Shown here: positions 1 to 61,273 of the stretch, piece by piece
Position numbering within the stretch: position 1 is the stretch's first letter
Layout of the letters: each line of letters opens with the position of its first letter
Assembly (NCBI GenBank): GCA_035697485.1
Contig: DASSCU010000062.1
Span: 1 to 61,273, forward strand
Origin: Actinomycetota bacterium
GTDB taxonomy: Bacteria; Actinomycetota; UBA4738; HRBIN12
Reading direction: 5' to 3'
DNA length: 61,273 bases
Program-made: the position numbers and the translations under genes
The notes under the pieces: model-generated
What the model was told of the DNA's origin: nothing
Databases searched by the model: none
The model's input: the letters and a program-made list of their open reading frames with translations, nothing else

Positions 1-243
1 GGGAGCGTCGAGCCAGGCGGGGAGCGTCAGCACCGCACGTTTGTACGCCTGCAGGAACAGGCCGGACTTCGACCCGAAGTGCTGGAAGATCGAACCCTTG
101 GCGATGCCGAGCTCGATGGCGATGTCCTCGACCTTGGCGCCCTGGTAGCCGTGCTCGGCGAACTGGCGCATCGCCGATCCCACGATGCGGTCGCGCTTGA
201 CCTGCGTCTTGGCGTTCCTTGGCGATCTCGGCTCGGCGACCAT
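1..243 (-). CDS. TetR-family transcriptional regulator, N-terminal part (runs off window start)
   Basis: The minus strand is open from an ATG at 243 to the window edge (81 codons). The peptide has the TetR_N layout: a basic N-terminus, then helices ending in AKGSIFQHFGSKSGLF at about residues 47-62, the recognition-helix motif of the family. The ligand-binding C-terminal domain lies outside the window, so the effector cannot be guessed. A GAGGAG-like ribosome site precedes the ATG, and a TAGCCT hexamer at 274-279 could be its -10. It is divergent from the corrinoid operon, and two identical-core dyads lie in the shared 234-nt intergenic region. It is therefore inferred to regulate that operon and itself. 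Confidence 0.85.
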   Translation of the reverse strand, partial: MVAEPRSPRNAKTQVKRDRIVGSAMRQFAEHGYQGAKVEDIAIELGIAKGSIFQHFGSKSGLFLQAYKRAVLTLPAWLDAP

Positions 244-273
244 GCGGCTCCTCGCGACCTGGGTGCGCGCACC

Positions 274-279
274 AGGCTA
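274..279 (-). promoter_or_regulatory. Candidate -10 element of the TetR gene
   Basis: TAGCCT on the minus strand, 30 nt before the TetR start. It matches the TAGnnT hexamer seen before many genes of this window. The first dyad (301-313) begins just upstream of it, over the expected -35 position, which would suit autorepression. Confidence 0.4.
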
Positions 280-300
280 CGGAGCCGGTGGGCTCTTGAC

Positions 301-313
301 TGACCCTCGGTCA
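301..313. promoter_or_regulatory. Candidate TetR operator O1
   Basis: Inverted repeat TGACC-CTC-GGTCA with perfect 5-bp arms; the dyad extends imperfectly outwards (GACTGACC against GGTCACTC). It lies over the expected -35 region of the TetR gene. The same core recurs at 392-404. Binding by the adjacent TetR protein is inferred from position and from the usual form of operators in this family. Confidence 0.6.
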
Positions 314-391
314 CTCGAAGACCTCCCGAGGGGCTCCCAACGACGTCCGCTCGCTGGCATCATCGGGTGCTGACGGCCCTGGCGAAGGTGC

Positions 392-404
392 TGACCTCAG
401 GTCA
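392..404. promoter_or_regulatory. Candidate TetR operator O2
   Basis: Inverted repeat TGACC-TCA-GGTCA, perfect in the 5-bp arms and extending to GTGCTGACC against GGTCACCAC with one mismatch. It lies 73 nt before the first gene of the corrinoid operon, where repressor binding would block transcription. It has the same arms and spacer length as O1, 91 bp away. Confidence 0.6.
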
Positions 405-477
405 CCACGAGAGCCGATTCAACGGTTCCGGGAGCAGGACCTGCCCGAGACCCGCCGACGCGCGGAAGGATGCGGCG

Positions 478-1131
478 ATGCAGGAAGACCTCGAGGTCCT
501 GAAACGGGCGCTGATCGCCGCCGACATGGATCTCGGCGTCGCCGCGGCCCGGCGGCTCGTGGATTCGGGCGCCGACCCGACGTGGATCCTCGAGCAGGGC
601 ATGGCCGTGGCCATGTTCGACCTCGGGGAGATGTGGAAGCGGGGCGAGGTGTTCCTGCCCGAGGTCGTCGCGAGCGCCGAGGTGTTCAAGCGCTGCAACG
701 CGATCGTCGAGCCGGCCCTGCTGGCGATGCGCGACGCGAACACCGAGGCGAGCGCGATCGTCGTGCTCGCGACCGTCAAGGGCGACCTGCACGACTTGGG
801 GAAGAACATGGTGGGTGCGATGCTTCGCACCAGCGGCTTCGACGTGCACGACATCGGCAAGGACGTGAGCGCGGACCGCATCGTGGAGGTCGTGCGCGAG
901 CTGCGACCCCAGATCGTCGGGCTCTCGGCGCTGCTGACCACCACGGTCCCGTATCAGCAGAGGGTCATCGAGAAGCTGGAGGCCGAGGGGTTGAGGAACC
1001 GGGTGAAGGTCATGGTCGGGGGCGCGCCGGTCACGCCCGAATGGGCGGAGCAGATCGGCGCCGACGGCTACGCGAACAACGCCCCCGAGGCGGTCGAGAT
1101 CGCGAAGAAGCTCGTGGGGGCGGCCCAATGA
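478..1131 (+). CDS. Methyltransferase-cognate corrinoid (B12-binding) protein
   Basis: A 217-residue protein of the MtbC/MtaC/MttC type, which carries the methyl group on cobalamin between two methyltransferases. An N-terminal helical cap (about residues 1-85) precedes a Rossmann-like B12-binding domain containing the base-off signature DLHDLG; H105 is the expected lower-axial cobalt ligand. VGLSALLTTT and the GGAPVTPEWA loop fit the rest of the fold. The ATG at 478 was chosen because GGAAGGA lies just upstream and the family length fits; an upstream in-frame start would add 37 unrelated residues. Its stop overlaps the next ATG (ATGA), so the two are translationally coupled. The family is clear; the methyl donor is not. 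Confidence 0.93.
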   Translation: MQEDLEVLKRALIAADMDLGVAAARRLVDSGADPTWILEQGMAVAMFDLGEMWKRGEVFLPEVVASAEVFKRCNAIVEPALLAMRDANTEASAIVVLATVKGDLHDLGKNMVGAMLRTSGFDVHDIGKDVSADRIVEVVRELRPQIVGLSALLTTTVPYQQRVIEKLEAEGLRNRVKVMVGGAPVTPEWAEQIGADGYANNAPEAVEIAKKLVGAAQ

Positions 1132-2039
1132 GCCGCGCGGCGAGCGACGTCGCGACGACGATCCTCAGCGGTCCGGGTGGCGAGATCGCGATCGGCGACC
1201 AGCACCCCTTCCGCATCATCGGCGAGCGCATCAACCCGACGGGTCGCACGCAGCTCACCGAGGAGCTGAAGGTGATGGATATGACCACGGTGCAGCGCGA
1301 CGCGGTCGCGCAGGTCGAGGCCGGCGCCGCTGTGCTGGACCTGAACGCCGGCATCCCCGGGTTCGACGAGCCGGCGATGCTCTCGGCGATGGTGAAGACC
1401 GTGCACGAGGTTGTCGACGTGCCGCTGTGCATCGACTCCTCGACGCCCGAGGCTCTGGAGGCCGCGGTGCCGCTCGCTCAGGGCAGGGTCCTGATCAACT
1501 CCGTGACGGCCGAGGACCACTCGCTCGAGCGCTTGCTGCCGCTCGTCGCGAGGTTCGGCGCGGCGGTGATCGGTATGGCCAACGACGAGGAAGGCATCTC
1601 GATGGACCCGCAGGTGCGCCTCGCGGCCGCGCGCAAGATCGTGGAGGCGGCCGCCGACCACGGCATCGGCCACGAGGACGTGATCATCGATCCGCTCACG
1701 ATGCCGATCGGCGCGGCGCCCGACGCCGCGACATCGATGTACGAGACGGTGAAGCTGATCCGCTCCGAGCTGCGCGTGAACGTGAGCTGCGGCGCCTCGA
1801 ACATCTCCTTCGGCATGCCCGACCGCCGCGGCATCGACTCGGCGTTCCTCACGATGTCGATCGTGACCGGCATGAACACCGCGATCACGAACCCATTGCA
1901 CATCGAGTCGCGCAAGGCGATCCTCGCCGCCGACCTGCTGCTCGGGCGCGACGAGTACGGGGCGAACTGGATCGCGCTGCACCGCGCCGAGCTCGCGGCA
2001 GCCGAGGCGGCGAACGTTGGGGGCGAGCCGACCGCATGA
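1128..2039 (+). CDS. Methyltetrahydrofolate:corrinoid methyltransferase (pterin-binding family)
   Basis: A 303-residue TIM-barrel protein of the AcsE/MtvB/MtgA/MetH pterin-binding class. Visible family features are GERINPTGR near the N-terminus, DLNAG after the second strand, CIDSS in the middle and NVSCGASNISFG towards the C-terminus, which builds the pterin pocket. It should move a methyl group between the corrinoid protein and tetrahydrofolate, in the cytoplasm. In demethylation the flow is towards methyl-H4folate, feeding one-carbon metabolism. The ATG at 1128 overlaps the upstream stop by 4 nt, and the stop overlaps the next ATG the same way. The length fits this group of stand-alone enzymes. 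Confidence 0.92.
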   Translation: MSRAASDVATTILSGPGGEIAIGDQHPFRIIGERINPTGRTQLTEELKVMDMTTVQRDAVAQVEAGAAVLDLNAGIPGFDEPAMLSAMVKTVHEVVDVPLCIDSSTPEALEAAVPLAQGRVLINSVTAEDHSLERLLPLVARFGAAVIGMANDEEGISMDPQVRLAAARKIVEAAADHGIGHEDVIIDPLTMPIGAAPDAATSMYETVKLIRSELRVNVSCGASNISFGMPDRRGIDSAFLTMSIVTGMNTAITNPLHIESRKAILAADLLLGRDEYGANWIALHRAELAAAEAANVGGEPTA

Positions 2040-3952
2040 CCAAGAAGGTCGAGGTCACCTACCAGCCGAGCGGTAAGACCGTCCGGGTGCCCGAGGGCAC
2101 GACGCTGTTCAACGCGGCGCACTGGGCGGGGCTGCCGATCGAGTCCACGTGCGGCGGCCGGGGCACGTGCGGCAAGTGCGGGGTCATGGTGCTGTCCGGG
2201 CACATCGAGCGCACGCTCGCCGACTACCGCCACCTGAGCGATCGGCTCGATGATGGGTGGCGTCTGTCGTGCCAGGCCGAGATCATCGAGGACACCGAGT
2301 GCGAGGTGCCCCGCCTGATGAAGATGCCCAAGGCGGCGACGATGGGCGTCGGCAGGTTCGTGCTGCTCGAGCCCAACGTGGTCAAGCTCTACTTGGAGCT
2401 GCCGCCACCGTCCCTCGAGGACCACCGATCCCATCTCGCCCGCGTGCTCGACGCGGTCGAGGAGGCCGGGTACAACCGAAACTACGACTGGGAGGTCATG
2501 CCGAGGATCGCGCGGGCGTTCCACGCGACTTCGAACGTCACCGCGACGTTGGTTGGGGAGTACCTCGTCGACGTGGAGGCGGGCGACACCACCGACCGCA
2601 TGTTCGGAGCGTCGTTCGACATCGGCACGACGACCTGTGTCTGCACGCTGGTCGACCTTCGCAACGGCGCGACGGTCGGTGTGGCGAGCACGGTCAACCA
2701 TCAGGCGCCCTTCGGCGCCGACGTGATCGCCCGCATGGCCAAGGCGATGCACGGCGAGGGGAACGTCGTCCAACTGCGCGACGCCGCGATCTCGACCGTG
2801 AACGAGCTGCTCGGCCGCGCCCGGGACGAAGCCGGCGTGGCCCAGCACCAGGTCTACGAGGCAGTCGTCGCGGGCAACGCGACCATGATGCATCTGCTCT
2901 GCGGCGTGAACCCCGAGTCGCTCGCGCTCGCGCCGTACGTGGCGACGTTCACCGAGCCGCAGGACCTGCGCGCGGACCAGGCGGGGTTCGACATGCACCC
3001 GCTCGGCTGGGTGGCGTTGTTCCCGTCGATCGGCGCCTACGTGGGCGCCGACATCGTGGCCGATATCGTCGCGACCGGTCTCGTGCGGGACCCGGAGACC
3101 CGGCTGCTCGTCGATGTGGGCACGAACGGCGAGATTGCCTGCGGCAGCGAGGAGCGCAGCGTCGCCACCGCCGCGCCCGCCGGCCCGGCGTTCGAGGGCG
3201 GCGAGATCGTGCACGGCATGCGCGCCACGGACGGCGCGATCGAGGGGGTCATGCTCGCGAGCGGCCGGGTCGAGCTGCAGGTGATCGGCGGCGACGACGC
3301 CGAACCGCGCGGCATCTGCGGGTCGGGGCTGATCGACGTCGTGGCACAGCTGCGTCTCGCGGGGCTGCTCGATGACGGCGGCAAGATGATGTCGCGGGAG
3401 GAGGCCGAGGACGCCGGCCACCCGCTCGCCGACCGTCTCGTGATGCGCGACGACGTGAAGGCGTTCCAGCTACACGGCGACGTCGTGCTGACCCAGCAGG
3501 ACGTGCGCGCCCTGCAGTTCGCCAAAGGTGCGATCTCTACCGGCATCGAGACGGCGATGCGCGCGCTCGGGCTCGAGTCGTCCGACCTCGACGCGGTGAT
3601 GCTGGCGGGGTCGTTCGGCTCGTACATCAACCCGCAGAGCGCACGGGTGATCGGGCTCGTGCCGCCCGTGCCGGTCCAGCGCATCAAGGCGGTCGGCAAC
3701 ACGGCGAGTGAGGGCGCGAAGATGGCGCTCATGTCGTTCCGCGAACGCGAGGTCGCATGGGAGATCCCCGGCATCGTGGAGTACATCGAGCTCTCGGGTG
3801 AGGAAGACTTCAACGACCGGTTCATCGGGAACCTCGGGTTCCCGCCGATCGAGGACCTGCACGCGGCGCAGGCGGCGAACGAGGCCGCGATCGTGGCGAG
3901 GGCCGAGGCGAGGGCATCGGCGAGCGTCGGCTCGGAGGACGCGGGGTCGTGA
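2036..3952 (+). CDS. Corrinoid reductive activator (2Fe-2S ferredoxin domain plus ASKHA/DUF4445 domain, RACo/RamA-like)
   Basis: A 638-residue protein. The N-terminal 2Fe-2S domain has C39, C45 and C48 in STCGGRGTCGKCG and the fourth cysteine near residue 79 in WRLSCQ. A linker follows, then an actin-like ATPase (ASKHA) domain: ASFDIGTTT near residue 200, LLVDVGTNGEI in the middle, and LAGSFGSYINPQSA near the end, typical of DUF4445. These proteins use ATP to drive reduction of inactive Co(II) corrinoid back to Co(I). Stop-start overlaps on both sides bind it to the operon. The whole family architecture is present, with no sign of damage. Confidence 0.92.
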   Translation: MTKKVEVTYQPSGKTVRVPEGTTLFNAAHWAGLPIESTCGGRGTCGKCGVMVLSGHIERTLADYRHLSDRLDDGWRLSCQAEIIEDTECEVPRLMKMPKAATMGVGRFVLLEPNVVKLYLELPPPSLEDHRSHLARVLDAVEEAGYNRNYDWEVMPRIARAFHATSNVTATLVGEYLVDVEAGDTTDRMFGASFDIGTTTCVCTLVDLRNGATVGVASTVNHQAPFGADVIARMAKAMHGEGNVVQLRDAAISTVNELLGRARDEAGVAQHQVYEAVVAGNATMMHLLCGVNPESLALAPYVATFTEPQDLRADQAGFDMHPLGWVALFPSIGAYVGADIVADIVATGLVRDPETRLLVDVGTNGEIACGSEERSVATAAPAGPAFEGGEIVHGMRATDGAIEGVMLASGRVELQVIGGDDAEPRGICGSGLIDVVAQLRLAGLLDDGGKMMSREEAEDAGHPLADRLVMRDDVKAFQLHGDVVLTQQDVRALQFAKGAISTGIETAMRALGLESSDLDAVMLAGSFGSYINPQSARVIGLVPPVPVQRIKAVGNTASEGAKMALMSFREREVAWEIPGIVEYIELSGEEDFNDRFIGNLGFPPIEDLHAAQAANEAAIVARAEARASASVGSEDAGS

Positions 3953-4563
3953 CCGCGTCCGGTGCCCGCGTGGCCCTGCTCGCGTGCGGCGCGATCGCGA
4001 TCGACGCGAAGACGCTCGTCGACCGACACGGGTGGGACGCGGACGTGCACGGCATCTCGAGCGACCTGCACATGACCCCGCTCGAGATCGCCCCGGCGGT
4101 CGAGGAGAAGCTGAAGGCGCTGCTGCCCAGGTACGAGCGCGTGATCGTCGCCTACGGCGACTGCGGCACCGGCGGCAGGCTCGACGAGGCGCTGTCGCGC
4201 TACCCGGCGGTTCGGCCCGCGGGTGTGCACTGCTTCCAGTGGTACGCGGGAGAGCTCTACCGGCGGTTCGAGACCGACATCGGCATCTACTTCCTGACCG
4301 ACTGGCTCGTGACGAACTGGGAGCGGGCGGTGATCAAGGGCCTCGGCCTCGACCGCTTCCCCTGGCTGCACGAGACGTACTTCGGCAACCTGAGCCGGGT
4401 GCTGTTCGTGCGCCAGCACCCCGATCCCGAGCGGGAGGCGAAGGCGCGCGAGATCGCCGGGTACATGCAGCTGCCGCTCGAGATCCACGACCTCGGGATC
4501 GAGCCCCTCGAGGAGCTGCTCGTGCCCTTGATGGATGAAGCGCTCGAGCAGCCGAAGGCGTAG
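3949..4563 (+). CDS. DUF1638 family protein
   Basis: A 204-residue protein starting at a GTG that overlaps the activator stop (GTGA). It contains YGDCGTGGRLDE, a cysteine-bearing glycine-rich motif typical of DUF1638, and further invariant-looking residues in HCFQWYAGELYRRF and FLTDWLVTNW. No transmembrane segment or signal peptide is visible. DUF1638 genes are known from gene neighbourhoods of corrinoid methyltransferases, but no biochemical role is established to my knowledge. Its place between the activator and MttB, with tight spacing, suggests a step in corrinoid or methyl handling. That role is inference. Confidence 0.88.
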   Translation: MTASGARVALLACGAIAIDAKTLVDRHGWDADVHGISSDLHMTPLEIAPAVEEKLKALLPRYERVIVAYGDCGTGGRLDEALSRYPAVRPAGVHCFQWYAGELYRRFETDIGIYFLTDWLVTNWERAVIKGLGLDRFPWLHETYFGNLSRVLFVRQHPDPEREAKAREIAGYMQLPLEIHDLGIEPLEELLVPLMDEALEQPKA

Positions 4564-4584
4564 CGCAGATGAAGGAGACCGACG

Positions 4585-6051
4585 ATGTTCGAGCCTGACC
4601 GGGCGCCCCGCATCCTCAGCGAGGAGCAGGAGGAGACGGTCCACGAGACCGCGATGCGCATCCTCGAGGAGATCGGAACCGACGTGAAGCACGGGCCGGC
4701 GCGGGCACTGCTCGCCGATGCAGGGCTGAAGATCGAGGACGAGCGGGTCTACTGGGATCGCGGCTTCGTGATGGAACACGTCGCGAAGGCGCCGTCGTCG
4801 TTCCGGCTGCGCGGGCGCAACCCGGCGCGGTCGCTCACCGTGGGGGCGGGTGGGGACCCGGATGCGGTGCCCGTGTGGATGAACGTCGGCGGGCCGCCGT
4901 TCGCCAGCGACCTCGACGAAGGGCGCCGGAGCGGACGCATCCAAGACCACGACAGGTTCATCAAGCTGACGCAGGCGACCGACGTGCTGAACTGCGCGCA
5001 GACCGGCGCTGCCGAGGCGACCGACCTCCAGATGGAGGTCCGGCACATGGACATGGAGTACTCCACGATCCGGTACTCGGACAAGCCGTACACGACCTAC
5101 GGCACGAGCGGTCCGCGGGCTCGTGACGGCATCCGGATGGCGGAGATCGTGCACGGGGGGCGTGAGGCGATCGAGGTGGAGCCGGCGCTGATGGGCATCG
5201 TGAACCCGAACTCGCCGCTGATATGGGACTTCCGTATGACCGACGCTCTGATCGCATGGGCCGAGGCGAAGCAGCCCATCGTCCTGACCCCGTTCCTGTT
5301 GGCGGGGGCGACGAGCGCGGTCAGCGTGAGCGGGGGGCTGACCCAACAGGTCGCCGAGGCGCTCAGCGGCGTCGCCCTCGCTCAGCTCGTGCGCGAGGGG
5401 GTGCCGTGCCTGTACGGGTCGTTCTTCACGGTGACCGACATGCGCACCGGCTCGCCGGCGTTCGGCACGCCCGAGTCGGTGTGGGGCATCCTCGCCGGCG
5501 CGCAGCTGGCACGGCGATACGGCCTGCCGTTCCGGGGTGGGGGAGGCCTGGCGTCCTCGCCCGCGGTCGACGCGCAGGCCGCCGCCGAGACCCAGATGAT
5601 GCTGTGGGCGACGAACCTCGCGGCGACCGACGTCGTGCTCCATGCCGCCGGATGGCTCGAGGGCGGCCTCACGGCGTCGTTCGAGAAGTTCGCGCTCGAC
5701 GTGGAGCTCCTGCGCCAGTTCCGGGTGCAGGCGAGCGGCATCGGCTTCAGCGACGAGGAGCTCGCGTTCGAGGCCTTGCGGGAGACCGGTCCCGGCGGGT
5801 TGTTCCTGTCCTCCCCGCACACACGCGCCCACTTCAAGGAGTGGCTCTACATGTCGCCGCTGTTCCAGACGCCCGACTTCGCGACCTGGGAGGCCATGGG
5901 CTCGGAAACCACCGAGGTGGCGGCGAATCGCGCGTGGAAGCAGCTGCTCGAGACCTACGAGGATCCCGGCCTCGACACCGCGATCGACGAGGAGCTCCTG
6001 GCATACATGGCGAGTCGCCGCGACGCACCGGATCTCTACGTCGAGGACTGA
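4585..6051 (+). CDS. Trimethylamine methyltransferase (MttB) family protein, non-pyrrolysine type
   Basis: A 488-residue TIM-barrel protein of the MttB superfamily (COG5598). Members transfer a methyl group from a quaternary or tertiary amine to the cognate corrinoid protein. The frame is uninterrupted: there is no internal amber codon, so this is the group without pyrrolysine that includes glycine-betaine methyltransferase MtgB. The region where the Pyl enzymes carry residue O reads FRGGGGLASSPAVDAQA. AAGG-like strand motifs, EVRHMDMEYS and the C-terminal SPLFQTPDF also fit. AAGGAG lies 8 nt before the ATG. It closes the operon 21 nt after DUF1638. The substrate (glycine betaine, carnitine, proline betaine or other) cannot be told from sequence. 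Confidence 0.9.
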   Translation: MFEPDRAPRILSEEQEETVHETAMRILEEIGTDVKHGPARALLADAGLKIEDERVYWDRGFVMEHVAKAPSSFRLRGRNPARSLTVGAGGDPDAVPVWMNVGGPPFASDLDEGRRSGRIQDHDRFIKLTQATDVLNCAQTGAAEATDLQMEVRHMDMEYSTIRYSDKPYTTYGTSGPRARDGIRMAEIVHGGREAIEVEPALMGIVNPNSPLIWDFRMTDALIAWAEAKQPIVLTPFLLAGATSAVSVSGGLTQQVAEALSGVALAQLVREGVPCLYGSFFTVTDMRTGSPAFGTPESVWGILAGAQLARRYGLPFRGGGGLASSPAVDAQAAAETQMMLWATNLAATDVVLHAAGWLEGGLTASFEKFALDVELLRQFRVQASGIGFSDEELAFEALRETGPGGLFLSSPHTRAHFKEWLYMSPLFQTPDFATWEAMGSETTEVAANRAWKQLLETYEDPGLDTAIDEELLAYMASRRDAPDLYVED

Positions 6052-6072
6052 TCGGGCGAGTCGAGGTTCAGC

Positions 6073-6966
6073 TCAGGCCGCGTCGGCCAAGACCCGCTCG
6101 AGGATCTCGGCGGCCTCGATGATGTCCTCGCCCAGGTAGGTGCCGGGCACGTCTTTGCGGGCGGCGGCGGGGCCGAACGCCGCCCCCGCGTAGAACGCGT
6201 GCACGCCGGCCAGGGCGTCGGCCGCCACGATCGCCTCGACCGCCGGCCGGCGGGTGACGCTGCGCTGGCTCGTCACGACCGCGCCGCGCGCCTCGGCCGC
6301 CCGCACCGCAGCGACGAGCGAGCTCACGGGCGTGAGCGGGCCGAGCGTCCGGATCGACCAGCCACGGCGTGCGAGCACGACGCCGAACGCCTCCAGCCCG
6401 ATCGTGTGCAGATCCTTCGGGCCGCACGCGAGCACGAGCGGGAACGGCCGGAACGGAGCGGGGGCCATCGCCGACTGGCGAGCGAGCCAGACGCGGACGG
6501 CCTCGGTGGCGAGGTGTTCGTGGGCGGTGTCGCAGACGCCGGCCTTCCACCGGCTGCCCATCTCGCGCATCGCGGGCAGCGCGACATCGCGCATCGTCTC
6601 CTCGACGCCCATCGACTCCGCGCCGCTCATCAGCACCTCGCGGAGCTTGGCGGGGTCGAGCCGCATCGACGCCTCGAGGAACCGATCGAGCAGCTCGGCC
6701 CGGGGCCGGTCCTCGGTCGCGTACCGTCGCACGATGTCGACGGCCTCGCTCGCGGAATGGCCCCGGGTGATCTCGTCGCGCATCATGCGGAGCTGGTCGA
6801 TCTCGTCCACGGAGTAGCGACGGTGCTTCCCCTGGGTCCGAGAGGGCACGGGGAACCCGTACCGCCGCTCCCAGGAGCGGATCGTCGGCACGGGGATGCC
6901 GAGCAGCGACGAGACGGCGGCGATCGTCATCTGCGTCGGGGAAGCGGAGGGTTGCATCGATTGCAT
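6073..6966 (-). CDS. MerR-family regulator with cobalamin-binding domain (CarH/LitR type)
   Basis: A 297-residue protein. An N-terminal MerR winged helix (PVPTIRSWERRYGFPVPSR, about residues 21-39) is followed by a four-helix B12-binding cap and a Rossmann B12 domain. The cap contains tryptophan, nine residues, then Glu-His (WKAGVCDTAHEH), the signature of adenosylcobalamin light sensors. The Rossmann domain has DLHTIG, giving the lower axial histidine. Known family members bind DNA as AdoCbl tetramers in the dark and release it in light. The start at 6966 was chosen because TACCCT ends 6 nt before it, giving a leaderless mRNA; an alternative ATG lies at 6957. It is divergent from the ABC exporter and convergent with mttB. 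Confidence 0.9.
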   Translation of the reverse strand: MQSMQPSASPTQMTIAAVSSLLGIPVPTIRSWERRYGFPVPSRTQGKHRRYSVDEIDQLRMMRDEITRGHSASEAVDIVRRYATEDRPRAELLDRFLEASMRLDPAKLREVLMSGAESMGVEETMRDVALPAMREMGSRWKAGVCDTAHEHLATEAVRVWLARQSAMAPAPFRPFPLVLACGPKDLHTIGLEAFGVVLARRGWSIRTLGPLTPVSSLVAAVRAAEARGAVVTSQRSVTRRPAVEAIVAADALAGVHAFYAGAAFGPAAARKDVPGTYLGEDIIEAAEILERVLADAA

Positions 6967-6972
6967 ATCCCC

Positions 6973-7020
6973 AGGGTAGGCATGAGCAGGCGATATGGTC
7001 AATCTGATGCTGCATAGATT
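6973..7020 (-). promoter_or_regulatory. Promoter of the CarH-like gene with overlapping dyad
   Basis: On the minus strand TTGACC (7002-6997) and TACCCT (6978-6973) are 18 bp apart and precede the start by 6 nt. Directly upstream, touching the -35, is the dyad AATCTgATGC-t-GCATAGATT (7001-7020). Its ATGC/GCAT core also occurs in the dyad at 7032-7049. This suggests autoregulation by the same protein. Confidence 0.5.
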
Positions 7021-7025
7021 CTGGC

Positions 7026-7055
7026 TTGAAACCATGCATCAACGCATGGGATAGT
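7026..7055 (+). promoter_or_regulatory. Exporter promoter whose 18-bp spacer is a perfect dyad (MerR-type operator)
   Basis: TTGAAA (7026-7031) and GATAGT (7050-7055) are separated by exactly 18 bp, all of it an inverted repeat: CCATGC, six bases, GCATGG (7032-7049). An operator inside an over-long promoter spacer is the classic MerR-family arrangement, and a MerR-B12 regulator gene is divergent from here. An effect of that regulator on this promoter is inferred. Confidence 0.6.
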
Positions 7056-7097
7056 CTGCCTGTTGGGGCGTTGCGACCTCTCGAGGAGGTGGATAGG

Positions 7098-8228
7098 GTG
7101 AGGTTGGCGCTGGCGGAGATCAGACGGGCGAAGCTACGGTTCGGGCTGTTGATCGGCGCCGTCGCGCTGCTCGTCTTCCTGATCCTGTTCCAGCAGACGC
7201 TGGCGAGCGGGCTGCTCGGATCGTTCACCGACGGGCTCGCCAACCAATCGGCCGACGTGCTGGTCTTCAACGCCGACGCACGGGGAAGCGTCGAGGCCAG
7301 CGTGGTCACGCCGGAGCAGGTCCAGGAAGTCCGGGCCGTGCCGCAGGTGGAGCAGGCGGAACCGCTCGGCGAGTCCACCTTCACGGTCGACGCGGGCGAC
7401 GGCGTCCTGACCGACACCACGATCTTCGGGTACGTGCTCGAAGGCCCCGGGGGGCCGACGACGCTCGTCGAGGGGCGGCTTCCCGAGAGCGACGGCGAGG
7501 CCGTGGCGAGCGACGTCGACGCGTCGAAGGGCTACGACATCGGCGACACCGTGCGGGTCGTGCCGGGTGATGAGCAGATCCGCGTCGTGGGGCTCGCGAG
7601 CGACGCGCAGTTCAACGTGCAGCCCACCCTCTACACGACGTACGCGACCTGGGAGCGGCTCTCGCGGTCGGTGAACCCCGATGCCCCGGCGGTGCTGCCG
7701 ACGCTCGTGGCCGTGCATCCGGCGCCCGGCGCGGATCCCGAGGCCGCTGTCGCGGCGATCGACGGATCGGTCGAGGGCGTCGAGGCGGTGGCCACGCAGA
7801 CGGCGATCGACAACCTGCCCGGGGTGGAGTCGATCAGCCAGTCGTTCGCCGTGATCCTGTTGCTCGCGTTCATCGTGGTGGTGCTCGTCACGTGGGTGTT
7901 CTTCCTGATCCTCACGGTGCAGAAGACGCAGTCGCTCACCCTGCTCCGCGCGGTCGGTGCCAGCAGCCGTTACCTGCTCGCGAACATCGCCCTGCAGGTC
8001 ACGATCGTCACAGTCGCGGGCGTCGTCATCGCCTCACTGCTGTTGGTGCTCGCCACCAGAGGCGGGAGCGGCGGTCTCGAGGTCTCGGCGAGCCCCCGCC
8101 TGATCCTCACCACCGGCGCAGCGATCCTCGTGCTGGCCCTGATCTCTTCGGTCGCGTCGATGCGCCGCGTGGCGAAGCTCGATCCGTTCGGGGCGACGCA
8201 GCGCCAAGCGGGGGGTGGGCTCGCGTGA
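7098..8228 (+). CDS. ABC transporter permease, FtsX/MacB-like (first of pair)
   Basis: A 376-residue membrane protein. One transmembrane helix follows a short basic N-terminus (FGLLIGAVALLVFLILF), then a large extracytoplasmic MacB-type periplasmic-core-like domain (about residues 40-255), then three C-terminal helices typical of FtsX. LLRAVGASSRYLL is the coupling-helix segment that contacts the ATPase. The GTG at 7098 is preceded by GGAGGT with a 7-nt spacer; upstream in-frame starts lack a ribosome site. The stop overlaps the next GTG. This is a mechanotransmission-type exporter or lipoprotein/peptide mover rather than an importer, since no solute-binding protein is present. The substrate is unknown. 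Confidence 0.85.
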   Translation: MRLALAEIRRAKLRFGLLIGAVALLVFLILFQQTLASGLLGSFTDGLANQSADVLVFNADARGSVEASVVTPEQVQEVRAVPQVEQAEPLGESTFTVDAGDGVLTDTTIFGYVLEGPGGPTTLVEGRLPESDGEAVASDVDASKGYDIGDTVRVVPGDEQIRVVGLASDAQFNVQPTLYTTYATWERLSRSVNPDAPAVLPTLVAVHPAPGADPEAAVAAIDGSVEGVEAVATQTAIDNLPGVESISQSFAVILLLAFIVVVLVTWVFFLILTVQKTQSLTLLRAVGASSRYLLANIALQVTIVTVAGVVIASLLLVLATRGGSGGLEVSASPRLILTTGAAILVLALISSVASMRRVAKLDPFGATQRQAGGGLA

Positions 8229-9325
8229 AGACCGCCTGGAAGGAGCTGATCCGCCGGCCGTCGCGGTTCCTGTCGGCCTGCGGGGCGCTCACGTTGATCG
8301 TCGTGCTGATCCTGTTGCTCGGCGGCCTGCTCGACGGCCTCTACCTCGGATCGACCCGCGCCCTCGAGGCCCAGTCAGCCGACGTCTTCGTCTACAGCGA
8401 GGAGGCCAACGACTCGTTCTTCCGGTCGAGGCTCGACGAAACGATGCGCGCGGACGTCGCCGCCGTCGACGCGGTCGGGTCGGTGAGCGGTCTCAGCGTC
8501 GTGCAGCTGCCGGCGCGCGTGCCGGGGGTCGAGGAGCCGATCGACACGGCGGTGTTCGGCTACGAGGCGGCGAACACGGCGGTCCCCGATCCCCCCGCGA
8601 CGGGTGAGGCCTGGGTTGACCACTCGCTCGAGGACGACGGCGTGGAGGTCGGGCAGACCCTCGGCTTCGGTCCCGCGCGCATCCCCGTCGAGGTCGCCGG
8701 CTTCGTCGACGACACGACGTTCAACCTGCAGGCCGCGGTCTGGATGGATCCGACGACTTGGAACGAGGTCGTGCGCGCGAACGTGCCGGCGGCGACCCTG
8801 GCGCCGGGCTCGTCGCAAGCCCTGCTCGTGTCGTCGACGAACGGCTCGGAGCCGACCGCCACCGCCGCCTCGATCGAGCAGGAGGTCGAGGGCGTGACGG
8901 CTCTCACGAAGCAGGACGCGATCCTCGGGCTCCCCGGCGTGCGCGACCAGCGTTCGATCTTCACGGCGATCATCACGGTGACGTTCGTGGTGGCGGGGCT
9001 CGTGGTGGCGCTCTTCTTCGCGCTCCTCACGCTGGAGCGCGTCGGGCTGTTCGGCGTGCTGAAGGCGATCGGCTCGTCGTCTCGCACCCTCGCCGCCGGG
9101 TTGAGCCTGCAAGCCGTGCTGGTCGCCCTCGGCGCGTTCGTCGTTGGCGGCCTGATCACGCTCGGACTCGCGGCGATCATCCCCGACGCGATCCCGCTCG
9201 ACCTCGAGATCCGGCGTGCGGTGATCACCGTGCTCGGGCTCATCGTCACCGCGCTGATCGGCAGCGCGATCTCGTTCCGCCGGGTCGTGCGCATCGACCC
9301 CGCAACCGCCGTAGGAGGAAGCTGA
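8225..9325 (+). CDS. ABC transporter permease, FtsX/MacB-like (second of pair)
   Basis: A 366-residue paralogue of the preceding permease with the same plan: TM1 (ALTLIVVLILLLGGLL), an extracytoplasmic domain to about residue 240, then three helices, with VLKAIGSSSRTLAAG as the coupling segment. The GTG at 8225 overlaps the upstream TGA. The stop shares one base with the ATG of the ATPase gene. The two permeases probably form a heterodimer around an ATPase dimer. Their sequences are clearly different, so this is an old duplication, not a recent one. Confidence 0.85.
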   Translation: MKTAWKELIRRPSRFLSACGALTLIVVLILLLGGLLDGLYLGSTRALEAQSADVFVYSEEANDSFFRSRLDETMRADVAAVDAVGSVSGLSVVQLPARVPGVEEPIDTAVFGYEAANTAVPDPPATGEAWVDHSLEDDGVEVGQTLGFGPARIPVEVAGFVDDTTFNLQAAVWMDPTTWNEVVRANVPAATLAPGSSQALLVSSTNGSEPTATAASIEQEVEGVTALTKQDAILGLPGVRDQRSIFTAIITVTFVVAGLVVALFFALLTLERVGLFGVLKAIGSSSRTLAAGLSLQAVLVALGAFVVGGLITLGLAAIIPDAIPLDLEIRRAVITVLGLIVTALIGSAISFRRVVRIDPATAVGGS

Positions 9326-9996
9326 TGCCGGCACTGGAGCTGATGGACGTTCGCAAGACGTACGGATCGGGAGATACCGAGGTCGTCGCCCTGGACCACG
9401 CGAGCCTGAACGTTGGCGACGACGAGATGGTTGCGCTCGTCGGGCCGTCGGGCTCGGGCAAGACGACGCTGCTCTCGATCGCCGGAGGCCTGCTCGCCCC
9501 CACAGAGGGCGACGTTCGCGTCGGTCCGCACGAGATCAGCGGGTACGACCGCGGTCAGCTCACGAGGTTCCGTCGGGAGTTCGTCGGGTTCGTGTTCCAG
9601 GGAGCGAACCTCGTGCCGTTCCTCACGGCGAAGGAGAACCTGCTCGTGGTGGCCGATCTCGCGGGGAACACGGGGAAGCCGGCGGAGCGCCGCGCGCTGA
9701 ACCTGCTGGACGAGCTCGGGCTGGCGCACCGCGTGGGGAACCTGCCCGGGCAGCTCTCCGGCGGCGAGCGACAGCGCGTCGCGATCGGCCGGGCGCTGAT
9801 GAACGAACCGGAGCTCGTGCTGTTCGACGAGCCCACCAGCGCGCTCGACACGAAGCTCGGCGAGCAGGTGATGCAGCTGATCCGCGACGAGGTGAAGGGA
9901 CGGGGCACGGCCGCGATCGTGGTCACGCACGACACCCGTATGACCCACTACGCGGACCGCGTGGTCGAGATCAGCGACGGCCGGCTGGCAGCCTGA
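9325..9996 (+). CDS. ABC transporter ATP-binding protein, MacB/LolD class
   Basis: A 223-residue nucleotide-binding subunit. It has Walker A GPSGSGKTT near residue 38, a Q-loop in FVFQGANLVPFLTA, the signature LSGGERQR, Walker B ELVLFDEPTSALD and an H-loop in VVTHD. The length and the FQGANL Q-loop fit the MacB/LolD/FtsE class, which pairs with FtsX-like permeases. GGAGGAA precedes the ATG by 4 nt. It is the last gene of the exporter operon, and its stop lies 35 nt from the end of the convergent tag gene. Confidence 0.92.
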   Translation: MPALELMDVRKTYGSGDTEVVALDHASLNVGDDEMVALVGPSGSGKTTLLSIAGGLLAPTEGDVRVGPHEISGYDRGQLTRFRREFVGFVFQGANLVPFLTAKENLLVVADLAGNTGKPAERRALNLLDELGLAHRVGNLPGQLSGGERQRVAIGRALMNEPELVLFDEPTSALDTKLGEQVMQLIRDEVKGRGTAAIVVTHDTRMTHYADRVVEISDGRLAA

Positions 9997-10031
9997 GCGG
10001 TTCCGAGGTCGTCCGGTCCCGCTGGGATCGT

Positions 10032-10610
10032 CTATCGTCCGCCGAGCTGTCGATAGCGGAAGCACGCGACGAGGTGGTCGTTCACGAGGCCGCAGGCCTG
10101 CATGAACGCATAGCAGACCGTCGGGCCGACGAACCGGAAGCCTCGCCGCTTCAGTTCCTTCGACATCGTGCGGGAGGCGTCGGTCTCGGCCGGGATGTCG
10201 CCGAGCTCTCGCCACCGGTTCACGACCGGCACGCCGTCGACGAACGACCACAGGAGGGCGTCGAGCGAGCCGAGCTCGGCCTGCACATCGAGCACAGCGC
10301 GGGCGTTCCGCACCGTCGACTCGACCTTCAGCCGGTTCCGCACGATGCCGGGATCGGTCAGCAACGCCTCGACCTTCGAGGGGGAGTAGCGAGCGACGCG
10401 GGCGGGATCGAAGCCGCCGAACGCACGGCGGTACCCCTCACGCTTGTTGAGGATCGTGGACCAACTGAGCCCGGCCTGCGCTCCCTCGAGGATGAGCATC
10501 TCGAACAGGTGCACGTCGTCGTGGGTGGGCACGCCCCACTCCTCGTCGTGGTACGCGAGGGAGCGGGGTTGGTCGAGGGGGACCCACTCACACCGTGTCG
10601 GCTCCTTCAC
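10032..10610 (-). CDS. tag: DNA-3-methyladenine glycosylase I
   Basis: A 192-residue base-excision repair enzyme that removes 3-methyladenine from DNA. Family marks are RCEW near the N-terminus and YHDEEWG, which contribute zinc-binding Cys and His, then EGAQAGLSW and FVGPTVCYAFMQACGLVNDH near the end, with the C-terminal His and Cys zinc ligands. The start was set at the GTG at 10610 because TACGAT ends 7 nt before it, the leaderless pattern of this genome, and because the protein then begins just before RCEW as in other Tag proteins. A GTG at 10640 would add 10 residues and would lie upstream of that promoter. Confidence 0.9.
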   Translation of the reverse strand: MKEPTRCEWVPLDQPRSLAYHDEEWGVPTHDDVHLFEMLILEGAQAGLSWSTILNKREGYRRAFGGFDPARVARYSPSKVEALLTDPGIVRNRLKVESTVRNARAVLDVQAELGSLDALLWSFVDGVPVVNRWRELGDIPAETDASRTMSKELKRRGFRFVGPTVCYAFMQACGLVNDHLVACFRYRQLGGR

Positions 10611-10617
10611 GGGTGGG

Positions 10618-10623
10618 ATCGTA
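10618..10623 (-). promoter_or_regulatory. -10 hexamer of tag (leaderless)
   Basis: TACGAT on the minus strand ending 7 nt before the GTG at 10610. It follows the TAnnnT-plus-6/7-nt rule seen at many genes here and decides the tag start. Confidence 0.5.
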
Positions 10624-10649
10624 GCGACGGGCGCCGACACCGAGCGTGC

Positions 10650-10681
10650 CGAGGGGAGGCCGCGGGCACGGCCTCCCCTCG
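10650..10681 (-). terminator. Terminator hairpin downstream of the Gly/Asp-rich protein gene
   Basis: Perfect 13-bp stem, CGAGGGGAGGCCG (10650-10662) pairing with CGGCCTCCCCTCG (10669-10681), with a 6-nt loop. It lies 18 nt beyond the stop of the gene ending at 10700. No T-run is visible, as is common in G+C-rich actinobacteria. Confidence 0.65.
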
Positions 10682-10699
10682 AGGTGCGGGCGGGATGGA

Positions 10700-11212
10700 T
10701 CAGGTGTCGCCGCCGCCGTCGTCGGTGCCACCTCCGCCGCCACCGCCGCCACCGCCGTCGTCGGTGCCGCCTCCGCCACCGCCACCGCTCGCGACGTAGG
10801 TGTTGTCGCCGCCGCCGGTGCCGTCGTTGCCCGCGGTGTCGTCGCCGTCGATGCCGCCGCTGGTGCCGTCGTTGCCACGGGTGGCATCGCCGTCGCCCTG
10901 CCAGTTGCCGCTCCAGGCGCCGCCGCCGGTGCCGTCGTTGCCGGGGGTGTCGTCGCCGTCACCGCTCCAGGCGGCGTTCCAGGTGTTGTCGCCGCCGCCG
11001 GTGCCATCGTTGCCCGGCGTGTCGTCTCCGTCCCCGTCCCCGTCGTCGGGGCCGTCGTCGTCCGTGATCGAGTCCTCGACGCGGCGCACCGCATCGTCGT
11101 CGAGGGAGATCGGCGAGACGCCACTCGCGTCTCGATCCGGCGCGCTCACCAGCGTGACACCGGCGATCAGGACGACGATGCCGGCCGCGATTGCGATCTT
11201 CGTCCACATCAT
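10700..11212 (-). CDS. Membrane-anchored or secreted Gly/Asp/Thr-rich low-complexity protein
   Basis: A 170-residue protein of unknown function. Residues 4-24 form one hydrophobic segment (IAIAAGIVVLIAGVTLV), an anchor or uncleaved signal. The rest is an acidic tail with four or five imperfect repeats built on GNDGTGGG with D-G-D spacers and W/N-A-containing links, ending in glycine runs. AGGAGT lies 5 nt before the ATG pair at 11212/11209. The gene lies 92 nt downstream of a Ser/Thr kinase on the same strand and is followed by a strong hairpin. Its many threonines could be kinase targets. The even codon use and clear start suggest a real gene, but the tail resembles nothing I can name. Confidence 0.7.
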   Translation of the reverse strand: MMWTKIAIAAGIVVLIAGVTLVSAPDRDASGVSPISLDDDAVRRVEDSITDDDGPDDGDGDGDDTPGNDGTGGGDNTWNAAWSGDGDDTPGNDGTGGGAWSGNWQGDGDATRGNDGTSGGIDGDDTAGNDGTGGGDNTYVASGGGGGGGTDDGGGGGGGGGGTDDGGGDT

Positions 11213-11304
11213 CGATCACTCCTTCCACGGGCCGTCCGTCGGCCTCGTGATCCCAACGTAGCCACCGGTCGTGAGACCTCGATGAGGCGCCGGTGAGGCC
11301 TCTC

Positions 11305-12237
11305 TCACGTTCGTGCCTTCGGCTTCCAGGCCCGGACCCGGACCTTGCCGAGCACCGGCTGCGGAGGGATCGCCTCGGTCAGCGGGTCGAGCTCGTGCAC
11401 GATCTCGGCGGCCGTGGGCCGGTCCTGTGGGCGACGCGACATCGCCGCCGAGATCAGCGATGCCAGCGGGTCGGGCACGTCGCGAGGCAGGGGCTCCGGG
11501 TCGCGCTCCAGCTGTGGGAACCGCGCCGGGCCGCTCGCCGCATGGTTGCCGTCGGGGAACGGACGTCGCCCGGCGAGGGCCTCGTGCATCGTGACGCCCA
11601 CCCCCCACACGTCGGTGGCACGGCCCATCTCGCGGGCGAGCCCGGTGCCGCATTGCTCCGGCGCCATGTAGCGATCGGTGCCCACCGGAGACTCGGTCGC
11701 CCTCGCCCGTTCGATCGTGCGGGCCACGCTGAGGTCGATCAGCCGGGGTGGGGGCGCCATCATCACGTTCTTGGGTTTCACGTCGAGATGCACGATGCCC
11801 GTCGTGCCGAGGTAGTGGACCGCAGACGCCAGCTGCAGGATCAGGGGGATCGCCTGCTCGACACCGAGCCGTCCCTGTCTCCGGATCAGGGTCGAGAGCC
11901 GCGGCCCCTCCACCAGCTCCATCACGAGATGCGGGCGGTCTCCGTCGAGCACCGCGTCGAAGCAGCGCGGGAACGACGGGTGCGACAGGCGCCCGAGCGC
12001 CTCGGCCTCGGCCGCCAGGGCCCGCAGCGCTCGCTCGTCGCCGACCGACGCGGGCTGCAACATCTTCACGGCGACGATCCCCAGGATCGTGTCGTCCCAG
12101 GCCGCGTAGACGTCGTGCACGTTGCTGGACCCGAGCAGGCGCACCGCGGTGCGGCCCGGCGCGATCTGCTCGCTCTCGGCCAGGTTCGAGCCACGATCAC
12201 GGGCCGTCGGGGCGCGCTCGTCTCTCCGGATCGCCAT
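11305..12237 (-). CDS. Serine/threonine protein kinase (soluble, Hanks type, divergent motifs)
   Basis: A 310-residue protein made almost only of a kinase domain. AVKML supplies the ATP-anchoring lysine (about residue 58), HLDVKPKN is the catalytic loop (HRD changed to HLD), LIDLSVA replaces the DFG magnesium loop with DLS, and GTDRYMAPEQ is the activation/P+1 segment. The glycine-rich loop is degenerate (GSSNVHDVY). There is no transmembrane segment and there are no PASTA repeats, so it acts in the cytoplasm. The catalytic Lys and both Asp residues are present, so activity is plausible. CAGGCT lies 7 nt before the ATG, one base off the local -10 hexamer. It is divergent from the sensor kinase at 12338. 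Confidence 0.88.
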   Translation of the reverse strand: MAIRRDERAPTARDRGSNLAESEQIAPGRTAVRLLGSSNVHDVYAAWDDTILGIVAVKMLQPASVGDERALRALAAEAEALGRLSHPSFPRCFDAVLDGDRPHLVMELVEGPRLSTLIRRQGRLGVEQAIPLILQLASAVHYLGTTGIVHLDVKPKNVMMAPPPRLIDLSVARTIERARATESPVGTDRYMAPEQCGTGLAREMGRATDVWGVGVTMHEALAGRRPFPDGNHAASGPARFPQLERDPEPLPRDVPDPLASLISAAMSRRPQDRPTAAEIVHELDPLTEAIPPQPVLGKVRVRAWKPKART

Positions 12238-12337
12238 GTTCGCCAGCCTGCCCCTGCGCGGTGAGACCGACGTGAGCCGTGGATGAGAGTTCCCTCATGC
12301 ACGCGATCCGAGGGGCTTCGGGGACCGCCGCCGTGGA

Positions 12338-13888
12338 ATGATGTCTGGACCGCGCGGCCGTGAACGCGCGGCTCATCCGATGCAGACCGAGACCCCCTCT
12401 CCGAGCCTCGACGAGACGACGCCACCCGAGCCAGGGGCGCCCGCGAGCCCGGACGCGTCCCCTCGCCGCGTGTTCTGGGGCCTGCGCGCCCGCATCCTCT
12501 TCTGGTCGATCGCGAGCCTCGCCGTGGCGGTTGTCGCCGGCGTCCTCGTGGTGCGTCAGGCCTCGCTCGTCCAACTGGACAACCGCATCAACGACGCGCT
12601 CGTGCAGGAAGCCGACGAGCTGCGAAGCCTGAGCGGGGGTCGCGACCCACTCACGGGCGAGCGGTTCAACGACGACGTCCGGCGGATCTTCGAGGTCTTC
12701 CTCGACCGCAACGTCCCGAACCGGAACGAGACCTACCTGGCGTTCGTCGACGGACGGCTGATCGCGCGCCGCGAGGCCGTGGCCCGGTCCTACGGGCTCA
12801 CGGAGCAGGCGGATCTGATGGCTCGATGGGCCGGGCTCGAGACGTCGGATCGCGGTCGGATCGACACCGCGGCGGGCACGGTGGAGTACCTCGCCGTGCC
12901 GGTCGACGTCGCTGGCGATGTGCGCGGCGTCTTCGTGGTCGCGTACTTCCGCGATCTCGAGGCGGCCCAGGTGAGCAGCGCGGTGAACGGGGCGATCGAG
13001 GTCGGGCTGATCATCTTGCTGATCGGCTCGATTATCGCCTGGCGGATCGCCGAGAGCGTGCTGCGCCCGGTGCGTGCCGTGACGACGACCGCGAAGCGCA
13101 TCACGACCGGGGCCGACCTCACCCAGCGGCTTCCCGTGATGGGGCGCGACGAGCTCGCCGAGCTGTCCTCGACGTTCAACGACATGCTCGACGACCTGGA
13201 AGAAGCCTTCGAGGCGCAGCAGCGGTTCGTCGACGACGCCGGTCACGAGCTCCGCACGCCGATCACGGTGATCCGCGGACACCTCGACCTGATGGGCGAC
13301 GACCCCGAGGAGCGACGCGCGACCTTGGCGTTGATCGACGACGAGCTCGGACGGATGCATCGGATCGTGAACGATCTGCTGATCCTCGCGAAGGCGGAAC
13401 GGGCCGACTTCCTGCGACTCGGACCGGTCGACCTCGCGGAGCTCACCGAAGAGGTACACGCGAAGGCCGAGGCCCTCGGCGACCGCGACTGGCGGCTGGG
13501 CGGCGTGGCGCGAGGCATCGTGATCGCGGACCGACAGCGCCTGACGCAGGCGGTGATGCAGCTGGCCCAGAACGCCGTGCAGCACACGGTGCCCGGCGAC
13601 GCGATCGAGATCGGCTCGCGGGTGCTCGGCGGGGAGGCGGAGCTCTGGGTCCGCGACACGGGCGAGGGCATCGCCCCCGACGAGGTCGATCGCATCTTCG
13701 ATCGGTTCGCGCGTGGCGGCCGCAGGCGGGCCTCCGACGGCGCCGGTCTCGGGCTGTCGATCGTGCGGGCGATCGCCGAGGCCCACCACGGGCGCGTCGG
13801 GGTCGAGAGCGAGCCCGGGCGGGGGAGCCGGTTCGCGATCGTCGTGCCCGTCGACCAGCCGCCGGGCGCGCCGGAGGCCGTCCCATGA
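12338..13888 (+). CDS. Sensor histidine kinase
   Basis: A 516-residue membrane sensor. A Pro/Ser-rich cytoplasmic N-terminus is followed by TM1 (ILFWSIASLAVAVVAGVLVV), an extracytoplasmic domain of about 150 residues, TM2 (VGLIILLIGSIIAW), a HAMP linker, a HisKA domain with DAGHELRTPITVI (phospho-acceptor H303) and an HATPase domain with N box QNAVQH, G1 DTGEGIAP and G2 GAGLGLSIV. The start is uncertain: ATG 12338 is used, but ATG 12380 would serve equally well and neither has a clear ribosome site. The stop overlaps the response-regulator ATG. The signal sensed is unknown. Confidence 0.9.
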   Translation: MMSGPRGRERAAHPMQTETPSPSLDETTPPEPGAPASPDASPRRVFWGLRARILFWSIASLAVAVVAGVLVVRQASLVQLDNRINDALVQEADELRSLSGGRDPLTGERFNDDVRRIFEVFLDRNVPNRNETYLAFVDGRLIARREAVARSYGLTEQADLMARWAGLETSDRGRIDTAAGTVEYLAVPVDVAGDVRGVFVVAYFRDLEAAQVSSAVNGAIEVGLIILLIGSIIAWRIAESVLRPVRAVTTTAKRITTGADLTQRLPVMGRDELAELSSTFNDMLDDLEEAFEAQQRFVDDAGHELRTPITVIRGHLDLMGDDPEERRATLALIDDELGRMHRIVNDLLILAKAERADFLRLGPVDLAELTEEVHAKAEALGDRDWRLGGVARGIVIADRQRLTQAVMQLAQNAVQHTVPGDAIEIGSRVLGGEAELWVRDTGEGIAPDEVDRIFDRFARGGRRRASDGAGLGLSIVRAIAEAHHGRVGVESEPGRGSRFAIVVPVDQPPGAPEAVP

Positions 13889-14544
13889 GCCACCTCCTGA
13901 TCGTGGAGGACGAGGAGCGGATCGCGTCGTTCCTCGACAAAGGGCTGCGCGCCAACGGCTTCACGACCGTCGTCGCCCCGACGGGGGAACAGGCGCTGGC
14001 GCAGCTGCGCACGGACCGCTTCGACCTGGTGATCCTCGACATCGGCCTGCCGGGCATCGGCGGCTATGAGGTGCTCCGCGATCTGCGATCCCGGGACCCG
14101 GGCATCCAGGTCGTCATGCTCACCGCCCGCGACGAGGTCGACGACACGGTGCACGGGCTCGAGGGAGGGGCCGACGACTACGTCACGAAGCCGTTCCGCT
14201 TCGAGGAGCTGCTCGCGCGCATCCGTGCCCGGCTGCGGAGCGAGCGCGCGACCACCTCGACCACGATCGAGGCCGGCGACTGCGTGTTGGACCTGCGCAC
14301 CCGGCGGTTGCGGGTCGACGGCACGGAGGTCGAGCTCACCGCGCGGGAGTTCACCCTCGCCGAGACGTTCTTCAGCCATCCCGGACAGGTGATGAGCCGC
14401 GAACAACTGCTGAGCCGCGTCTGGGGGTTCGACTACGACCCGGGTTCGAACGTGGTCGACGTCTACGTGGGCTACCTGCGGAAGAAGCTCGGCAACGATC
14501 GCATCGCGACGGTGCGCGGCATGGGCTACCGCTTCGACCCCTAG
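13885..14544 (+). CDS. OmpR-family response regulator
   Basis: A 219-residue DNA-binding regulator and the partner of the upstream kinase. The receiver domain has the acidic pocket VEDEE, phospho-acceptor D52 in VILDIGLPGIGG, a Thr in MLTARDE and K in TKPF. The C-terminal winged helix ends with VDVYVGYLRKKLG and VRGMGYRF. The ATG overlaps the kinase TGA by 4 nt. Kinase before regulator is the less common order, but the coupling is clear. The last 4 nt overlap the end of the convergent aminotransferase gene. Confidence 0.93.
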   Translation: MSHLLIVEDEERIASFLDKGLRANGFTTVVAPTGEQALAQLRTDRFDLVILDIGLPGIGGYEVLRDLRSRDPGIQVVMLTARDEVDDTVHGLEGGADDYVTKPFRFEELLARIRARLRSERATTSTTIEAGDCVLDLRTRRLRVDGTEVELTAREFTLAETFFSHPGQVMSREQLLSRVWGFDYDPGSNVVDVYVGYLRKKLGNDRIATVRGMGYRFDP

Positions 14545-15674
14545 CCCGCGCCCGCTGAGACCTCGGCCAGCACGTCGTCGGCGAGCGAGAGTCCCTTCAG
14601 CGTGTGCTCGATGTCGTAGCCGAAGCCGAACCGCAGGCCCTTCTTCAGGCCGAACATGTCGCCGGGCACGAGCAGCACGCTTCGCTCGGTCCGGATGCGC
14701 TCGGCGAGCGCGAAGCTCTTGATGGGCAGGTCGTACTTCGCGTACGCGATCGCCCCCGCGTCGGGGCGGTCCCAGGTGAAGACGTCGTCGTGGGTCCGGA
14801 GCCACCCCTCGAGCCGGGGGTAGTTGGCGCGCACGATCCCGCGGGTGCGGCCGAGGATCGCTTCGCGCACGTCGGGCAGCATCGCGAACGCGGCGAGCCG
14901 ATCGCTCACCGCCGAGGGGGTGAGGGTCGTGTAGTCGTGGCGCTCCCAGATGCGGGCGATCATCTTTGGGGGCGCGATCGCCCAGCCGACCCGCAGCCCC
15001 GGCATCGCGAACGCCTTCGAGAGCCCGCTCGTGACGACCACCTTGTCGTAACGCCCGAAGAAGGTGGGCGAGGCGACGTCGGCCTCGAGCTCGGCGCCTC
15101 GGTAGATCTCGTCGGCGACGATCCAGGCGCCGACCCGGTCGGCGGCCCTCACGATCTCGTCCATCTCGGTCTCGGTGAGCACGTGCCCGGTCGGGTTGTT
15201 CGGGTTGCAGACCATCACGGCCTTGGTCCGTTTCGTGACCGCGTCGTGCAGTTGATCGACGTCGAGCTGCCACCCGTTCTCTCCGAGGCGCAGACGAACG
15301 CGGTCGCTCGCGCGCCCGAACACCGATCCGAGCCCCCATCCCTGCATGTAGTTCGGCACCATGAACGCGAGGCGATCGCCAGGTTCCAGTAACGCCCAGA
15401 GCGTGAGGAAGTTCGCCTCGGACCCGCCGTTGACCATCGTCACGTTCTCGGCGGTCGCCCCCGGGTACCAGGCGGCGACGTTCGCGCGCGTCTCCTCGGA
15501 CCCCTCGGAGAGCGGGTAGCCGAGGGCCGTCGCGAGGAACGCCTCGGCGTCCGCCACCGGTCCGAGCAGCTCGCGGATCGTCATGGGGAGCACGCCCGAC
15601 TCCGACAGGTCGTAGTCGACCTCGTGCCAGTGCAGGGACTGGTACCGCTCCATGCGGAACTGCTCGATCGTCAT
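14541..15674 (-). CDS. PLP-dependent aminotransferase, class I/II
   Basis: A 377-residue fold-type I enzyme. NPNNPTG, VADEIYRGAE and VVTSGLSKAFAMPGLRVGW (with the Schiff-base lysine in SLSK-like GLSK) are present, as is a late arginine in LRFGFGYD for substrate carboxylate binding. The ATG at 15674 was chosen by alignment of MTIEQFRMERYQS with family N-termini; AAAGG lies 8 nt upstream. It is divergent from an ornithine-cyclodeaminase-like gene with 75 nt between. The exact amino acid used is not evident; the sequence resembles the broad aspartate/aromatic or MalY-like groups. Confidence 0.85.
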   Translation of the reverse strand: MTIEQFRMERYQSLHWHEVDYDLSESGVLPMTIRELLGPVADAEAFLATALGYPLSEGSEETRANVAAWYPGATAENVTMVNGGSEANFLTLWALLEPGDRLAFMVPNYMQGWGLGSVFGRASDRVRLRLGENGWQLDVDQLHDAVTKRTKAVMVCNPNNPTGHVLTETEMDEIVRAADRVGAWIVADEIYRGAELEADVASPTFFGRYDKVVVTSGLSKAFAMPGLRVGWAIAPPKMIARIWERHDYTTLTPSAVSDRLAAFAMLPDVREAILGRTRGIVRANYPRLEGWLRTHDDVFTWDRPDAGAIAYAKYDLPIKSFALAERIRTERSVLLVPGDMFGLKKGLRFGFGYDIEHTLKGLSLADDVLAEVSAGAG

Positions 15675-15736
15675 GGGTGAGCCTTTCGTCGGGGTCGCCC
15701 CGCGACCGTAGCACCAGGGGGCTGTGCGCCGCCGGG

Positions 15737-15742
15737 TAGGCT
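15737..15742 (+). promoter_or_regulatory. -10 hexamer of the cyclodeaminase-like gene (leaderless)
   Basis: TAGGCT ending 7 nt before the GTG at 15750. There is no ribosome site in the 7 nt, so a leaderless transcript is likely. Confidence 0.55.
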
Positions 15743-15749
15743 GCCGACC

Positions 15750-16718
15750 GTGGGTCGGGTCCGTATCCTCCGAGCCGACGACGTGCGAGCGGCGATCGAC
15801 ATGGCCGCGTGCATCGACGCCTGCGAGCGGGCATTCGTCGCCTACTCGTCGGGCGCCGCCGAGCTTCCCGGCGTGATCCACCTCGACGTGCCCGAGGCGC
15901 GGGGCGAGATCCACGTGAAGGCCGGGCACGTGCACGGCGCGCCGTACTACGCGGTGAAGGCCGCGAGCGGGTTCTACGGCCTCGAGCCGCCGGCGATCGA
16001 CGGGCTCGTGATCGTCTTCAACGCGCGGGACGGATCGCCGGCGGCGTTCCTGCTCGACGGCGGCTACCTCACCGATCTGCGGACCGGGGCGGCGGGCGGT
16101 GTGGCGGCGCGCCACCTGGCGCCTCAGCGCGTCGAGCGGGTGGCGGTGATCGGCAACGGCGCCCAGGCGCGGTACCAGGTCGAGGCGCTCGCCGAGGTGA
16201 GGCCCGGCTTCGCCGAGGTGCGGGTCTGGGGACGGAACCCGGCGCACTCGCGCAGTGTCACCGACGACCTGCGGGCTCGCCTGGGAGATGGTTGCGTGGT
16301 CAACGGTCTCGCGTCCGTGCGCGAGGCGGTCGAGGGCGCCGACGTCGTCATCACGTGCACCGCCGCCCGTGAGCCGCTCGTCGACGCTTCGTGGCTCGCG
16401 CCCGGAGCGCACGTGACCGCGGTCGGATCCGACGGGGAAGGCAAGCAGGAGCTCGACCCGAAGATCCTGCGGCGCGCCGACGTGCTGGTGGTCGACTCGG
16501 CTGAACAATGCCTCACGCTCGGCGAGCTGCAACATGCCCCCGACCAGGCCGGCCGGGCGGTCGAGCTGGGGGCGGTCTGCGACGGCCGGGCCACAGGGCG
16601 CACGGGAGCCGGGCAGCTCAGCGTCTGCGACCTCACCGGCGTCGGCGTGCAGGACGTTGCCGCCGCGAACGCCGTGATGGGCGCCATCGGCGATCGGGGC
16701 GAGACGATCGAGCGATGA
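15750..16718 (+). CDS. Ornithine cyclodeaminase/mu-crystallin family protein
   Basis: A 322-residue NAD(P)-dependent enzyme. The N-terminal substrate domain has HVKAGHVHGAPYYAVK with the family lysines, then LTDLRTGAAGGVAA. The Rossmann half starts with VAVIGNGAQARYQVEAL, and TAVGSDGEGKQELD follows. The family includes ornithine cyclodeaminase, imine (pyrroline/piperideine-2-carboxylate) reductases and ketimine reductases; sequence alone does not separate them. The GTG start sits 7 nt after TAGGCT. It overlaps the next gene by 4 nt (ATGA), so a shared pathway with the APH-fold kinase is likely, perhaps with the divergent aminotransferase. Confidence 0.85.
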   Translation: MGRVRILRADDVRAAIDMAACIDACERAFVAYSSGAAELPGVIHLDVPEARGEIHVKAGHVHGAPYYAVKAASGFYGLEPPAIDGLVIVFNARDGSPAAFLLDGGYLTDLRTGAAGGVAARHLAPQRVERVAVIGNGAQARYQVEALAEVRPGFAEVRVWGRNPAHSRSVTDDLRARLGDGCVVNGLASVREAVEGADVVITCTAAREPLVDASWLAPGAHVTAVGSDGEGKQELDPKILRRADVLVVDSAEQCLTLGELQHAPDQAGRAVELGAVCDGRATGRTGAGQLSVCDLTGVGVQDVAAANAVMGAIGDRGETIER

Positions 16719-17710
16719 CGGACCTGGCGGGCTCGTTCGACGAACTTCCGGCCGAAGAGCGCGTCGCCCGGCTGCGACGGCTCGCGGAGCGTGCCTTGGA
16801 GCGATACGACCTGCCGTCGCCGTCGCTCGAGCTGATCACCGAGGACTGGAACTGCGTGTTCCGCGTCGATGCCGCCGCCGGTTCGCGACACGTGCTGCGC
16901 GTGAGCTTGCCGGGTCGACGCACGCTCGACGAGGTCCGCGGCGAGATGGCGTGGCTCGCCGCGCTCGCCGCGGACGGATCGGTGTCGGTTCCCGCGCCGA
17001 TGGCTGCCCGCGACGGATCGTTGGTCGTCGAGGAAGAGGCTCACGGAGTGCCCGAGGTGCGCATGGTCGCCGTGTTCTCGTGGATCGAAGGCGAGCAGCT
17101 GACGAGCGCGATGACCGAACGCAACATCGAGGCGTACGGCGAGGTGTCGGCCAGGCTCCACGCGCACGCCGCCGGGTTCGAGCCTCCGCCGGGCATGAAG
17201 ACCTGGGATTCCCCGTATCCCTTCCTCGAGCCCGAGGTGCTGTTCGATGCCGAGCATCGTGCGACGCTCGGGGTGACCGGCGTCGCGGCCTTCGAGCGGG
17301 CACGGGCGGCGACGGGCGAGGCGATCGAGCGCCTGACCGGTGTCGAGCCGCCTCGCATGATCCACGCCGACCTGCACGAAGACAACGCGTTCGTGCGCCA
17401 GGACGGCGCGATCGCCGTGCTCGACTTCGACGACTGCATGGTCGGCTGGCCCGTCCAGGATCTCGGTATCACCGTGTTCACGATCGCGCACCTCGATGAC
17501 TTCGAAGTGCTCGAACGGGCGCTGCGGCGCGGTTACGAGCGTGTCGCCCCCTGGCCGGAACGGGTGCCAGGCGAGGTGCGTGTGTTCGCCGCGGACCGAT
17601 GCCTGATGCTCTCGAACTACATCGTGCAGGACCACGACCCTGCCTACCTGGCCGAGGCGGAGACTTGGGTTCGCCGGTGGGCGGCGAGGATCGATCAGCT
17701 CCTGGATTGA
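16715..17710 (+). CDS. Aminoglycoside phosphotransferase (APH)-fold small-molecule kinase
   Basis: A 331-residue protein with the Brenner motif HADLHEDN (catalytic Asp and Asn) and the metal motif LDFDD. The pattern YPFLEP and FSWIEGEQL in the N-lobe to hinge region fits the family that includes homoserine kinase II, choline kinase and SrkA-like protein kinases. No transmembrane part is seen. Its ATG overlaps the upstream stop, so it acts with the cyclodeaminase-like enzyme, possibly phosphorylating an amino alcohol or amino acid. An antibiotic-resistance role is not suggested by context. It ends 6 nt from the convergent hisN. Confidence 0.85.
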   Translation: MTDLAGSFDELPAEERVARLRRLAERALERYDLPSPSLELITEDWNCVFRVDAAAGSRHVLRVSLPGRRTLDEVRGEMAWLAALAADGSVSVPAPMAARDGSLVVEEEAHGVPEVRMVAVFSWIEGEQLTSAMTERNIEAYGEVSARLHAHAAGFEPPPGMKTWDSPYPFLEPEVLFDAEHRATLGVTGVAAFERARAATGEAIERLTGVEPPRMIHADLHEDNAFVRQDGAIAVLDFDDCMVGWPVQDLGITVFTIAHLDDFEVLERALRRGYERVAPWPERVPGEVRVFAADRCLMLSNYIVQDHDPAYLAEAETWVRRWAARIDQLLD

Positions 17711-17716
17711 CGGTGC

Positions 17717-18478
17717 TCAACCGGCGAGCCTCGCGAGGATCCCGTCGTGCACGGATCCGTTCGACGACACGACGCTGCCGAGGTGGCGCGTCGGCGACCC
17801 GTCGAGCTGGGTGACGCGGCCCCCGGCTTCCTCGACGACGATCTGGAACGCGGCGTAGTCCCAGATGTTCAGCTCGGGCTCGATCATCGCCTCGCCGGCG
17901 CCGCGGGCGACCAGCGTATGCCCCCAGAAGTCGCCGAAGCCCCGGGAGCGGGGGGCGGCGGCGAGCAGATCGACGAGGCGGCGCCGGGAGCCGTCGGGCC
18001 AGGCCTCGAGGCCTGCGTGGAAGACCTGCGCCTCGTCGAGGCGGTCGATGTCGCTGACCGAGATACGCCGCCCGTTCATGCGAGCGCCCGCGCCGCGCAC
18101 GGCCTCGTATCGCTCGCCGATCGCCGGAGCGCTCACGACCCCGAGCACGATCTCGCCGTCGACCTGCAGCGCGATCAGCGTGGCCCAGAGCGGGATGCCC
18201 CGAGCGTAGTTCGCGGTGGCGTCGATCGGGTCGACGATCCAGACGCGGCCGGTCTTGCGGTCGCCGCCGCCTTCCTCTTCACCGAGCACGTGGTCGTCGG
18301 GGAACGCCGCCGCGACCTGCTCGCGCACCATCGTTTCGATCGACGTGTCGGCCTGGGTCACGACCGTCCGGTCGGCCTTGTGGCGGACCTCGAGACCATC
18401 GCCCAGGAAGAGTCCCATGCCGATGTCGGCGGCCCGGTCGGCAAGCCCGTTCGCGAACGCCCGCTCGTGCTCGAACAT
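17717..18478 (-). CDS. hisN: Histidinol-phosphatase, inositol-monophosphatase family
   Basis: A 253-residue metal-dependent phosphatase. Metal-binding motifs are GEEEGG (about residue 66), WIVDPIDATANYARG and ELNIWDYAA. The strings RGIPLWATLIAL and GFGDFWGHTLVARGAGEAMIEPELNIWDYAA-like order match the actinobacterial HisN branch better than inositol monophosphatase proper. It would remove phosphate from L-histidinol phosphate in histidine synthesis. TAGGCT ends 6 nt before the ATG (leaderless). It stands alone, away from other his genes, as is usual for HisN. Confidence 0.85.
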   Translation of the reverse strand: MFEHERAFANGLADRAADIGMGLFLGDGLEVRHKADRTVVTQADTSIETMVREQVAAAFPDDHVLGEEEGGGDRKTGRVWIVDPIDATANYARGIPLWATLIALQVDGEIVLGVVSAPAIGERYEAVRGAGARMNGRRISVSDIDRLDEAQVFHAGLEAWPDGSRRRLVDLLAAAPRSRGFGDFWGHTLVARGAGEAMIEPELNIWDYAAFQIVVEEAGGRVTQLDGSPTRHLGSVVSSNGSVHDGILARLAG

Positions 18479-18484
18479 CTCCCG

Positions 18485-18490
18485 AGCCTA
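18485..18490 (-). promoter_or_regulatory. -10 hexamer of hisN (leaderless)
   Basis: TAGGCT on the minus strand, 6 nt before the ATG at 18478. Confidence 0.55.
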
Positions 18491-18552
18491 TCGGCCGACG
18501 CGGGCGCCAGGTCCTGGACCTTCGGCCGAGGACCGCTCGAAACGATCTCGGG

Positions 18553-18558
18553 TAGCCT
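18553..18558 (+). promoter_or_regulatory. -10 hexamer of tig
   Basis: TAGCCT, 10 nt before the trigger-factor ATG. The transcript would have only a few leader bases and no ribosome site is visible. Confidence 0.45.
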
Positions 18559-18568
18559 GACGGGACGT

Positions 18569-19960
18569 ATGCAGACGACCGTCGAGAACACCGAGAAGCA
18601 CACCGTCAAGCTCACCGTCGAGATCCCGCCCGACGAGTACTCGAAGGAGCTCGACGCCACGTACAAGAGCATCGCGAACCAGGTCAAGATCCCCGGGTTC
18701 CGCAAGGGCAAGGTGCCCAAGCAGATCATCGACGCCCAGATCGGCCGGGAGGTCGTGCGCGACGAGTTCCTGGGGCACGCCGTGCCTCAGTACTACCGGC
18801 AGGCGATGTCCGATCGGGACCTCGCGCCGATCGCCGACCCCGAGATCGACCTCGAGGGGTTCGCCGACGACGCACCGCTCGTGTTCACCGCCACCGTCGA
18901 GGTCCGGCCCCGGCTCGAGCTGACCGAGAGCGACTACTCGGGCTTGACGGTGACGAAGCCGAGCGTCGAGGTCGCCGAGTCCGACGTCGACGAATGGATC
19001 GAACGTCTGCGGGAACGGTTCGCCGAGCTCGAGCCCGCTGACCGGCCGGTGATCGACGGCGACTTCGTCACGGTCGACGTGAAGGCGCTCGCCGGCGACG
19101 AGGAGATCGACGGCCTCACCCGGAGCGACTACCTCTACTTCGTGGGATCGGGTGAGTTCGGGCAGGCTCTCGACGAGCAGCTGATCGGCACGACGCCGGG
19201 CGAGATCCTGAAGGTCTCCGAGGAGATGGGTCCGGGGTTGGGTGAGGCGCTCGCGGGCACGACGGCCGACCTCACGGTGCTCGTCAAGGACGTGAAGGCC
19301 CGCAAGCTGCCCCAGGCGGACGACGACTTCGCGAAGACCGCGTCGGAGTTCGACACGATCGACCAGCTCCGCGACGACCTGCGCACTCGGCTGGGCGAGA
19401 TGAAGGAACGCGAGGCCACGGCGGCGGTCCGCGACCGCGTGCTCGACGCGATGATCGACTCGATCGACGTCGACATCCCCGACACGCTGATCGACGACGA
19501 GACCGAGCACCGCGTCGCCCACGCCGGCGAGCGCGCGCAGCGGGCCGGTCTGACCCTCGACGACCTGCTCGACGCCCAGGGGTGGGACGAGTCCCGGCTC
19601 CGAGAGGACTCACGGGACCATGCGATCCGCGCGATCAAGGCCGACCTGGCGCTCGAGGGCGTCGCGAGGGCCGAGAAGATCGAGGTCACGGCCGACGAGC
19701 TGGGCACCGAGATCACCTCCCTCGCAGAGGCATACGGCCGTGACTCGAAGGAGCTCGCGAAGCAGCTCGAACGCTCCGGGCAGATCGTGACGCTGGCCGG
19801 GGATATCATCAGAGGTAAGGCCCTCGATCTCCTGGTCGAGCGTGCCGACATCGAACCCGAATCACCGGAAGGAACCGACGGGACCGCCGAGGCCGAGCCG
19901 GGCGACGACGATCTCGGAGCCGAGACCGAGACCTCCGACGACACCGAGGAGAAGCCATGA
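18569..19960 (+). CDS. tig: Trigger factor
   Basis: A 463-residue ribosome-bound chaperone and peptidyl-prolyl isomerase. The N-terminal ribosome-binding domain carries GFRKGKVP (the contact with uL23), the middle is the FKBP-type domain ([20 protein letters not shown]), and the long helical C-terminal domain forms the chaperone arms. The C-terminal tail is very acidic and low in complexity (about the last 30 residues), common in actinobacterial Tig. The ATG at 18569 gives the normal N-terminus; upstream in-frame codons belong to no known protein. It precedes clpP with a 4-nt overlap. Confidence 0.95.
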
Positions 19961-20610
19961 CCGAGATGCGATCGAACATCACCGCCAACGACTACCTGGT
20001 GCCCGTGGTCGTGGAACAGACGAGCCGTGGAGAGCGCTCGTTCGACATCTACTCGCGCCTGCTGAAGGAGCGCATCGTCTTCCTCGGCACCCCGATCGAC
20101 GACAACGTCGGCAACCTGATCATGGCGCAGCTGTTGCACCTCGAGAGCGAGGACCCCGACAAAGACATCCACCTGTACATCAACTCGCCGGGCGGGGTCA
20201 TCACGTCCCTGTTCGCGATCTACGACACGATGCAGTACATCAAGCCCGACGTGTCCACGATCGTCATGGGGCAGGCCGCGAGCGCGGCGGCCGTGCTGCT
20301 GCTCGCCGGGGCCCCGGGCAAGCGCTTCGCGCTCCCGCACTCCCGCGTCCTGCTGCACCAGCCGCACGGCGGTGCCGAGGGCCAGGCCGTCGACATCGAG
20401 ATCCAGGCCAAGGAGATCATCCGCTCGCGCGAGCTGCTCGACCGACTGATCGCCCAGCACACCGGCCAGGACCTCGCGAAGGTCACGAAGGACACAGACC
20501 GCGACTTCATCCTGACGGCCGACGAGGCCAAGGAGTACGGCGTGATCGACGAGATCATCACCACGCGCGGCATCGCCGAACTTGCTTCCGCAGGGGTCGG
20601 CGCCGTGTGA
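19957..20610 (+). CDS. clpP: ATP-dependent Clp protease proteolytic subunit
   Basis: A 217-residue serine protease that forms the barrel of ClpXP/ClpCP. The catalytic serine is in [11 protein letters not shown], the histidine in LLHQPHGG and the aspartate in the DTDRDF region. [11 protein letters not shown] is the oxyanion loop. The ATG overlaps the tig stop (ATGA). A second clpP copy, usual in actinobacteria, is not in this window. It is followed by clpX 73 nt later, the conserved tig-clpP-clpX order. Confidence 0.97.
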
Positions 20611-20683
20611 TGATTCCGCAGGCGCACGTCGGCCGGGTCGCCAGACCCGGCCGTTCGGTCCGTCGGAGAGGGAAGAGAGGCTG

Positions 20684-21955
20684 ATGGCGAAGTTCGGAGA
20701 TTCCGACCTGCTGAAGTGCTCCTTCTGCGGGAAGAGCCAGAAGCAGGTCAAGAAGCTGATCGCCGGGCCCGGGGTCTACATCTGCGACGAGTGCATCGAG
20801 CTCTGCAACGAGATCATCGAGGAAGAGCTCTCCGAGACGACCGAGCTGAAGCTCGACGAGCTGCCCAAGCCGCAGGAGATCTTCGCGTTCCTCGACGAGT
20901 ACGTGGTCGACCAGGAGCGCGCGAAGAAGGTGCTCTCGGTCGCCGTCTACAACCACTACAAGCGCATCCAGGTCGGGGCCAAGACCGACGAGGTCGAGCT
21001 GCAGAAGTCCAACATCATGATCCTGGGCCCGACCGGGTGCGGCAAGACGTACCTCGCCCAGACCCTCGCACGCATGCTCAACGTGCCGTTCGCGATCGCC
21101 GACGCCACCGCGCTCACCGAGGCCGGGTACGTGGGCGAGGACGTCGAGAACATCCTGTTGAAGCTGATCCAGGCCGCCGACTACGACGTCAAGAAGGCCG
21201 AGACCGGCATCATCTACATCGACGAGATCGACAAGATCGCCCGCAAGAGCGAGAACCCGTCGATCACGCGCGACGTCTCCGGCGAGGGCGTGCAGCAGGC
21301 GCTGCTGAAGATCCTCGAGGGCACGCAGGCGAGCGTGCCGCCGCAGGGCGGGCGCAAGCACCCCCACCAGGAGTTCATCCAGATCGACACCACGAACGTG
21401 CTGTTCATCTGCGGCGGGGCGTTCGCCGGGCTCGACAAGATCATCGAGAGTCGCATCGGCCGCAAGGGCGTCGGGTTCGGCGCCGACGTCGTCTCGCGCG
21501 AGGACAAGGACATCGGGGAGCTGTTCGCACAGGTGCTGCCCGAGGACCTGCTGAAGTTCGGGCTGATCCCCGAGTTCGTCGGACGCCTGCCCGTGATCAC
21601 GAGCGTCGACAACCTCGATGAGGACGCGCTCGTCGACATCCTCACGAAGCCGAAGAACGCGCTCGTCCGCCAGTACCAGCGGTTCTTCGAGTTCGACGGG
21701 GTCGAGCTGGAGTTCAAGGATGACGCCCTGCGGGCGATCAGCGAGCAGGCGATCATGCGGGGCACCGGCGCGCGGGGCCTGCGGGCGATCATGGAAGAGG
21801 TCCTGCTCAACGTGATGTACGAGCTGCCCTCGCGCGAGGACGTCACGAAGTGCCTCGTCGACAAGGACGTCGTGCTCACGGGCGTGAACCCCACCTTGGT
21901 GCCGCACGCGAAGTCCACGAAGAAGCGCAGCGAGCGCCAGGAGAAGACCGCCTAG
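20684..21955 (+). CDS. clpX: ATP-dependent Clp protease ATP-binding subunit ClpX
   Basis: A 423-residue AAA+ unfoldase. The N-terminal zinc domain has CSFCGKS and CDECIELC (four cysteines). The AAA+ core has Walker A GPTGCGKT, Walker [11 protein letters not shown], the RKGVGFG loop (RKH-like pore loop region), the IGF-like ClpP-contact segment and sensor-2 [14 protein letters not shown]-like bases lie before the ATG. It is cotranscribed with clpP. All functional motifs are present. Confidence 0.97.
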
Positions 21956-22068
21956 CCCGCAGTGCATCGCTCCGTTTCCCCACACCAGATGCTGGAAGTC
22001 GGGATCCAGGCGTTCCATGATTCCGCCGTGGGGCAGCGAGCCCCGCTGAGCGAAACGGGGGGGATCCG

Positions 22069-22641
22069 ATGGAACCTGATATCCGGCGCGAGGCGACCGG
22101 CTTCGCCAGGAACTGGTGGTTGTTCCTGATCACGGGCGTCGCGTGGTTGATGATCGGCGTGTTGGTGCTCCGATTCAATGTCACGTCGGTCGCGACCGTG
22201 GGCATCTTGCTTGGTGTGATGTTCCTGGGCGCCGCGATCAACGAGTTCCTTGCATCGACGACCGTCAGCGGCGGGTGGAAGTTCGTCCACATCGCCCTCG
22301 GCGTGCTGTTCGTCCTCGGGTCGCTCTGGGGCTTCATCCGGCCGATCGATACGACCTTCGCTCTGGCCTCGGTCCTGGGCTTCCTGCTGGTGCTGATGGG
22401 ATCGATGCACGTGATCGGCGCCGTGCTGTCACGCGAGGGCAACCCGCTGTGGTGGCTGGGCCTCACGGTCGGCATCCTCGAGATCCTGCTGGCGATGTGG
22501 GTGTCGCAGCAGTACTACGACGCGCGCATCGCGCTGATCCTGATCTGGGTCGGCTTCATGGCGATCTTCCGCGGCATCGCCGAGATCGTGATGGCGTTCG
22601 AACTGCACCACGCGAAGAAGTCGTTGGAGACTGCCGCCTGA
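22069..22641 (+). CDS. HdeD-family (DUF308) membrane protein
   Basis: A 190-residue integral membrane protein with six hydrophobic segments in three hairpins, the DUF308 plan. Examples are WWLFLITGVAWLMIGVLVL near the N-terminus and LLAMWVSQQYYDARIALILIWVGFMAIFRGIAEI near the end. HdeD-like proteins are linked with stress (acid in E. coli) but the role is unsettled. A GGGGGGA run lies just before the ATG. Its stop overlaps the likely CTG start of the next gene, so the two are probably cotranscribed. A weak GGGGC/GCCCC hairpin lies upstream at about 22030-22044. Confidence 0.85.
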   Translation: MEPDIRREATGFARNWWLFLITGVAWLMIGVLVLRFNVTSVATVGILLGVMFLGAAINEFLASTTVSGGWKFVHIALGVLFVLGSLWGFIRPIDTTFALASVLGFLLVLMGSMHVIGAVLSREGNPLWWLGLTVGILEILLAMWVSQQYYDARIALILIWVGFMAIFRGIAEIVMAFELHHAKKSLETAA

Positions 22642-23441
22642 GCCGCACATCGATCCGGCCGCTCGCATCCGCGGCGGCGCTCTGCCTCGCGCTGGCGGGA
22701 TGCGCGGATCGCGACTCCTCGGGTGAGGGCGACGGTTCGGAGCCAGACATCGTCGGCGTGACCTGGATCCTCGAGACGGCCTCGATCGAGGCCCTGATCG
22801 GGGAGGTCGTGCCCGACGCGACGCGGGTCACGATCCGGTTCGAACCGGACGGCAGCGCCGGCGGCTCCGCGGGCTGCAACAGCTTCGGGGGTTCGTACTC
22901 GGCCGGCGACGACGGCTCGCTCACGATCGAGGCCGGGGGCATGACCCAGATGGCCTGCGAGGAGCCGCTGATGCAGGTGGAGGCCGCGTACGTGGCCGCG
23001 CTCGGTGAGGTGGCCTCGTTCACCGTGACCGACGACGGAGCCGGGCTCCTGCTCGAGGGGACCGAGACGCCCCTCGCCTACCTCGCGGAGCAGCCCCTGC
23101 CGCTCGAGGGCACCAGGTGGCGGGTCGACGGCATCGCGATCGGCGGCGATGCCGTCTCGTCCACGATCGCCGGTGCCGACGCAGACCTGATCTTCAAGGA
23201 CGCACGCGTCAGCGGCACCGGCGGCTGCAACCGCCTCACCGGCGGATACACGACCGACGGCGACGCACTCTCGTTCGCGGAGATCGCACCGACGATGAAG
23301 CTGTGTGATCCGGCGGTGATGGACCAGGAGGCCGCGATCATCGCCGCCCTCGAGGCGACGGCGAGTTCGACGATCGAAGGCTCCACCCTCTCGCTTTCCG
23401 ACGCGGACGGTGGGTTCTTGCTCTCGCTCACGGGCACGTGA
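22638..23441 (+). CDS. Lipoprotein with two META (HslJ-like) domains, probable CTG start
   Basis: A 267-residue protein. Its signal peptide ends in the lipobox LALAGC. Two META domains follow (about residues 35-145 and 150-265), each with W-x-L/V opening, GxxGCNxxxG and a late C motif (MACEEPL, KLCDPAV). HslJ-like META domains occur in heat-shock or antibiotic-resistance lipoproteins of Gram-negatives; here it would be fixed to the outer face of the membrane. No ATG, GTG or TTG exists in frame near the signal peptide. The CTG at 22638 overlaps the upstream TGA (CTGA) and has GGAG 8 nt before it, so a CTG start is the best reading. A strong terminator follows. Confidence 0.8.
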   Translation: MSRTSIRPLASAAALCLALAGCADRDSSGEGDGSEPDIVGVTWILETASIEALIGEVVPDATRVTIRFEPDGSAGGSAGCNSFGGSYSAGDDGSLTIEAGGMTQMACEEPLMQVEAAYVAALGEVASFTVTDDGAGLLLEGTETPLAYLAEQPLPLEGTRWRVDGIAIGGDAVSSTIAGADADLIFKDARVSGTGGCNRLTGGYTTDGDALSFAEIAPTMKLCDPAVMDQEAAIIAALEATASSTIEGSTLSLSDADGGFLLSLTGT

Positions 23442-23445
23442 GACG

Positions 23446-23479
23446 GACGGAGCCCGGCCGATGTCGGCCGGGCTCCGTC
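23446..23479. terminator. Bidirectional terminator between convergent genes
   Basis: Perfect 16-bp stem, GACGGAGCCCGGCCGA (23446-23461) with its complement at 23464-23479 and a 2-nt formal loop (4-6 nt in practice). It sits between the META lipoprotein stop (23441) and the end of the minus-strand gene at 23505, so it can serve both. Confidence 0.8.
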
Positions 23480-23504
23480 GCGATGCCGTTGCGGTGCGCT
23501 CAGT

Positions 23505-23894
23505 TCAGGAGAGCGCCTTCTTCTTCAAGGCCTCGTACTCCTCCTGGCTGATCGCGCCGGAGTCGAGCAGCTCCTTGGCCTTGGCGATCTCGCCGGAGGG
23601 GCCGGCGTCTGCGGCTGCCTTCTGCACGTACTGCTGGAAGTCGGCCTCGGCCGCCTTCTGCTGCGCGACGTCCCGCTGCGCCATGTCCTTGCCGTGCACG
23701 ATCACGTAGATGAACAACGTGAGGAACGGCAGGAACAGCAGGGCGATCAGCCACACGGCCTTCATGCCGCCCGACATCGTGTGGTTGCGGAAGATGTCGA
23801 AGATGACCCGGAACAGGATCATCAGGTACGCGATCATGAAGAAGATCACGATCGTGGTCCACAGGATCTCGCCGAAATCGATCTCTGCGAGCAA
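23505..23894 (-). CDS. Small membrane protein with PLDc_N-like and SHOCT domains
   Basis: A 129-residue protein. Two transmembrane helices (ILWTTIVIFFMIAYLMILFRVIFDIF and AVWLIALLFLPFLTLFIYVIV) resemble the PLDc_N anchor. A short helical linker and a C-terminal SHOCT motif follow (KAKELLDSGAISQEEYEALKKKAL spans it), a short oligomerisation or binding element. The start is TTG at 23894 with AAAGGAG 7 nt before it. TAGGCT at 23936-23931 gives a short leader. Function is unknown; such proteins are common and small in actinobacteria. It is divergent from valS. Confidence 0.82.
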   Translation of the reverse strand: MLAEIDFGEILWTTIVIFFMIAYLMILFRVIFDIFRNHTMSGGMKAVWLIALLFLPFLTLFIYVIVHGKDMAQRDVAQQKAAEADFQQYVQKAAADAGPSGEIAKAKELLDSGAISQEEYEALKKKALS

Positions 23895-23930
23895 CGCGGT
23901 ACTCCTTTCGGTCGGAGTGGTGCGGCCGGA

Positions 23931-23936
23931 AGCCTA
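23931..23936 (-). promoter_or_regulatory. -10 hexamer of the SHOCT protein gene
   Basis: TAGGCT on the minus strand, about 36 nt before the TTG start. Here a leader with a ribosome site (AAAGGAG) follows, unlike the leaderless genes that carry the same hexamer. Confidence 0.5.
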
Positions 23937-23985
23937 CTGCACCGGGCACGGGCGACGAAACACCGCTCGTTCGGGCGCCGTTCCG

Positions 23986-23991
23986 TACACT
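23986..23991 (+). promoter_or_regulatory. -10 hexamer of valS (leaderless)
   Basis: TACACT, 7 nt before the valS ATG, with no ribosome site in between. Confidence 0.5.
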
Positions 23992-23998
23992 GCGCCCC

Positions 23999-26575
23999 AT
24001 GAGCGTGCCCGAGAAGCCGTCGCTCGACGGTCTGGAGGCGAAGTGGGACGAGTGGTGGGAAGCCGCCGGCACGTACCACTTCGACCGGACGAAGACGAGG
24101 GACCTGGTCTTCGCGATCGACACCCCGCCACCCACGGCGAGCGGGTCGCTGCACATCGGCCACGTGATGTCCTACACGCACACCGACCTCGTGGCGCGCT
24201 ACCGACGGATGCGCGGCGACGAGGTCTTCTACCCGATGGGCTGGGACGACAACGGCCTGCCCACCGAGCGCCGCGTCCAGAACTACTTCGGCGTCCGCTG
24301 CGATCCGTCGCTGCCGGCCGACCCCGCGTTCGACGTCTCGAGGCTGGAGCGCCCCGACGACGGCCCGGTCGCGGTCAGCCGGCCGAACTTCATCGAGCTC
24401 TGCGAACGCCTCACCACCGAGGACGAGAAGGCGTTCGAGGCGTTGTTCCGGCGGTTGGGGCTCTCGGTCGACTGGCGGCAGACCTACACGACGATCGGCG
24501 AGGTCTCCCGTCGTGCGTCGCAACGCGCGTTCCTGCGGCTCGTGCGCAGCGGGCTCGCCTACACGGCCGAGGCGCCCACGATGTGGGACGTCGACTTCCG
24601 GACCGCGGTCGCGCAGGCCGAGATCGAGGACCGCGAGGTCGCCGGCACCTACCATCGCGTGGCGTTCGACCTGGAGGGCGGCGGCGACCGTGTCGAGATC
24701 GAGACGTCGCGCCCGGAGCTGATCCCGGCCTGCGTCGCCCTCGTCGTGAACCCCGCCGACGACCGATTCGCATCTCTGGTGGGGAGGACCGCGCTCACGC
24801 CGGTCTTCCGCGTGCCGGTGCCGGTGGTCGCGCACGAGCTCGCCGACCCCGAGAAGGGGACGGGCGTCGCGCAGATCTGCACGTTCGGCGACGTCACCGA
24901 CGTCGTCTGGTGGCGCGACCTCGGGCTGCCGGCCCGGGTGGTCGTGCGCCGCGACGGCACGCTCGCCGGCGGGCGGTTCGGGGAGCCCGGATGGGAGTCG
25001 CGCGATCCTGAGACGGCGAACGCCGCGATGGGTCAGCTCGAGGGCAAGGCCGCGAAGCAGGCGAGGAAGCAGATCGTCGAGCTGCTCCGCGAGGGCGGCT
25101 GGCTCGTCGGCGAGCCGGAGCCGGTGCAGCACGTCGTGAAGTTCTACGAGAAGGGCGACCGTCCGCTCGAGGTGATCTCGAGCCGTCAGTGGTTCGTGAA
25201 GACGCTCGAGTTCAAGGACGCCCTGCTCGAGCGCGGGCGCGAGATCGCCTGGCACCCGGGGTTCATGGGCTCGCGCTACGCGAGCTGGGTCGAGGGGCTG
25301 AACCAGGACTGGGCGGTCAGTCGCCAACGCTACTTCGGGGTGCCGTTCCCCGTGTGGTTCCCCCTCGACGAGGCCGGCGAGCCCGTGTACGACACACCGA
25401 TCCTGCCCGAGGAAGCCGCCCTGCCGGTCGATCCGCTCGACGACGTGCCGCCCGGCTACACGGCCGACCTGCGCGGGGTGCCCGGGGGGTTCGCGGGCGA
25501 CCCCGACGTGATGGACACGTGGGCGACCTCGTCGCTCTCGCCCCAGATCGCCGCGCGGTGGGAGGACGATCCCGACCTGTTCCAGCGGCTCTTCCCGATG
25601 GACCTGCGCCCGCAGGCCCACGACATCATCCGCACGTGGCTGTTCTACACGGTGCTCCGCGCCCATCTCGAGCACGACTCGCTGCCGTGGACGAACGCCG
25701 CGATCAGTGGGTTCGTGCTCGACCCCGACCGCAAGAAGATGTCCAAGTCCAAGGGGAACGTGGTCGTGCCGACCGAGGTCTTCGAGCGGCACTCGGCCGA
25801 CGCCGTGCGCTACTGGGCGGCGAGCGCGCGACTCGGCTACGACGCCGCGATCGACGACCAGCAGATGAAGGTCGGCCGCCGCCTCGCGATCAAGATCCTC
25901 AACGCCTCGCGCTTCGTCCTGTCGATGGAGACCGCGCCCGGCGAGGTCGCCGAGCCGGTCGACCGGGCGATGCTCTCCACCCTCGCGTCGGTCGTGAGTA
26001 GGGCCACCGAGGCGTTCGATGCGTATGAGCACTCGAAGGCCCTCGACGTGGTCGAGCGGTTCTTCTGGGGATTCACCGACGACTACCTCGAACTCGTGAA
26101 GCAGCGCGCCTACGGCACCCACGGTCCGCAAGCCGCGGCCTCGGCGGTCGGCGCCCTGCGCGCCGCGCTCGACGTGCTGTTGCGGCTGTTCGCGCCCTTC
26201 CTGCCGTACGTGACCGAGGAGGTCTGGTCGTGGTGGCGCGAGGGGTCGGTGCACCGGGCGTCGTGGCCGGTCGCCATCGAGCTGGCCGACCCGGCCGGGG
26301 AAGACAGCGACCCAGCGATCTACGCGGTGGCTGCCGCCGTGCTGTCGGCCGTGCGCAAGGAGAAGGCGCTCGCCAAGGTGTCGTTGAAGACACCGGTCGA
26401 CTCGGTCACCGTTCACGACACGCAGGACCGGCTGCGCCTGCTGAGCCGTGCGACCGCCGACCTGCGGGAGGCGGGCAACATCCGGGCTGTCGATCAGGCG
26501 GAGGCCGACACGTTCGCGGTCGAGACGGTGCTCGCGCCGCCCCCTGGCCCGGCATCGAGGGAGCCGCAGGACTGA
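23999..26575 (+). CDS. valS: Valyl-tRNA synthetase
   Basis: An 858-residue class I aminoacyl-tRNA synthetase. The HIGH motif is in PTASGSLHIGHVMSYTHTDL-type context near residue 45, and KMSKS is in KKMSKSKGNV near residue 580. The CP1 editing insert and the anticodon-binding helical domain are in the usual order. The protein ends shortly after the anticodon domain and lacks the long C-terminal coiled coil of the E. coli enzyme, so it is of the shorter actinobacterial form. A TACACT -10 lies 7 nt before the ATG. valS-folC-ndk form one operon; folC follows 8 nt after. Confidence 0.95.
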   Translation: MSVPEKPSLDGLEAKWDEWWEAAGTYHFDRTKTRDLVFAIDTPPPTASGSLHIGHVMSYTHTDLVARYRRMRGDEVFYPMGWDDNGLPTERRVQNYFGVRCDPSLPADPAFDVSRLERPDDGPVAVSRPNFIELCERLTTEDEKAFEALFRRLGLSVDWRQTYTTIGEVSRRASQRAFLRLVRSGLAYTAEAPTMWDVDFRTAVAQAEIEDREVAGTYHRVAFDLEGGGDRVEIETSRPELIPACVALVVNPADDRFASLVGRTALTPVFRVPVPVVAHELADPEKGTGVAQICTFGDVTDVVWWRDLGLPARVVVRRDGTLAGGRFGEPGWESRDPETANAAMGQLEGKAAKQARKQIVELLREGGWLVGEPEPVQHVVKFYEKGDRPLEVISSRQWFVKTLEFKDALLERGREIAWHPGFMGSRYASWVEGLNQDWAVSRQRYFGVPFPVWFPLDEAGEPVYDTPILPEEAALPVDPLDDVPPGYTADLRGVPGGFAGDPDVMDTWATSSLSPQIAARWEDDPDLFQRLFPMDLRPQAHDIIRTWLFYTVLRAHLEHDSLPWTNAAISGFVLDPDRKKMSKSKGNVVVPTEVFERHSADAVRYWAASARLGYDAAIDDQQMKVGRRLAIKILNASRFVLSMETAPGEVAEPVDRAMLSTLASVVSRATEAFDAYEHSKALDVVERFFWGFTDDYLELVKQRAYGTHGPQAAASAVGALRAALDVLLRLFAPFLPYVTEEVWSWWREGSVHRASWPVAIELADPAGEDSDPAIYAVAAAVLSAVRKEKALAKVSLKTPVDSVTVHDTQDRLRLLSRATADLREAGNIRAVDQAEADTFAVETVLAPPPGPASREPQD

Positions 26576-26583
26576 GCCTCCGG

Positions 26584-27870
26584 ATGGACTACGCGGCAGC
26601 GCTCTCCGCGCTCGAGGACCGCAAGGAGACGCGCATGGTGCCCGACCTGTCGCGCATCCTGGCGATCGCCACCTACCTGGACGATCCCCAGCTGTCGTAC
26701 CCGACCATCCACGTCACGGGCACGAACGGCAAGGGCACGGCGGCGCGGGTGGCGACCGAGATCACGTGCGCCCACGGCCTCACGACGGGCCTGTACACGT
26801 CGCCGCACCTCGAGTCCGTGACCGAGCGGCTCTCGGTGTGTGGTGTCGACATCACCGAGGCGGAGTTCGCCGAGGAGTTCACGCACCTGCAGCCCTTCCT
26901 CGAGCTTGTCGACGACCAGGCTGACGATCGGGTGACCTACTTCGAGGCGCTGACCGCCCTCGCGTACCTCTGGTTCGCCGACAAGCCCGTCGCCCTCGGC
27001 GTGTTCGAGGTCGGCATGGGGGGCACGTGGGACGCCACGAACCTCGTCTCCAGCGACGTTGCCGTGGTCACCCCGATCGGGCTCGATCATCGCGAGCTCG
27101 GCGCGACCCTGACCGAGGTGGCGGGGGAGAAGGCCGGCATCGTGAAAGACGGGAAGGCCGTGATCGTCCGGGAACAGGATGACGAAGCGCTCGCGGTGTT
27201 GGAGGCTCGGTGCGATCAGGTCGGCGCGACGATGTCGCTCGAGTTCCGCGACTGGGAAGTCACCGAGCGACTGCAGGCCGTGGGCGGCCAGTCGTTCGCG
27301 GTCCGAGGAATGCGCGCTTCGTACGAGGAGCTCTTCCTGCCGCTGTTCGGCGAGCACGCCGTCCGCAACGCCGCCGCTGCGATCGCGGCGTGCGAGGCGT
27401 TGTTGGGCGAGGCGCTCGACGACGCGACGCTGCGGGAGGCGCTCGCCGGCGTGCGGTGGCCTGGACGTCTCGAGGTCGTCGCACGGCACCCGGCGATCGT
27501 GCTCGACGGCGCCCACAACCCCGCCGGTGCCGAGGCGCTCGCGGCTGCGCTGCGCGAGTTCTTCCTCTGGGATCGGCTGCACCTCGTGCTCTCGATCGGC
27601 GCGAGCAAGGACGTCGGCGGCATCGCCGCACAGCTCGCGCCGATCGCCGACGTCGCCTACGCGGCGCGCAACGAGAGCGAGCGCACGGGAGACGCCATCC
27701 CGATCGCCGAGGCGTTCGGCGCCGAGGGCAAGCCCGTCACGGTCCACGCCTCGGTGGCCGAGGCGCTCGACGCAGCGCGCGCGGCGGCAGCGCAGGGCGA
27801 CCTCATCTGCGTGACCGGCTCTCTGTACACTGTCGCCGACGCCCGCCGGGCGCTCGGCCTGACCACCTGA
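26584..27870 (+). CDS. folC: Folylpolyglutamate synthase / dihydrofolate synthase
   Basis: A 428-residue Mur-ligase-family enzyme that adds glutamate to folates (and possibly makes dihydrofolate). The ATP loop is [12 protein letters not shown]; the omega-loop region is [13 protein letters not shown]; the metal site includes [14 protein letters not shown] and GLDHRELG. The C-terminal domain begins near [13 protein letters not shown], typical of FolC. The ATG at 26584 lies 8 nt after the valS stop. It provides cofactor for the same one-carbon pool that the corrinoid operon at 478-6051 would use, though the two loci are unlinked in regulation as far as can be seen. Confidence 0.93.
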
Positions 27871-27923
27871 GCTCCGCGCCGGCCTCCGTGCCCGGCTCGA
27901 CCCCGAGGAGACCGACGAACCAC

Positions 27924-28331
27924 ATGGCGACCGAATCCACCCTGTTGATCGTGAAGCCCGACGGCGTTCGGCGGGGCCTCGTGGGCGAGGTGCTCCGCCG
28001 CGTTGAAGGCAAGGGGCTCACGTTCGAGGAGATGCGCCTGTTCTCGATCCCTCGCGCCACCGCGGAGCAGCACTACGGCGAGCACCGGGACAAGGCCTTC
28101 TTCGACGAGCTGGTCGACTTCATCACGGGGGGACCGGTGGTCGTGGCGAAGGTCACCGGCGACGACGCCATCACCTGCTGGCGCACCCTGATGGGGCCGA
28201 CGAACCCCGTCGAGGCACCCCCGGGATCGATCCGCGGCGACTTCGCCACCGAGATCGGCGAGAACATCGTGCACGGCAGCGACTCGCCGGAGTCAGCCGA
28301 GCGAGAGCTCGCGCTGTTCTTCGGGGAGTAG
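27924..28331 (+). CDS. ndk: Nucleoside diphosphate kinase
   Basis: A 135-residue enzyme that balances NTP pools by phosphate transfer through a histidine. The active-site NIVHGSDS is near residue 115-122; [16 protein letters not shown] opens the protein, and [18 protein letters not shown] is the substrate loop. Length and motifs are normal. GAGGAG lies 13 nt before the ATG, a little far. It belongs to the valS operon. Confidence 0.96.
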
Positions 28332-28350
28332 CGGTCGCCGGAGGCCCTGG

Positions 28351-30003
28351 ATGACCGGCCTGCAGCAGGCCTTCGACCGGATCGGGGCCTCGCTCGAGCA
28401 TCACCTGGAGTCCTCGCACGCCGCCGGGGCGGCCCTCGCCATCACCGACCGCGAGGAGATCCTCGGGGTCGCGGTCCGCGGTCTGGCCGACGTGGCCGCC
28501 GGTATGCCGGTGCGACCCGAGACCCGGTTCCAGATCGGGTCGATCTCGAAGTCGTTCACCGGCATCGTCGCGGTGCAGGAGGCCGACGCCGGCCGCCTCG
28601 ACCTGCACGTCAGCGTGAACGAGATCCTGCCGTGGCTCGACCTCCCGGAACCGTTCGGACCGATCACCCTGCACCACCTGATGCAGCACACGTCGGGCCT
28701 CGCGATCGGGACCGAGGACGCTCCCACGCTCCACGGCGCGCTCTGGCTCGCGCGGCAGCATCCGCCCACGACGGCGCCTGGGGAGCGGTACTGGTACTCG
28801 AACGACGCATGGAAGATCGTCGGCGCCTGCCTCGAGCGGGTCACGGGCTCCACGATCGACGAGCTGGTCGCCGAGCGCCTCTTCGGCCCGCTCGGCATGC
28901 GCGACTCCGTCGCCCGCATCACCGAGCAGGAGTACCTGACGACCGCCGTGGGGTACGAGCCGACCCTCTGGGACCGGCCGCCGCAGTTGCGCCACACCCT
29001 CTCGCCCGCCCAGCGCATCGTCTCGAGCACCGCCGACGGCTCGATCACGTCCAACGTCATCGACATGGCGGCCTACGCGCGGCTGCTCTTGGCACGGGGC
29101 GACGTTCACGACGGGCGGGGCGGGCGCATCATGACCGAGGCGATGTTCTCGGCGCTCACCGACGGCGGGACCGACGATGGCGAGGGCGGTCGCTACGCCT
29201 ACGGCCTGTGGCAGGAGGACGTCGACGGTCATCGGTGGATCGCGCACACCGGCGGCATGGTCGGATACACGGCGCTGCTCGCCGTCTCGCCCGACGAGGG
29301 CCTGGGCGTCGTGATCCTTCAGAACGGCGGCGGCGGCAAGAACTCGGTTGCCGCGTACGCCCTCGCGGCGGCGCGCGCCAGCCTCGCGGGCACCGAGCTC
29401 CCGCCGACCTGGGCCCCGCCCGCCCCCACCGCGATCGGGAACGCCGAGGAGTACGTCGGCCGGTACCTCGGCGAGGACGGACGGGTGCTGGTGCTCGCCG
29501 CCGTCGAGGACGGCCTGGCCGTCACGCTCGGGCCGCTCACCGTGCGCCTCGAGCGCGACCCGCTCGAGCCCGAGCCGGTGGATGCGTTCCTCGTCGCCCA
29601 TGACGCGCTCGATCGCTTCGCCCTGGAGTTCGGTCGGGACGACGAGGGCCACGTCGTCGAGGCCTTCCACGGAGCGACCTGGTTCCGGCGTGAGGGGGTC
29701 GCGTTCTCCGAACCCGCCGACCTGCCCGAGGCTCTCCGTGGCGCGCCAGGCCTCTACCGCAACAACGACCCGTGGGCTCCCGTGCTCCGTATCCTCGCGC
29801 GCAAGGGCGAGCTCGTGCTGCAGTGGCCGTACGAGGTAGCGGGCGCGATCGACAGCAGGACCCTGATCCCGCTCGGCGACGGGTGGTTCGCCGTGGGCGC
29901 CGAGAGGGATCCGCGACGGATCCGGTTCCTCGGCGATGTCGATGGGAAGGCCGTCGTGGCCGAGTACAACGGAGGTCGCTGGTACCGCTCGTTCGAGGAG
30001 TAG
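28351..30003 (+). CDS. Serine hydrolase, beta-lactamase class C/PBP4*-like family
   Basis: A 550-residue protein. The N-terminal two thirds is a beta-lactamase-like (Pfam Beta-lactamase) domain: SISKSF carries the SxxK nucleophile and lysine, YSNDAWK the YxN motif, and HTGGMVGYT the third (K/H)TG motif. About 190 residues of C-terminal beta-rich extension follow, like the DUF3471-type tails of esterase-like members. No signal peptide is visible, so it may act in the cytoplasm, as many such esterases or peptidases do. It lies 19 nt after ndk and is followed by a hairpin. A role in resistance is not implied. Confidence 0.87.
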   Translation: MTGLQQAFDRIGASLEHHLESSHAAGAALAITDREEILGVAVRGLADVAAGMPVRPETRFQIGSISKSFTGIVAVQEADAGRLDLHVSVNEILPWLDLPEPFGPITLHHLMQHTSGLAIGTEDAPTLHGALWLARQHPPTTAPGERYWYSNDAWKIVGACLERVTGSTIDELVAERLFGPLGMRDSVARITEQEYLTTAVGYEPTLWDRPPQLRHTLSPAQRIVSSTADGSITSNVIDMAAYARLLLARGDVHDGRGGRIMTEAMFSALTDGGTDDGEGGRYAYGLWQEDVDGHRWIAHTGGMVGYTALLAVSPDEGLGVVILQNGGGGKNSVAAYALAAARASLAGTELPPTWAPPAPTAIGNAEEYVGRYLGEDGRVLVLAAVEDGLAVTLGPLTVRLERDPLEPEPVDAFLVAHDALDRFALEFGRDDEGHVVEAFHGATWFRREGVAFSEPADLPEALRGAPGLYRNNDPWAPVLRILARKGELVLQWPYEVAGAIDSRTLIPLGDGWFAVGAERDPRRIRFLGDVDGKAVVAEYNGGRWYRSFEE

Positions 30004-30009
30004 ACCGAA

Positions 30010-30028
30010 CGAGCGGGGGCCCCGCTCG
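30010..30028 (+). terminator. Terminator-like hairpin after the serine hydrolase
   Basis: CGAGCGGGG, a single G, then CCCCGCTCG, starting 7 nt after the stop codon. The formal loop is one base, so the inner pairs must open. Confidence 0.5.
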
Positions 30029-30185
30029 GTCATCCGTTGCACGTATCCCCGATACGCACGACGGGTGGCGCGTTCAGCCCTCCATCGATCTACGGTTCGT
30101 GCAGGCCCGACCGCCTTGCCGGCCGGGCCGCACCCTGACGTGGGTCGAGGTACGGACCATCCGACATGCACAAGGAGCGGGAACG

Positions 30186-32894
30186 GTGAGGATCTTCAAG
30201 AAGGCGTCGGCATGGGTGATGTGCTCGGTCGCGCTGGTTGTCGGGGGCGTGCTCCCGACGCTGCCGGCGCGAGCTTCGATCTCTCAGCCCGCGGTGGTGT
30301 CGGAGAATCCGGCCGACACCACCCCCCACATCGTCCTCAGCGACACATCGTTTGACGTGCGCGCCTACGCGCAGGTCGGAAGCACCATCTATGCCGGCGG
30401 CAAGTTCAGAGAGGTGCAGGACCCGGCCAGGACGACCACGTACGCAAGGCAGAACTTCGTCGCCTTCGACAGCGAGACGGGGGTCATCTCACCGCTCGAC
30501 CTGTCGTTCGACGGGACGGTGGGCGCGATCGAGGCGACCGCCGACGGGACCGCGCTTTTCATCGCGGGCGCCTTCACGAAGGTCAACGGGATCACCCGGC
30601 GGGGGATCCTCAAGTACGACCTGGTCAACGATCGGATCGATCCGACCTTCGCGCCGACGGGCATGCGAACGGTGAACGACGTCGTGCTCGCCAACGGCGC
30701 CCTCATCGCGGCGGGGAACTTCACGAAGAAGGTGATGGCGATGAACCCGACGACCGGCGCAGACACGGGCGCCATCAACATCACGGTCGCCGGGACGGTC
30801 AACCCCGACGACGACGTCAGGGTCCGACACATCGCGGTCTCCCCCGACGGCACCCGGTTGGTGGCCACGGGCAACTTCGTCACGGTCAACGGCCTGGCCC
30901 GCAGACGCGCCTTCATGTTGAACCTCGGCGCCACCGCGACGCTCAGCACCTGGTACGCGCCCCGCTTCGCCGCGAACTGCCCGGCGGGCGGCAGCCGGCG
31001 GGAATGGGCCCAGGGCGTGGACTTCTCCCCCGATGGCTCCTACTTCGTGATCGTCACCACCGGGGGGCCGAACGGCACCACGACCGGTATGTGTGATGCC
31101 GCCGGCCGCTTCGAAACCGCGAACGTGAGCTCGACAGCTGCACCCACGTGGATCAACTGGACCGGTGGCGACACCCTCTACAGCGTGGCGATCACAGGAC
31201 CCGCCGTGTACGTCGGCGGCCACCAACGCTGGCTGGACAATCCACTGGGCAGAGACTCGGCCGGTGCAGGCGCGGTCTCCCGCCCGGGCATCGGCGCGAT
31301 CCACCCGGTGACCGGCATGGCCCTCCCGTGGAACCCCACCAAGTCCCGCGAACACGGCACCATGGTCCTGGAAGCCACCCCACAGGGGCTGTGGGTCGGT
31401 AGCGACGGCTCCATGTTCGGGCGTGAGGAGCACGCCGGGGTCGGCTTCGCGCCACTGGATCCCGGGCCCACGCCCGACACGACCCGGCCGAACACGATCA
31501 TCGACTCGGGTCCGTCGGGTTCCGTGGTCGACACGTCGGCCACCTTCGGCTTCTCGGCCAGCGAGCCGTCGACGTTCATGTGCCGCCTCGACGGCGGGGC
31601 GTTCGCCCCGTGCACGTCTCCGGTGAGCTACGCCGGACTGACCACCGGCTCACACACCTTCCAGGTCGCCGCCACCGACGGCAGCTACAACGTCGACGCG
31701 AGCCCCGCGGAGCGGAGCTGGACCGTGCTCGACGCTGGGAGCGACCTGATCGGGAACCCGGGGTTCGAGGTCGACACATCCGGTTGGAAGGGGGATGCGT
31801 CGACGAACACGCTGAGCCGGGTCGCGGGCGGGCACTCGGGCGGTTGGGCCGCGGAGGTCTCGAACTCCCAGGCCGGCGCGAACTGCGGCCTCGACGACCA
31901 GCCGAGCTGGGTGGGCTTGACGCAGACCGGTGCCTACTCCGCGAGCATCTGGGCCCGATCGGACACCCCCGGGCAGACGCTCAGGCTGCGCATGCGCGAG
32001 TTCGTGGGCGGTTCGCTGCAAGGGTCGGTCTCGCAGACGATCGACCTGACCTCGTCATGGCAGCAGGTGTCGGTGGTCTACATACCGGTCGCGCCGGGAT
32101 CGTCGAGCCTCGACTTCGAGGCGTTCACATCCAACGCACCCGTCGGCGTGTGCATGCAGGCCGACGATGCATCCATCAAGCTGAACCAGCCCGACACGAC
32201 CCTTCCCGACACGTTCATCGACTCGGGTCCGTCGGGCTCGGTCGCCGACACATCGGCCACCTTCGGCTTCTCGGCCGACGAGCCGTCGACGTTCCAGTGC
32301 CGCCTCGACGGCGGGGCGTTCGCCCCGTGCACGTCACCGACGGCCTACACGAACCTGACCGCCGGCTCGCACACCTTCCAGGTCGCCGCGACCGACGGCT
32401 CCGGCAACGTCGACGCGAGTCCGGCGGAGCGGAGCTGGACGGTGGTCACAGAACTGGTCGGGAACCCGGGGTTCGAGGTGGACATGTCCGGTTGGAAGGG
32501 CGAGGTGTCGACGAACACGCTGAGCCGGGTCGCGGGCGGGCACTCTGGCGGCTGGGCCGCGCAGGTCTCGAACACCGTCGCCGGCGCGAGCTGCGGGCTC
32601 GACGACAAGCCGAGCTGGGTGAGCGTGACGCAGGCCGGTGCCTACACCGCGAGCATCTGGGCTCGCTCGGACACCCCGGGGCTGACGCTCAAACTGCGCG
32701 TGCGCGAGTACGTGGGCGGCGTGCTGCAGGGGTCGGTTGTGCAGTCGATGGCCCTGACCTCGTCGTGGCAGCAGGTGTCGGCTTCCTACACACCGGTCGC
32801 GCCGGGATCGTCGAGCCTCGACTTCGAGGCGTTCACGTCCAACGCACCCCTCGGCGTGTGCATGCAGGGGGACGACGCCTCGATCATCCACTGA
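30186..32894 (+). CDS. Secreted beta-propeller protein with duplicated Ig-like and carbohydrate-binding-like modules
   Basis: A 902-residue exported protein. The Sec signal peptide (basic VRIFKKASAW, hydrophobic core, PARAS cleavage) starts at a GTG preceded by AAGGAG with an 8-nt spacer. Residues about 40-430 form propeller-like repeats with AGGKF, IAGAFTKVNG, AAGNFTKK and ATGNFVTVNG blades. Two copies of a 239-residue block follow (431-669 and 670-902). Each has an Ig-like domain (CRLDGGAFAPC to ERSWTV) and a jelly-roll domain beginning NPGFEVD and ending in MQxDDASI, like CBM4_9. No sortase signal, lipobox or anchor helix is present. A role in binding polysaccharide outside the cell is likely; enzymatic activity is not evident. 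Confidence 0.85.
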   Translation: MRIFKKASAWVMCSVALVVGGVLPTLPARASISQPAVVSENPADTTPHIVLSDTSFDVRAYAQVGSTIYAGGKFREVQDPARTTTYARQNFVAFDSETGVISPLDLSFDGTVGAIEATADGTALFIAGAFTKVNGITRRGILKYDLVNDRIDPTFAPTGMRTVNDVVLANGALIAAGNFTKKVMAMNPTTGADTGAINITVAGTVNPDDDVRVRHIAVSPDGTRLVATGNFVTVNGLARRRAFMLNLGATATLSTWYAPRFAANCPAGGSRREWAQGVDFSPDGSYFVIVTTGGPNGTTTGMCDAAGRFETANVSSTAAPTWINWTGGDTLYSVAITGPAVYVGGHQRWLDNPLGRDSAGAGAVSRPGIGAIHPVTGMALPWNPTKSREHGTMVLEATPQGLWVGSDGSMFGREEHAGVGFAPLDPGPTPDTTRPNTIIDSGPSGSVVDTSATFGFSASEPSTFMCRLDGGAFAPCTSPVSYAGLTTGSHTFQVAATDGSYNVDASPAERSWTVLDAGSDLIGNPGFEVDTSGWKGDASTNTLSRVAGGHSGGWAAEVSNSQAGANCGLDDQPSWVGLTQTGAYSASIWARSDTPGQTLRLRMREFVGGSLQGSVSQTIDLTSSWQQVSVVYIPVAPGSSSLDFEAFTSNAPVGVCMQADDASIKLNQPDTTLPDTFIDSGPSGSVADTSATFGFSADEPSTFQCRLDGGAFAPCTSPTAYTNLTAGSHTFQVAATDGSGNVDASPAERSWTVVTELVGNPGFEVDMSGWKGEVSTNTLSRVAGGHSGGWAAQVSNTVAGASCGLDDKPSWVSVTQAGAYTASIWARSDTPGLTLKLRVREYVGGVLQGSVVQSMALTSSWQQVSASYTPVAPGSSSLDFEAFTSNAPLGVCMQGDDASIIH
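31476..32891 (+). repeat. Tandem duplication of about 717 bp inside the secreted propeller gene
   Basis: Unit 1 runs 31476-32192 and unit 2 32193-32891, in frame, each coding for one Ig-like plus one carbohydrate-binding-like module. Long stretches are identical at DNA level (for example around ATCGACTCGGGTCCGTCGGG and GGAACCCGGGGTTCGAGGT), with scattered substitutions, so the duplication is fairly recent or is being homogenised. Confidence 0.85.
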
Positions 32895-32901
32895 GCCGTG
32901 A

Positions 32902-32932
32902 GCCGCTCCCACCCACAAGGGGTGGGAGCGGC
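32902..32932 (+). terminator. Terminator hairpin after the secreted propeller gene
   Basis: Perfect 13-bp stem, GCCGCTCCCACCC (32902-32914) and GGGTGGGAGCGGC (32920-32932), with loop ACAAG. It lies 8 nt after the stop and could also serve the convergent gene ending at 33001. Confidence 0.75.
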
Positions 32933-33000
32933 GTCACGAACCCTGGCAACGCCTCACCGCGGGCACGCGCGACGATGACCTTCGTCCTGAGCGCTGGGCG

Positions 33001-33507
33001 TCAGGCGCCGTCATCCGGCTCATCGCGGACGAGACCCACCGTCTCGCCGTAGGCCCACACGTCGAATTCGGGTGGCTCGTGGCCGAGCGTGGTGAGCGCC
33101 GTGGCGATCTGCGAGCGATGATCGCTGCCGTGATGGAGGACCTGGGCGAGGCGGATCCCGAGCGTCGCGTGGGTGACGCTGCCGTCCTCGTGCGTGACGA
33201 CGATGTCGGTGTCGGGATCGAGTTCTCGTTCCAAGATCGCCTCCCAACCGGCCGCGTTCGCGGCCGCGACGGGAAGCAGGTCGGACAGCGGCAGGCCGTC
33301 GGGGTCGAACCCGGGGATCCCGAGATCGCCCCGGGAGATGCGGGACAGGTACCAGTTGTCGGCGTCGACGAGGTGGCGCGCCGTATCGAGCGTGCTTCCG
33401 TAGATCGCGGGGATGTGCCGGGTGAGCTCCTCCTCGGTGAGCGAGCCGCAGCGCCCGAGGAGCTGCTCGGTCGCCCAGGAGTGGTGGCGCAGACCCTCGC
33501 GTAGCAT
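33001..33507 (-). CDS. DinB-family (four-helix metal-binding) protein
   Basis: A 168-residue protein of the DinB/YfiT/maleylpyruvate-isomerase fold. The three metal histidines are expected in TARHLVDADNWY (first) and VLHHGSDHRSQ (second and third); all are present. Such proteins are often thiol-S-transferases using mycothiol or bacillithiol, but the substrate here is unknown. The gene starts 3 nt after the stop of fabF on the same strand, so it is at the end of the fab operon transcript. Confidence 0.82.
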   Translation of the reverse strand: MLREGLRHHSWATEQLLGRCGSLTEEELTRHIPAIYGSTLDTARHLVDADNWYLSRISRGDLGIPGFDPDGLPLSDLLPVAAANAAGWEAILERELDPDTDIVVTHEDGSVTHATLGIRLAQVLHHGSDHRSQIATALTTLGHEPPEFDVWAYGETVGLVRDEPDDGA

Positions 33508-33510
33508 CGG

Positions 33511-34743
33511 TCAGAACGCCCGGAACGCGATCGTCGCGTTGGCACCGCCGAACCCGAAGGAGTTCGACAGCGCCAGCCTGACGTCGAGCTCGCGGGCCGC
33601 GTTCGGCGTGACGTCGAGGTCGCAGTCCGGGTCGGGCGTCACGTAGTGGATCGTGGGCGGGATCACACCGTTGGCGATGGCCAGCGCGCACGCCGCCCCC
33701 TCGACCGCGCCGGCGGCGCCGAGCATGTGGCCGGTCATCGACTTCGTCGAGGAGACGGCCGCCGCGTGCGCGTGCTCGCCGAGCACGTTCTTGATCGCTG
33801 CGGTCTCGGCCGCGTCGTTGAGCGGTGTCGAGGTGCCGTGCGCGTTCACGTAGTCGACGGCGGTCGCTGGCTCGCCCGCGTCGTCGAGGGCCCAGGTCAT
33901 CGCGAGCGCCGCGCCCGAGCCCTTGGGGTCGGGCGCGGTGATGTGGTGCGCGTCGTCGCTCGCGCCGTAGCCCGCGACCTCGCAGTAGATGCGAGCGCCA
34001 CGCGCCCTCGCGTGCTCCTCGCTCTCCATGATCAGCGCGCAGCCCCCCTCGGACAACACGAACCCGTTGCGCTCGGCGTCGAACGGACGCGAGGCGGTCT
34101 CGGGGTCAGGGTTCTTCGTCAGTGCCGTCATCTGTGCGAACGCCGCCACCGTCAGCGGGATCGTCGCCGCCTCGGAACCACCCGCGATCGCGAGGTCGCT
34201 GTACCCGTCGCGGATCAGCCGCATCGCCTCGCCGATCGCGTGGTTCGACGAGGAACACGCGGAGACGGTGCAGTAGTTCGGCCCGGTGAGCCCGAAGTGC
34301 ATCGCGATGTGGCCGCCGGCGGCGTTGGCCATCAGCATCGGCACCATGAACGGCGAGACCCGGCCGGCGCCCTTCTCCCGCAGCACGTCGTGTTGGCGCA
34401 GAAGGGTCTGCACGCCGCCGATGCCCGTGGCGTAGATCACCGCGCCCCGCTCCGAGCGCACCTCCGGCTCGCCGGCATCGGCCCATGCCAGCTTCGCGCT
34501 CGCGATCGCGTACTGCGCGAATGGATCGGTGCGGCGGGCTTCCTTGAGGTCGAGGTGGTCCGCGACGACGAAGTCGACTGGGAAACCGGCCAGCGACACG
34601 GGCAGTTCGCTCGTGTCGAACGCTTCGATCGGCCGCACCCCGTTGGTGCCGCTCGTGAGCCCGCGCCAGAAGGCGTCGATCCCGGTGCCGACCGGGGTCA
34701 CCGGTCCGATGCCGGTGATCACGACCTTGCGACGTTCGCTCAC
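33511..34743 (-). CDS. fabF: 3-oxoacyl-ACP synthase II
   Basis: A 410-residue condensing enzyme of fatty-acid elongation. The catalytic triad is visible: Cys in TVSACSSSNHAIG, His in NAHGTSTPLND and His in STKSMTGHMLGAAG. The C-terminal NSFGFGGANATI is typical. GTG start at 34743. It follows acpP by 40 nt and belongs to the fabD-fabH-fabG-acpP-fabF cluster. FabF rather than FabB is inferred from the overall motif pattern and gene order. Confidence 0.94.
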   Translation of the reverse strand: MSERRKVVITGIGPVTPVGTGIDAFWRGLTSGTNGVRPIEAFDTSELPVSLAGFPVDFVVADHLDLKEARRTDPFAQYAIASAKLAWADAGEPEVRSERGAVIYATGIGGVQTLLRQHDVLREKGAGRVSPFMVPMLMANAAGGHIAMHFGLTGPNYCTVSACSSSNHAIGEAMRLIRDGYSDLAIAGGSEAATIPLTVAAFAQMTALTKNPDPETASRPFDAERNGFVLSEGGCALIMESEEHARARGARIYCEVAGYGASDDAHHITAPDPKGSGAALAMTWALDDAGEPATAVDYVNAHGTSTPLNDAAETAAIKNVLGEHAHAAAVSSTKSMTGHMLGAAGAVEGAACALAIANGVIPPTIHYVTPDPDCDLDVTPNAARELDVRLALSNSFGFGGANATIAFRAF

Positions 34744-34783
34744 GGAGGGAACGCTCCTGTCCCGCGGCCTCGTGCCGGCCGCG

Positions 34784-35035
34784 CTACGAGACGCCCAGCT
34801 TGGTCGCCACGAGGTCGACGGCCTGGCCGACGGTCTTCGCCGACTCCATCTCGTCCTCGGGGATCTCGATGCTCCACTCCTCCTCGAGCGCGAGCACGGC
34901 CTCGACGAGGTCCAGCGAGTCGGCGTTGAGATCCTCGGCGAAGCGCGCGTCGGGCACCACCTGCGCCTCGTCGACGGCGAGCTGCTCCGCGAGCACCTTC
35001 TTCACCCTGGTCTCGATCTCCGAACGGTCGGTCAT
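34784..35035 (-). CDS. acpP: Acyl carrier protein
   Basis: An 83-residue acidic protein. The 4'-phosphopantetheine serine is in LNADSLDLVE. The start at 35035 was chosen because GGAGG lies at the right distance and because MTDRSEIETRVKKV aligns with normal ACP N-termini; an upstream start would add 18 arginine-rich residues. Its place between fabG and fabF is the classic one. Confidence 0.95.
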   Translation of the reverse strand: MTDRSEIETRVKKVLAEQLAVDEAQVVPDARFAEDLNADSLDLVEAVLALEEEWSIEIPEDEMESAKTVGQAVDLVATKLGVS

Positions 35036-35099
35036 CCGTCTTCCCCTCCTGCTTCCTGGTCCGCCCAAGGCTAGCGGGCGGAGCCCCATCGCGACCGCC

Positions 35100-35833
35100 T
35101 CAGGCGGTCAGCCCCCCGTCGACCGGTATCACGGCACCGTTCACGTACGACGCCTCGTCCGACATCAGGAACCGGACCACGGCTGAGACCTCCTCGAGGT
35201 GCGCGGTGCGCCCCAGGGGTGTCTGGTCGACGTAGTAGGCGCGCGCCCGCTCGTCGAGGTGCGACGTCATCTCGGTGTCGACGAGCCCGGGGCAGATCGC
35301 GTTCACGGTGACGCCCTTGGTCGCGATCTCGCGCGCGAGCGACTTCGTGAGTCCGAGGAGCGCCGTCTTCGATGCGGCGTAGACGGTTTGACCGGCGTTC
35401 CCGCGCAGGGCCACCGCGCTCGAGATGTTCACGATGCGGCCCCACTTCTCGCGCAGCATGCCCCGCATCGCGGCCTGCGCGCACAGGAACGCGCCCTTCA
35501 CGTTCGTGGTCATCACCCTGTCGTAGGTGTCCATCGAGTATTTCAGCAGCAGGCCGTCCTGGCTGAACCCGGCGTTGTTCACGAGGCCGGTGACGTTGCC
35601 GGCCTCCTCGGTGACCCTGCGGAAACCCTCGGTCACGCTCGACTCGTCGGTGGTGTCGAGGAAGACCGTGAGCCCCGGGGTGCCCGCAACCTCGAGCGCG
35701 TCCACGACGGCCTTCGCGGCCGCCTCGTCGCTGCGGTAGCCGATCGCGACGGTCCACCCTGCCTCGGCGAGAGCGATCGAGCATGCACGGCCGATGCCGC
35801 GAGACGCGCCCGTGACGACGGCGACCTTCGACG

Positions 35834-35837
<4 letters not shown>
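35100..35837 (-). CDS. fabG: 3-oxoacyl-ACP reductase
   Basis: A 245-residue short-chain dehydrogenase. The NADP site is VVTGASRGIG, NNAG follows the fourth strand, the catalytic Ser-Tyr-Lys are in NISSAVA and YAASK, and ICPGLVDTEM and NGAVIPVDGG complete the family pattern. The ATG at 35837 overlaps the fabH stop (ATGA); an upstream in-frame extension into fabH is not real. It performs the first reduction of each elongation cycle. Confidence 0.94.
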
Positions 35838-36864
<1,027 letters not shown>

Positions 36865-36868
<4 letters not shown>

Positions 36869-37785
36869 GGCGCCGAGCTTACCGCGGCCGCCGCAGCCTC
36901 GGGCGAGCCGACCGCGACCGCGCTCGCGTCCGGCACGACCCGCTTGGCCATCTTCGTGAGCACGTCGCCGGGGCCGCACTCCAGGAACGTGGCGGCGCCC
37001 GCGGCGGCGAGCGCCTGCGCGTCCTCCTGCCATCGCACGGGCGAGATCACATGGCGTTCGAGCAGCGACCGCAGCCGGGCGGGGTCCGAAACGAGCGTGC
37101 CGCTGACGTTCTCCGCGATCGGGAACGCGGGAGTCGAGAACTCGAGAGAGTTCAGCTCGTCGAGGATCGGCTGCACGGCCGGCTCCATCAGCGGGGAATG
37201 GAACGCCCCGGCCACGTTCAGGCGCACCGCGCGGGTCGTCCGCTCCGCGGCGAGCGCCTCGGCACGCTCGATCGCCGGCACCGAGCCGCTGATCACCGAC
37301 TGCACGGGTGAGTTGCGGTTCGCGACGAGCAGCACGTCGTCGCCGCGGGCCTCGTCACAGAGCGCCTCGGCGTCGTCGGGGCCGGTGCCCAGCAGCGCGG
37401 TCATCGTGCCGGGCCGGGCCTCCCCGGCGCGCTGCATGGCCTCCCCGCGCACGACCACCACGCGCAGCGCCCCCGCGAGCGGCAGCACACCGGCGGCGAC
37501 CAGGGCGGAGAACTCGCCGAGCGAGTGCCCGGCGGCGCCGATCACACCGGTCAACCCCTCGGCCTCGAGCACCCGGAACGCGGCGACGCCGCAGGCCAGC
37601 AGGGCAGGCTGCACGAACTCGGTCGTGGCGAGCGCCGCCTCGTCGTGAGCGCCGGCGACCACGTCGCGGCCCATCGCCTCTGCCGCTTCGTCGAGCACGA
37701 CCAGGCCGGCAGGATGGCCGACCCACGGGTCCGCCATGCCGGCGAACTGCGAGCCCTGCCCCGGAAAGACCACCGCGACCGTCAT
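36865..37785 (-). CDS. fabD: Malonyl-CoA:ACP transacylase
   Basis: A 306-residue enzyme that loads malonate on ACP. The nucleophilic serine is in GHSLGEFSAL and the partner histidine in GAFHSPLM; FPGQGSQ opens the protein. It is the first gene of the fab operon. TAGGCT lies 7 nt before the ATG, so the operon transcript is probably leaderless. It is divergent from mreB. Confidence 0.94.
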
Positions 37786-37792
37786 GGCGCGG

Positions 37793-37798
37793 AGCCTA
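37793..37798 (-). promoter_or_regulatory. -10 hexamer of the fab operon (leaderless)
   Basis: TAGGCT on the minus strand, 7 nt before the fabD ATG. It is preceded by GA as in hisN (GATAGGCT). Confidence 0.55.
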
Positions 37799-37883
37799 TC
37801 CGGGATGTGACGCCCGCGTGGTTTCGCCCTGGTGAAGTTGCCAGCCCAGGAGCCCTCCTGTTGAATGGCCTGCGAGTCCCATC

Positions 37884-38966
37884 ATGGCCGAGAGGATTCA
37901 ACGATCTTCTTCTCCCACGTCCAAGAACCAGGGGACGGAGGGTGTACTCGGGTTCCTTGGTCGCGACATGGCCGTCGACCTCGGCACCGCGAACACGCTC
38001 GTGTACGTGCGTGGCCGCGGCGTCGTGCTCAACGAGCCGAGCGTCGTCGCGATCAACACCCTTACCGGAGCCATCCTTGCCGTGGGCGCCGAGGCCAAGC
38101 GCATGATCGGGCGCACGCCGAGCCACATCCAGGCGGTGCGCCCCCTGAAGGACGGCGTGATCGCAGACTTCGACGTCACCGAGAAGATGCTCCGGTACTT
38201 CATCCAGAAGGTTCACAAGCGGCGCCTCCTCGCGAAGCCGCGCGTGGTCGTCTGCGTCCCGTCGGGCATCACCGGCGTGGAGCAGCGCGCGGTCGAGGAG
38301 GCGACGATCGCGGCGGGTTCCCGTCGCGCCTACATCATCGAGGAGCCCATGGCGGCCGCGATCGGCGCCGGGCTCCCGATCCACGAGCCCACCGGGAACA
38401 TGGTGGTCGACATCGGCGGCGGGACGACCGAGGTCGCGGTGATCTCGCTCGGAGGCATCGTCACGAGCACGTCGATCCGCATCGGCGGCGACGAGCTCGA
38501 CGAGGCGATCATCCAGCACGTGAAGAAGGAGTACTCGTTGCTCCTGGGTGAGCGCACGTCGGAGGCGATCAAGCTCGCGATCGCGAGCGTGTTCCCGATG
38601 CCGGAGGAGCTCGTGGCCGAGATCAAGGGGCGCGACCTCGTGAGCGGTCTGCCGAAGACCATCACGATCACGGCGGAGGAGATCCGCCGCGCGATCGAGG
38701 AACCCGTCAACGCCATCATCGACGCCATCAAGACCACGCTCGACCGGACCCCCCCCGAGCTCTCCGCGGACATCATGGACCGCGGCATCGTGCTCACCGG
38801 CGGCGGCGCCCTGCTCCGCGGGCTCGACAAGCGCCTGCGCCACGAAACCGGCATGCCCGTGCGCATCGCCGACACGCCGCTGCAGGCGGTGGTGCTGGGA
38901 TCCGGCAAGTGCCTCGAGGAGTTCGAGGTGCTGCAGCGCGTCCTGGTGACCCCGTCGCGCCGGTAG
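37884..38966 (+). CDS. mreB: Rod-shape-determining actin homologue MreB
   Basis: A 360-residue actin-fold ATPase. Phosphate-1 loop [15 protein letters not shown], connect and phosphate-2 [15 protein letters not shown], and adenosine motif [14 protein letters not shown] are all present. It forms membrane-bound filaments that guide lateral wall synthesis with MreC, MreD, PBP2 and RodA, all encoded next to it. The N-terminus before MAVDLG is about 28 residues, longer than usual, so the ATG at 37968 is an alternative start. No clear ribosome site or -10 is seen. Confidence 0.94.
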
Positions 38967-38972
38967 CCGCCC

Positions 38973-39830
38973 GTGGTCACCCGGCAGCGCCCCCGCTCGA
39001 CGCGGCTCCTGGTGGTCGCCCTGGTCTCGATCTCCCTCGCGGTGATCACCCTCGATTACCGACAGGGCGCATCTGGCCCGCTCGCCGGGGTCGGCAGCGC
39101 CGCGAAGTCCGTCATGGCGCCCATGCAGGAAGCGGTGACGACGGTCACCGAGCCGGTCGGTGACTTCTTCTCGGGGCTCGCGCACCTTCCCTCGCTCGCC
39201 GATGAGAACGAGCGGCTGCAGGAGGAGAACGATTCCCTCCGCTCGCAGATCGCGTCCGATGCATACGAGCAGGAGCAGTACCAGGGGCTGCTGGACCTCA
39301 TGGAGCTCCGCGGCTCACTCGACCCAACGTCGGTGCCGGCGCTCGTGATCGCGAACGGCATCTCGAACTTCGAGTACACCATCACGATCGACAAGGGATC
39401 GAACGCCGGCATCGAGGTGGATCAGCCGGTGGCGACCGGTTTCCCGGGCTCGCCGATGCTCGTCGGGCGCGTCGTGCAGGTGACCCCGACGTCGTCCGAT
39501 GTCCGGCTGATCATCGATCGCGACTACGCCGTCGCCGCCACCGTCGAGGGCACCGAGGAAGCGGGCCTCGTCGAGGGCCAGGGCGATCAGGATCTGCGCA
39601 TGAGCCTCGTGGAGCCTGGCACGGTGATCGAGGGCGACGAGTCGGTCTTCACGCAGGGGTACGAGGTCAACGGCGAGGTCGGCCTCTATCCGCCCGGCAT
39701 GCTGATCGGCCAGGTCTCACGAACGATCGAGGCCGAGAACGTCACGCAGGAGTATGTGGAGGTGCGTCCCGCCGTCGACTTCGAGACGCTGCAGTTCGTA
39801 CTCGTGTTGCAGGCGAGGACGGAGGCGTGA
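38973..39830 (+). CDS. mreC: Rod-shape-determining protein MreC
   Basis: A 285-residue protein with one N-terminal transmembrane segment (LLVVALVSISLAVITL), a coiled coil at about residues 75-100 (LADENERLQEENDSLRSQ) and a beta-rich extracytoplasmic domain. VGRVVQVTPTSSDVRLIID is a recognisable family segment. It bridges MreB/RodA and the wall enzymes. GTG start 6 nt after the mreB stop. Confidence 0.92.
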   Translation: MVTRQRPRSTRLLVVALVSISLAVITLDYRQGASGPLAGVGSAAKSVMAPMQEAVTTVTEPVGDFFSGLAHLPSLADENERLQEENDSLRSQIASDAYEQEQYQGLLDLMELRGSLDPTSVPALVIANGISNFEYTITIDKGSNAGIEVDQPVATGFPGSPMLVGRVVQVTPTSSDVRLIIDRDYAVAATVEGTEEAGLVEGQGDQDLRMSLVEPGTVIEGDESVFTQGYEVNGEVGLYPPGMLIGQVSRTIEAENVTQEYVEVRPAVDFETLQFVLVLQARTEA

Positions 39831-39834
39831 GCCG

Positions 39835-40344
39835 GTGACCCGACGTGTGCTCGTGACGATCGTCGTCATCGTGACGGCCCTCCTGCTGCAATCGACCTTG
39901 TTCTGGAACCTCAAACTCCTCGGCGTGCGCCCAGAGCTGATGTACCTCATCACGATCGTGATCGCGATCCTCGAGGGGCCGAACGAGGGTGCGGTCACCG
40001 GGTTCGCGGCGGGCCTCGCACAGGACTTCCTGTTGAACCAGCCCAAAGGCATCACGGCGCTCACGCTGACCCTGGTGGGCTACGCGGCCGGCCTCGCACG
40101 CCAATACATCGTCTCCCCGTCGCCATTGCTGCCCACGATCCTGGTCGGGGTGGGCACGGCGGCAGGCATCGCGTTCTACCAGGTCGTCGCGTTCCTCCTC
40201 GGTCAGCTCGAGGAGACGTTCTCCTACGCGATCCGCGTGACCCTGTTGACCGCGCTCTACAACGCGATCCTCACGCCGATCGTCTACCCGCTGCTGCGCC
40301 GAGTGATCGAGGGGTCGAGGCCGACACGGGTGGTGAGGTTCTAG
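39835..40344 (+). CDS. mreD: Rod-shape-determining protein MreD
   Basis: A 169-residue polytopic membrane protein with about five hydrophobic segments. The start at GTG 39835 follows GGAGGC and removes 27 arginine- and cysteine-rich residues that would come from reading into mreC. The segment GAVTGFAAGLAQDF is the conserved MreD motif. It ends exactly next to the ATG of the PBP2 gene. Confidence 0.88.
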   Translation: MTRRVLVTIVVIVTALLLQSTLFWNLKLLGVRPELMYLITIVIAILEGPNEGAVTGFAAGLAQDFLLNQPKGITALTLTLVGYAAGLARQYIVSPSPLLPTILVGVGTAAGIAFYQVVAFLLGQLEETFSYAIRVTLLTALYNAILTPIVYPLLRRVIEGSRPTRVVRF

Positions 40345-42336
40345 ATGGAGAAGAGCTCCGCCCGCCTCAAGGTGTTCGCGATCCTGGTGCTCGTGATGTT
40401 CGCGGCCCTCTCGACCCGGCTTTGGTTCCTGCAGGTGCTCGCAACGCAGGTCTATGCCGAGGAAGCCCAGAACAACGGTGTGCGATCGGTCGCGATCGAC
40501 GCGCTGCGCGGGGAGATCTGGACCGAGGACCAATACGGCAAGCCCAACGGGCAACCGCTCGTCCAGAACCGCAGCAGCCTCGAGGTCCGTGTCGACAAGC
40601 AGGAGCTCGAGGAAAGCGGCGTGGCCGAGCAGGTGCTGGGTGAGCTCTCCGCGATGCTCGACATCCCTGTGAAGCAGATCCGTCGCGATCTCGAGAGCAA
40701 GCTCTACTTCGACTACCAGCCCAAGCCCGTCGCGGAGTTCGTGGACGAAGAGGTCGCGTTCGCGATCCGGGAGCGGCAGGAGGACTTCCCCGGGGTGCAG
40801 GTGCGCAACGCGAGCGTGCGCGAGTACCCGATGGGGACGACTGCTTCGCACATGGTCGGCTACGTCGGGCAGGTGACGGCTCCCCAACTCGAGAGTGACG
40901 AGTTCCAGTCCTGCGAGGAACTCGACTCCACCGTGCGCTGCTATGGCCCGAACGACATGGCCGGCCAATCCGGCCTCGAGGTGCAGTACGAGCGATGGCT
41001 GCGGGGGGGCAAGGGTCTCCAGCGCTACGTCGTGAACTCCGACGGGGAGCGCATCCGCGATCTCGGCGGGCGTGAGCCTGCCCCCGGAGGTGACCTGGTG
41101 CTCACGATCGACAGCGAGTGGCAGCGGGCTGCCGAGGACCACCTCCGAGAGAGCATCTTCCGTACGAAGCAGGTCTTCGACGAGGACAGCCTGAAGTACT
41201 TTCAGGCCGATGCGGGCGTCGTGATCGTGCTCGACGTCGAGACCGGCGGGGTGAAGGCCATGGCCTCGTGGCCCGACTTCGACCCTCGGTGGTATGTAAC
41301 CGGCCTGACGCGGGGGCAGGAGTGTTACCTCGGCTACGATCCGGACTGCGCTGGCGCGGACGCCGTGGCCCCCCTGCTGAACCGCGCCTATCAGGAGGTC
41401 TACATCCCCGGCTCGACCTTCAAACCGTTCACGGCCCTCGCCGCGGTCAAGGAGGGCTATGCGGATCTCGGAACGAGTTACGCATGCCCATCGGAGTACG
41501 TCCATCCGGGTGACACGTCGGGAGCCTCCTTCTCGAACTGGTCGACGCAGGACCTGTATCCAGGGAACCTCGCGGAGCACCTGATCATCTCCTGTGACTC
41601 GAGCTTCTACGAGTGGGGCTCGGACTTCTGGTTCCGGTACCAGAACGACCAACTCGGTGAGAACAACGAGCCGCTGCAACGGGACCTCCGCGCCTGGGGC
41701 TTCGAGAGGCCGACGGGCGTCGACCTGCCGGGAGAGGCGAGCGGGTTCCTGCCCGACGCCGAGTGGGGCAATGACCCGGCGCAGCGGGACCTGTTCGGTG
41801 CGGGCGGGTGGAACCCCGGCGGCTACATCCTCACGATGATCGGATCCGGCTACATGTCGGTCACCCCCCTACAGCTCGCAACCGCCTACGGCGCGATCGC
41901 GAACGAGGGTCACATGTGCCGTCCCCACGTCGTCGATCGGGTGATGGCGAGCGACGGCGAGTCCGAGCTGAAGACGGTGAACGGCCAGTGCGATCGAACC
42001 GTGCCCTACACGAAGGCCGAGCTCGACTACATCCGAAACGCACTCACCCAGGTGCCCCTTCGGGGCACGGCGCGGAGCGCCTTTTACGGCTTCCCACTCG
42101 ACGAGATCCCGGTGGCCGGGAAGACCGGCACCGCGTACCGTGGCGATCAGTTCCAGGACACGTCGTGGTTCGCCGCGATGGTGCCGGCGAACGACCCGAA
42201 GTACGTGGTCGTGGCGATGGTGGAACAGGCGGGCTTCGGGTCTGACGTGGCGGCGCCGCTCGTGCGCCGCATGATCGAGACGATGTACGGCATCGAGTCG
42301 GACGCACCGGTCATCACCCAGACGGGGCAGGACTGA
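40345..42336 (+). CDS. mrdA: Penicillin-binding protein 2 (elongation-specific transpeptidase)
   Basis: A 663-residue class B PBP. One N-terminal membrane anchor (VFAILVLVMFAALSTRLWFLQVL), a pedestal domain with REYPMGTTASHMVGYVG, and a transpeptidase domain with SxxK at S357 (PGSTFKP), the SxN-position motif SCDS, and KTG in AGKTGTAYRG. It cross-links peptidoglycan during rod elongation in complex with RodA, whose gene follows with a one-base overlap. Confidence 0.94.
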   Translation: MEKSSARLKVFAILVLVMFAALSTRLWFLQVLATQVYAEEAQNNGVRSVAIDALRGEIWTEDQYGKPNGQPLVQNRSSLEVRVDKQELEESGVAEQVLGELSAMLDIPVKQIRRDLESKLYFDYQPKPVAEFVDEEVAFAIRERQEDFPGVQVRNASVREYPMGTTASHMVGYVGQVTAPQLESDEFQSCEELDSTVRCYGPNDMAGQSGLEVQYERWLRGGKGLQRYVVNSDGERIRDLGGREPAPGGDLVLTIDSEWQRAAEDHLRESIFRTKQVFDEDSLKYFQADAGVVIVLDVETGGVKAMASWPDFDPRWYVTGLTRGQECYLGYDPDCAGADAVAPLLNRAYQEVYIPGSTFKPFTALAAVKEGYADLGTSYACPSEYVHPGDTSGASFSNWSTQDLYPGNLAEHLIISCDSSFYEWGSDFWFRYQNDQLGENNEPLQRDLRAWGFERPTGVDLPGEASGFLPDAEWGNDPAQRDLFGAGGWNPGGYILTMIGSGYMSVTPLQLATAYGAIANEGHMCRPHVVDRVMASDGESELKTVNGQCDRTVPYTKAELDYIRNALTQVPLRGTARSAFYGFPLDEIPVAGKTGTAYRGDQFQDTSWFAAMVPANDPKYVVVAMVEQAGFGSDVAAPLVRRMIETMYGIESDAPVITQTGQD

Positions 42337-43487
42337 TGGACGTCGTTGCAGGTCGAGTCTGGGCCGACGAACGGCGCCCGATCCGCCACCTCGACCCGAC
42401 GTTACTGCTCGTCACGGCGGCACTCGTGGTGATCGGCCTGTTCGCGATCTACTCCGCCACGAGCCAGACCCTGCGCGCCGACGGCTTCGATCCGTTCTCC
42501 CGCGTGAACAAGCAGGTGGTCACCGCCGTGCTCGGCCTTGTGCTGCTCCTCGTGATGGCCACGTTCGACTACCGGTTCCTGAAGGTCTACGCGGGGTTCA
42601 TCTACGGGGCGACACTCGTGGGGCTGCTGTTGCTGCGCATCCCGGGGCTCGCGGCGAGCCAGACGGGCACGAGCAACTACATCAACATCCCCGGCGTCAG
42701 CCTGCTGCAGATCAGCCCGTCGGAGTTCGCGAAGATCGGCCTGATCGTGATCCTCGCGGCGATGCTGTCCGAGCTGCGGTCGCCGGTGCCGACCGTTCCG
42801 GACCTCGTCCGAGTGATCGGCGTCGCCGGCGTGACGATGCTGCTCGTGTTCGTGAACGTCGAGATCGGCACGACGATCGCGCTCGCGGCGATCACGGTGG
42901 GCGTGCTGGTCGTCGCCGGCACCCAGGCGAAGCACTTGATCGCGCTCGCGGCGGCCACGATCGTGCTGATCGCGCTCGCGTTCCAGATGAACGTCGTCGA
43001 GGAGTACCAGGTCGAGCGGCTGCTCACGGTCTTCGACTCCGGCTCGGTCAGCGAGGACGCGCGATACAACCTCGAGCAGTCGGTGATCGCGGTGGGCTCG
43101 GGCGGCATGTTCGGGCGCGGGTACCTGCAGGGCTCGCAGACGAACCTCGACTACGTGCCCGAGCAGCACACCGACTTCATCTTCACGGTGGTGGGGGAGG
43201 AGTTCGGCTTCTTCGGCTCGGCCTTCGTGCTGGGGCTGTTCGCGCTGCTGCTCTGGCGGGCGATCCGCATCGCGTACCTGTCGAAGGATGCGTTCGGCAC
43301 CTACCTGGCCACCGGGGTCGCATCGATGTTCGCGATCCAGATCTTCGTCAACGTCGGCATGGTGATCGGCATCATGCCGATCACCGGCATCCCGCTGCCG
43401 TTCCTGAGCTACGGGGGCACGGCGATGCTCGTGAACTTCGTGGCGATCGGCATCCTGCTGAACGTGCACATGCGCCGGTTCAAGTAA
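42336..43487 (+). CDS. rodA: Peptidoglycan glycosyltransferase RodA (SEDS family)
   Basis: A 383-residue membrane protein with about ten helices. Family segments are LQISPSEFAKIGLI, the extracytoplasmic loop with PEQHTDFIFTVVGEEFGF and the C-terminal ITGIPLPFLSYGGTAM. It polymerises lipid II for the lateral wall with PBP2. The ATG shares a base with the mrdA stop. The gene ends 8 nt inside the convergent histidine-kinase gene. Confidence 0.94.
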   Translation: MDVVAGRVWADERRPIRHLDPTLLLVTAALVVIGLFAIYSATSQTLRADGFDPFSRVNKQVVTAVLGLVLLLVMATFDYRFLKVYAGFIYGATLVGLLLLRIPGLAASQTGTSNYINIPGVSLLQISPSEFAKIGLIVILAAMLSELRSPVPTVPDLVRVIGVAGVTMLLVFVNVEIGTTIALAAITVGVLVVAGTQAKHLIALAAATIVLIALAFQMNVVEEYQVERLLTVFDSGSVSEDARYNLEQSVIAVGSGGMFGRGYLQGSQTNLDYVPEQHTDFIFTVVGEEFGFFGSAFVLGLFALLLWRAIRIAYLSKDAFGTYLATGVASMFAIQIFVNVGMVIGIMPITGIPLPFLSYGGTAMLVNFVAIGILLNVHMRRFK

Positions 43488-44658
43488 CCGGGCGCGTCAC
43501 GACCCACACGAACGTCGAGCCTTCGGGGCCCGTCGACTCGAGCAGCACGTCGCCGTCCATCGCGTTGGCCGACATGCGCGCCAGCGTCAGGCCCAGCCCG
43601 ACCCCCTGATGGGTGCGGGTGTTCAGGCTCTCCGCCTGTTCGAGCGGTTCGAAGATGCGGTGCATCGCCTCGGGGTCGATGCCGGACCCGTGGTCGGTGA
43701 CCCGCACCTCGGGCCCCGACGGGCCGAGGGTCACGGACACGATCACGGGCGAGTCGACGGGGGAGAACGCCAGCGCGTTCTCGACGAGCTCCTCGATCAC
43801 GCGGTGGGCGGCGGTGCGGTTCAGGCTCGCCATCGCGGGGCCCGCAGGGGCCTCGATCGTGACCCGCTCCCGTCCCTCCGCGACCTCGCGCGCCACCTGC
43901 ACCACGTCGGCCCATTCGGTCAGTCCGGCCTCGACGGCCGCCTCGAACCGGTGCACGAGCCTGGCCAGCCCGTTCGCGCGGTCGACGAGGCTTTCCAGGA
44001 TCGCCCCGCGGTCCTCCTCGGGCGCGGTTCCCTTGGCGAGCGTCTGCGCCATACCCAGGATCACGGTCACCGGGGTGCGGAGTTCGTGGCCCAGCCGCGA
44101 GATCAGCTCGTGCCGCCGAGCCGCCCGCTCGAGCAGGGCCTCCTGGGCGATCTCGAGCTGACGGGTACGTCGACGCTCACGCCCGAGGGCCTCGGTGAGC
44201 TCCTCGATCACGGTGGGCGTGACCTCGGGAGAGAGCACCCCCCCGCCGGTGACCGCCTGGCGAACCGCGTGCAGGATCTCGTCGCCGTCGCTGTCCTTCA
44301 AGACGTAGCCGGACGCACCCGCGACCAGCATGTCGCGCACCGCCCGCTGGTCCTCGGAGCCCGTCAGGGCCACGATGCCGAGCGACGGGAACCGCGACTT
44401 GAGCTCGCGGGTGGTCTCGATGCCGTCCATCTCGGGCATGCGGACATCCATCAACACCACGTCGGGGTCGAGACCCCCGATCATGGCCAGCGCTTCCGCA
44501 CCGTTGGGCGCCTGCCCCACGACGGTCATCTCCTCGGTGTCGAGCAGCATCGCGAGGGACTCGCGGAACCCGTCGTTGTCGTCGACGAGCAGTACACGGA
44601 CCCGATGCATGGCCGATGGAAGGGTCGCCACGTTGGCGGGGAAGGCGACGTTGCTCAT
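43480..44658 (-). CDS. Receiver domain fused to histidine kinase (REC-HisKA-HATPase), cytoplasmic
   Basis: A 392-residue protein with the receiver first: LLVDDNDGFRES, phospho-acceptor Asp in VVLMDVRMPEMDG and Lys in VLKDSDG (about residues 20-135). A short coiled linker leads to HisKA (SRLGHELRTPVTVI) and HATPase (N box VENALAFSP, G1 DHGSGIDP, G2 GVGLGLTLA). No membrane segment is seen. The receiver resembles the NarL/FixJ class but no HTH follows. The ATG at 44658 was chosen: GACACT, close to the local -10 hexamer, ends 6 nt before it; ATG 44610 is possible. Its partner kinase and output are not encoded nearby. Confidence 0.87.
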   Translation of the reverse strand: MSNVAFPANVATLPSAMHRVRVLLVDDNDGFRESLAMLLDTEEMTVVGQAPNGAEALAMIGGLDPDVVLMDVRMPEMDGIETTRELKSRFPSLGIVALTGSEDQRAVRDMLVAGASGYVLKDSDGDEILHAVRQAVTGGGVLSPEVTPTVIEELTEALGRERRRTRQLEIAQEALLERAARRHELISRLGHELRTPVTVILGMAQTLAKGTAPEEDRGAILESLVDRANGLARLVHRFEAAVEAGLTEWADVVQVAREVAEGRERVTIEAPAGPAMASLNRTAAHRVIEELVENALAFSPVDSPVIVSVTLGPSGPEVRVTDHGSGIDPEAMHRIFEPLEQAESLNTRTHQGVGLGLTLARMSANAMDGDVLLESTGPEGSTFVWVVTRPVT

Positions 44659-45132
44659 GGGGGAAGTGTCGGCAGGTTCGGCGTACGGCGGTATCCAGCC
44701 AACGCCGGGTTCCCCCCGGGGGACACGGCCCTGTTCCTCTGGTCCGGAGGGACTAGGCCGCCCCGATGCGGAGCGGGCCCCGACCGGTCGGTTCGTGCTC
44801 GGGTCCCCGTTCGCGCTGCTATGCTCGTGCGCAGACGTTCCCGTCCAGGACCGGATCCACCGGATCCACGGTCTCGGCGGGTTTCCGGGAGTCGAGGAGG
44901 CGCGCGACCGCCGCCCAGCCGCATCAACGGCCAGGAGCGCGGACCGCGAGCGCCGGACAAGGATGTAACGGGTGCGCGATCTCGCGCGAGGCCGGGCGCG
45001 CGGCACCGGCCGCAGCGTGGGCACCGATAGCACCTCGTCGCCGAGCACGGCGCGCTGCACGCGCGCGCGGTTCGGTGGTTGCGTCTGCACCGGCCTCAGC
45101 GCGTCCTCTCGCATCGACCGAGAGGAGTAACC
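44659..45132 (+). promoter_or_regulatory. 474-nt intergenic region with candidate rng promoter and long leader
   Basis: No gene is evident. An extended -10, TG-C-TATGCT at 44817-44825, could start the rng transcript, leaving a leader of about 300 nt. The leader contains strong local hairpins, for example GCGCGA-TC-TCGCGC (44974-44987). RNase E genes are known to be autoregulated through a long structured leader in E. coli; whether that is so here is inference. A CCCCC/GGGGG palindrome near 44712-44722 lies nearer the kinase gene. Confidence 0.4.
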
Positions 45133-47304
45133 GTGGATCACGAGACCGAGGTCGCGGCACCGAAGGTGCCGACCGACCCCGAGGTCGACGAGCGCATCGC
45201 CGCATTCAAGCGGGGCGCGCCGTTGCCCAAGCCCGGCACCCCCCCGAAGCCCCGGACCGGATCGTCGCCGAGGACGGAGGCGCCGGCGAAACCCGAGGCG
45301 CCCGCGAAGACGGCAGCGAAGCCCGAGAGGCCCGCGACGACCGAGTCGCACGGAGGAGGATCGGGCGGGGTGGCCGAGGGCGAACCGGCTCCGAGCGCCT
45401 CGAGCGGGGCGCGCCGCCGGCGCCGGGGGGGCCGAGGCCGTGGCAGCAGGGGCTCAGGCTCTCCGTCGGCAACGACCACCGATGGGTCCGACGCCCCCTC
45501 GAGCGATGCCTCGCCCACGCGCCCGGCGCCGGCTCGCCCCCGTCCCTCGTCGGGCTCGGAGGGATCGGGCGAGACCGAGACGGCCGCCGAAGAGGTAGCC
45601 GGCACTCCCGAGACCGCCGACGTATCGTCCTCGCCGTCAGGCGCCCCGCGGAAGCGGCGTCGCCGCGGCGGTCGGGGGCGGGGCCGAGGGGGAAGCGGGA
45701 GCGCCTCGGAGCGCTCGCGAGAGGATGCCGAGGGTGGCGTCGACCCTTCACCTCGAGCGCAGACCTCTTCGTCCCAGCGTGACGACGCTGCACCCGACGC
45801 GCCCGCAGGCGGACGGAGCACGTCGTCGCGAGGCGGCGGTGGCCGCGGGGGATCGGGATCGAAGTCGGGCCAGGGCCGCGGGGGCGGCAACGGCCAGTCC
45901 AAGGACGATCAGGATTCTCGGGGCGGGCGGACACAGCAGATGACCGTCGAGGAACAGGTCGCGGCAGGCGGCCCGACCCGCGGGATCCGCGGCAGTCGCA
46001 GCCGCCCCGGGCGTGACGGGCGCCGTCGTCGCGAGCCCGCGATCGTGCCGCCCCGCATCACTGACAAGCTGATGGTGATCACCGAGCGCGGCGAGCGCGA
46101 CCAGATCGCCGTACTCGAGGAGGACGTGCTGGTCCAGCACTACGTGACCCGCCAGGGCGCGACCTCGATGGTCGGCAACGTCTACCTGGGCCGCGTGCAG
46201 AACGTGCTTCCCGGTATGGAGGCCGCGTTCGTCGACATCGGCCGTGGCCGCAATGGTGTCTTGTACGCCGGTGAGGTGAACTACCGGCCCGAGGACCTGG
46301 AGGGGCCGGCCCCCCGCATCGAGAACGTGCTGAAGTCGGGTCAAGCCGTGATGGTGCAGGTGACGAAGGACCCGATGGGCGGCAAGGGCGCTCGCCTCAC
46401 CGCCCAGATCTCGCTGCCCGGTCGCTACCTCGTGTTCGCCCCCGACCAGGATCTGTCCGGCATCAGCCGCCGACTCGGCGACACGGAGCGCAAGCGGCTG
46501 AAGTCGATCCTGAAGAAGGTGCAGCCGAGCGGCCACGGCGTGATCGTGCGCACGGCCGCCGAGGGTGCACCCGAAGAGGCGATCATCCACGACATGAAAC
46601 GGCTCGTCGCGCTCTGGGACGACATACAGAAGCAGGCGAAGAAGGTGAAGGCCCCCGCGGTGATCTACGAGGAGCCCGAGCTCACGCTGCGGGTGTTCCG
46701 GGACCTGTTCACCGACGAGGAGTTCCGGGGGCTCGTCACCGACTCGCCCAGCATCTACGAACGCGTGCTGGCTTACGTCCGTGACATCGCTCCCGACCTC
46801 GAGACCAAGGTGACGCTGCACACTGGCGCGCTTTCGGCGTTCGAGGAGCACCGCATCGAGGAGCAGATCCACAAGGCCCTCGATCGCAAGGTGTGGCTGC
46901 CGTCGGGCGGCTACCTGATCATCGAGCGGACCGAGGCGATGACGATCGTCGACGTGAACACGGGCAAGAGCGTCGGGAAGACGAACCTCGAGGAGACGGT
47001 CGTGAACACGAACCTCGAGGCCGCGAAGGAGGTCGCGCGTCAGCTACGGTTGCGCGACATCGGCGGCATCATCGTCGTGGACTTCATCGACATGCTGCTC
47101 GACAAGAACAAGGGCAAGGTCGAGGAGACGATGAAGGAGGCCATGGCGCTCGACAAGACGCGGAGCCAGGTCTTCGAGATCGGGCCGCTCGGCCTGATGC
47201 AGGTGACGCGCAAGCGCGTATCCTCTGGCCTGGTCGAGTCGTTCTCGGAGACCTGCCCGACCTGCGAGGGCCGGGGCATCCTGATCAACTACGAAGGGTC
47301 GTGA
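45133..47304 (+). CDS. rng: Ribonuclease E/G family endoribonuclease with long Arg-Gly-rich N-terminus
   Basis: A 723-residue enzyme. Residues 1 to about 305 are disordered: Pro/Lys/Ala-rich, then basic RG tracts (RRRRRGGRGRGSRG, RKRRRRGGRGRGRGG, later RGGGNGQ). The catalytic core follows: an S1-like domain (GNVYLGRVQNVLPGMEAAFVDIG), 5'-sensor and RNase H-like parts, and the DNase I-like part with metal Asp residues in IVDVNTGKSVG and VVDFIDM. The zinc-link cysteines are in CPTCEGRG. The protein stops 8 residues later, so there is no C-terminal scaffold. The GTG start has AGAGGAG upstream. It would process rRNA and mRNA. Confidence 0.92.
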   Translation: MDHETEVAAPKVPTDPEVDERIAAFKRGAPLPKPGTPPKPRTGSSPRTEAPAKPEAPAKTAAKPERPATTESHGGGSGGVAEGEPAPSASSGARRRRRGGRGRGSRGSGSPSATTTDGSDAPSSDASPTRPAPARPRPSSGSEGSGETETAAEEVAGTPETADVSSSPSGAPRKRRRRGGRGRGRGGSGSASERSREDAEGGVDPSPRAQTSSSQRDDAAPDAPAGGRSTSSRGGGGRGGSGSKSGQGRGGGNGQSKDDQDSRGGRTQQMTVEEQVAAGGPTRGIRGSRSRPGRDGRRRREPAIVPPRITDKLMVITERGERDQIAVLEEDVLVQHYVTRQGATSMVGNVYLGRVQNVLPGMEAAFVDIGRGRNGVLYAGEVNYRPEDLEGPAPRIENVLKSGQAVMVQVTKDPMGGKGARLTAQISLPGRYLVFAPDQDLSGISRRLGDTERKRLKSILKKVQPSGHGVIVRTAAEGAPEEAIIHDMKRLVALWDDIQKQAKKVKAPAVIYEEPELTLRVFRDLFTDEEFRGLVTDSPSIYERVLAYVRDIAPDLETKVTLHTGALSAFEEHRIEEQIHKALDRKVWLPSGGYLIIERTEAMTIVDVNTGKSVGKTNLEETVVNTNLEAAKEVARQLRLRDIGGIIVVDFIDMLLDKNKGKVEETMKEAMALDKTRSQVFEIGPLGLMQVTRKRVSSGLVESFSETCPTCEGRGILINYEGS

Positions 47305-47305
47305 A

Positions 47306-47327
47306 CGCTGGTGACCCGCGACCAGCG
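47306..47327 (+). ncRNA. Hairpin between rng and rplU (possible processing site or bL21 leader)
   Basis: Perfect 7-bp stem CGCTGGT (47306-47312) and ACCAGCG (47321-47327) with an 8-nt loop, starting 2 nt after the rng stop. It lies 24 nt before rplU. It may be an intercistronic processing site or a leader that binds bL21; neither can be decided by eye. Confidence 0.35.
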
Positions 47328-47351
47328 CCCGTGACCGGTGTGGAGGCACGC

Positions 47352-47741
47352 ATGTATGCGGTGATCAAGACCGGCGGCAAGCAGCACAAGGTGCAGGCCG
47401 GCGACGTGATCGAGGTCGAGAAGATCGTGCACGAGGGCGAGACGGTGACGTTTCAGCCGCTCCTCGTCGTCGACGACGACGGCGAGACGCACGTCGGCGC
47501 CGAAGCCGCGAAGGCGACCGTCACGGCGAAGCCGCTGGGGGAGAAGAAGGGCGACAAGGTCCGCATCTTCAAGTACCGGCCGAAGAGCGGGTACGCCCAG
47601 CGCGGCGGTCATCGCCAGCTGCTGACCCTGCTCGAGATCGAAAGCGTGGCCCTCGGCGCCACGAGGAAGACGACGTCGAAGAAGGCCGAGGCCACCTCGG
47701 AGCCCGAGGAGGCGGCGGCGCCCGACGGCGACGGGTCGTAG
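47352..47741 (+). CDS. rplU: 50S ribosomal protein bL21
   Basis: A 129-residue ribosomal protein. YAVIKTGGKQHKV opens the protein and IFKYRPKSGYAQRGGHRQ is the RNA-binding loop and signature. A C-terminal tail of about 30 acidic/alanine residues extends beyond the usual end. GGAGG lies 5 nt before the ATG at 47352. It is followed by rpmA, the universal order. Confidence 0.95.
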   Translation: MYAVIKTGGKQHKVQAGDVIEVEKIVHEGETVTFQPLLVVDDDGETHVGAEAAKATVTAKPLGEKKGDKVRIFKYRPKSGYAQRGGHRQLLTLLEIESVALGATRKTTSKKAEATSEPEEAAAPDGDGS

Positions 47742-47780
47742 GGGAGGACACGTCTGCGCCTTTGTTACCCTGGAGGTCTT

Positions 47781-48035
47781 ATGGCACACAAAAAGGGCGG
47801 CGGCTCGTCCCGTAACGGCCGCGACTCGAACGCGAAGCGCCTCGGCGTGAAGGCTTACGGCGGTGAGGCCGTCACCGCCGGCGCTGTCATCGTGCGCCAG
47901 CGCGGCACCCGCATCCACCCGGGTGACGGCGTGGGCAAAGGCGGCGACGACACGCTCTTCGCCCTGCGCGAAGGGCTCGTGACGTTCACGGAGTCCCGCG
48001 GGCGCAAGTTCGCCTCGGTCCTCCCCGCCGAGTAG
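47781..48035 (+). CDS. rpmA: 50S ribosomal protein bL27
   Basis: An 84-residue protein that reaches the peptidyl-transferase centre with its N-terminus. [20 protein letters not shown] is the expected start, with no N-terminal cleavable extension of the Firmicute type. [10 protein letters not shown] and [11 protein letters not shown] are family segments. GGAGGT lies close before the ATG. TACCCT at 47766-47771 could give an extra short transcript. Confidence 0.97.
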
Positions 48036-48039
48036 CGGT

Positions 48040-48480
48040 TCACCCGCGTACCCGCGCCCCGATCTCGTTGGCCCACGCCTGGATCGTCGGCTTCAGCCCT
48101 CCCGCCTTCGTAGCGAGGTACTTCACGTTCTCGCGCTGATGACGACGCTTCGACGTGCGGCGCATCGCGGCGAACGGGCCGAGCGGTCGCCCGGTCGGCG
48201 TCGTGCCGGCGCTGCCGGGGGGCGGAACCTCGAGCGGCGGCGGCTGCGAGAAGTAGTAGGCGGTCTCGGCCCGTTCCGCGCCGTCGGCGTGCACGACGAT
48301 CAGGATCGGCGAGCCCTTCACGCGCCGGGCGGAGCGGATCTCGGCGAACGGTACACGAGTCTCGCTCTGCGACGAACCATCGACGAAGACAAGCGCGTCG
48401 TCGTCGAGGCGCAGCGTGCCCTCTCGGTCGCGCACATCTCCACGGCGCAGCTGCACCCGCCAGACGGTCACCGGCTCCAC
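48040..48480 (-). CDS. Conserved-looking hypothetical protein, possible PH-like domain and basic C-terminus
   Basis: A 146-residue protein that I do not recognise. The first part alternates strands ([48 protein letters not shown]) in the way of small PH/bPH-type barrels. A Pro-rich link ([10 protein letters not shown]) and a basic helix ([17 protein letters not shown]) follow. GTG 48480 has GAGG 5 nt before it; GTG 48483 is the alternative. TACGGT about 40 nt upstream could be its -10. It is divergent from obg and convergent with rpmA, with stops 4 nt apart. Confidence 0.65.
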
Positions 48481-48521
48481 CACGGCCTCATCATGGCCCG
48501 CCGTGCCGCGTGCGACCACCG

Positions 48522-48527
48522 TAGGCT
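48522..48527 (+). promoter_or_regulatory. -10 hexamer of obg (leaderless)
   Basis: TAGGCT, 7 nt before the obg ATG, with no ribosome site between. Confidence 0.55.
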
Positions 48528-48534
48528 TGGGGAC

Positions 48535-49824
48535 ATGACGTTCGTCGACGAGTGCACGCTGTTCGCCCGTGCGGGGCGTGGGGGCAACGGGTCGGCGTCG
48601 CTGCACTCGGAACCGTTCAAGCCGCGTGGAGGGCCTGACGGCGGCGACGGAGGCGACGGGGGATCGATCGTCTTCGAGGTGTCCGGCGGCGTGCACGACC
48701 TCTCGTGGCTCGCCGACCATCCCCACGTCAAGGCCGACGGCGGCGAGCCGGGGCGTAAGGCGAAGCGTGACGGGGCCTCCGGCCGCGACGTGGTGGTGCC
48801 CGTGCCCGACGGCACCGTGGTCTTCGACGAGCACGGCCTCGTGGCCGACCTCGTGGGTGAGGGGGCGCGCAGCGTGGTCGCCCACGGCGGCCGAGGGGGA
48901 CGGGGCAACGTTGCTTTCGCCAGTGCCCGCAATCGCGTGCCGAGGACGGCGGAGCCGGGGGAAGACGGCGAGGAGAAGCGCCTGCGCGTCGAGCTGCGCA
49001 CAGTCGCCGATGTCGGACTCGTCGGGCTGCCGAACGCCGGCAAGTCGACGCTGCTCGCCCGGCTCACAGCGGCCAAGCCCAAGATCGCGAGCTATCCCTT
49101 CACCACGCTCACGCCGAACCTCGGTGTCGCCGGGGGCGATGCGGACCGTTTCGTCGTGGCCGACATCCCCGGCTTGATCGAGGGCGCGAGCGAGGGGCGC
49201 GGCCTGGGCCACCGGTTCCTGCGGCACGTCGTGCGGTGCCGCGCCCTCGTGCTCGTGGTCGATCTCGCCGCCGACGATCCGGTTGCCGATCTCCGCGTCC
49301 TGCGCGACGAGCTCGCCGCCTACGACCCGGAGCTCGTGGAACGGCCGACGATCGTGGTGGGGGCGAAGGCGGACCTCGTCGACGACCCCGCCGCCGCCGC
49401 AGCCCTCCTCGGCCACGAAGCGCTCCCCGTCTCGGCCATGACCGGCGACGGCGTCCACGACCTGCTGCAGCGTCTCGGACCGCTGACGCGCGAGGCGGTC
49501 GAGGGCCAGCCCGAGCGTCAGCCGTACGTGGTGCTCCGACCGGGCCGGCCACGCTTCACCGTCACCCGCGAGCCGGACGGTCGCTGGCGGGTGACGGGAC
49601 GCTCGGTCGAGCGATGGGTGCTCGAGGCCGACCTCGACGATGAGGGAGACGTCCTGACGCTCGCCCGCCGGCTCAAGAAGGAGGGGGTCGAGCGCAAGCT
49701 CGCCTCGCTCGGAGCCCGCCGCGGCGACGAGGTCGCGATCCACGACCGTGTGTTCGAATACCTGCCCGACGAGCCGCCAGCCGATGAGACCGACGAGCGA
49801 GCCGGCGCGGAGACTGCCGAGTGA
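48535..49824 (+). CDS. obg: GTPase Obg/CgtA
   Basis: A 429-residue ribosome-assembly GTPase. The glycine-rich Obg domain comes first (FVDECTLFARAGRGGNG, GGDGGDGGS), then the G domain with GLPNAGKSTL (G1), YPFTTLTPN (G2), DIPGLIEGAS (G3) and a G4 of the form GAKADL instead of NKxD. The C-terminal OCT domain (FTVTREPDGRWRVTGRSVERWV) is present. The ATG follows TAGGCT by 7 nt. The altered G4 (alanine for asparagine position) is worth noting but occurs with an intact lysine and aspartate. Confidence 0.94.
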   Translation: MTFVDECTLFARAGRGGNGSASLHSEPFKPRGGPDGGDGGDGGSIVFEVSGGVHDLSWLADHPHVKADGGEPGRKAKRDGASGRDVVVPVPDGTVVFDEHGLVADLVGEGARSVVAHGGRGGRGNVAFASARNRVPRTAEPGEDGEEKRLRVELRTVADVGLVGLPNAGKSTLLARLTAAKPKIASYPFTTLTPNLGVAGGDADRFVVADIPGLIEGASEGRGLGHRFLRHVVRCRALVLVVDLAADDPVADLRVLRDELAAYDPELVERPTIVVGAKADLVDDPAAAAALLGHEALPVSAMTGDGVHDLLQRLGPLTREAVEGQPERQPYVVLRPGRPRFTVTREPDGRWRVTGRSVERWVLEADLDDEGDVLTLARRLKKEGVERKLASLGARRGDEVAIHDRVFEYLPDEPPADETDERAGAETAE

Positions 49825-50273
49825 CGGACCTGCATCGGCTCCTGCGCGAGGAGGACGAGTCCTGGGGGGCCTTGGGCCGATGCTTCGATCGGATCGGCGA
49901 CGAACGATTCGAGGAGCCGACCCTCACGGCCGAGGGGTGGTCGCCCAAGGATGCGATGTTCCACATCTCCGGGTGGATGGCCGATTGCGCCGTGCAGCTC
50001 GAGCGCATCCGCGAGGGGTCGTTCGACCCCGCCGAGGAGACGCGCGAGGAGATCGAACGCCAGAACCGAGCATGGTTCGAGATCTCGAGAGCCATGGGTC
50101 CGCCCGCGGTCAGGGCCGGCTTCGAAGCATCGCGCCGACGGATGGTCGAGGCGATCGGCACCCTCGACGAGATCACGCCCGAGGCGGCGGAGTGGTTCGA
50201 GGAGTCCGGTGCCCTGCACTACGCGAAGCACGTCGAGGACCTGCGCTCGTTCATCGAGGCATCAGCTCCGTGA
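49821..50273 (+). CDS. DinB-like/maleylpyruvate-isomerase-like helical protein
   Basis: A 150-residue protein, probably of the DinB-like four-helix fold: LTAEGWSPKDAMFHISGWMADC with a histidine in helix 2 and LHYAKHVEDLRSFI with histidines in the last helix, fitting a metal site. It starts at a GTG overlapping the obg stop, so it is translated with obg. Function unknown; the link with obg may be only transcriptional. Confidence 0.72.
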   Translation: MTDLHRLLREEDESWGALGRCFDRIGDERFEEPTLTAEGWSPKDAMFHISGWMADCAVQLERIREGSFDPAEETREEIERQNRAWFEISRAMGPPAVRAGFEASRRRMVEAIGTLDEITPEAAEWFEESGALHYAKHVEDLRSFIEASAP

Positions 50274-50325
50274 GCGCGTCGGTCCCCGTGTTCGCGCCCT
50301 CCCCGGAAGTTGCGGGTCTGCCCAC

Positions 50326-50331
50326 TAGGAT
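50326..50331 (+). promoter_or_regulatory. -10 hexamer of nadD (leaderless)
   Basis: TAGGAT, 7 nt before the GTG at 50339. Confidence 0.5.
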
Positions 50332-50338
50332 TGGGGGA

Positions 50339-50938
50339 GTGAGGACGCGCCTGGGCATCATGGGCGGCACGTTCGACCCGATCCACTTCGGGCACCTGGT
50401 CACCGCCGAAGAGGCGCTGCACCAGTTCGAGCTCGACGAGGTGCTGTTCGTGCCGACGGGCCGCCCGTGGATGAAGGAGCACGGGGTCGTCTCGCCGCCC
50501 GAGGATCGGTACCTGATGACGGTGATCGCCACCGCGTCGAACCCGCTGTTCGGCGTCTCTCGCATCGAGGTCGACCGCGACGGGCCTACCTACGCCGTCG
50601 ACACGCTGCGGGAGCTGCGCCACGAACGGGGCCAGGGTACCGATCTCTTCTTCGTCACCGGAGCCGACGCGGTGCTTGAGATCGTCGAGCAGTGGAAGCA
50701 GCCCGACGAGCTATTCGTCCTCGCACATTTCATCGCGGCGACCCGGCCGGGGTTCGATCTCGAGGCATTCGAGGCGCACGCGCCCACGAAGCACCCGGGT
50801 ATCACGGTGATGAGCGTGCCGGCGCTTGCGATCTCGTCCACCGACGTGCGGGCCCGGGTGCAGACGGGTCGACCGATCCGCTATCTGGTCCCGGAAGGCG
50901 TGAAGAGCTACATCGAGAAGTCGGAGCTCTACCGGTGA
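50339..50938 (+). CDS. nadD: Nicotinate-nucleotide adenylyltransferase
   Basis: A 199-residue nucleotidyltransferase of NAD synthesis. GGTFDPIHFGHL is the (H/T)IGH-type ATP site and ISSTDVRAR is the C-terminal family motif; VPTGRPWMK and DRYLM fit NadD. The GTG at 50339 was chosen from the -10 spacing and normal N-terminus (VRTRLGIMGGTFDP). proB/proA, often between obg and nadD in other bacteria, are absent. The stop overlaps the next GTG. Confidence 0.94.
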   Translation: MRTRLGIMGGTFDPIHFGHLVTAEEALHQFELDEVLFVPTGRPWMKEHGVVSPPEDRYLMTVIATASNPLFGVSRIEVDRDGPTYAVDTLRELRHERGQGTDLFFVTGADAVLEIVEQWKQPDELFVLAHFIAATRPGFDLEAFEAHAPTKHPGITVMSVPALAISSTDVRARVQTGRPIRYLVPEGVKSYIEKSELYR

Positions 50939-52035
50939 GCGCCTCGGTTCCCCCGGGCGAGCCGGCGCGGCCGTCCCGGGTCGAGCGAGCCGCCCGCGCC
51001 CGCCGGACCCGTCGCGGCGTCGTGTGGGGGGTCCTGGCGGCCCTGGTGGTCGTGATGATCGGTGCCTTCATCCTGACCCGTGTCGACGATCCCTCGGCAC
51101 CCGCGGGCGAGGGCCGAGCCGACGGCGGCGGGTCCGACGAGCCGGCGATGCTCGCCCTGCAGGTGAACGGTGGCCCCGCGCCGTTCCTCGCGGTCGTCGG
51201 CGTGCCGACCGAGGGCACGCCGTTCCTGATGCCGCTGTCGTCGGAGCTCAACATCGTGGTGCCGGGGCAAGGGGAGACCTCGACGGCGGGGGTCGCCGCC
51301 CTGCCCGGCGACTCGATGCGGGTGGCGCTCTCGAACATGAGCGGCATCTGGATCGAACACTTCGCGGTGCTGACCCTCCGTGACCTCGCGTCGGCGGTCG
51401 ATGCGGCCGGTGGTGTGACCGTGGATCTCCCGGAGTCCTACCCGACCACCGGGGACGTGCTGGGCCCCGGCGAGGTCACGTTGTCCGGTGCCCAGGCCAA
51501 GGCGTTCCTCGCGGGAGCCACCGACGATGCCGGAGTGCGCTGGGAGATCTTGCTGCGCGCGATCCTCGACGGTCCGAGCCCGCCGGCCGTGACGGCAGAG
51601 GTCGAGACCGACGACGTCGAGGCCGTGAACGCCACGCTCGCCGACGCGCAGGGGGCCGACGTGCTCGACATGCCCACCGAACGCGTGACCGCGACGATCA
51701 TCGTGCCGGTGTATCCGACGCTCGACGAGCTGCTCTCGGGCATCCTCGGCACACCCACCCCCGTGCCCGTGATCGTGCAGAACGGCAGCGGCGAGCCCGG
51801 GGTGGGGGAGTCGGTCGCGGTGAGCATCCTCCCCGAGGCGTTCCGCACGGTGCTCTCGCAGAACGCGCAGAGCTTCGACATCGCCAGGACCGAGGTGTTC
51901 GCGAACGGACCGGACCACGCGGGAGAGGCGCGTGCCGTGAAGGCAGCCCTGGGGGTCGGCCGTGTCCGCGTCGCGGCGGTACCATCGAACGTCGGCGACA
52001 TCACGATCGTGGTGGGGAAGGACTTCACGGCTTGA
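50935..52035 (+). CDS. Membrane protein with degenerate LCP-like and C-terminal LytR_C domains
   Basis: A 366-residue protein. After a basic N-terminus comes one transmembrane helix (GVVWGVLAALVVVMIGAFIL). The first extracytoplasmic domain follows the LytR-CpsA-Psr outline (IWIEHFAVLTLRDLASAVDAAGGVTVDLPE, LSGAQAKAFL) but lacks the arginine-rich active site, so it is probably not an active wall ligase. The last 100 residues are a LytR_C domain (VIVQNGSGEPGVGES to DITIVVG). The gene is commonly between nadD and rsfS in actinobacteria. GTG start overlapping the nadD TGA. Confidence 0.82.
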   Translation: MSASVPPGEPARPSRVERAARARRTRRGVVWGVLAALVVVMIGAFILTRVDDPSAPAGEGRADGGGSDEPAMLALQVNGGPAPFLAVVGVPTEGTPFLMPLSSELNIVVPGQGETSTAGVAALPGDSMRVALSNMSGIWIEHFAVLTLRDLASAVDAAGGVTVDLPESYPTTGDVLGPGEVTLSGAQAKAFLAGATDDAGVRWEILLRAILDGPSPPAVTAEVETDDVEAVNATLADAQGADVLDMPTERVTATIIVPVYPTLDELLSGILGTPTPVPVIVQNGSGEPGVGESVAVSILPEAFRTVLSQNAQSFDIARTEVFANGPDHAGEARAVKAALGVGRVRVAAVPSNVGDITIVVGKDFTA

Positions 52036-52445
52036 CGCAGGAACAGAGGAAGCAGGCGGTCGGCGCCACAGCGCTGCCGCCCAGCCGCGACGTGGCGATC
52101 GCCGCCGCCCGAGCCGCAGCCCAGAAGCAGGCCACGGACATCGTGGTCCTCGACGTCAGCGAGGTCATCGTGATCACCGACCTCTTCGTGATCTGCTCGG
52201 CAGCCACCCAGCGACAGATCCGCACCGTGATCGACGCCGTCGAGGAAGCCCTCCGCGGGCTCGGCGTGAAGCCGCTCCGACGCGAGGGCGAGCCCGAGGC
52301 CGGCTGGTGGCTCCTCGACTACGTCGACGTCGTCGTGCACGTCTTCGGCGAGGAAGAGCGCGCCTACTACGACCTCGAGCGTCTGTGGTCCGATGCACCC
52401 CAGGTTGAGTGGGAAGCTTCGGACGCCGCCGCGACCGGCCGATAG
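52032..52445 (+). CDS. rsfS: Ribosomal silencing factor RsfS
   Basis: A 137-residue protein that binds uL14 and blocks joining of ribosomal subunits in poor nutrition. VLDVSEVIVITDLFVICSAATQRQ is the family core; EAGWWLLDYVDVVVHVFGEEERAYYDLERLW completes it. It starts at a TTG overlapping the stop of the upstream gene (TTGA). Its stop codon lies inside the -10 of the tRNA gene. Confidence 0.94.
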   Translation: MTQEQRKQAVGATALPPSRDVAIAAARAAAQKQATDIVVLDVSEVIVITDLFVICSAATQRQIRTVIDAVEEALRGLGVKPLRREGEPEAGWWLLDYVDVVVHVFGEEERAYYDLERLWSDAPQVEWEASDAAATGR

Positions 52446-52448
52446 AAT
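52443..52448 (+). promoter_or_regulatory. -10 hexamer of tRNA-Ala
   Basis: TAGAAT, ending 10 nt before the tRNA. Its first three bases are the rsfS stop codon. Confidence 0.55.
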
Positions 52449-52458
52449 CACCCGGCGA

Positions 52459-52531
52459 GGGCCCATAGCTCAGCTGGTAGAGCGCTTGGCTGGCAGCCAA
52501 GAGGTCAGGGGTTCGACTCCCCTTGGGTCCA
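52459..52531 (+). tRNA. tRNA-Ala (anticodon GGC)
   Basis: A complete cloverleaf of 73 nt. The acceptor stem is GGGCCCA with TGGGTCC (one G-U), the D arm contains AGCTCAGCTGGTAGAGC, the anticodon arm CTTGG-CTGGCAG-CCAAG gives anticodon GGC, and the T arm is AGGGG-TTCGACT-CCCCT. The discriminator is A; the 3' CCA is not encoded (CCG follows). It reads GCC codons, the main alanine codon of this genome. An integrase pseudogene starts 143 nt downstream, so the tRNA 3' end is a likely attachment site. Confidence 0.97.
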
Positions 52532-52547
52532 CCGACCCTGACCTGCG

Positions 52548-52621
52548 GGAACGCAGGAACGCAGGAACAGGAGCGGCGGAGCGATCCGAGCGCGGTGAGA
52601 TTCCGCAACGGATTCCGCAAC
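52548..52621 (+). repeat. Two short tandem repeats between tRNA-Ala and the integrase remnant
   Basis: GGAACGCA occurs twice in tandem at 52548-52563 with a partial third copy to 52568. A second pair, GATTCCGCAAC (52599-52609 and 52611-52621), has a 12-bp period. They lie where arm-type integrase sites would be expected, next to the putative attachment site. That function is inference. Confidence 0.5.
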
Positions 52622-52674
52622 CGCGACCCACGGTGCCAGAGCGCACTCCCGTCCCGCGAGGGAAGGAGTGCAGT

Positions 52675-53410
52675 ATGCCCAGGCACAAGCGGAACATCGG
52701 AAGCATCACGCGGAAGACGAACGGGCGCTGGTATGCAGAAGTCTCCGTGCAAGACCCGGTTTGCGGCCGCTCAAAGCGCGTTGCGCTCGGCGGGTTCAGC
52801 ACGAAGGACGACGCGGAGCGCGCAATCGCAAAGGCAGTCACGGAAATGGCGACCGGCGGATTCGTGATGCCGGACCGTACGACTCTCGGTGCGTATCTCT
52901 CCGAGAACTGGCTTCCGTCCGATCGAAGGAGACATCCGGCCGACGACCATGGCGAACTATCAGGCTCTCTCCCGCTGCTACGTTCTGCGGTATCCGATCG
53001 GCGGGCTGCGGCTCGCGTCGCTGAGCGAGCTGGACTTCAAGGGCCACTACGCGGTGCTCCGTCGAGCAGGCGGCCGTGCTCGCATTGGCCTTTCACCTAC
53101 CACCGTGCTCCACGTCCACGCGGTGCTCCGTCGAGCGCTTGAGGACGCCGTAGCTTCACGGCTCATCCCTCGGAATCCCGCTCCTCGAAAGCGCCCACGC
53201 GTGGAGAGGGTGGAGCATGCCTGGTTGCTCCCTGAGCAGGTCGGGGAGCTGCTGGCGTTCGCGCGCTTCCGCGATCCAGATCTTTATCCCGCCTTCCGTC
53301 TCGCGGCGCTCGACGAGACTCCGGCGGGCCGAGCTTGCGGGCCTCCGTTGGTCGGATATCGACCTCATCGACCGAACGATCTCCATCTCTCGAACAAGGA
53401 CCATCGCCGG
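52675..53410 (+). pseudogene. Tyrosine-type phage integrase, frameshifted and 3'-truncated
   Basis: The gene starts well: GGAAGGAG, then an ATG and an AP2-like arm-binding N-terminus (GSITRKTNGRWYAEV, GGFSTKDDAERAIAKA). A one-base insertion near 52921 shifts the frame just after SENWLPS, and homology continues in another frame (IRPTTMANYQALSR, then HVHAVLRRALEDAV, AWLLPEQVGELLAFAR). A second insertion near 53313 shifts again into TRLRRAELAGLRWSDIDL, which holds the first catalytic arginine. Similarity stops near 53410, before the HxxR box and tyrosine. It cannot be active. Its position beside tRNA-Ala marks an old integration. Confidence 0.85.
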
Positions 53411-54375
53411 GGGAGGGGCAACACCGCCTCGAATGACGGCGGCGGGATCTCCAGTGGAGGTAGCGCGACCATCACCAGCTCTGTGTTCTCAGACAACACA
53501 TCGGAACATGGCGGTGCCATCGCCGGTGACGGCGCGTTGAACGTCGCCCTCTCCACGTTCTCGAACAACACCGCTTCGGGGTACGTGGCGGCCGGTGGTG
53601 GCATCAACAACAACGGCGGCATCTTCACCGTCACCAACTCGACCTTCACTGGCAACACAGCCTCAGGGGGAGACGCCTACGGCGGTACCATTTACGGCAC
53701 GGGCTTCACTCCCGTCCTCGAAGTCGTCGGCTCCACCCTCTCCGGGAACCTTGCCTCGGCGACGGACGGAGCCCGCGGAGGCGCGATCATGAGCGGCTCC
53801 TACAACGACGACGGCATCTTCACGGTCACCAACTCGACTTTCTCGGGCAACTCCGCCATGGGAGGAACCGCTCCGGTCAGCGGCGGCGCGATCGACAGCA
53901 TGAGTGGAACCATCACCAACTCCACTCTCTGGGGCAACAGCATCTCGCCGGGCCCGAACAGCCACGGCGGCGGTATAGCGAGTACGTTTCCTATCCGACG
54001 ACGCTTCGAAACCCTGTCGTGGCGAACAGCTTGGTGGGGGAGACTGCTACAGCTCGATCGTCGATGCGGGACACAACATCTCCTCGGACGCGACCTGCGG
54101 ATTCGCCGCCAACAACTCGCAACCGAACACCGACCCCAACCTCGGACCGCTCGCCAACAACGGTGGCCCGACCGAGACGATGCTTCCGGCGGCGGGCTCT
54201 CCGGCGATCGACCAAATTCCCTCGGGGACCAACGGGTGCGGGACGACGATCGCGACCGACCAGCGGGGAGTCTCCCGGCCCCAGGGCACCAGCCGCGACA
54301 TCGGTGCCGTGGAGGTGGAGGCAGAGTTCTACACGTTCAATGGCTTCTACGCTCCGGTGGGCAACGGCGTCGCCA
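53411..54375 (+). pseudogene. Internal part of a secreted right-handed beta-helix protein (choice-of-anchor type), broken
   Basis: A frame continuous with the middle integrase frame encodes parallel beta-helix coils: GGGISSGGSATITSSVFSDN, FTVTNSTFTGNTASGG, FTVTNSTFSGNSAMGG and ITNSTLWGNS. The frame shifts near 53980 (EYVSYPTTLRNPVVANSLV) and again near 54036 at a run of five G (DCYSSIVDAGHNISSD, then LANNGGPTETMLPAAGSPAID and TSRDIGAVE), the typical end of such helices. EFYTFNGFYAPVGN starts the next domain and is cut off. Both ends are missing: no signal peptide, no anchor. It is a gene fragment moved here and decayed. Confidence 0.8.
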
Positions 54376-54379
54376 ACGT

Positions 54380-54499
54380 GGGCTCTCCTACCGTCAGATC
54401 GCCGACCGTCTCGAAGCAGAAGGCCTGCGACCGAGGAGCGGTGGACGCTGGCACCCGCCGATGGTGTCGCGGCTGGTGAACAACAAGGCGAACGGATGA
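54380..54499 (+). pseudogene. C-terminal HTH fragment of a serine recombinase
   Basis: The frame reads GLSYRQIADRLEAEGLRPR, then SGGRWHPPMVSRLVNNKANG and a stop. This is the helix-turn-helix pattern found in Pfam Recombinase/resolvase proteins (SYREIAxxLNxxGxxxRxGxxW). No catalytic domain is present upstream in the window. It abuts the broken beta-helix gene without a gap, so a deletion or recombination joined them. The frame happens to be open back to 52889, making a 536-codon chimeric ORF that is probably accidental. Confidence 0.65.
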
Positions 54500-54663
54500 C
54501 GGAAGCCTGCCCTGATCGAGGCGGGGCCGAAGAGTCGACTGAAGCACCCCGCTCTTCAGACTCGGAGGCAACCGCTCTCGGCGAGTGGGGACCCCACCTG
54601 AGCTACGGTGAACACTCGGAGGCGACCCGTCTTCCGTGTTGGGGACCCCATCCTGGCTACTGA
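54496..54663 (+). repeat. 54-bp direct repeat, two copies, with palindromic core, inside a 55-codon ORF
   Basis: ACTCGGAGGC at 54560 and again at 54614 opens two similar units of 54 bp. Each has the palindrome TGGGGACCCCA (54586-54596 and 54640-54650) and ends CTGagCTAC or CTGgCTAC. The ATG at 54496 overlaps the recombinase-fragment stop and gives a 55-residue peptide whose 18-residue period (SEATxLxxWGPHxxY) reflects the DNA repeat. The other strand is open too (GSPxxxxGxLRV). A mobile or interspersed DNA repeat is more likely than a gene. Confidence 0.55.
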
Positions 54664-54752
54664 TCGAGTTTCCATCCGAAGCCCTCGAAAGATCGGAAAG
54701 CTGAGTACGCCAACAGAGTGCGATGACTGGAGCGAGCCAGCTGCCATCGCAA

Positions 54753-54758
54753 TAGGCT
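54753..54758 (+). promoter_or_regulatory. -10 hexamer of the cyclase-AAA-TPR gene (leaderless)
   Basis: TAGGCT, 6 nt before the ATG at 54765. Confidence 0.5.
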
Positions 54759-54764
54759 CCGAGG

Positions 54765-57700
54765 ATGGCCACGTGCCCCACCTGCGGTCACGAGAACCCT
54801 GACGAGCTGAAGTTCTGCGGCGAATGCGGCACCAAGCTCGAGGCCCCTGTGCGCGAAGAGCGAAAGGTCATCACCGCCTTGTTCTGCGACCTGGTCGGGT
54901 TCACCGCCACCTCGGAGGCCGCCGACCCCGAGGACGTGGACAAGATGCTCGTGTCGTACTTCTTGATGGCACGCACCACGATCGAGGCCTACGGCGGGGT
55001 CGTGGAAAAGTTCATCGGTGATGCCGTCGTCGGGATGTTCGGTGTACCCGCCGCCCACGAAGACGATCCCGAGCGCGCCGTCCGCGCCGGTCTTCGGATC
55101 GCGGAGGACGCCGAGGAGCTCGAGGCCATCGGAGGCGAACCGCTCAGGCTCCGCGTCGGGATCAACACCGGCGAGGCCCTGGTCCGCCTCGGCGTCACCC
55201 CGGGCTCGGGGGAGCGGATGCTCGCCGGGGATGCGGTCAACACCGCCTCGAGGATCCAGTCGGTGGCTCCCGAGTTGGGGGTGGCGGTCGGGCTCGGGAC
55301 CTACGAGGCGACCGCGCGGGTCTTCGACTACGAGGAGCTCGAACCCGCCACGCTCAAGGGCAAGTCAGAGCCGGTGCGGGTGTTCCACGCGAAGAACCCC
55401 TTAGCTCGGTTCGGCACCGACCTCACCCGGACCCGCGACACCCCGTTCATCGGCCGCGAGATCGACCTGGCGCTCCTCAAGGGCATCTTCGACAAGGCGG
55501 TGACGGCCACCTCACCTCAGCTCGTCACCGTGGTCGGGGAGCCCGGCCTGGGCAAGAGCCGGATCGTGGCGGAGCTGCTCGGGTACGTCGACAGCAAGCC
55601 CGACCTGATCACCTGGCGTCAGGGACGGTGTCTCCCCTACGGAGAGGGCATCACGTTCTGGGCGCTCGGCGAGATCCTGAAGGCCCACGCCGGGATCCTC
55701 GAATCCGACCCACCCGATGTCGCCACGACGAAGCTCGATCTCGTCCTCCCCGAGGGCGAGGAACGTCCGTGGTTCCGCCAGCGCCTGCTGCCCCTGCTCG
55801 GGATCGAGGCCACCTCCACCGCCGAACGCGAAGAGCTGTTCACCGCCTGGCGGCGGTTCCTGGAGTACGTCGCCGAACAGGACCCGACCGTGCTCGTCTT
55901 CGAAGACCTGCATTGGGCGGATGAGGCGATGCTCGCCTTCTTGGAGCACCTCGCCGATCGTGCCGAAGGCGTGCCCCTGCTCGTGGTCGGCACCGCACGA
56001 CCGGAGCTCTTCGAACGACGCCCCGACTATGCCGCGGGCCTGCGGAACATCACCATGATCAACCTCTTGCCGCTGTCGGAAGGAGAGACTGCGCGCCTCG
56101 TCTCCTCGCTGCTCGAGACCACCGTGATCGCGGCCAAACTCCAACAGCCGGTCTTGGACCGCGCCGGCGGCAACCCCCTCTACGCCGAGGAGTTCGTCCG
56201 GCTGTTGGAGGACAAGGACCTTCTGATCAAGAAGGGCCAGAGCTGGGAGCTGCGCGAAGGTGCCGAGGTCCCGCTCCCTGACTCGGTCCACGCCCTGATC
56301 GCCGCGCGCCTGGACACGCTGTCGTCAGATGCGAAGTCGATGCTCGCAGACGCCGCGGTCGTGGGGAAGGTCTTCTGGGCCGGCGCGATCGCTGAGATGG
56401 GCGACCGCGACCTCACGTCGGTCACCGAAACGCTCTGGGAGCTCTCGCGGAAGGAACTCGTGCGCCATGCACGCCGCTCATCGGTCGAGGGCGAAGCCGA
56501 GTACGCGTTCTGGCACGTGCTCGCCCGCGACGTCGCCTATGGCCAGCTCCCGCGAGCCTCCAGGGCATCCCGCCACGTCGCCGCCGCCCGATGGATCGAG
56601 TCCATCGCCCCCGAACGTGTCGAGGACCTCGCAGATGTCCTCGCCTATCACTACGCGACCGCGCTGGAGTTGGCTCGTGCCGCCGGAGAGACCGAGCGGG
56701 CCGCCGAGCTCGAGGCACCGGCGCTTCGGTTCCTCTCCCTCGCCGGTGAACGCGCGCTCGGACTCGACACCGCCGCGGCGCTCGCCAACCTGGAGCAGGC
56801 GCTCGCGCTCGCACCCCAAGGACATCCCGAACGGCCCGATGTGCTCGCCCGCTTCGGTGAGGCCGCTCTCGATGCTGGGCGTTTCGCTGAAGCGAAGGAT
56901 GCTCTGGATGAGGCGATTGCGGCCTTTAGCTCAGCGGGCGACCTTCGCGCCACAGCCCGCGCGATGGACACGCTGGGCAACGTGCTATTCCGACTCGGGG
57001 ATCCGCGGACCTGGACGGTCCCCGAAGAAGCGCTCGGGCTCTTGGAGCCGCTCGGGCCAACGCGTGATCTAGTCGATGCTCTCACCGAGGTTGCTGCTAC
57101 CGAGGCCATTCAAGGCAGATCCCAGGAAGGGGTGCGAATGGCCGACCGGGCGCTCGCTCTCGCTAAAGAGCTCGGCCTTCCTCGCCCCGCGCGCGCCCTC
57201 GGCTTCCGGGGGTATGCCCGCGCGAGCCTTGGGGATCCCGCGGGCTTGGAGGACTTCCGTGAGGCGATCGCGCTTGCAGCTGAGGCGGGGCAGGGCCGCG
57301 AGGGCGCCCTCCTCCTCGGCAATCTCGGCTTGAAACTCTGGCTCATGGAAGGTCCCGCCGCAGCTCTCGAGGTCCTGCACGAGAACATCCGCCACGAGAG
57401 AGCTCGGGGGCTAGCCGACGAGGGCACTGCGGCGTTCACGCTGGACCAACTTGTCGATATGGGCGAGCTCGACGAAGTGAGCGAGGTTGTCGCCAGTCTC
57501 GCGGAGCGTCTGGAGGCGAGCGGGGACGTGACGGACCTCATCCCGGTTCGCGCCGCCCAGGCCCGGATCCTCAGCCTACGAGGGCAGGGCAGCACCCAGA
57601 GCGCCCAGGGGCTCGATTGGCTCGAAGCCGCGGCCCGCGTCACCGAGGACCCGAACTCGATCATCCATGGCCTTGGCTCCTCCGCTTTGGCGCGCGCCGA

Positions 57701-58172
57701 GTTCGATCAGAACGAGGTTGCCGATGCGTTGCTCACTGAGCTTGAGGCGCTCCCCGGCGCCCGTGACGCCGTGAACTACCCCGTCTTGCTCCCGGCAATG
57801 ACGCGCGCGGCTCTGAGGGTCAGGGATCCCGCCCTTGCCCAACGTCTCGTGGCGGGCGTCGAACCCCGCACGCCCTACGCCGAGCATGCCTTCGTTGCGG
57901 CGAATGCCGTCCTCAATTGGGCCCGCGGGGATTTCCAGGCAGCTGCCGACGCCTACGCCGACGCCGCCGAGCGCTGGGGGCGATTCGGGGTGGTGCCCGA
58001 GCAGGCGTTCGCACTCATCGGCCGGGGCCGGTGCCTCCTGGGACTCTCCCGACCGACCGAGGCCGCTCCGGTCCTGCGCCGTGCTCGGTCGATCTTCGAC
58101 CGGCTCCAGGCCGCCCCGGCGCTCGCCGAGACCGACGCGCTCCTAGAGAAGGCCATCGCGCTCAGCTCCTAG
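54765..58172 (+). CDS. Adenylate/guanylate cyclase-type regulator with zinc ribbon, AAA ATPase and TPR repeats
   Basis: An 1135-residue cytoplasmic protein. A zinc ribbon (C4, C7, C18, C21) opens it. A class III cyclase domain (about 33-215) carries both metal aspartates, D42 in CDLVGFT and D86 in IGDAVVGMFG, and RVGINTGEAL. A STAND/AAA ATPase follows: Walker A GEPGLGKSR near residue 260, Walker B VLVFEDLHWAD near 380. The rest (about 600-1135) is helical TPR-like repeats. There is no LuxR HTH. The family is numerous in actinobacteria and its signals are mostly unknown. It may make cAMP or only use the fold for nucleotide sensing. It lies among decayed mobile DNA but is itself intact. Confidence 0.9.
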   Translation: MATCPTCGHENPDELKFCGECGTKLEAPVREERKVITALFCDLVGFTATSEAADPEDVDKMLVSYFLMARTTIEAYGGVVEKFIGDAVVGMFGVPAAHEDDPERAVRAGLRIAEDAEELEAIGGEPLRLRVGINTGEALVRLGVTPGSGERMLAGDAVNTASRIQSVAPELGVAVGLGTYEATARVFDYEELEPATLKGKSEPVRVFHAKNPLARFGTDLTRTRDTPFIGREIDLALLKGIFDKAVTATSPQLVTVVGEPGLGKSRIVAELLGYVDSKPDLITWRQGRCLPYGEGITFWALGEILKAHAGILESDPPDVATTKLDLVLPEGEERPWFRQRLLPLLGIEATSTAEREELFTAWRRFLEYVAEQDPTVLVFEDLHWADEAMLAFLEHLADRAEGVPLLVVGTARPELFERRPDYAAGLRNITMINLLPLSEGETARLVSSLLETTVIAAKLQQPVLDRAGGNPLYAEEFVRLLEDKDLLIKKGQSWELREGAEVPLPDSVHALIAARLDTLSSDAKSMLADAAVVGKVFWAGAIAEMGDRDLTSVTETLWELSRKELVRHARRSSVEGEAEYAFWHVLARDVAYGQLPRASRASRHVAAARWIESIAPERVEDLADVLAYHYATALELARAAGETERAAELEAPALRFLSLAGERALGLDTAAALANLEQALALAPQGHPERPDVLARFGEAALDAGRFAEAKDALDEAIAAFSSAGDLRATARAMDTLGNVLFRLGDPRTWTVPEEALGLLEPLGPTRDLVDALTEVAATEAIQGRSQEGVRMADRALALAKELGLPRPARALGFRGYARASLGDPAGLEDFREAIALAAEAGQGREGALLLGNLGLKLWLMEGPAAALEVLHENIRHERARGLADEGTAAFTLDQLVDMGELDEVSEVVASLAERLEASGDVTDLIPVRAAQARILSLRGQGSTQSAQGLDWLEAAARVTEDPNSIIHGLGSSALARAEFDQNEVADALLTELEALPGARDAVNYPVLLPAMTRAALRVRDPALAQRLVAGVEPRTPYAEHAFVAANAVLNWARGDFQAAADAYADAAERWGRFGVVPEQAFALIGRGRCLLGLSRPTEAAPVLRRARSIFDRLQAAPALAETDALLEKAIALSS

Positions 58173-58435
58173 CGGGCGAGTTCCTGCGCCAGTCAACCCT
58201 GGAACGTGTTGTCGCGGATCTTGAAGAGGTAGGCAGGCACGCCCTCTTGCTGGGCCCGGCGGGGCCTGGCTCAGGGTCTGAGCTGACTGGGAAGGCCTTT
58301 CCCCTTCCGAATGAAAGTTGTAGACAAGAAACGACGAAGATCAAGAACGTCGCGAGAGAATGCCCGCACGATTCTCCGGGACGCGCTTCTCCGTTGAGCA
58401 GCACTTGGCGCGCCGAGACGCTCAGGGAGGGCGTC
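58173..58435 (+). other. 263-nt stretch without a recognisable gene
   Basis: One frame overlapping the cyclase gene stays open here and reads FLRQSTLERVVADLEEVGRHALLL, with good coding character but no start and no family I can name; it may be a scrap of a lost gene. An A-rich segment (about 58315-58355) is unusual for this genome and may hold the promoter of the beta-helix gene. Confidence 0.3.
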
Positions 58436-59434
58436 ATGCGCACCATGCCGGCACCGCTTCGCAGGTACCTCACCGTGATCTCCACCGGCATCCTGCTCGC
58501 GCCGTTGATCAGCACCGCGTTCCCTGCGAGCGCCGTCGCGAGCCACGTCAGCTGCGGAGAGACGATCACCACCGACACGACCCTCGACAGCGACCTCGTC
58601 AACTGCCCGAACAACGGGATCGTGATCGGGGCCTCCGACATCACCCTGGATCTGAACGGCCACACGATCGACGGGAATGACGCCTTGGTGGACCCGTGCC
58701 CCGAGGACGAGTTCTGCGACGTCGGGGTCGCCAACGATGACCACAACAATGTCAGGGTCATCGACGGGACCGTGACGGAGTTCGCGTTCGGCGTGTACCT
58801 CTTTGGCGCGAGAGAGAATGCCCTGCGCGACCTCGCCACGATCGAGATCGTCTTCAGCGGCATCATCCTCGTCGACTCTGCGCGAACGCGCGTGCGAGGG
58901 AACACGACCTCTCGAAACGCCGGTCCTGACAGCGGCGTCGGTATGACGCTGTTCTCGTCCCACAACAACCGGATCATCGACAACACGAGTGCCGACAACG
59001 CCGAGCTGGGTATCCATCTCATCCGATCCGACCGCAATCACATCGGGCGCAATCGGGTACGCCGCAACCCGGAGGATCGGATCATCCTGGAGGGCGACCG
59101 CAACCGCATCGTCCGGAACCGCCTGGTGGGGAACAGCATCGGGGTCACCACCTTCACGGGCGGCGAACGATCGGTCGGCAACGTGGTGCGTCGCAACCAG
59201 GTGCGCCGCGCCCCCCGCGCCGGGATATACGCCTCCCCGCCGACGCGCGCCGTGATCCGGCGCAACCACGTCTTCGGTGCGGGAGCCGACGGCATCTCCG
59301 TCGGAAGCTCCAGAACCACGCTGACCCGCAATGAGGCCAGGAACAACGGCCGTCTCGGTATCAATGCAGTCGCTGGCGTGATCGATGGCGGCGGCACCGG
59401 GCTAGCGGGAACGGGGATCCGCGCCAGTGTGTGA
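58436..59434 (+). CDS. Secreted right-handed parallel beta-helix protein (NosD/pectate-lyase-like fold)
   Basis: A 332-residue exported protein. The signal peptide (MRTMPAPLRRYL, hydrophobic core, PASAVAS) is followed by an N-cap with CGETITTDTTLDSDLVNC, then beta-helix coils: GIVIGASDITLDLNGHTIDG, NNVRVIDGTV, SGIILVDSARTRVRGN, NRIIDNTSADN, NHIGRNRVRRN, NRIVRNRLVGN and more. This is the Pfam Beta_helix/NosD pattern, with no clear catalytic residues. GGGAGG lies before the ATG at 58436. Unlike the broken helix gene at 53411, it is whole. It probably binds or modifies polysaccharide outside the cell. Confidence 0.85.
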   Translation: MRTMPAPLRRYLTVISTGILLAPLISTAFPASAVASHVSCGETITTDTTLDSDLVNCPNNGIVIGASDITLDLNGHTIDGNDALVDPCPEDEFCDVGVANDDHNNVRVIDGTVTEFAFGVYLFGARENALRDLATIEIVFSGIILVDSARTRVRGNTTSRNAGPDSGVGMTLFSSHNNRIIDNTSADNAELGIHLIRSDRNHIGRNRVRRNPEDRIILEGDRNRIVRNRLVGNSIGVTTFTGGERSVGNVVRRNQVRRAPRAGIYASPPTRAVIRRNHVFGAGADGISVGSSRTTLTRNEARNNGRLGINAVAGVIDGGGTGLAGTGIRASV

Positions 59435-59451
59435 ACGTGACATGTCGTCAG

Positions 59452-59592
59452 TAGCGGCGCGGTCCGGAAGTCTTCACGCTCGGAGACGATCTGGCTCACG
59501 CGCTGCTTGGTCACACCGAGGATCGGGGCGATGTCGGTGACCCGACGGTAGCCCTGCTCTATCAGGGCGCGGACCTCAGCTGTCTCAGGCAC
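59452..59592 (-). pseudogene. N-terminal piece of a small HTH (AlpA/excisionase-like) DNA-binding protein
   Basis: From GTG 59592 the peptide reads MPETAEVRALIEQGYRRVTD, IAPILGVTKQRVSQIVSERE, DFRTAP, a helix-turn-helix of the kind found in small regulators with a downstream RSRLW/W motif. After about residue 46 the likeness ends and the frame runs open into the antisense of the beta-helix gene to 59038, giving an improbable 184-residue product. I read it as a 3'-truncated gene cut where the beta-helix segment begins. Confidence 0.6.
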
Positions 59593-59602
59593 GTGATGGC
59601 TT

Positions 59603-60160
59603 CTATTGCTCCATCAGCTTGACGACCTCGTGATCGCCGTCCGACACGCTCACCCTCAGGAGCCCATTGCCTCCAGGAATGTCCACGGCCCACTTGGCGG
59701 GTTCAGCGTTCGTGCGCTCGACGGTCCACGTCAGTTCACCCGTCGTGCACAGCTGGGCATCGGATCCGTCCTCGGTCAGTCTCGCGAGGTTGAACAAGAA
59801 CGTCCCGTTGCCATCGCGGAAGCCGATGGTGCCATCGACCCGCACGTACAGCCCCCTACCACTTCGGTTGATCTCTCTCGCGAACGAGCCGTCCTCCGCC
59901 AACCGGCCTATCCCGATAAACGCGATGACCTCCTGGGTGGTGGCGTCTTCGCATGTGAGGGTGAAATTGATTGCGATGTACTCGAGGACCCGGCGACCGC
60001 TGTCCCTCTTGACCACGTGGGCCTTCACGCGGTTGTACGAGGGGGCAGACGTCTCTCCTCGATACCTAATCAGCTGCCCGGCGGAGGCTGGAAGGGCCAG
60101 TGCCACCGAGACGACAAAGGCGGCGGCGATCGACGCGACTGTGCGGCTCAGGGTTCGCAT
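59603..60160 (-). CDS. Secreted protein of unknown function
   Basis: A 185-residue protein with a clear Sec signal peptide (MRTLSRTVASIAAAFVVSVA, cleavage after PASA). The mature part is beta-rich with two cysteines (LTCEDA, AQLCTT) that could form a disulphide; INFTLTCEDATTQEVIAFIG and VDGTIGFRDGNGTFLFNLAR suggest a small barrel. I recognise no family. GAGGAGGAG lies directly before the ATG at 60160, which decides the start over the GTG at 60178. It lies 10 nt upstream of the HTH fragment on the same strand. Confidence 0.75.
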   Translation of the reverse strand: MRTLSRTVASIAAAFVVSVALALPASAGQLIRYRGETSAPSYNRVKAHVVKRDSGRRVLEYIAINFTLTCEDATTQEVIAFIGIGRLAEDGSFAREINRSGRGLYVRVDGTIGFRDGNGTFLFNLARLTEDGSDAQLCTTGELTWTVERTNAEPAKWAVDIPGGNGLLRVSVSDGDHEVVKLMEQ

Positions 60161-60333
60161 GCTCCTCCTCGATGCCACAGACGGGCACCCATCGTCAGCC
60201 GCGGAACGTGGAGGGTCAAGGCGGTCGAGATCCTCAGGGAGTTGGGAGCCAGCCAGCTAGCTCCCCAGCCCACATGCACGCAGCCGCATTTCGCGGGAAG
60301 GTGCCGGACCGAATTTTTCAGGAGGCGAGACCG

Positions 60334-60689
60334 GTGAGCCGCGACGTCCCGGCTCCCCCTCGGGGCTCAGCGATAGTGGCGTCGCCGCGTGGGCCGGCCT
60401 GGTTGCCGACTGCCGTGCCGCGTCCGGTGGCGCTAACGTCGACCTCGATCTGGCTGGCGAGCTCCTCCGCGTGCGCGATCGGCTCGACGAGATCCGGCGC
60501 GTGCTCGCCGACGAGGGACTCGTCACCGAGGGCTCGACCGGCCAGCGTCGGGCGCACCCGCTCGTCGCGGTCGAGGAGTCGCTGCGATCCCAGCTGCTCG
60601 GAATCAGTGATCGCCTGCTCATCAATCCGTCGAAGCGTGGCTGGAACGTCCGCGTCAGTAAGGACGGACGGCTCCAGCGAGGGAAGTAG
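60334..60689 (+). pseudogene. Phage terminase small subunit, P27 family, frameshifted
   Basis: GGAGG lies 8 nt before a GTG at 60334 that opens MSRDVPAPP. After a run of five C at 60355-60359 the homology moves to another frame: GLSDSGVAAWAGLVADC, then LAGELLRVRDRLDEIRRVLADEG and LVTEGSTGQRRAHPLVAVEE. This is the P27 small-terminase pattern (helical, with the L-V-TxxSTGQxxxHP block). One added C would restore the frame, so a single-base deletion or a sequencing error is responsible. No large terminase follows in the window. Confidence 0.7.
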
Positions 60690-60756
60690 CCGCCCTCGGC
60701 ATCGCGTCGAGAGACGCACGCTCGCCCACGCGGGCGAGATGACGCCGCATTCACGT

Positions 60757-61026
60757 CTAGCCAGATTGATCAGCAGGGCGGGAGGACGTGCTTCGGAAGA
60801 ACTTCACGACTCCGAAACCAATGAGCACCACGCCCGCAGGTACGAGGATGAAGGTCGTGGGCCAGACAGCCAAACCGACGCCGATCGCCATTACTCCACC
60901 GACGAGCCACCGCCAAGCATCGCTCACTCCAAGACGATAGACCGTCGGCTGGTCTTCTAGGAACATCCGCGAACGCTCTGACACCCGAAAGGCACTCTTT
61001 CCAGAAGGTGGCTTGAATGTGCTCAT
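60757..61026 (-). CDS. Small membrane protein of unknown function
   Basis: An 89-residue protein with two hydrophobic helices (WRWLVGGVMAIGVGLAVWP and FILVPAGVVLIGFGVVKFF) in a hairpin and a hydrophilic N-terminal half. No family is recognised. The ATG at 61026 has no ribosome site; ATGGAT lies 7 nt before it, similar to the local leaderless -10. It is divergent from the DinB gene at 61078. Confidence 0.6.
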   Translation of the reverse strand: MSTFKPPSGKSAFRVSERSRMFLEDQPTVYRLGVSDAWRWLVGGVMAIGVGLAVWPTTFILVPAGVVLIGFGVVKFFRSTSSRPADQSG

Positions 61027-61065
61027 GGGGACGATCCATGCCGACCTGTGGGGCGCGCGACGGGG

Positions 61066-61071
61066 TAGCCT
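61066..61071 (+). promoter_or_regulatory. -10 hexamer of the DinB gene at the window end (leaderless)
   Basis: TAGCCT, 6 nt before the ATG at 61078. Confidence 0.5.
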
Positions 61072-61077
61072 CGAGGG

Positions 61078-61273
61078 ATGAGCGACCCGACGATCGACGC
61101 AGCCCGCGATGTCCTGGCGGAGAGCCTCGATGAGATTCGCCGCGGCATCGCGGGTCTCACGGTGGATCAGCTCAACGCGAAGCCCGCGGGAGGGGAGACC
61201 AACTCGGTCGCCGTGATCGCGACCCACGCGCTCGCGAGCACCCGCTCGTATATGAGCATCGCGGTCGGCGCGC
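61078..61273 (+). CDS. DinB-family protein, N-terminal part (runs off window end)
   Basis: Sixty-five codons are visible from the ATG: a first helix (AARDVLAESLDEIRRGIAGL), VDQLNAKPAGGETNSVAVIA, then THALASTRSYMSIAVG, with the histidine that begins the DinB metal site and helix 2 following. This matches the DUF664/DinB pattern of actinobacteria. TAGCCT ends 6 nt before the start. Confidence 0.75.
   Translation, partial: MSDPTIDAARDVLAESLDEIRRGIAGLTVDQLNAKPAGGETNSVAVIATHALASTRSYMSIAVGA

Follow-up and report, generated by a model that had tools for sequence, protein, structure and literature searches.

The question raised by this locus is which protein acts at two dyads lying between a divergent tetR gene and a corrinoid methyltransferase operon, and whether that protein serves the operon alone. 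The window (the whole 61,273-nucleotide stretch of actinomycete DNA analyzed here) was originally predicted to hold twin TGACC-N3-GGTCA operators, and these are present: TGACCCTCGGTCA at 301–313 and TGACCTCAGGTCA at 392–404 are its only matches to that pattern, for which the chance expectation is 0.09 per window and which reached two occurrences in 1 of 100 shuffles. Both fall inside the 234-bp gap (244–477) that separates the start of tetR (minus strand, position 243) from the ATG of the operon at 478. The two dyads, to which no strand is assigned and which we designate predicted operators O1 and O2, begin 91 bp apart and appear as conserved blocks in an alignment with a same-genus genome. 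Their flanks are partly symmetric, as had been noted, with an identical C/C mismatch adjoining each core. The perfect 5-bp arms of the original prediction hold in the window but do not describe the site in general, which on sequence grounds is better written TGAC-N5-GTCA with Y and R inside.

The genome from which the window comes (64 contigs, 3.41 Mb) contains TGACC-N3-GGTCA five times and the relaxed form TGACY-N3-RGTCA six times; reversed-pattern controls in the same genome occur 0 times and once, respectively. Four of the six relaxed sites fall into two pairs, with a start-to-start distance of exactly 91 bp in both (301 and 392 in the window, 33041 and 33132 on contig C53), a distribution that is not the scatter expected of chance matches. 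The two remaining single sites, one within rsmD (contig C21) and one close to ispH (contig C63), were set aside as background. A further sequence that recurs in genomes of the family, TGACTGGGGGTCA, proved in two checked loci (L088, L100 1467–1543) to lie in tRNA-Pro(GGG) and is likewise background in motif searches of this kind.

The operon (478–6051, all genes on the plus strand) begins behind a ribosome-binding site, GGAAGGA at 464–470, read from the sequence. Its first gene (478–1131) encodes a corrinoid protein of the MtgC/MtbC kind, with B12-binding domains and matches to the MtbC and MtgC models at 1e-57 to 1e-52; since it scores below the curated MtgC cut-offs (188.6 of 310 bits for NF047995 and 178.1 of 370 bits for NF047996), we call it only MtgC-like. 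There follow an MtgD-like methyltetrahydrofolate:corrinoid methyltransferase (1128–2039; Pterin_bind; NF005719 at 311 bits, above cut-off), a RACo/RamA-type corrinoid reductive activase (2036–3952; RACo_C_ter, Raco_middle and Fer2), a DUF1638 protein (3949–4563; PF07796, 81 bits), and an MtgB-like member of the MttB superfamily (4585–6051; PF06253, 525 bits). The MtgB-like gene is an open frame with zero in-frame stops, hence without pyrrolysine, and the nearest solved relatives of its product are 4yyc, 9yce (glycine betaine methyltransferase) and 2qne. According to PMC12478193, aerobic glycine betaine demethylation in Ruegeria pomeroyi employs MtgB, MtgC, MtgD, RamA and DUF1638, and the predicted gene set of the window matches that demethylase member for member: an MttB-family MtgB, a corrinoid MtgC, MtgD, a RamA-type activase and DUF1638. 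Unlike the Ruegeria genes, those of the window form one compact operon, belong to an actinomycete, adjoin a TetR gene and have glycine betaine as a putative substrate; term searches of the same paper found no such TetR regulator of the MtgBCD genes.

The tetR gene is broken by the end of the contig, so that the window holds only its 5′ part (1–243, minus strand), encoding residues 1–81 of 223. Residues 35–223 are encoded on contig C19 (L036), which shares 141 identical bases with the window, and joining the two gives the full 223-residue protein, TetR-A. It carries a TetR_N domain (PF00440, 56 bits against a cut-off of 24), and a same-genus orthologue, 87% identical, is predicted to adopt an all-helical two-domain fold (mean pLDDT 84) whose best matches are TetR regulators, with TM1030 at the top. 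The closest solved chain to TetR-A itself matches at 1.7e-11, and the protein has no close characterized relative.

If the dyads are operators of the operon, they should be expected before orthologous operons, and they are found there. MtgC orthologues 79–81% identical to that of the window occur in G001, G002, G008, G009 and G012, and a dyad pair 89–92 bp apart is present at all six testable corrinoid operons, the window's included; the operon of G006 was left out of this count because its contig starts within mtgC. G012 has one mismatch in its second dyad, and G002 carries four dyads at this position. In a second operon type, MttB-II, the pair occurs in G005, and in G011 it carries one mismatch. 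G012 has a single dyad there, at a greater distance upstream; sites with one mismatch lie 87–88 bp upstream in G002 and in the window's own genome. The copy in the latter (L324 5162–7338, contig C25) is a second MttB/corrinoid operon with its one-mismatch dyad 88 bp upstream, and at the G005 locus (L109 1696–7277) a pair 90 bp apart precedes an operon of three MttB-superfamily genes together with those for a corrinoid protein and DUF1638.

The same site extends well beyond corrinoid genes. On C53 the pair is flanked on one side by gcvT (GCV_T domains) and a phosphodiesterase-type gene and on the other by two FAD amine oxidases, which in the window's own genome are followed by a ProVWX/OpuAC glycine betaine-type transporter. 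Of the 16 testable genomes of the family, 15 (all but G010) have a dyad 59–105 bp ahead of their gcvT orthologue, whereas the 10 orthologues examined from other families of the same order have none. Dyads also stand before a homocysteine methyltransferase gene and before tandem gcvT genes that neighbor a Rieske oxygenase and methylene-THF reductase; in the window's own genome the Rieske gene and its tandem gcvT have one-mismatch sites only, which occur in background at about 0.05 per kb. Among TetR-A orthologues 65–87% identical, dyads lie upstream of the gene in 7 of 10; one genus, represented by three genomes, has tetR-A without its own dyad, though its gcvT has one. In two genera (G005 and G011) the gene divergent from tetR-A encodes a Rieske protein whose relatives include carnitine oxygenase and stachydrine demethylase (GbcA/carnitine-oxygenase-like), and the dyad pair lies in the tetR promoter region between the two genes. 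The proposal of a dedicated TetR switch for B12-dependent methyl transfer thus survives only in its first half: the dyads fit a TetR switch, but they are not private to corrinoid genes, since in the same family the paired site also stands before genes for Rieske, GcvT, amine-oxidase and homocysteine-methyltransferase proteins. Very probably, then, TetR-A governs a wider regulon for quaternary-amine demethylation.

A search with the TetR-A alignment among named genomes recovered about 70 loci in Acidobacteriota, at 50–62% identity. An exact dyad is present in 55 of 56 nonredundant upstream regions, where 0.25 would be expected, and all 55 have a second dyad with at most one mismatch, the two being 98–101 bp apart in 43 of the 55. 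Of about 71 loci, a few actinomycete ones included in the counts, 65 have a Rieske oxygenase in the neighborhood of tetR, 46 an amine oxidase and 36 a homocysteine methyltransferase, the same gene types that carry the dyad in actinomycetes. The family-wide conservation and these independent homologues with paired sites together make a TetR protein the very probable regulator. A search for the corrinoid protein in 20 of these acidobacteria found 16 loci with an MtgC-like gene, most of them adjoining an MttB-like one; none has the dyad, and TetR and its sites are associated there with the oxygen-dependent genes. This indicates that inclusion of corrinoid genes is particular to this actinomycete family. 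With a regulon made up mostly of other demethylases, and with acidobacterial corrinoid loci lacking the site, we reject a corrinoid-specific switch. One locus with an acidobacterial-type tetR and paired dyads (L237) comes from a metagenome-assembled genome labelled Gammaproteobacteria, and reflects either a mislabelled bin or horizontal transfer.

The position of the dyads relative to the promoters bears on how they might act. A putative tetR −10 element, TAGCCT (276–281, minus strand), is conserved with the same-genus genome and places the −35 slot at about 299–304, overlapping O1, in agreement with the original prediction that one dyad covers the tetR −35. For the operon, the putative −10 is CATCAT (358–363, plus strand), conserved with G001 and situated between the operators, 34 bp before O2; other actinomycete mtgC and gcvT promoters have a TA hexamer within the pair, 32–34 bp before the downstream dyad, of which CATCAT is the form in the window's genus. 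The −10 and −35 of the operon fit the consensus poorly, and a standard promoter scan of 200–520 found nothing. In 43 of 52 acidobacterial cases the dyad nearer to tetR starts 5 bp downstream of a TATNNT box; TTGAAA lies at −33, and this is the position of a repressor site. The promoter of the divergent gene shows TANNNT some 30 bp ahead of the distal dyad.

Computation establishes the dyads themselves, how they pair, how far apart they lie, how well they are conserved and which genes follow them; from this we infer that the window dyads are operators of the adjoining regulator, each TGAC-N5-GTCA dyad accepting one TetR-A dimer. O1 would overlap the −35 of tetR and sit on the upstream side of the operon promoter, and O2 would lie just past the likely start site of the operon, so that occupation of both would turn off the corrinoid demethylase operon while tetR regulates itself. 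TetR-A would be released by an inducer, which is probably glycine betaine, another methylated amine or a product of their breakdown. Through the same paired operator elsewhere in the genome, TetR-A would also act on gcvT and the amine oxidases, and through weaker one-mismatch sites on the Rieske oxygenase with its tandem gcvT and on the second MttB operon. Taken as a whole, this is a model in which we place considerable confidence.

The two operators may also act together. The spacer is 75–79 bp long in the mtgC, gcvT and MttB-II promoters, although comparison of these spacers reveals no sequence similarity to one another, and across the data set the spacings fall into classes of about 78, 90, 100 and 111 bp, near half-integral helical turns (R 0.66–0.77, p 6e-4 or less, for periods of 10.5 and 11, in a calculation that ignores common descent). 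The O3 and O1 operators of the lac operon are 92 bp apart. There, as in the window, two dyads about 90 bp apart surround the regulated promoter, and the predicted sites studied here likewise enclose it at near-constant spacing. Lac employs the LacI tetramer and the window a TetR-family protein, for which a tetramer or loop would be conjectural. Retention of the spacing while the spacer sequence changed, together with the resemblance to lac O3–O1, suggests cooperative or looped repression.

The alternative to cooperation is that each dyad works on its own at one of the two divergent promoters, the spacing following from promoter geometry. TetR-family proteins usually bind as a dimer only, and in Acidobacteriota both divergent promoters do lie between the dyads, with one dyad beside each. 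Such a reading accounts less readily for G008 and G009, in which the upstream neighbor of the corrinoid operon is co-directional and the pair is nonetheless 90 and 92 bp apart, or for a spacer length held constant between unrelated spacer sequences; we regard independent action as a serious possibility that falls just short of probable.

A different objection concerns the identity of the regulator: some other protein may bind the dyads, TetR-A having a site merely because it belongs to the regulon. Four genomes estimated to be 91–98% complete have perfect dyads at regulon genes but no TetR-A. Three of them (G002, G003 and G007) possess a paralogue, TetR-B, and the fourth (G006, 93% complete) has neither protein. 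These cases mean either that TetR-B or another protein reads the sites or that TetR-A is missing from some of the assemblies. Upstream dyads are found at none of nine TetR-B genes, and the recognition helix of TetR-B reads GTVFLDF against GSIFQHF in TetR-A; we nevertheless retain TetR-B as a candidate user of the dyad because it is the only TetR relative in three site-bearing genomes. The four genomes, the differing helix of TetR-B, the genus whose tetR-A lacks a dyad and the poor operon −10 and −35 all weigh against the proposed TetR-A model. On the other side, across the two phyla almost all the loci found for TetR-A homologues have the site beside them, no other regulator gene recurs near the sites at the loci viewed, and G010, which has neither TetR-A nor TetR-B, is the genome that also lacks the gcvT site. 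We therefore judge a regulator other than TetR-A improbable. In the window's own genome TetR-B (L037 6249–6908, contig C15) has as neighbors ProC, P5C dehydrogenase and an aminotransferase, to which relatives add proline dehydrogenase, and it is likely a regulator of proline catabolism. That the dyads are chance palindromes of GC-rich DNA has almost nothing left to recommend it, for although five perfect sites in 3.41 Mb are close to a rough base-composition estimate of about 3, and the rsmD and ispH sites resemble background, two 91-bp pairs among six sites are not expected by chance, and comparisons across the genome, the family and the phyla, in which the dyad is conserved between species and phyla, rule it out.

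Repression by TetR proteins is well known; what is new is the unusual paired-site design and the regulon. AcnR, FadR and TetR are autoregulated, divergent repressors of this family, and TetR-A resembles them in its TetR_N domain, its predicted fold and the palindromic dyads beside its own gene. It differs in having two well-separated dyads at constant spacing and nonhomologous demethylases as predicted targets. Methylated-amine metabolism, the predicted province of TetR-A, is also controlled by BetI, a TetR protein whose targets are the choline-to-betaine genes, and by GbdR, an AraC-type activator of betaine and choline genes. TetR-A has other predicted targets than BetI, and its 81-residue part scores only 34 bits against the BetI model, for which the cut-off is 201. 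The original prediction knew of no TetR control of such an operon in Actinomycetota, and we found none in the open-access literature searched.

Uncultured bacteria of both phyla thereby gain a predicted regulator of quaternary-amine demethylation, for which we found none described, together with a precisely defined site that can be searched for. Rieske (oxygen-dependent) and corrinoid demethylases come under a single predicted switch, which opens its ligand and the choice between these routes to direct test. For a TetR protein, a conserved lac-like arrangement of paired sites would be unusual. Tentatively, and as a possibility rather than a probability, we speculate that Actinomycetota and Acidobacteriota have in common a hitherto undescribed TetR subfamily, that its members bridge two operators about 7.5, 8.5 or 9.5 helical turns apart around the promoter and so repress the demethylation of methylated amines, and that in one actinomycete family it captured corrinoid operons into an oxygen-dependent demethylase regulon. 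Convergent with the corrinoid operon of the window is a MerR-type regulator gene (6073–7035, minus strand) whose product has B12-binding domains and is CarH-like below cut-off; it could possibly provide a second, B12- or light-linked control of that operon.

Follow-up and report, generated by a model that had tools for sequence, protein, structure and literature searches.

Displaced tRNA-Ala(GGC) 3′ ends and broken mobile-element genes: a probable decayed tandem island in an uncultured actinobacterial lineage

Directly downstream of a tRNA-Ala(GGC) gene in an actinobacterial genome lie scraps of a tyrosine integrase, a beta-helix gene and a serine recombinase, crossed by a single long open reading frame. 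How did these scraps come to lie together beside the tRNA, and does the frame that crosses them encode a protein? We addressed these questions in the window, the whole stretch of 61,273 nucleotides that was analyzed, and in related genomes. The tRNA gene (52459-52533, + strand; ARAGORN) is intact, is the only tRNA in the window, and begins 14 bases past the end of an intact rsfS gene. We read it as the restored target gene of integrating elements and as the attL side of the inserted DNA.

Three broken genes and their setting

An integrase HMM of 422 positions was built from 28 intact relatives, which were detected at E <= 1e-10 in 25 genomes when 396 from the phylum, its own among them, were searched. 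Three pieces of integrase were identified on the + strand: an arm-binding N-terminus in frame 0 (52675-52923; PF14657, E = 6e-5) matching HMM positions 30-115 and phrog_1 positions 116-174, a core-binding domain in frame 1 (52895-53320) matching HMM positions 114-240 and phrog_1 positions 180-298 (E = 1.4e-13), and the start of the catalytic domain in frame 2 (53292-53411) matching HMM positions 240-281 and phrog_1 positions 299-339. By the HMM, the three pieces are collinear in three frames with no gap between them, and PHROG independently gives the same order; there are therefore two frame changes, at about 52915-52928 and 53311. All sequence past HMM position 281 is lost, including the consensus motifs LHDLRHTA and DVYSHV, which are the HxxR and tyrosine regions, respectively. 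The remnant lacks the catalytic HxxR and Tyr of an active tyrosine recombinase. Its domain order is that of phrog_1 tyrosine integrases whose N-terminus is of the Arm-DNA-bind_4 type, whereas the gene here, unlike those, is truncated and frameshifted.

Best matches to the core-binding piece share 31-50% identity. At E <= 1e-8, none of the 26 further genomes searched from the order (27 with its own) matched the integrase piece, which also had no close relatives among named genomes, viral contigs, phages, or plasmids. Within the core-binding piece, an exact 19-base direct repeat (53049-53067 and 53118-53136, 69 bases apart) was also observed, which may reflect local gene conversion during decay.

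The integrase is followed on the + strand by a beta-helix repeat piece in frame 1 that lacks its N-terminus (53408-53989; TIGR01376 POMP_repeat, E = 0.0011) and holds internal repeats D1 and D2. The rest of this gene lies in frame 2 (54039-54380) and carries a choice-of-anchor Q domain (NF041518, E = 1.2e-22, 54132-54320). The middle stretch between them (~53985-54040), which offers too little sequence for a family test, was assigned to frame 0 by reading. No match to the beta-helix piece was found in the other 16 family genomes (17 with its own; E <= 1e-6) or in viral contigs, and among plasmids it matched two Methanosphaera records (41%). A serine-recombinase C-terminal tail in frame 1 (54380-54499, + strand) completes the series, and was recognized by PF07508 (22.2 bits; cutoff 21.1), by phrog_95 (E = 3.6e-5), and by up to 57% identity to plasmid genes annotated as 'recombinase family protein', the closest being on Streptomyces and Rhodococcus plasmids.

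At the first junction, integrase homology extends to 53402 (PHROG) or 53435 (own HMM) and beta-helix homology begins at ~53408; at the second, the choice-of-anchor Q domain is matched up to 54320 and the recombinase from 54380 onwards. The first-pass annotation had described a frameshifted tyrosine integrase cut before its HxxR/Tyr, an internal beta-helix piece with two more shifts, and a serine-recombinase tail, with junctions near 53410 and 54375. The profile and plasmid matches bear out this anatomy, the frame-0 middle of the beta-helix gene by reading, and the homology ends agree with both junctions.

The first intact gene after the tRNA starts 266 bases past the last scrap and encodes a zinc-ribbon / guanylate-cyclase / AAA / TPR protein of 1135 codons (54765-58172, + strand; Pfam). 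This gene was not found after the tRNA in the relatives compared and is probably island cargo. In the spacer before it, a motif of the form ACTCGGAGGC...TGGGGACCCCA...GGCTAC occurs in two imperfect copies 54 bases apart (54560-54660) and nowhere else in the genome, and the spacer as a whole (54490-54764) has no second copy anywhere in the genome. A second right-handed beta-helix gene, NosD-like, lies in the same island (57917-59431) and showed no relation by BLASTP to the broken beta-helix piece.

The 536-codon frame across the scraps

One frame on the + strand is open for 536 codons across all of the pieces (52889-54499). The first-pass annotation had noted this frame, which does exist, had described it as open by chance, and had raised the possibility that a new gene might arise from the chimeric ORF. 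The three parts supply 142 + 194 + 39 = 375 of the 536 codons in their native frames, and the remaining 161 lie outside the frame of every known protein part. When the interval 52534-54764 was shuffled 300 times with dinucleotides preserved, none of the shuffles reached 536 codons (best 494), and the length of the frame is therefore not plain chance; it is explained by the native coding frames and the G+C-rich DNA. 'By chance' was accordingly too strong a description of a frame in which 375 codons are native.

The proposal that the frame constitutes a new functional gene encoding a fusion protein draws on its openness and on its length beyond that of any shuffle. Against it stand the 161 out-of-frame codons, the lack of any fused relative in searches with its parts, and the commonness of equally long stop-free frames, 29 of which (>= 536 codons, both strands) occur in the window. 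We consider it exceedingly improbable that such a fusion gene exists, and just as improbable that the chimeric frame is expressed as a nascent gene made up of three mobile-element scraps next to a tRNA. The evidence lends no support to a functional fusion gene, and annotation pipelines should be warned that the 536-codon frame at this position is not a gene.

Displaced tRNA 3′ ends and variable DNA downstream

A downstream repeat of the tRNA 3′ end, which the first-pass annotation had proposed to look for as an att site, is present in two copies, both outside the window on a second contig, C38. No att repeat was detected within the window, where the best other match to the 24-base T-arm sequence of the tRNA was 16/24. 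Across the 3.41-Mb genome, this sequence (<= 3 mismatches) was found at three sites, namely the tRNA itself and two positions on C38, and a reversed-pattern control yielded none. The first of these tRNA 3′ fragments (scar 1, C38 4230-4259) comprises 30 identical bases in direct orientation, and the second (scar 2, C38 6917-6963) is a longer copy, also direct, whose alignment runs past the tRNA end (87% identity over 67 bases). Both are 3′ ends only, without a 5′ half, and share one direction, with 2.7 kb between them. The two scars resemble each other over 48 bases (88%), ~18 of which are past the tRNA end.

The final 141 bases of the window (61133-61273, + strand) are the start of C38; this overlap sequence has no other occurrence in the genome, and a DinB-like gene is open across the join. 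The overlap, together with the orientation and distances of the scars, therefore gives the order tRNA, 12,828 bp, scar 1 (C38:4230), 2,658 bp, and scar 2 (C38:6917), with the scars on a second contig and the join resting on this single 141-base overlap. The HMM found no integrase between the scars or elsewhere on C38, and the second unit is consequently known by its scar alone. Just before scar 1 ends a second cyclase / AAA / TPR regulator gene (C38, L035, 1519-4185), a type of gene with several further copies in the genome.

Of the 28 intact relatives of the integrase, 13 have a tRNA 3′ end no more than 300 bases away, and in 11 of these 13 the tRNA faces the integrase C-terminal end; tRNA-Ala was beside none of the 13. 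In the window, the tRNA faces the N-terminal side of the integrase, an arrangement shared with the other two. Since this geometry is opposite to that of 11 of the 13 relatives, the visible integrase may not be the maker of the two scars.

The stretch from tRNA to scar is foreign in base composition. The interval 52534-54764 has a G+C content of 64.8%, below that of all 201 same-size upstream windows (mean 69.7%, minimum 65.3%), and the interval from the tRNA to scar 1 (66.4%) is below all 159 same-size upstream windows (minimum 68.8%). Past scar 2, the G+C content of C38 is 71.6%.

We identified rsfS in 15 of the 17 genomes of the family (own included), and tRNA-Ala(GGC) follows it in all 14 of the relatives in which rsfS was found. 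The upstream order nadD-LytR-rsfS-tRNA is kept in relatives and the DNA downstream varies, differing in all comparable relatives. tRNA-Ala(GGC) is also present in the named locus with the highest similarity, that of Actinobacteria bacterium UBA5176. In the 11 of these 14 relatives with usable sequence after the tRNA (0.3-16 kb), no gene of the window or of C38 was detected, and no integrase was identified by HMM near the tRNA in the stretches of relatives examined. Other DNA occupies these sites: a replication-relaxation gene and a transposase follow the same tRNA in one relative (G014), a DNA methylase follows it in another (G011), and in four (G002, G006, G007, and G016) it is followed at 2-7 kb by a saccharopine-dehydrogenase-like gene, a leuS block, or both. 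The one genome from the same genus (G001) had no rsfS match and lacks the locus; tRNA sites of the family carry other DNA. Two relatives hold further copies of the tRNA-Ala 3′ end: one has a fragment of the same tRNA on another contig (G013:C6, L103, ~1483-1530), and in the other a contig breaks off within the tRNA, as would happen at a branch point of the assembly (G008:C204, L102).

In the genome of the window (G000), the saccharopine-dehydrogenase-like/leuS block is on another contig, C11, at 10 kb. This would place the conserved block at least 31 kb from the tRNA with C38 between them, a distance that we infer because the step from the end of C38 to the start of C11 is made without an overlap. 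Between the start of C11 and the leuS block lies a molybdenum-hydroxylase-like and carbamoyltransferase-like cluster (L055, 1-10143; the hydroxylase label is by reading), which is possibly further cargo.

Origin of the locus and comparison with known systems

The locus is very probably the tRNA-proximal end of a decayed tandem tRNA-targeted island in which insertion took place at least twice. The two direct 3′ ends on C38 and the variable DNA downstream support the earlier suggestion that insertion and loss have recurred at this tRNA. The lowered G+C content, the lack of matches to the integrase and beta-helix pieces in relatives, and the proximity of intact integrase relatives to tRNA 3′ ends are in line with the island reading. 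Under this explanation, tyrosine-integrase elements would have integrated within the 3′ portion of the tRNA gene on at least two occasions, with each insertion restoring the tRNA and displacing the old 3′ end downstream. The integrase nearest the tRNA would then have been disrupted, shifting frame twice and losing its catalytic end, and the beta-helix gene and the serine-recombinase tail may have come up against it by deletion or rearrangement. The course of insertion and decay is read from the anatomy of the locus and not from experiment; that this integrase was the agent of insertion, the sequence in which the events took place, and what produced the junctions are inferred. The beta-helix piece and the recombinase tail may not have arrived with the same element, which counts as a limit of the island reading.

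Two other explanations were weighed. The frame changes and junctions could be errors, or a multi-strain chimera, of a metagenome assembly. The genome is in 64 contigs, the 141-base overlap at the contig break is of the kind that graph assemblers leave, and four frame changes are crowded into 2 kb. However, the genes on both flanks, rsfS and the 1135-codon gene, are intact, and the integrase pieces are collinear without a gap, as is expected of old decay and not of random joining. The scars on C38 are also independent of these junctions. An assembly artefact is therefore improbable as a source of the locus. It is slightly less probable still that unrelated events gathered the integrase and recombinase scraps in a spacer and that the C38 fragments are chance or duplicated sequences, not products of site-specific integration. 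The unusual geometry of the integrase and the lack of an integrase between the scars would fit such a history, but the fragments are 3′ ends only, are in direct orientation, and share bases past the tRNA end. Moreover, no other such fragments occur in the genome, and the composition of the whole stretch is shifted.

A decayed tandem island thus remains the preferred reading. On this reading, tRNA-Ala(GGC) is recorded as a hot spot of integration in an uncultured lineage of actinobacteria, and the att scars allow the ends of an island to be placed across a contig break. Wear of this type is a common and well-known kind of genomic decay; it is not surprising and raises no new question.

In the Islander description, the signature of an island is a tRNA with a downstream 3′ fragment at a length of 2-200 kb, and the integrase filter requires an integrase open reading frame (PMC4383910). 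Like the tRNA islands described there, the locus is bounded on one side by an intact tRNA gene, has co-oriented 3′ fragments downstream, falls within the length range, contains integrase sequence, and is arranged in tandem. It differs from those islands in that the fragments are on a joined contig (C38) and not inside the window, in that the integrase between tRNA and fragment is truncated and in three frames rather than intact, and in that the tandem units do not each have their own integrase and fragment, the second unit of 2.7 kb having no integrase at all. A second source (PMC5704250) describes elements termed CIMEs, in which integration and transfer genes are lost and attL and attR are kept, and gives tandem accretion with decay of older members as a described course. 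A CIME derives from an ICE or IME and is mobilizable in cis; no conjugation gene was seen here in the stretches scanned, and such a descent is thus no more than a possibility for this locus. Like the CIMEs and accretion products described there, it retains attL and attR and comprises tandem units at one att site whose integration genes are lost or broken.
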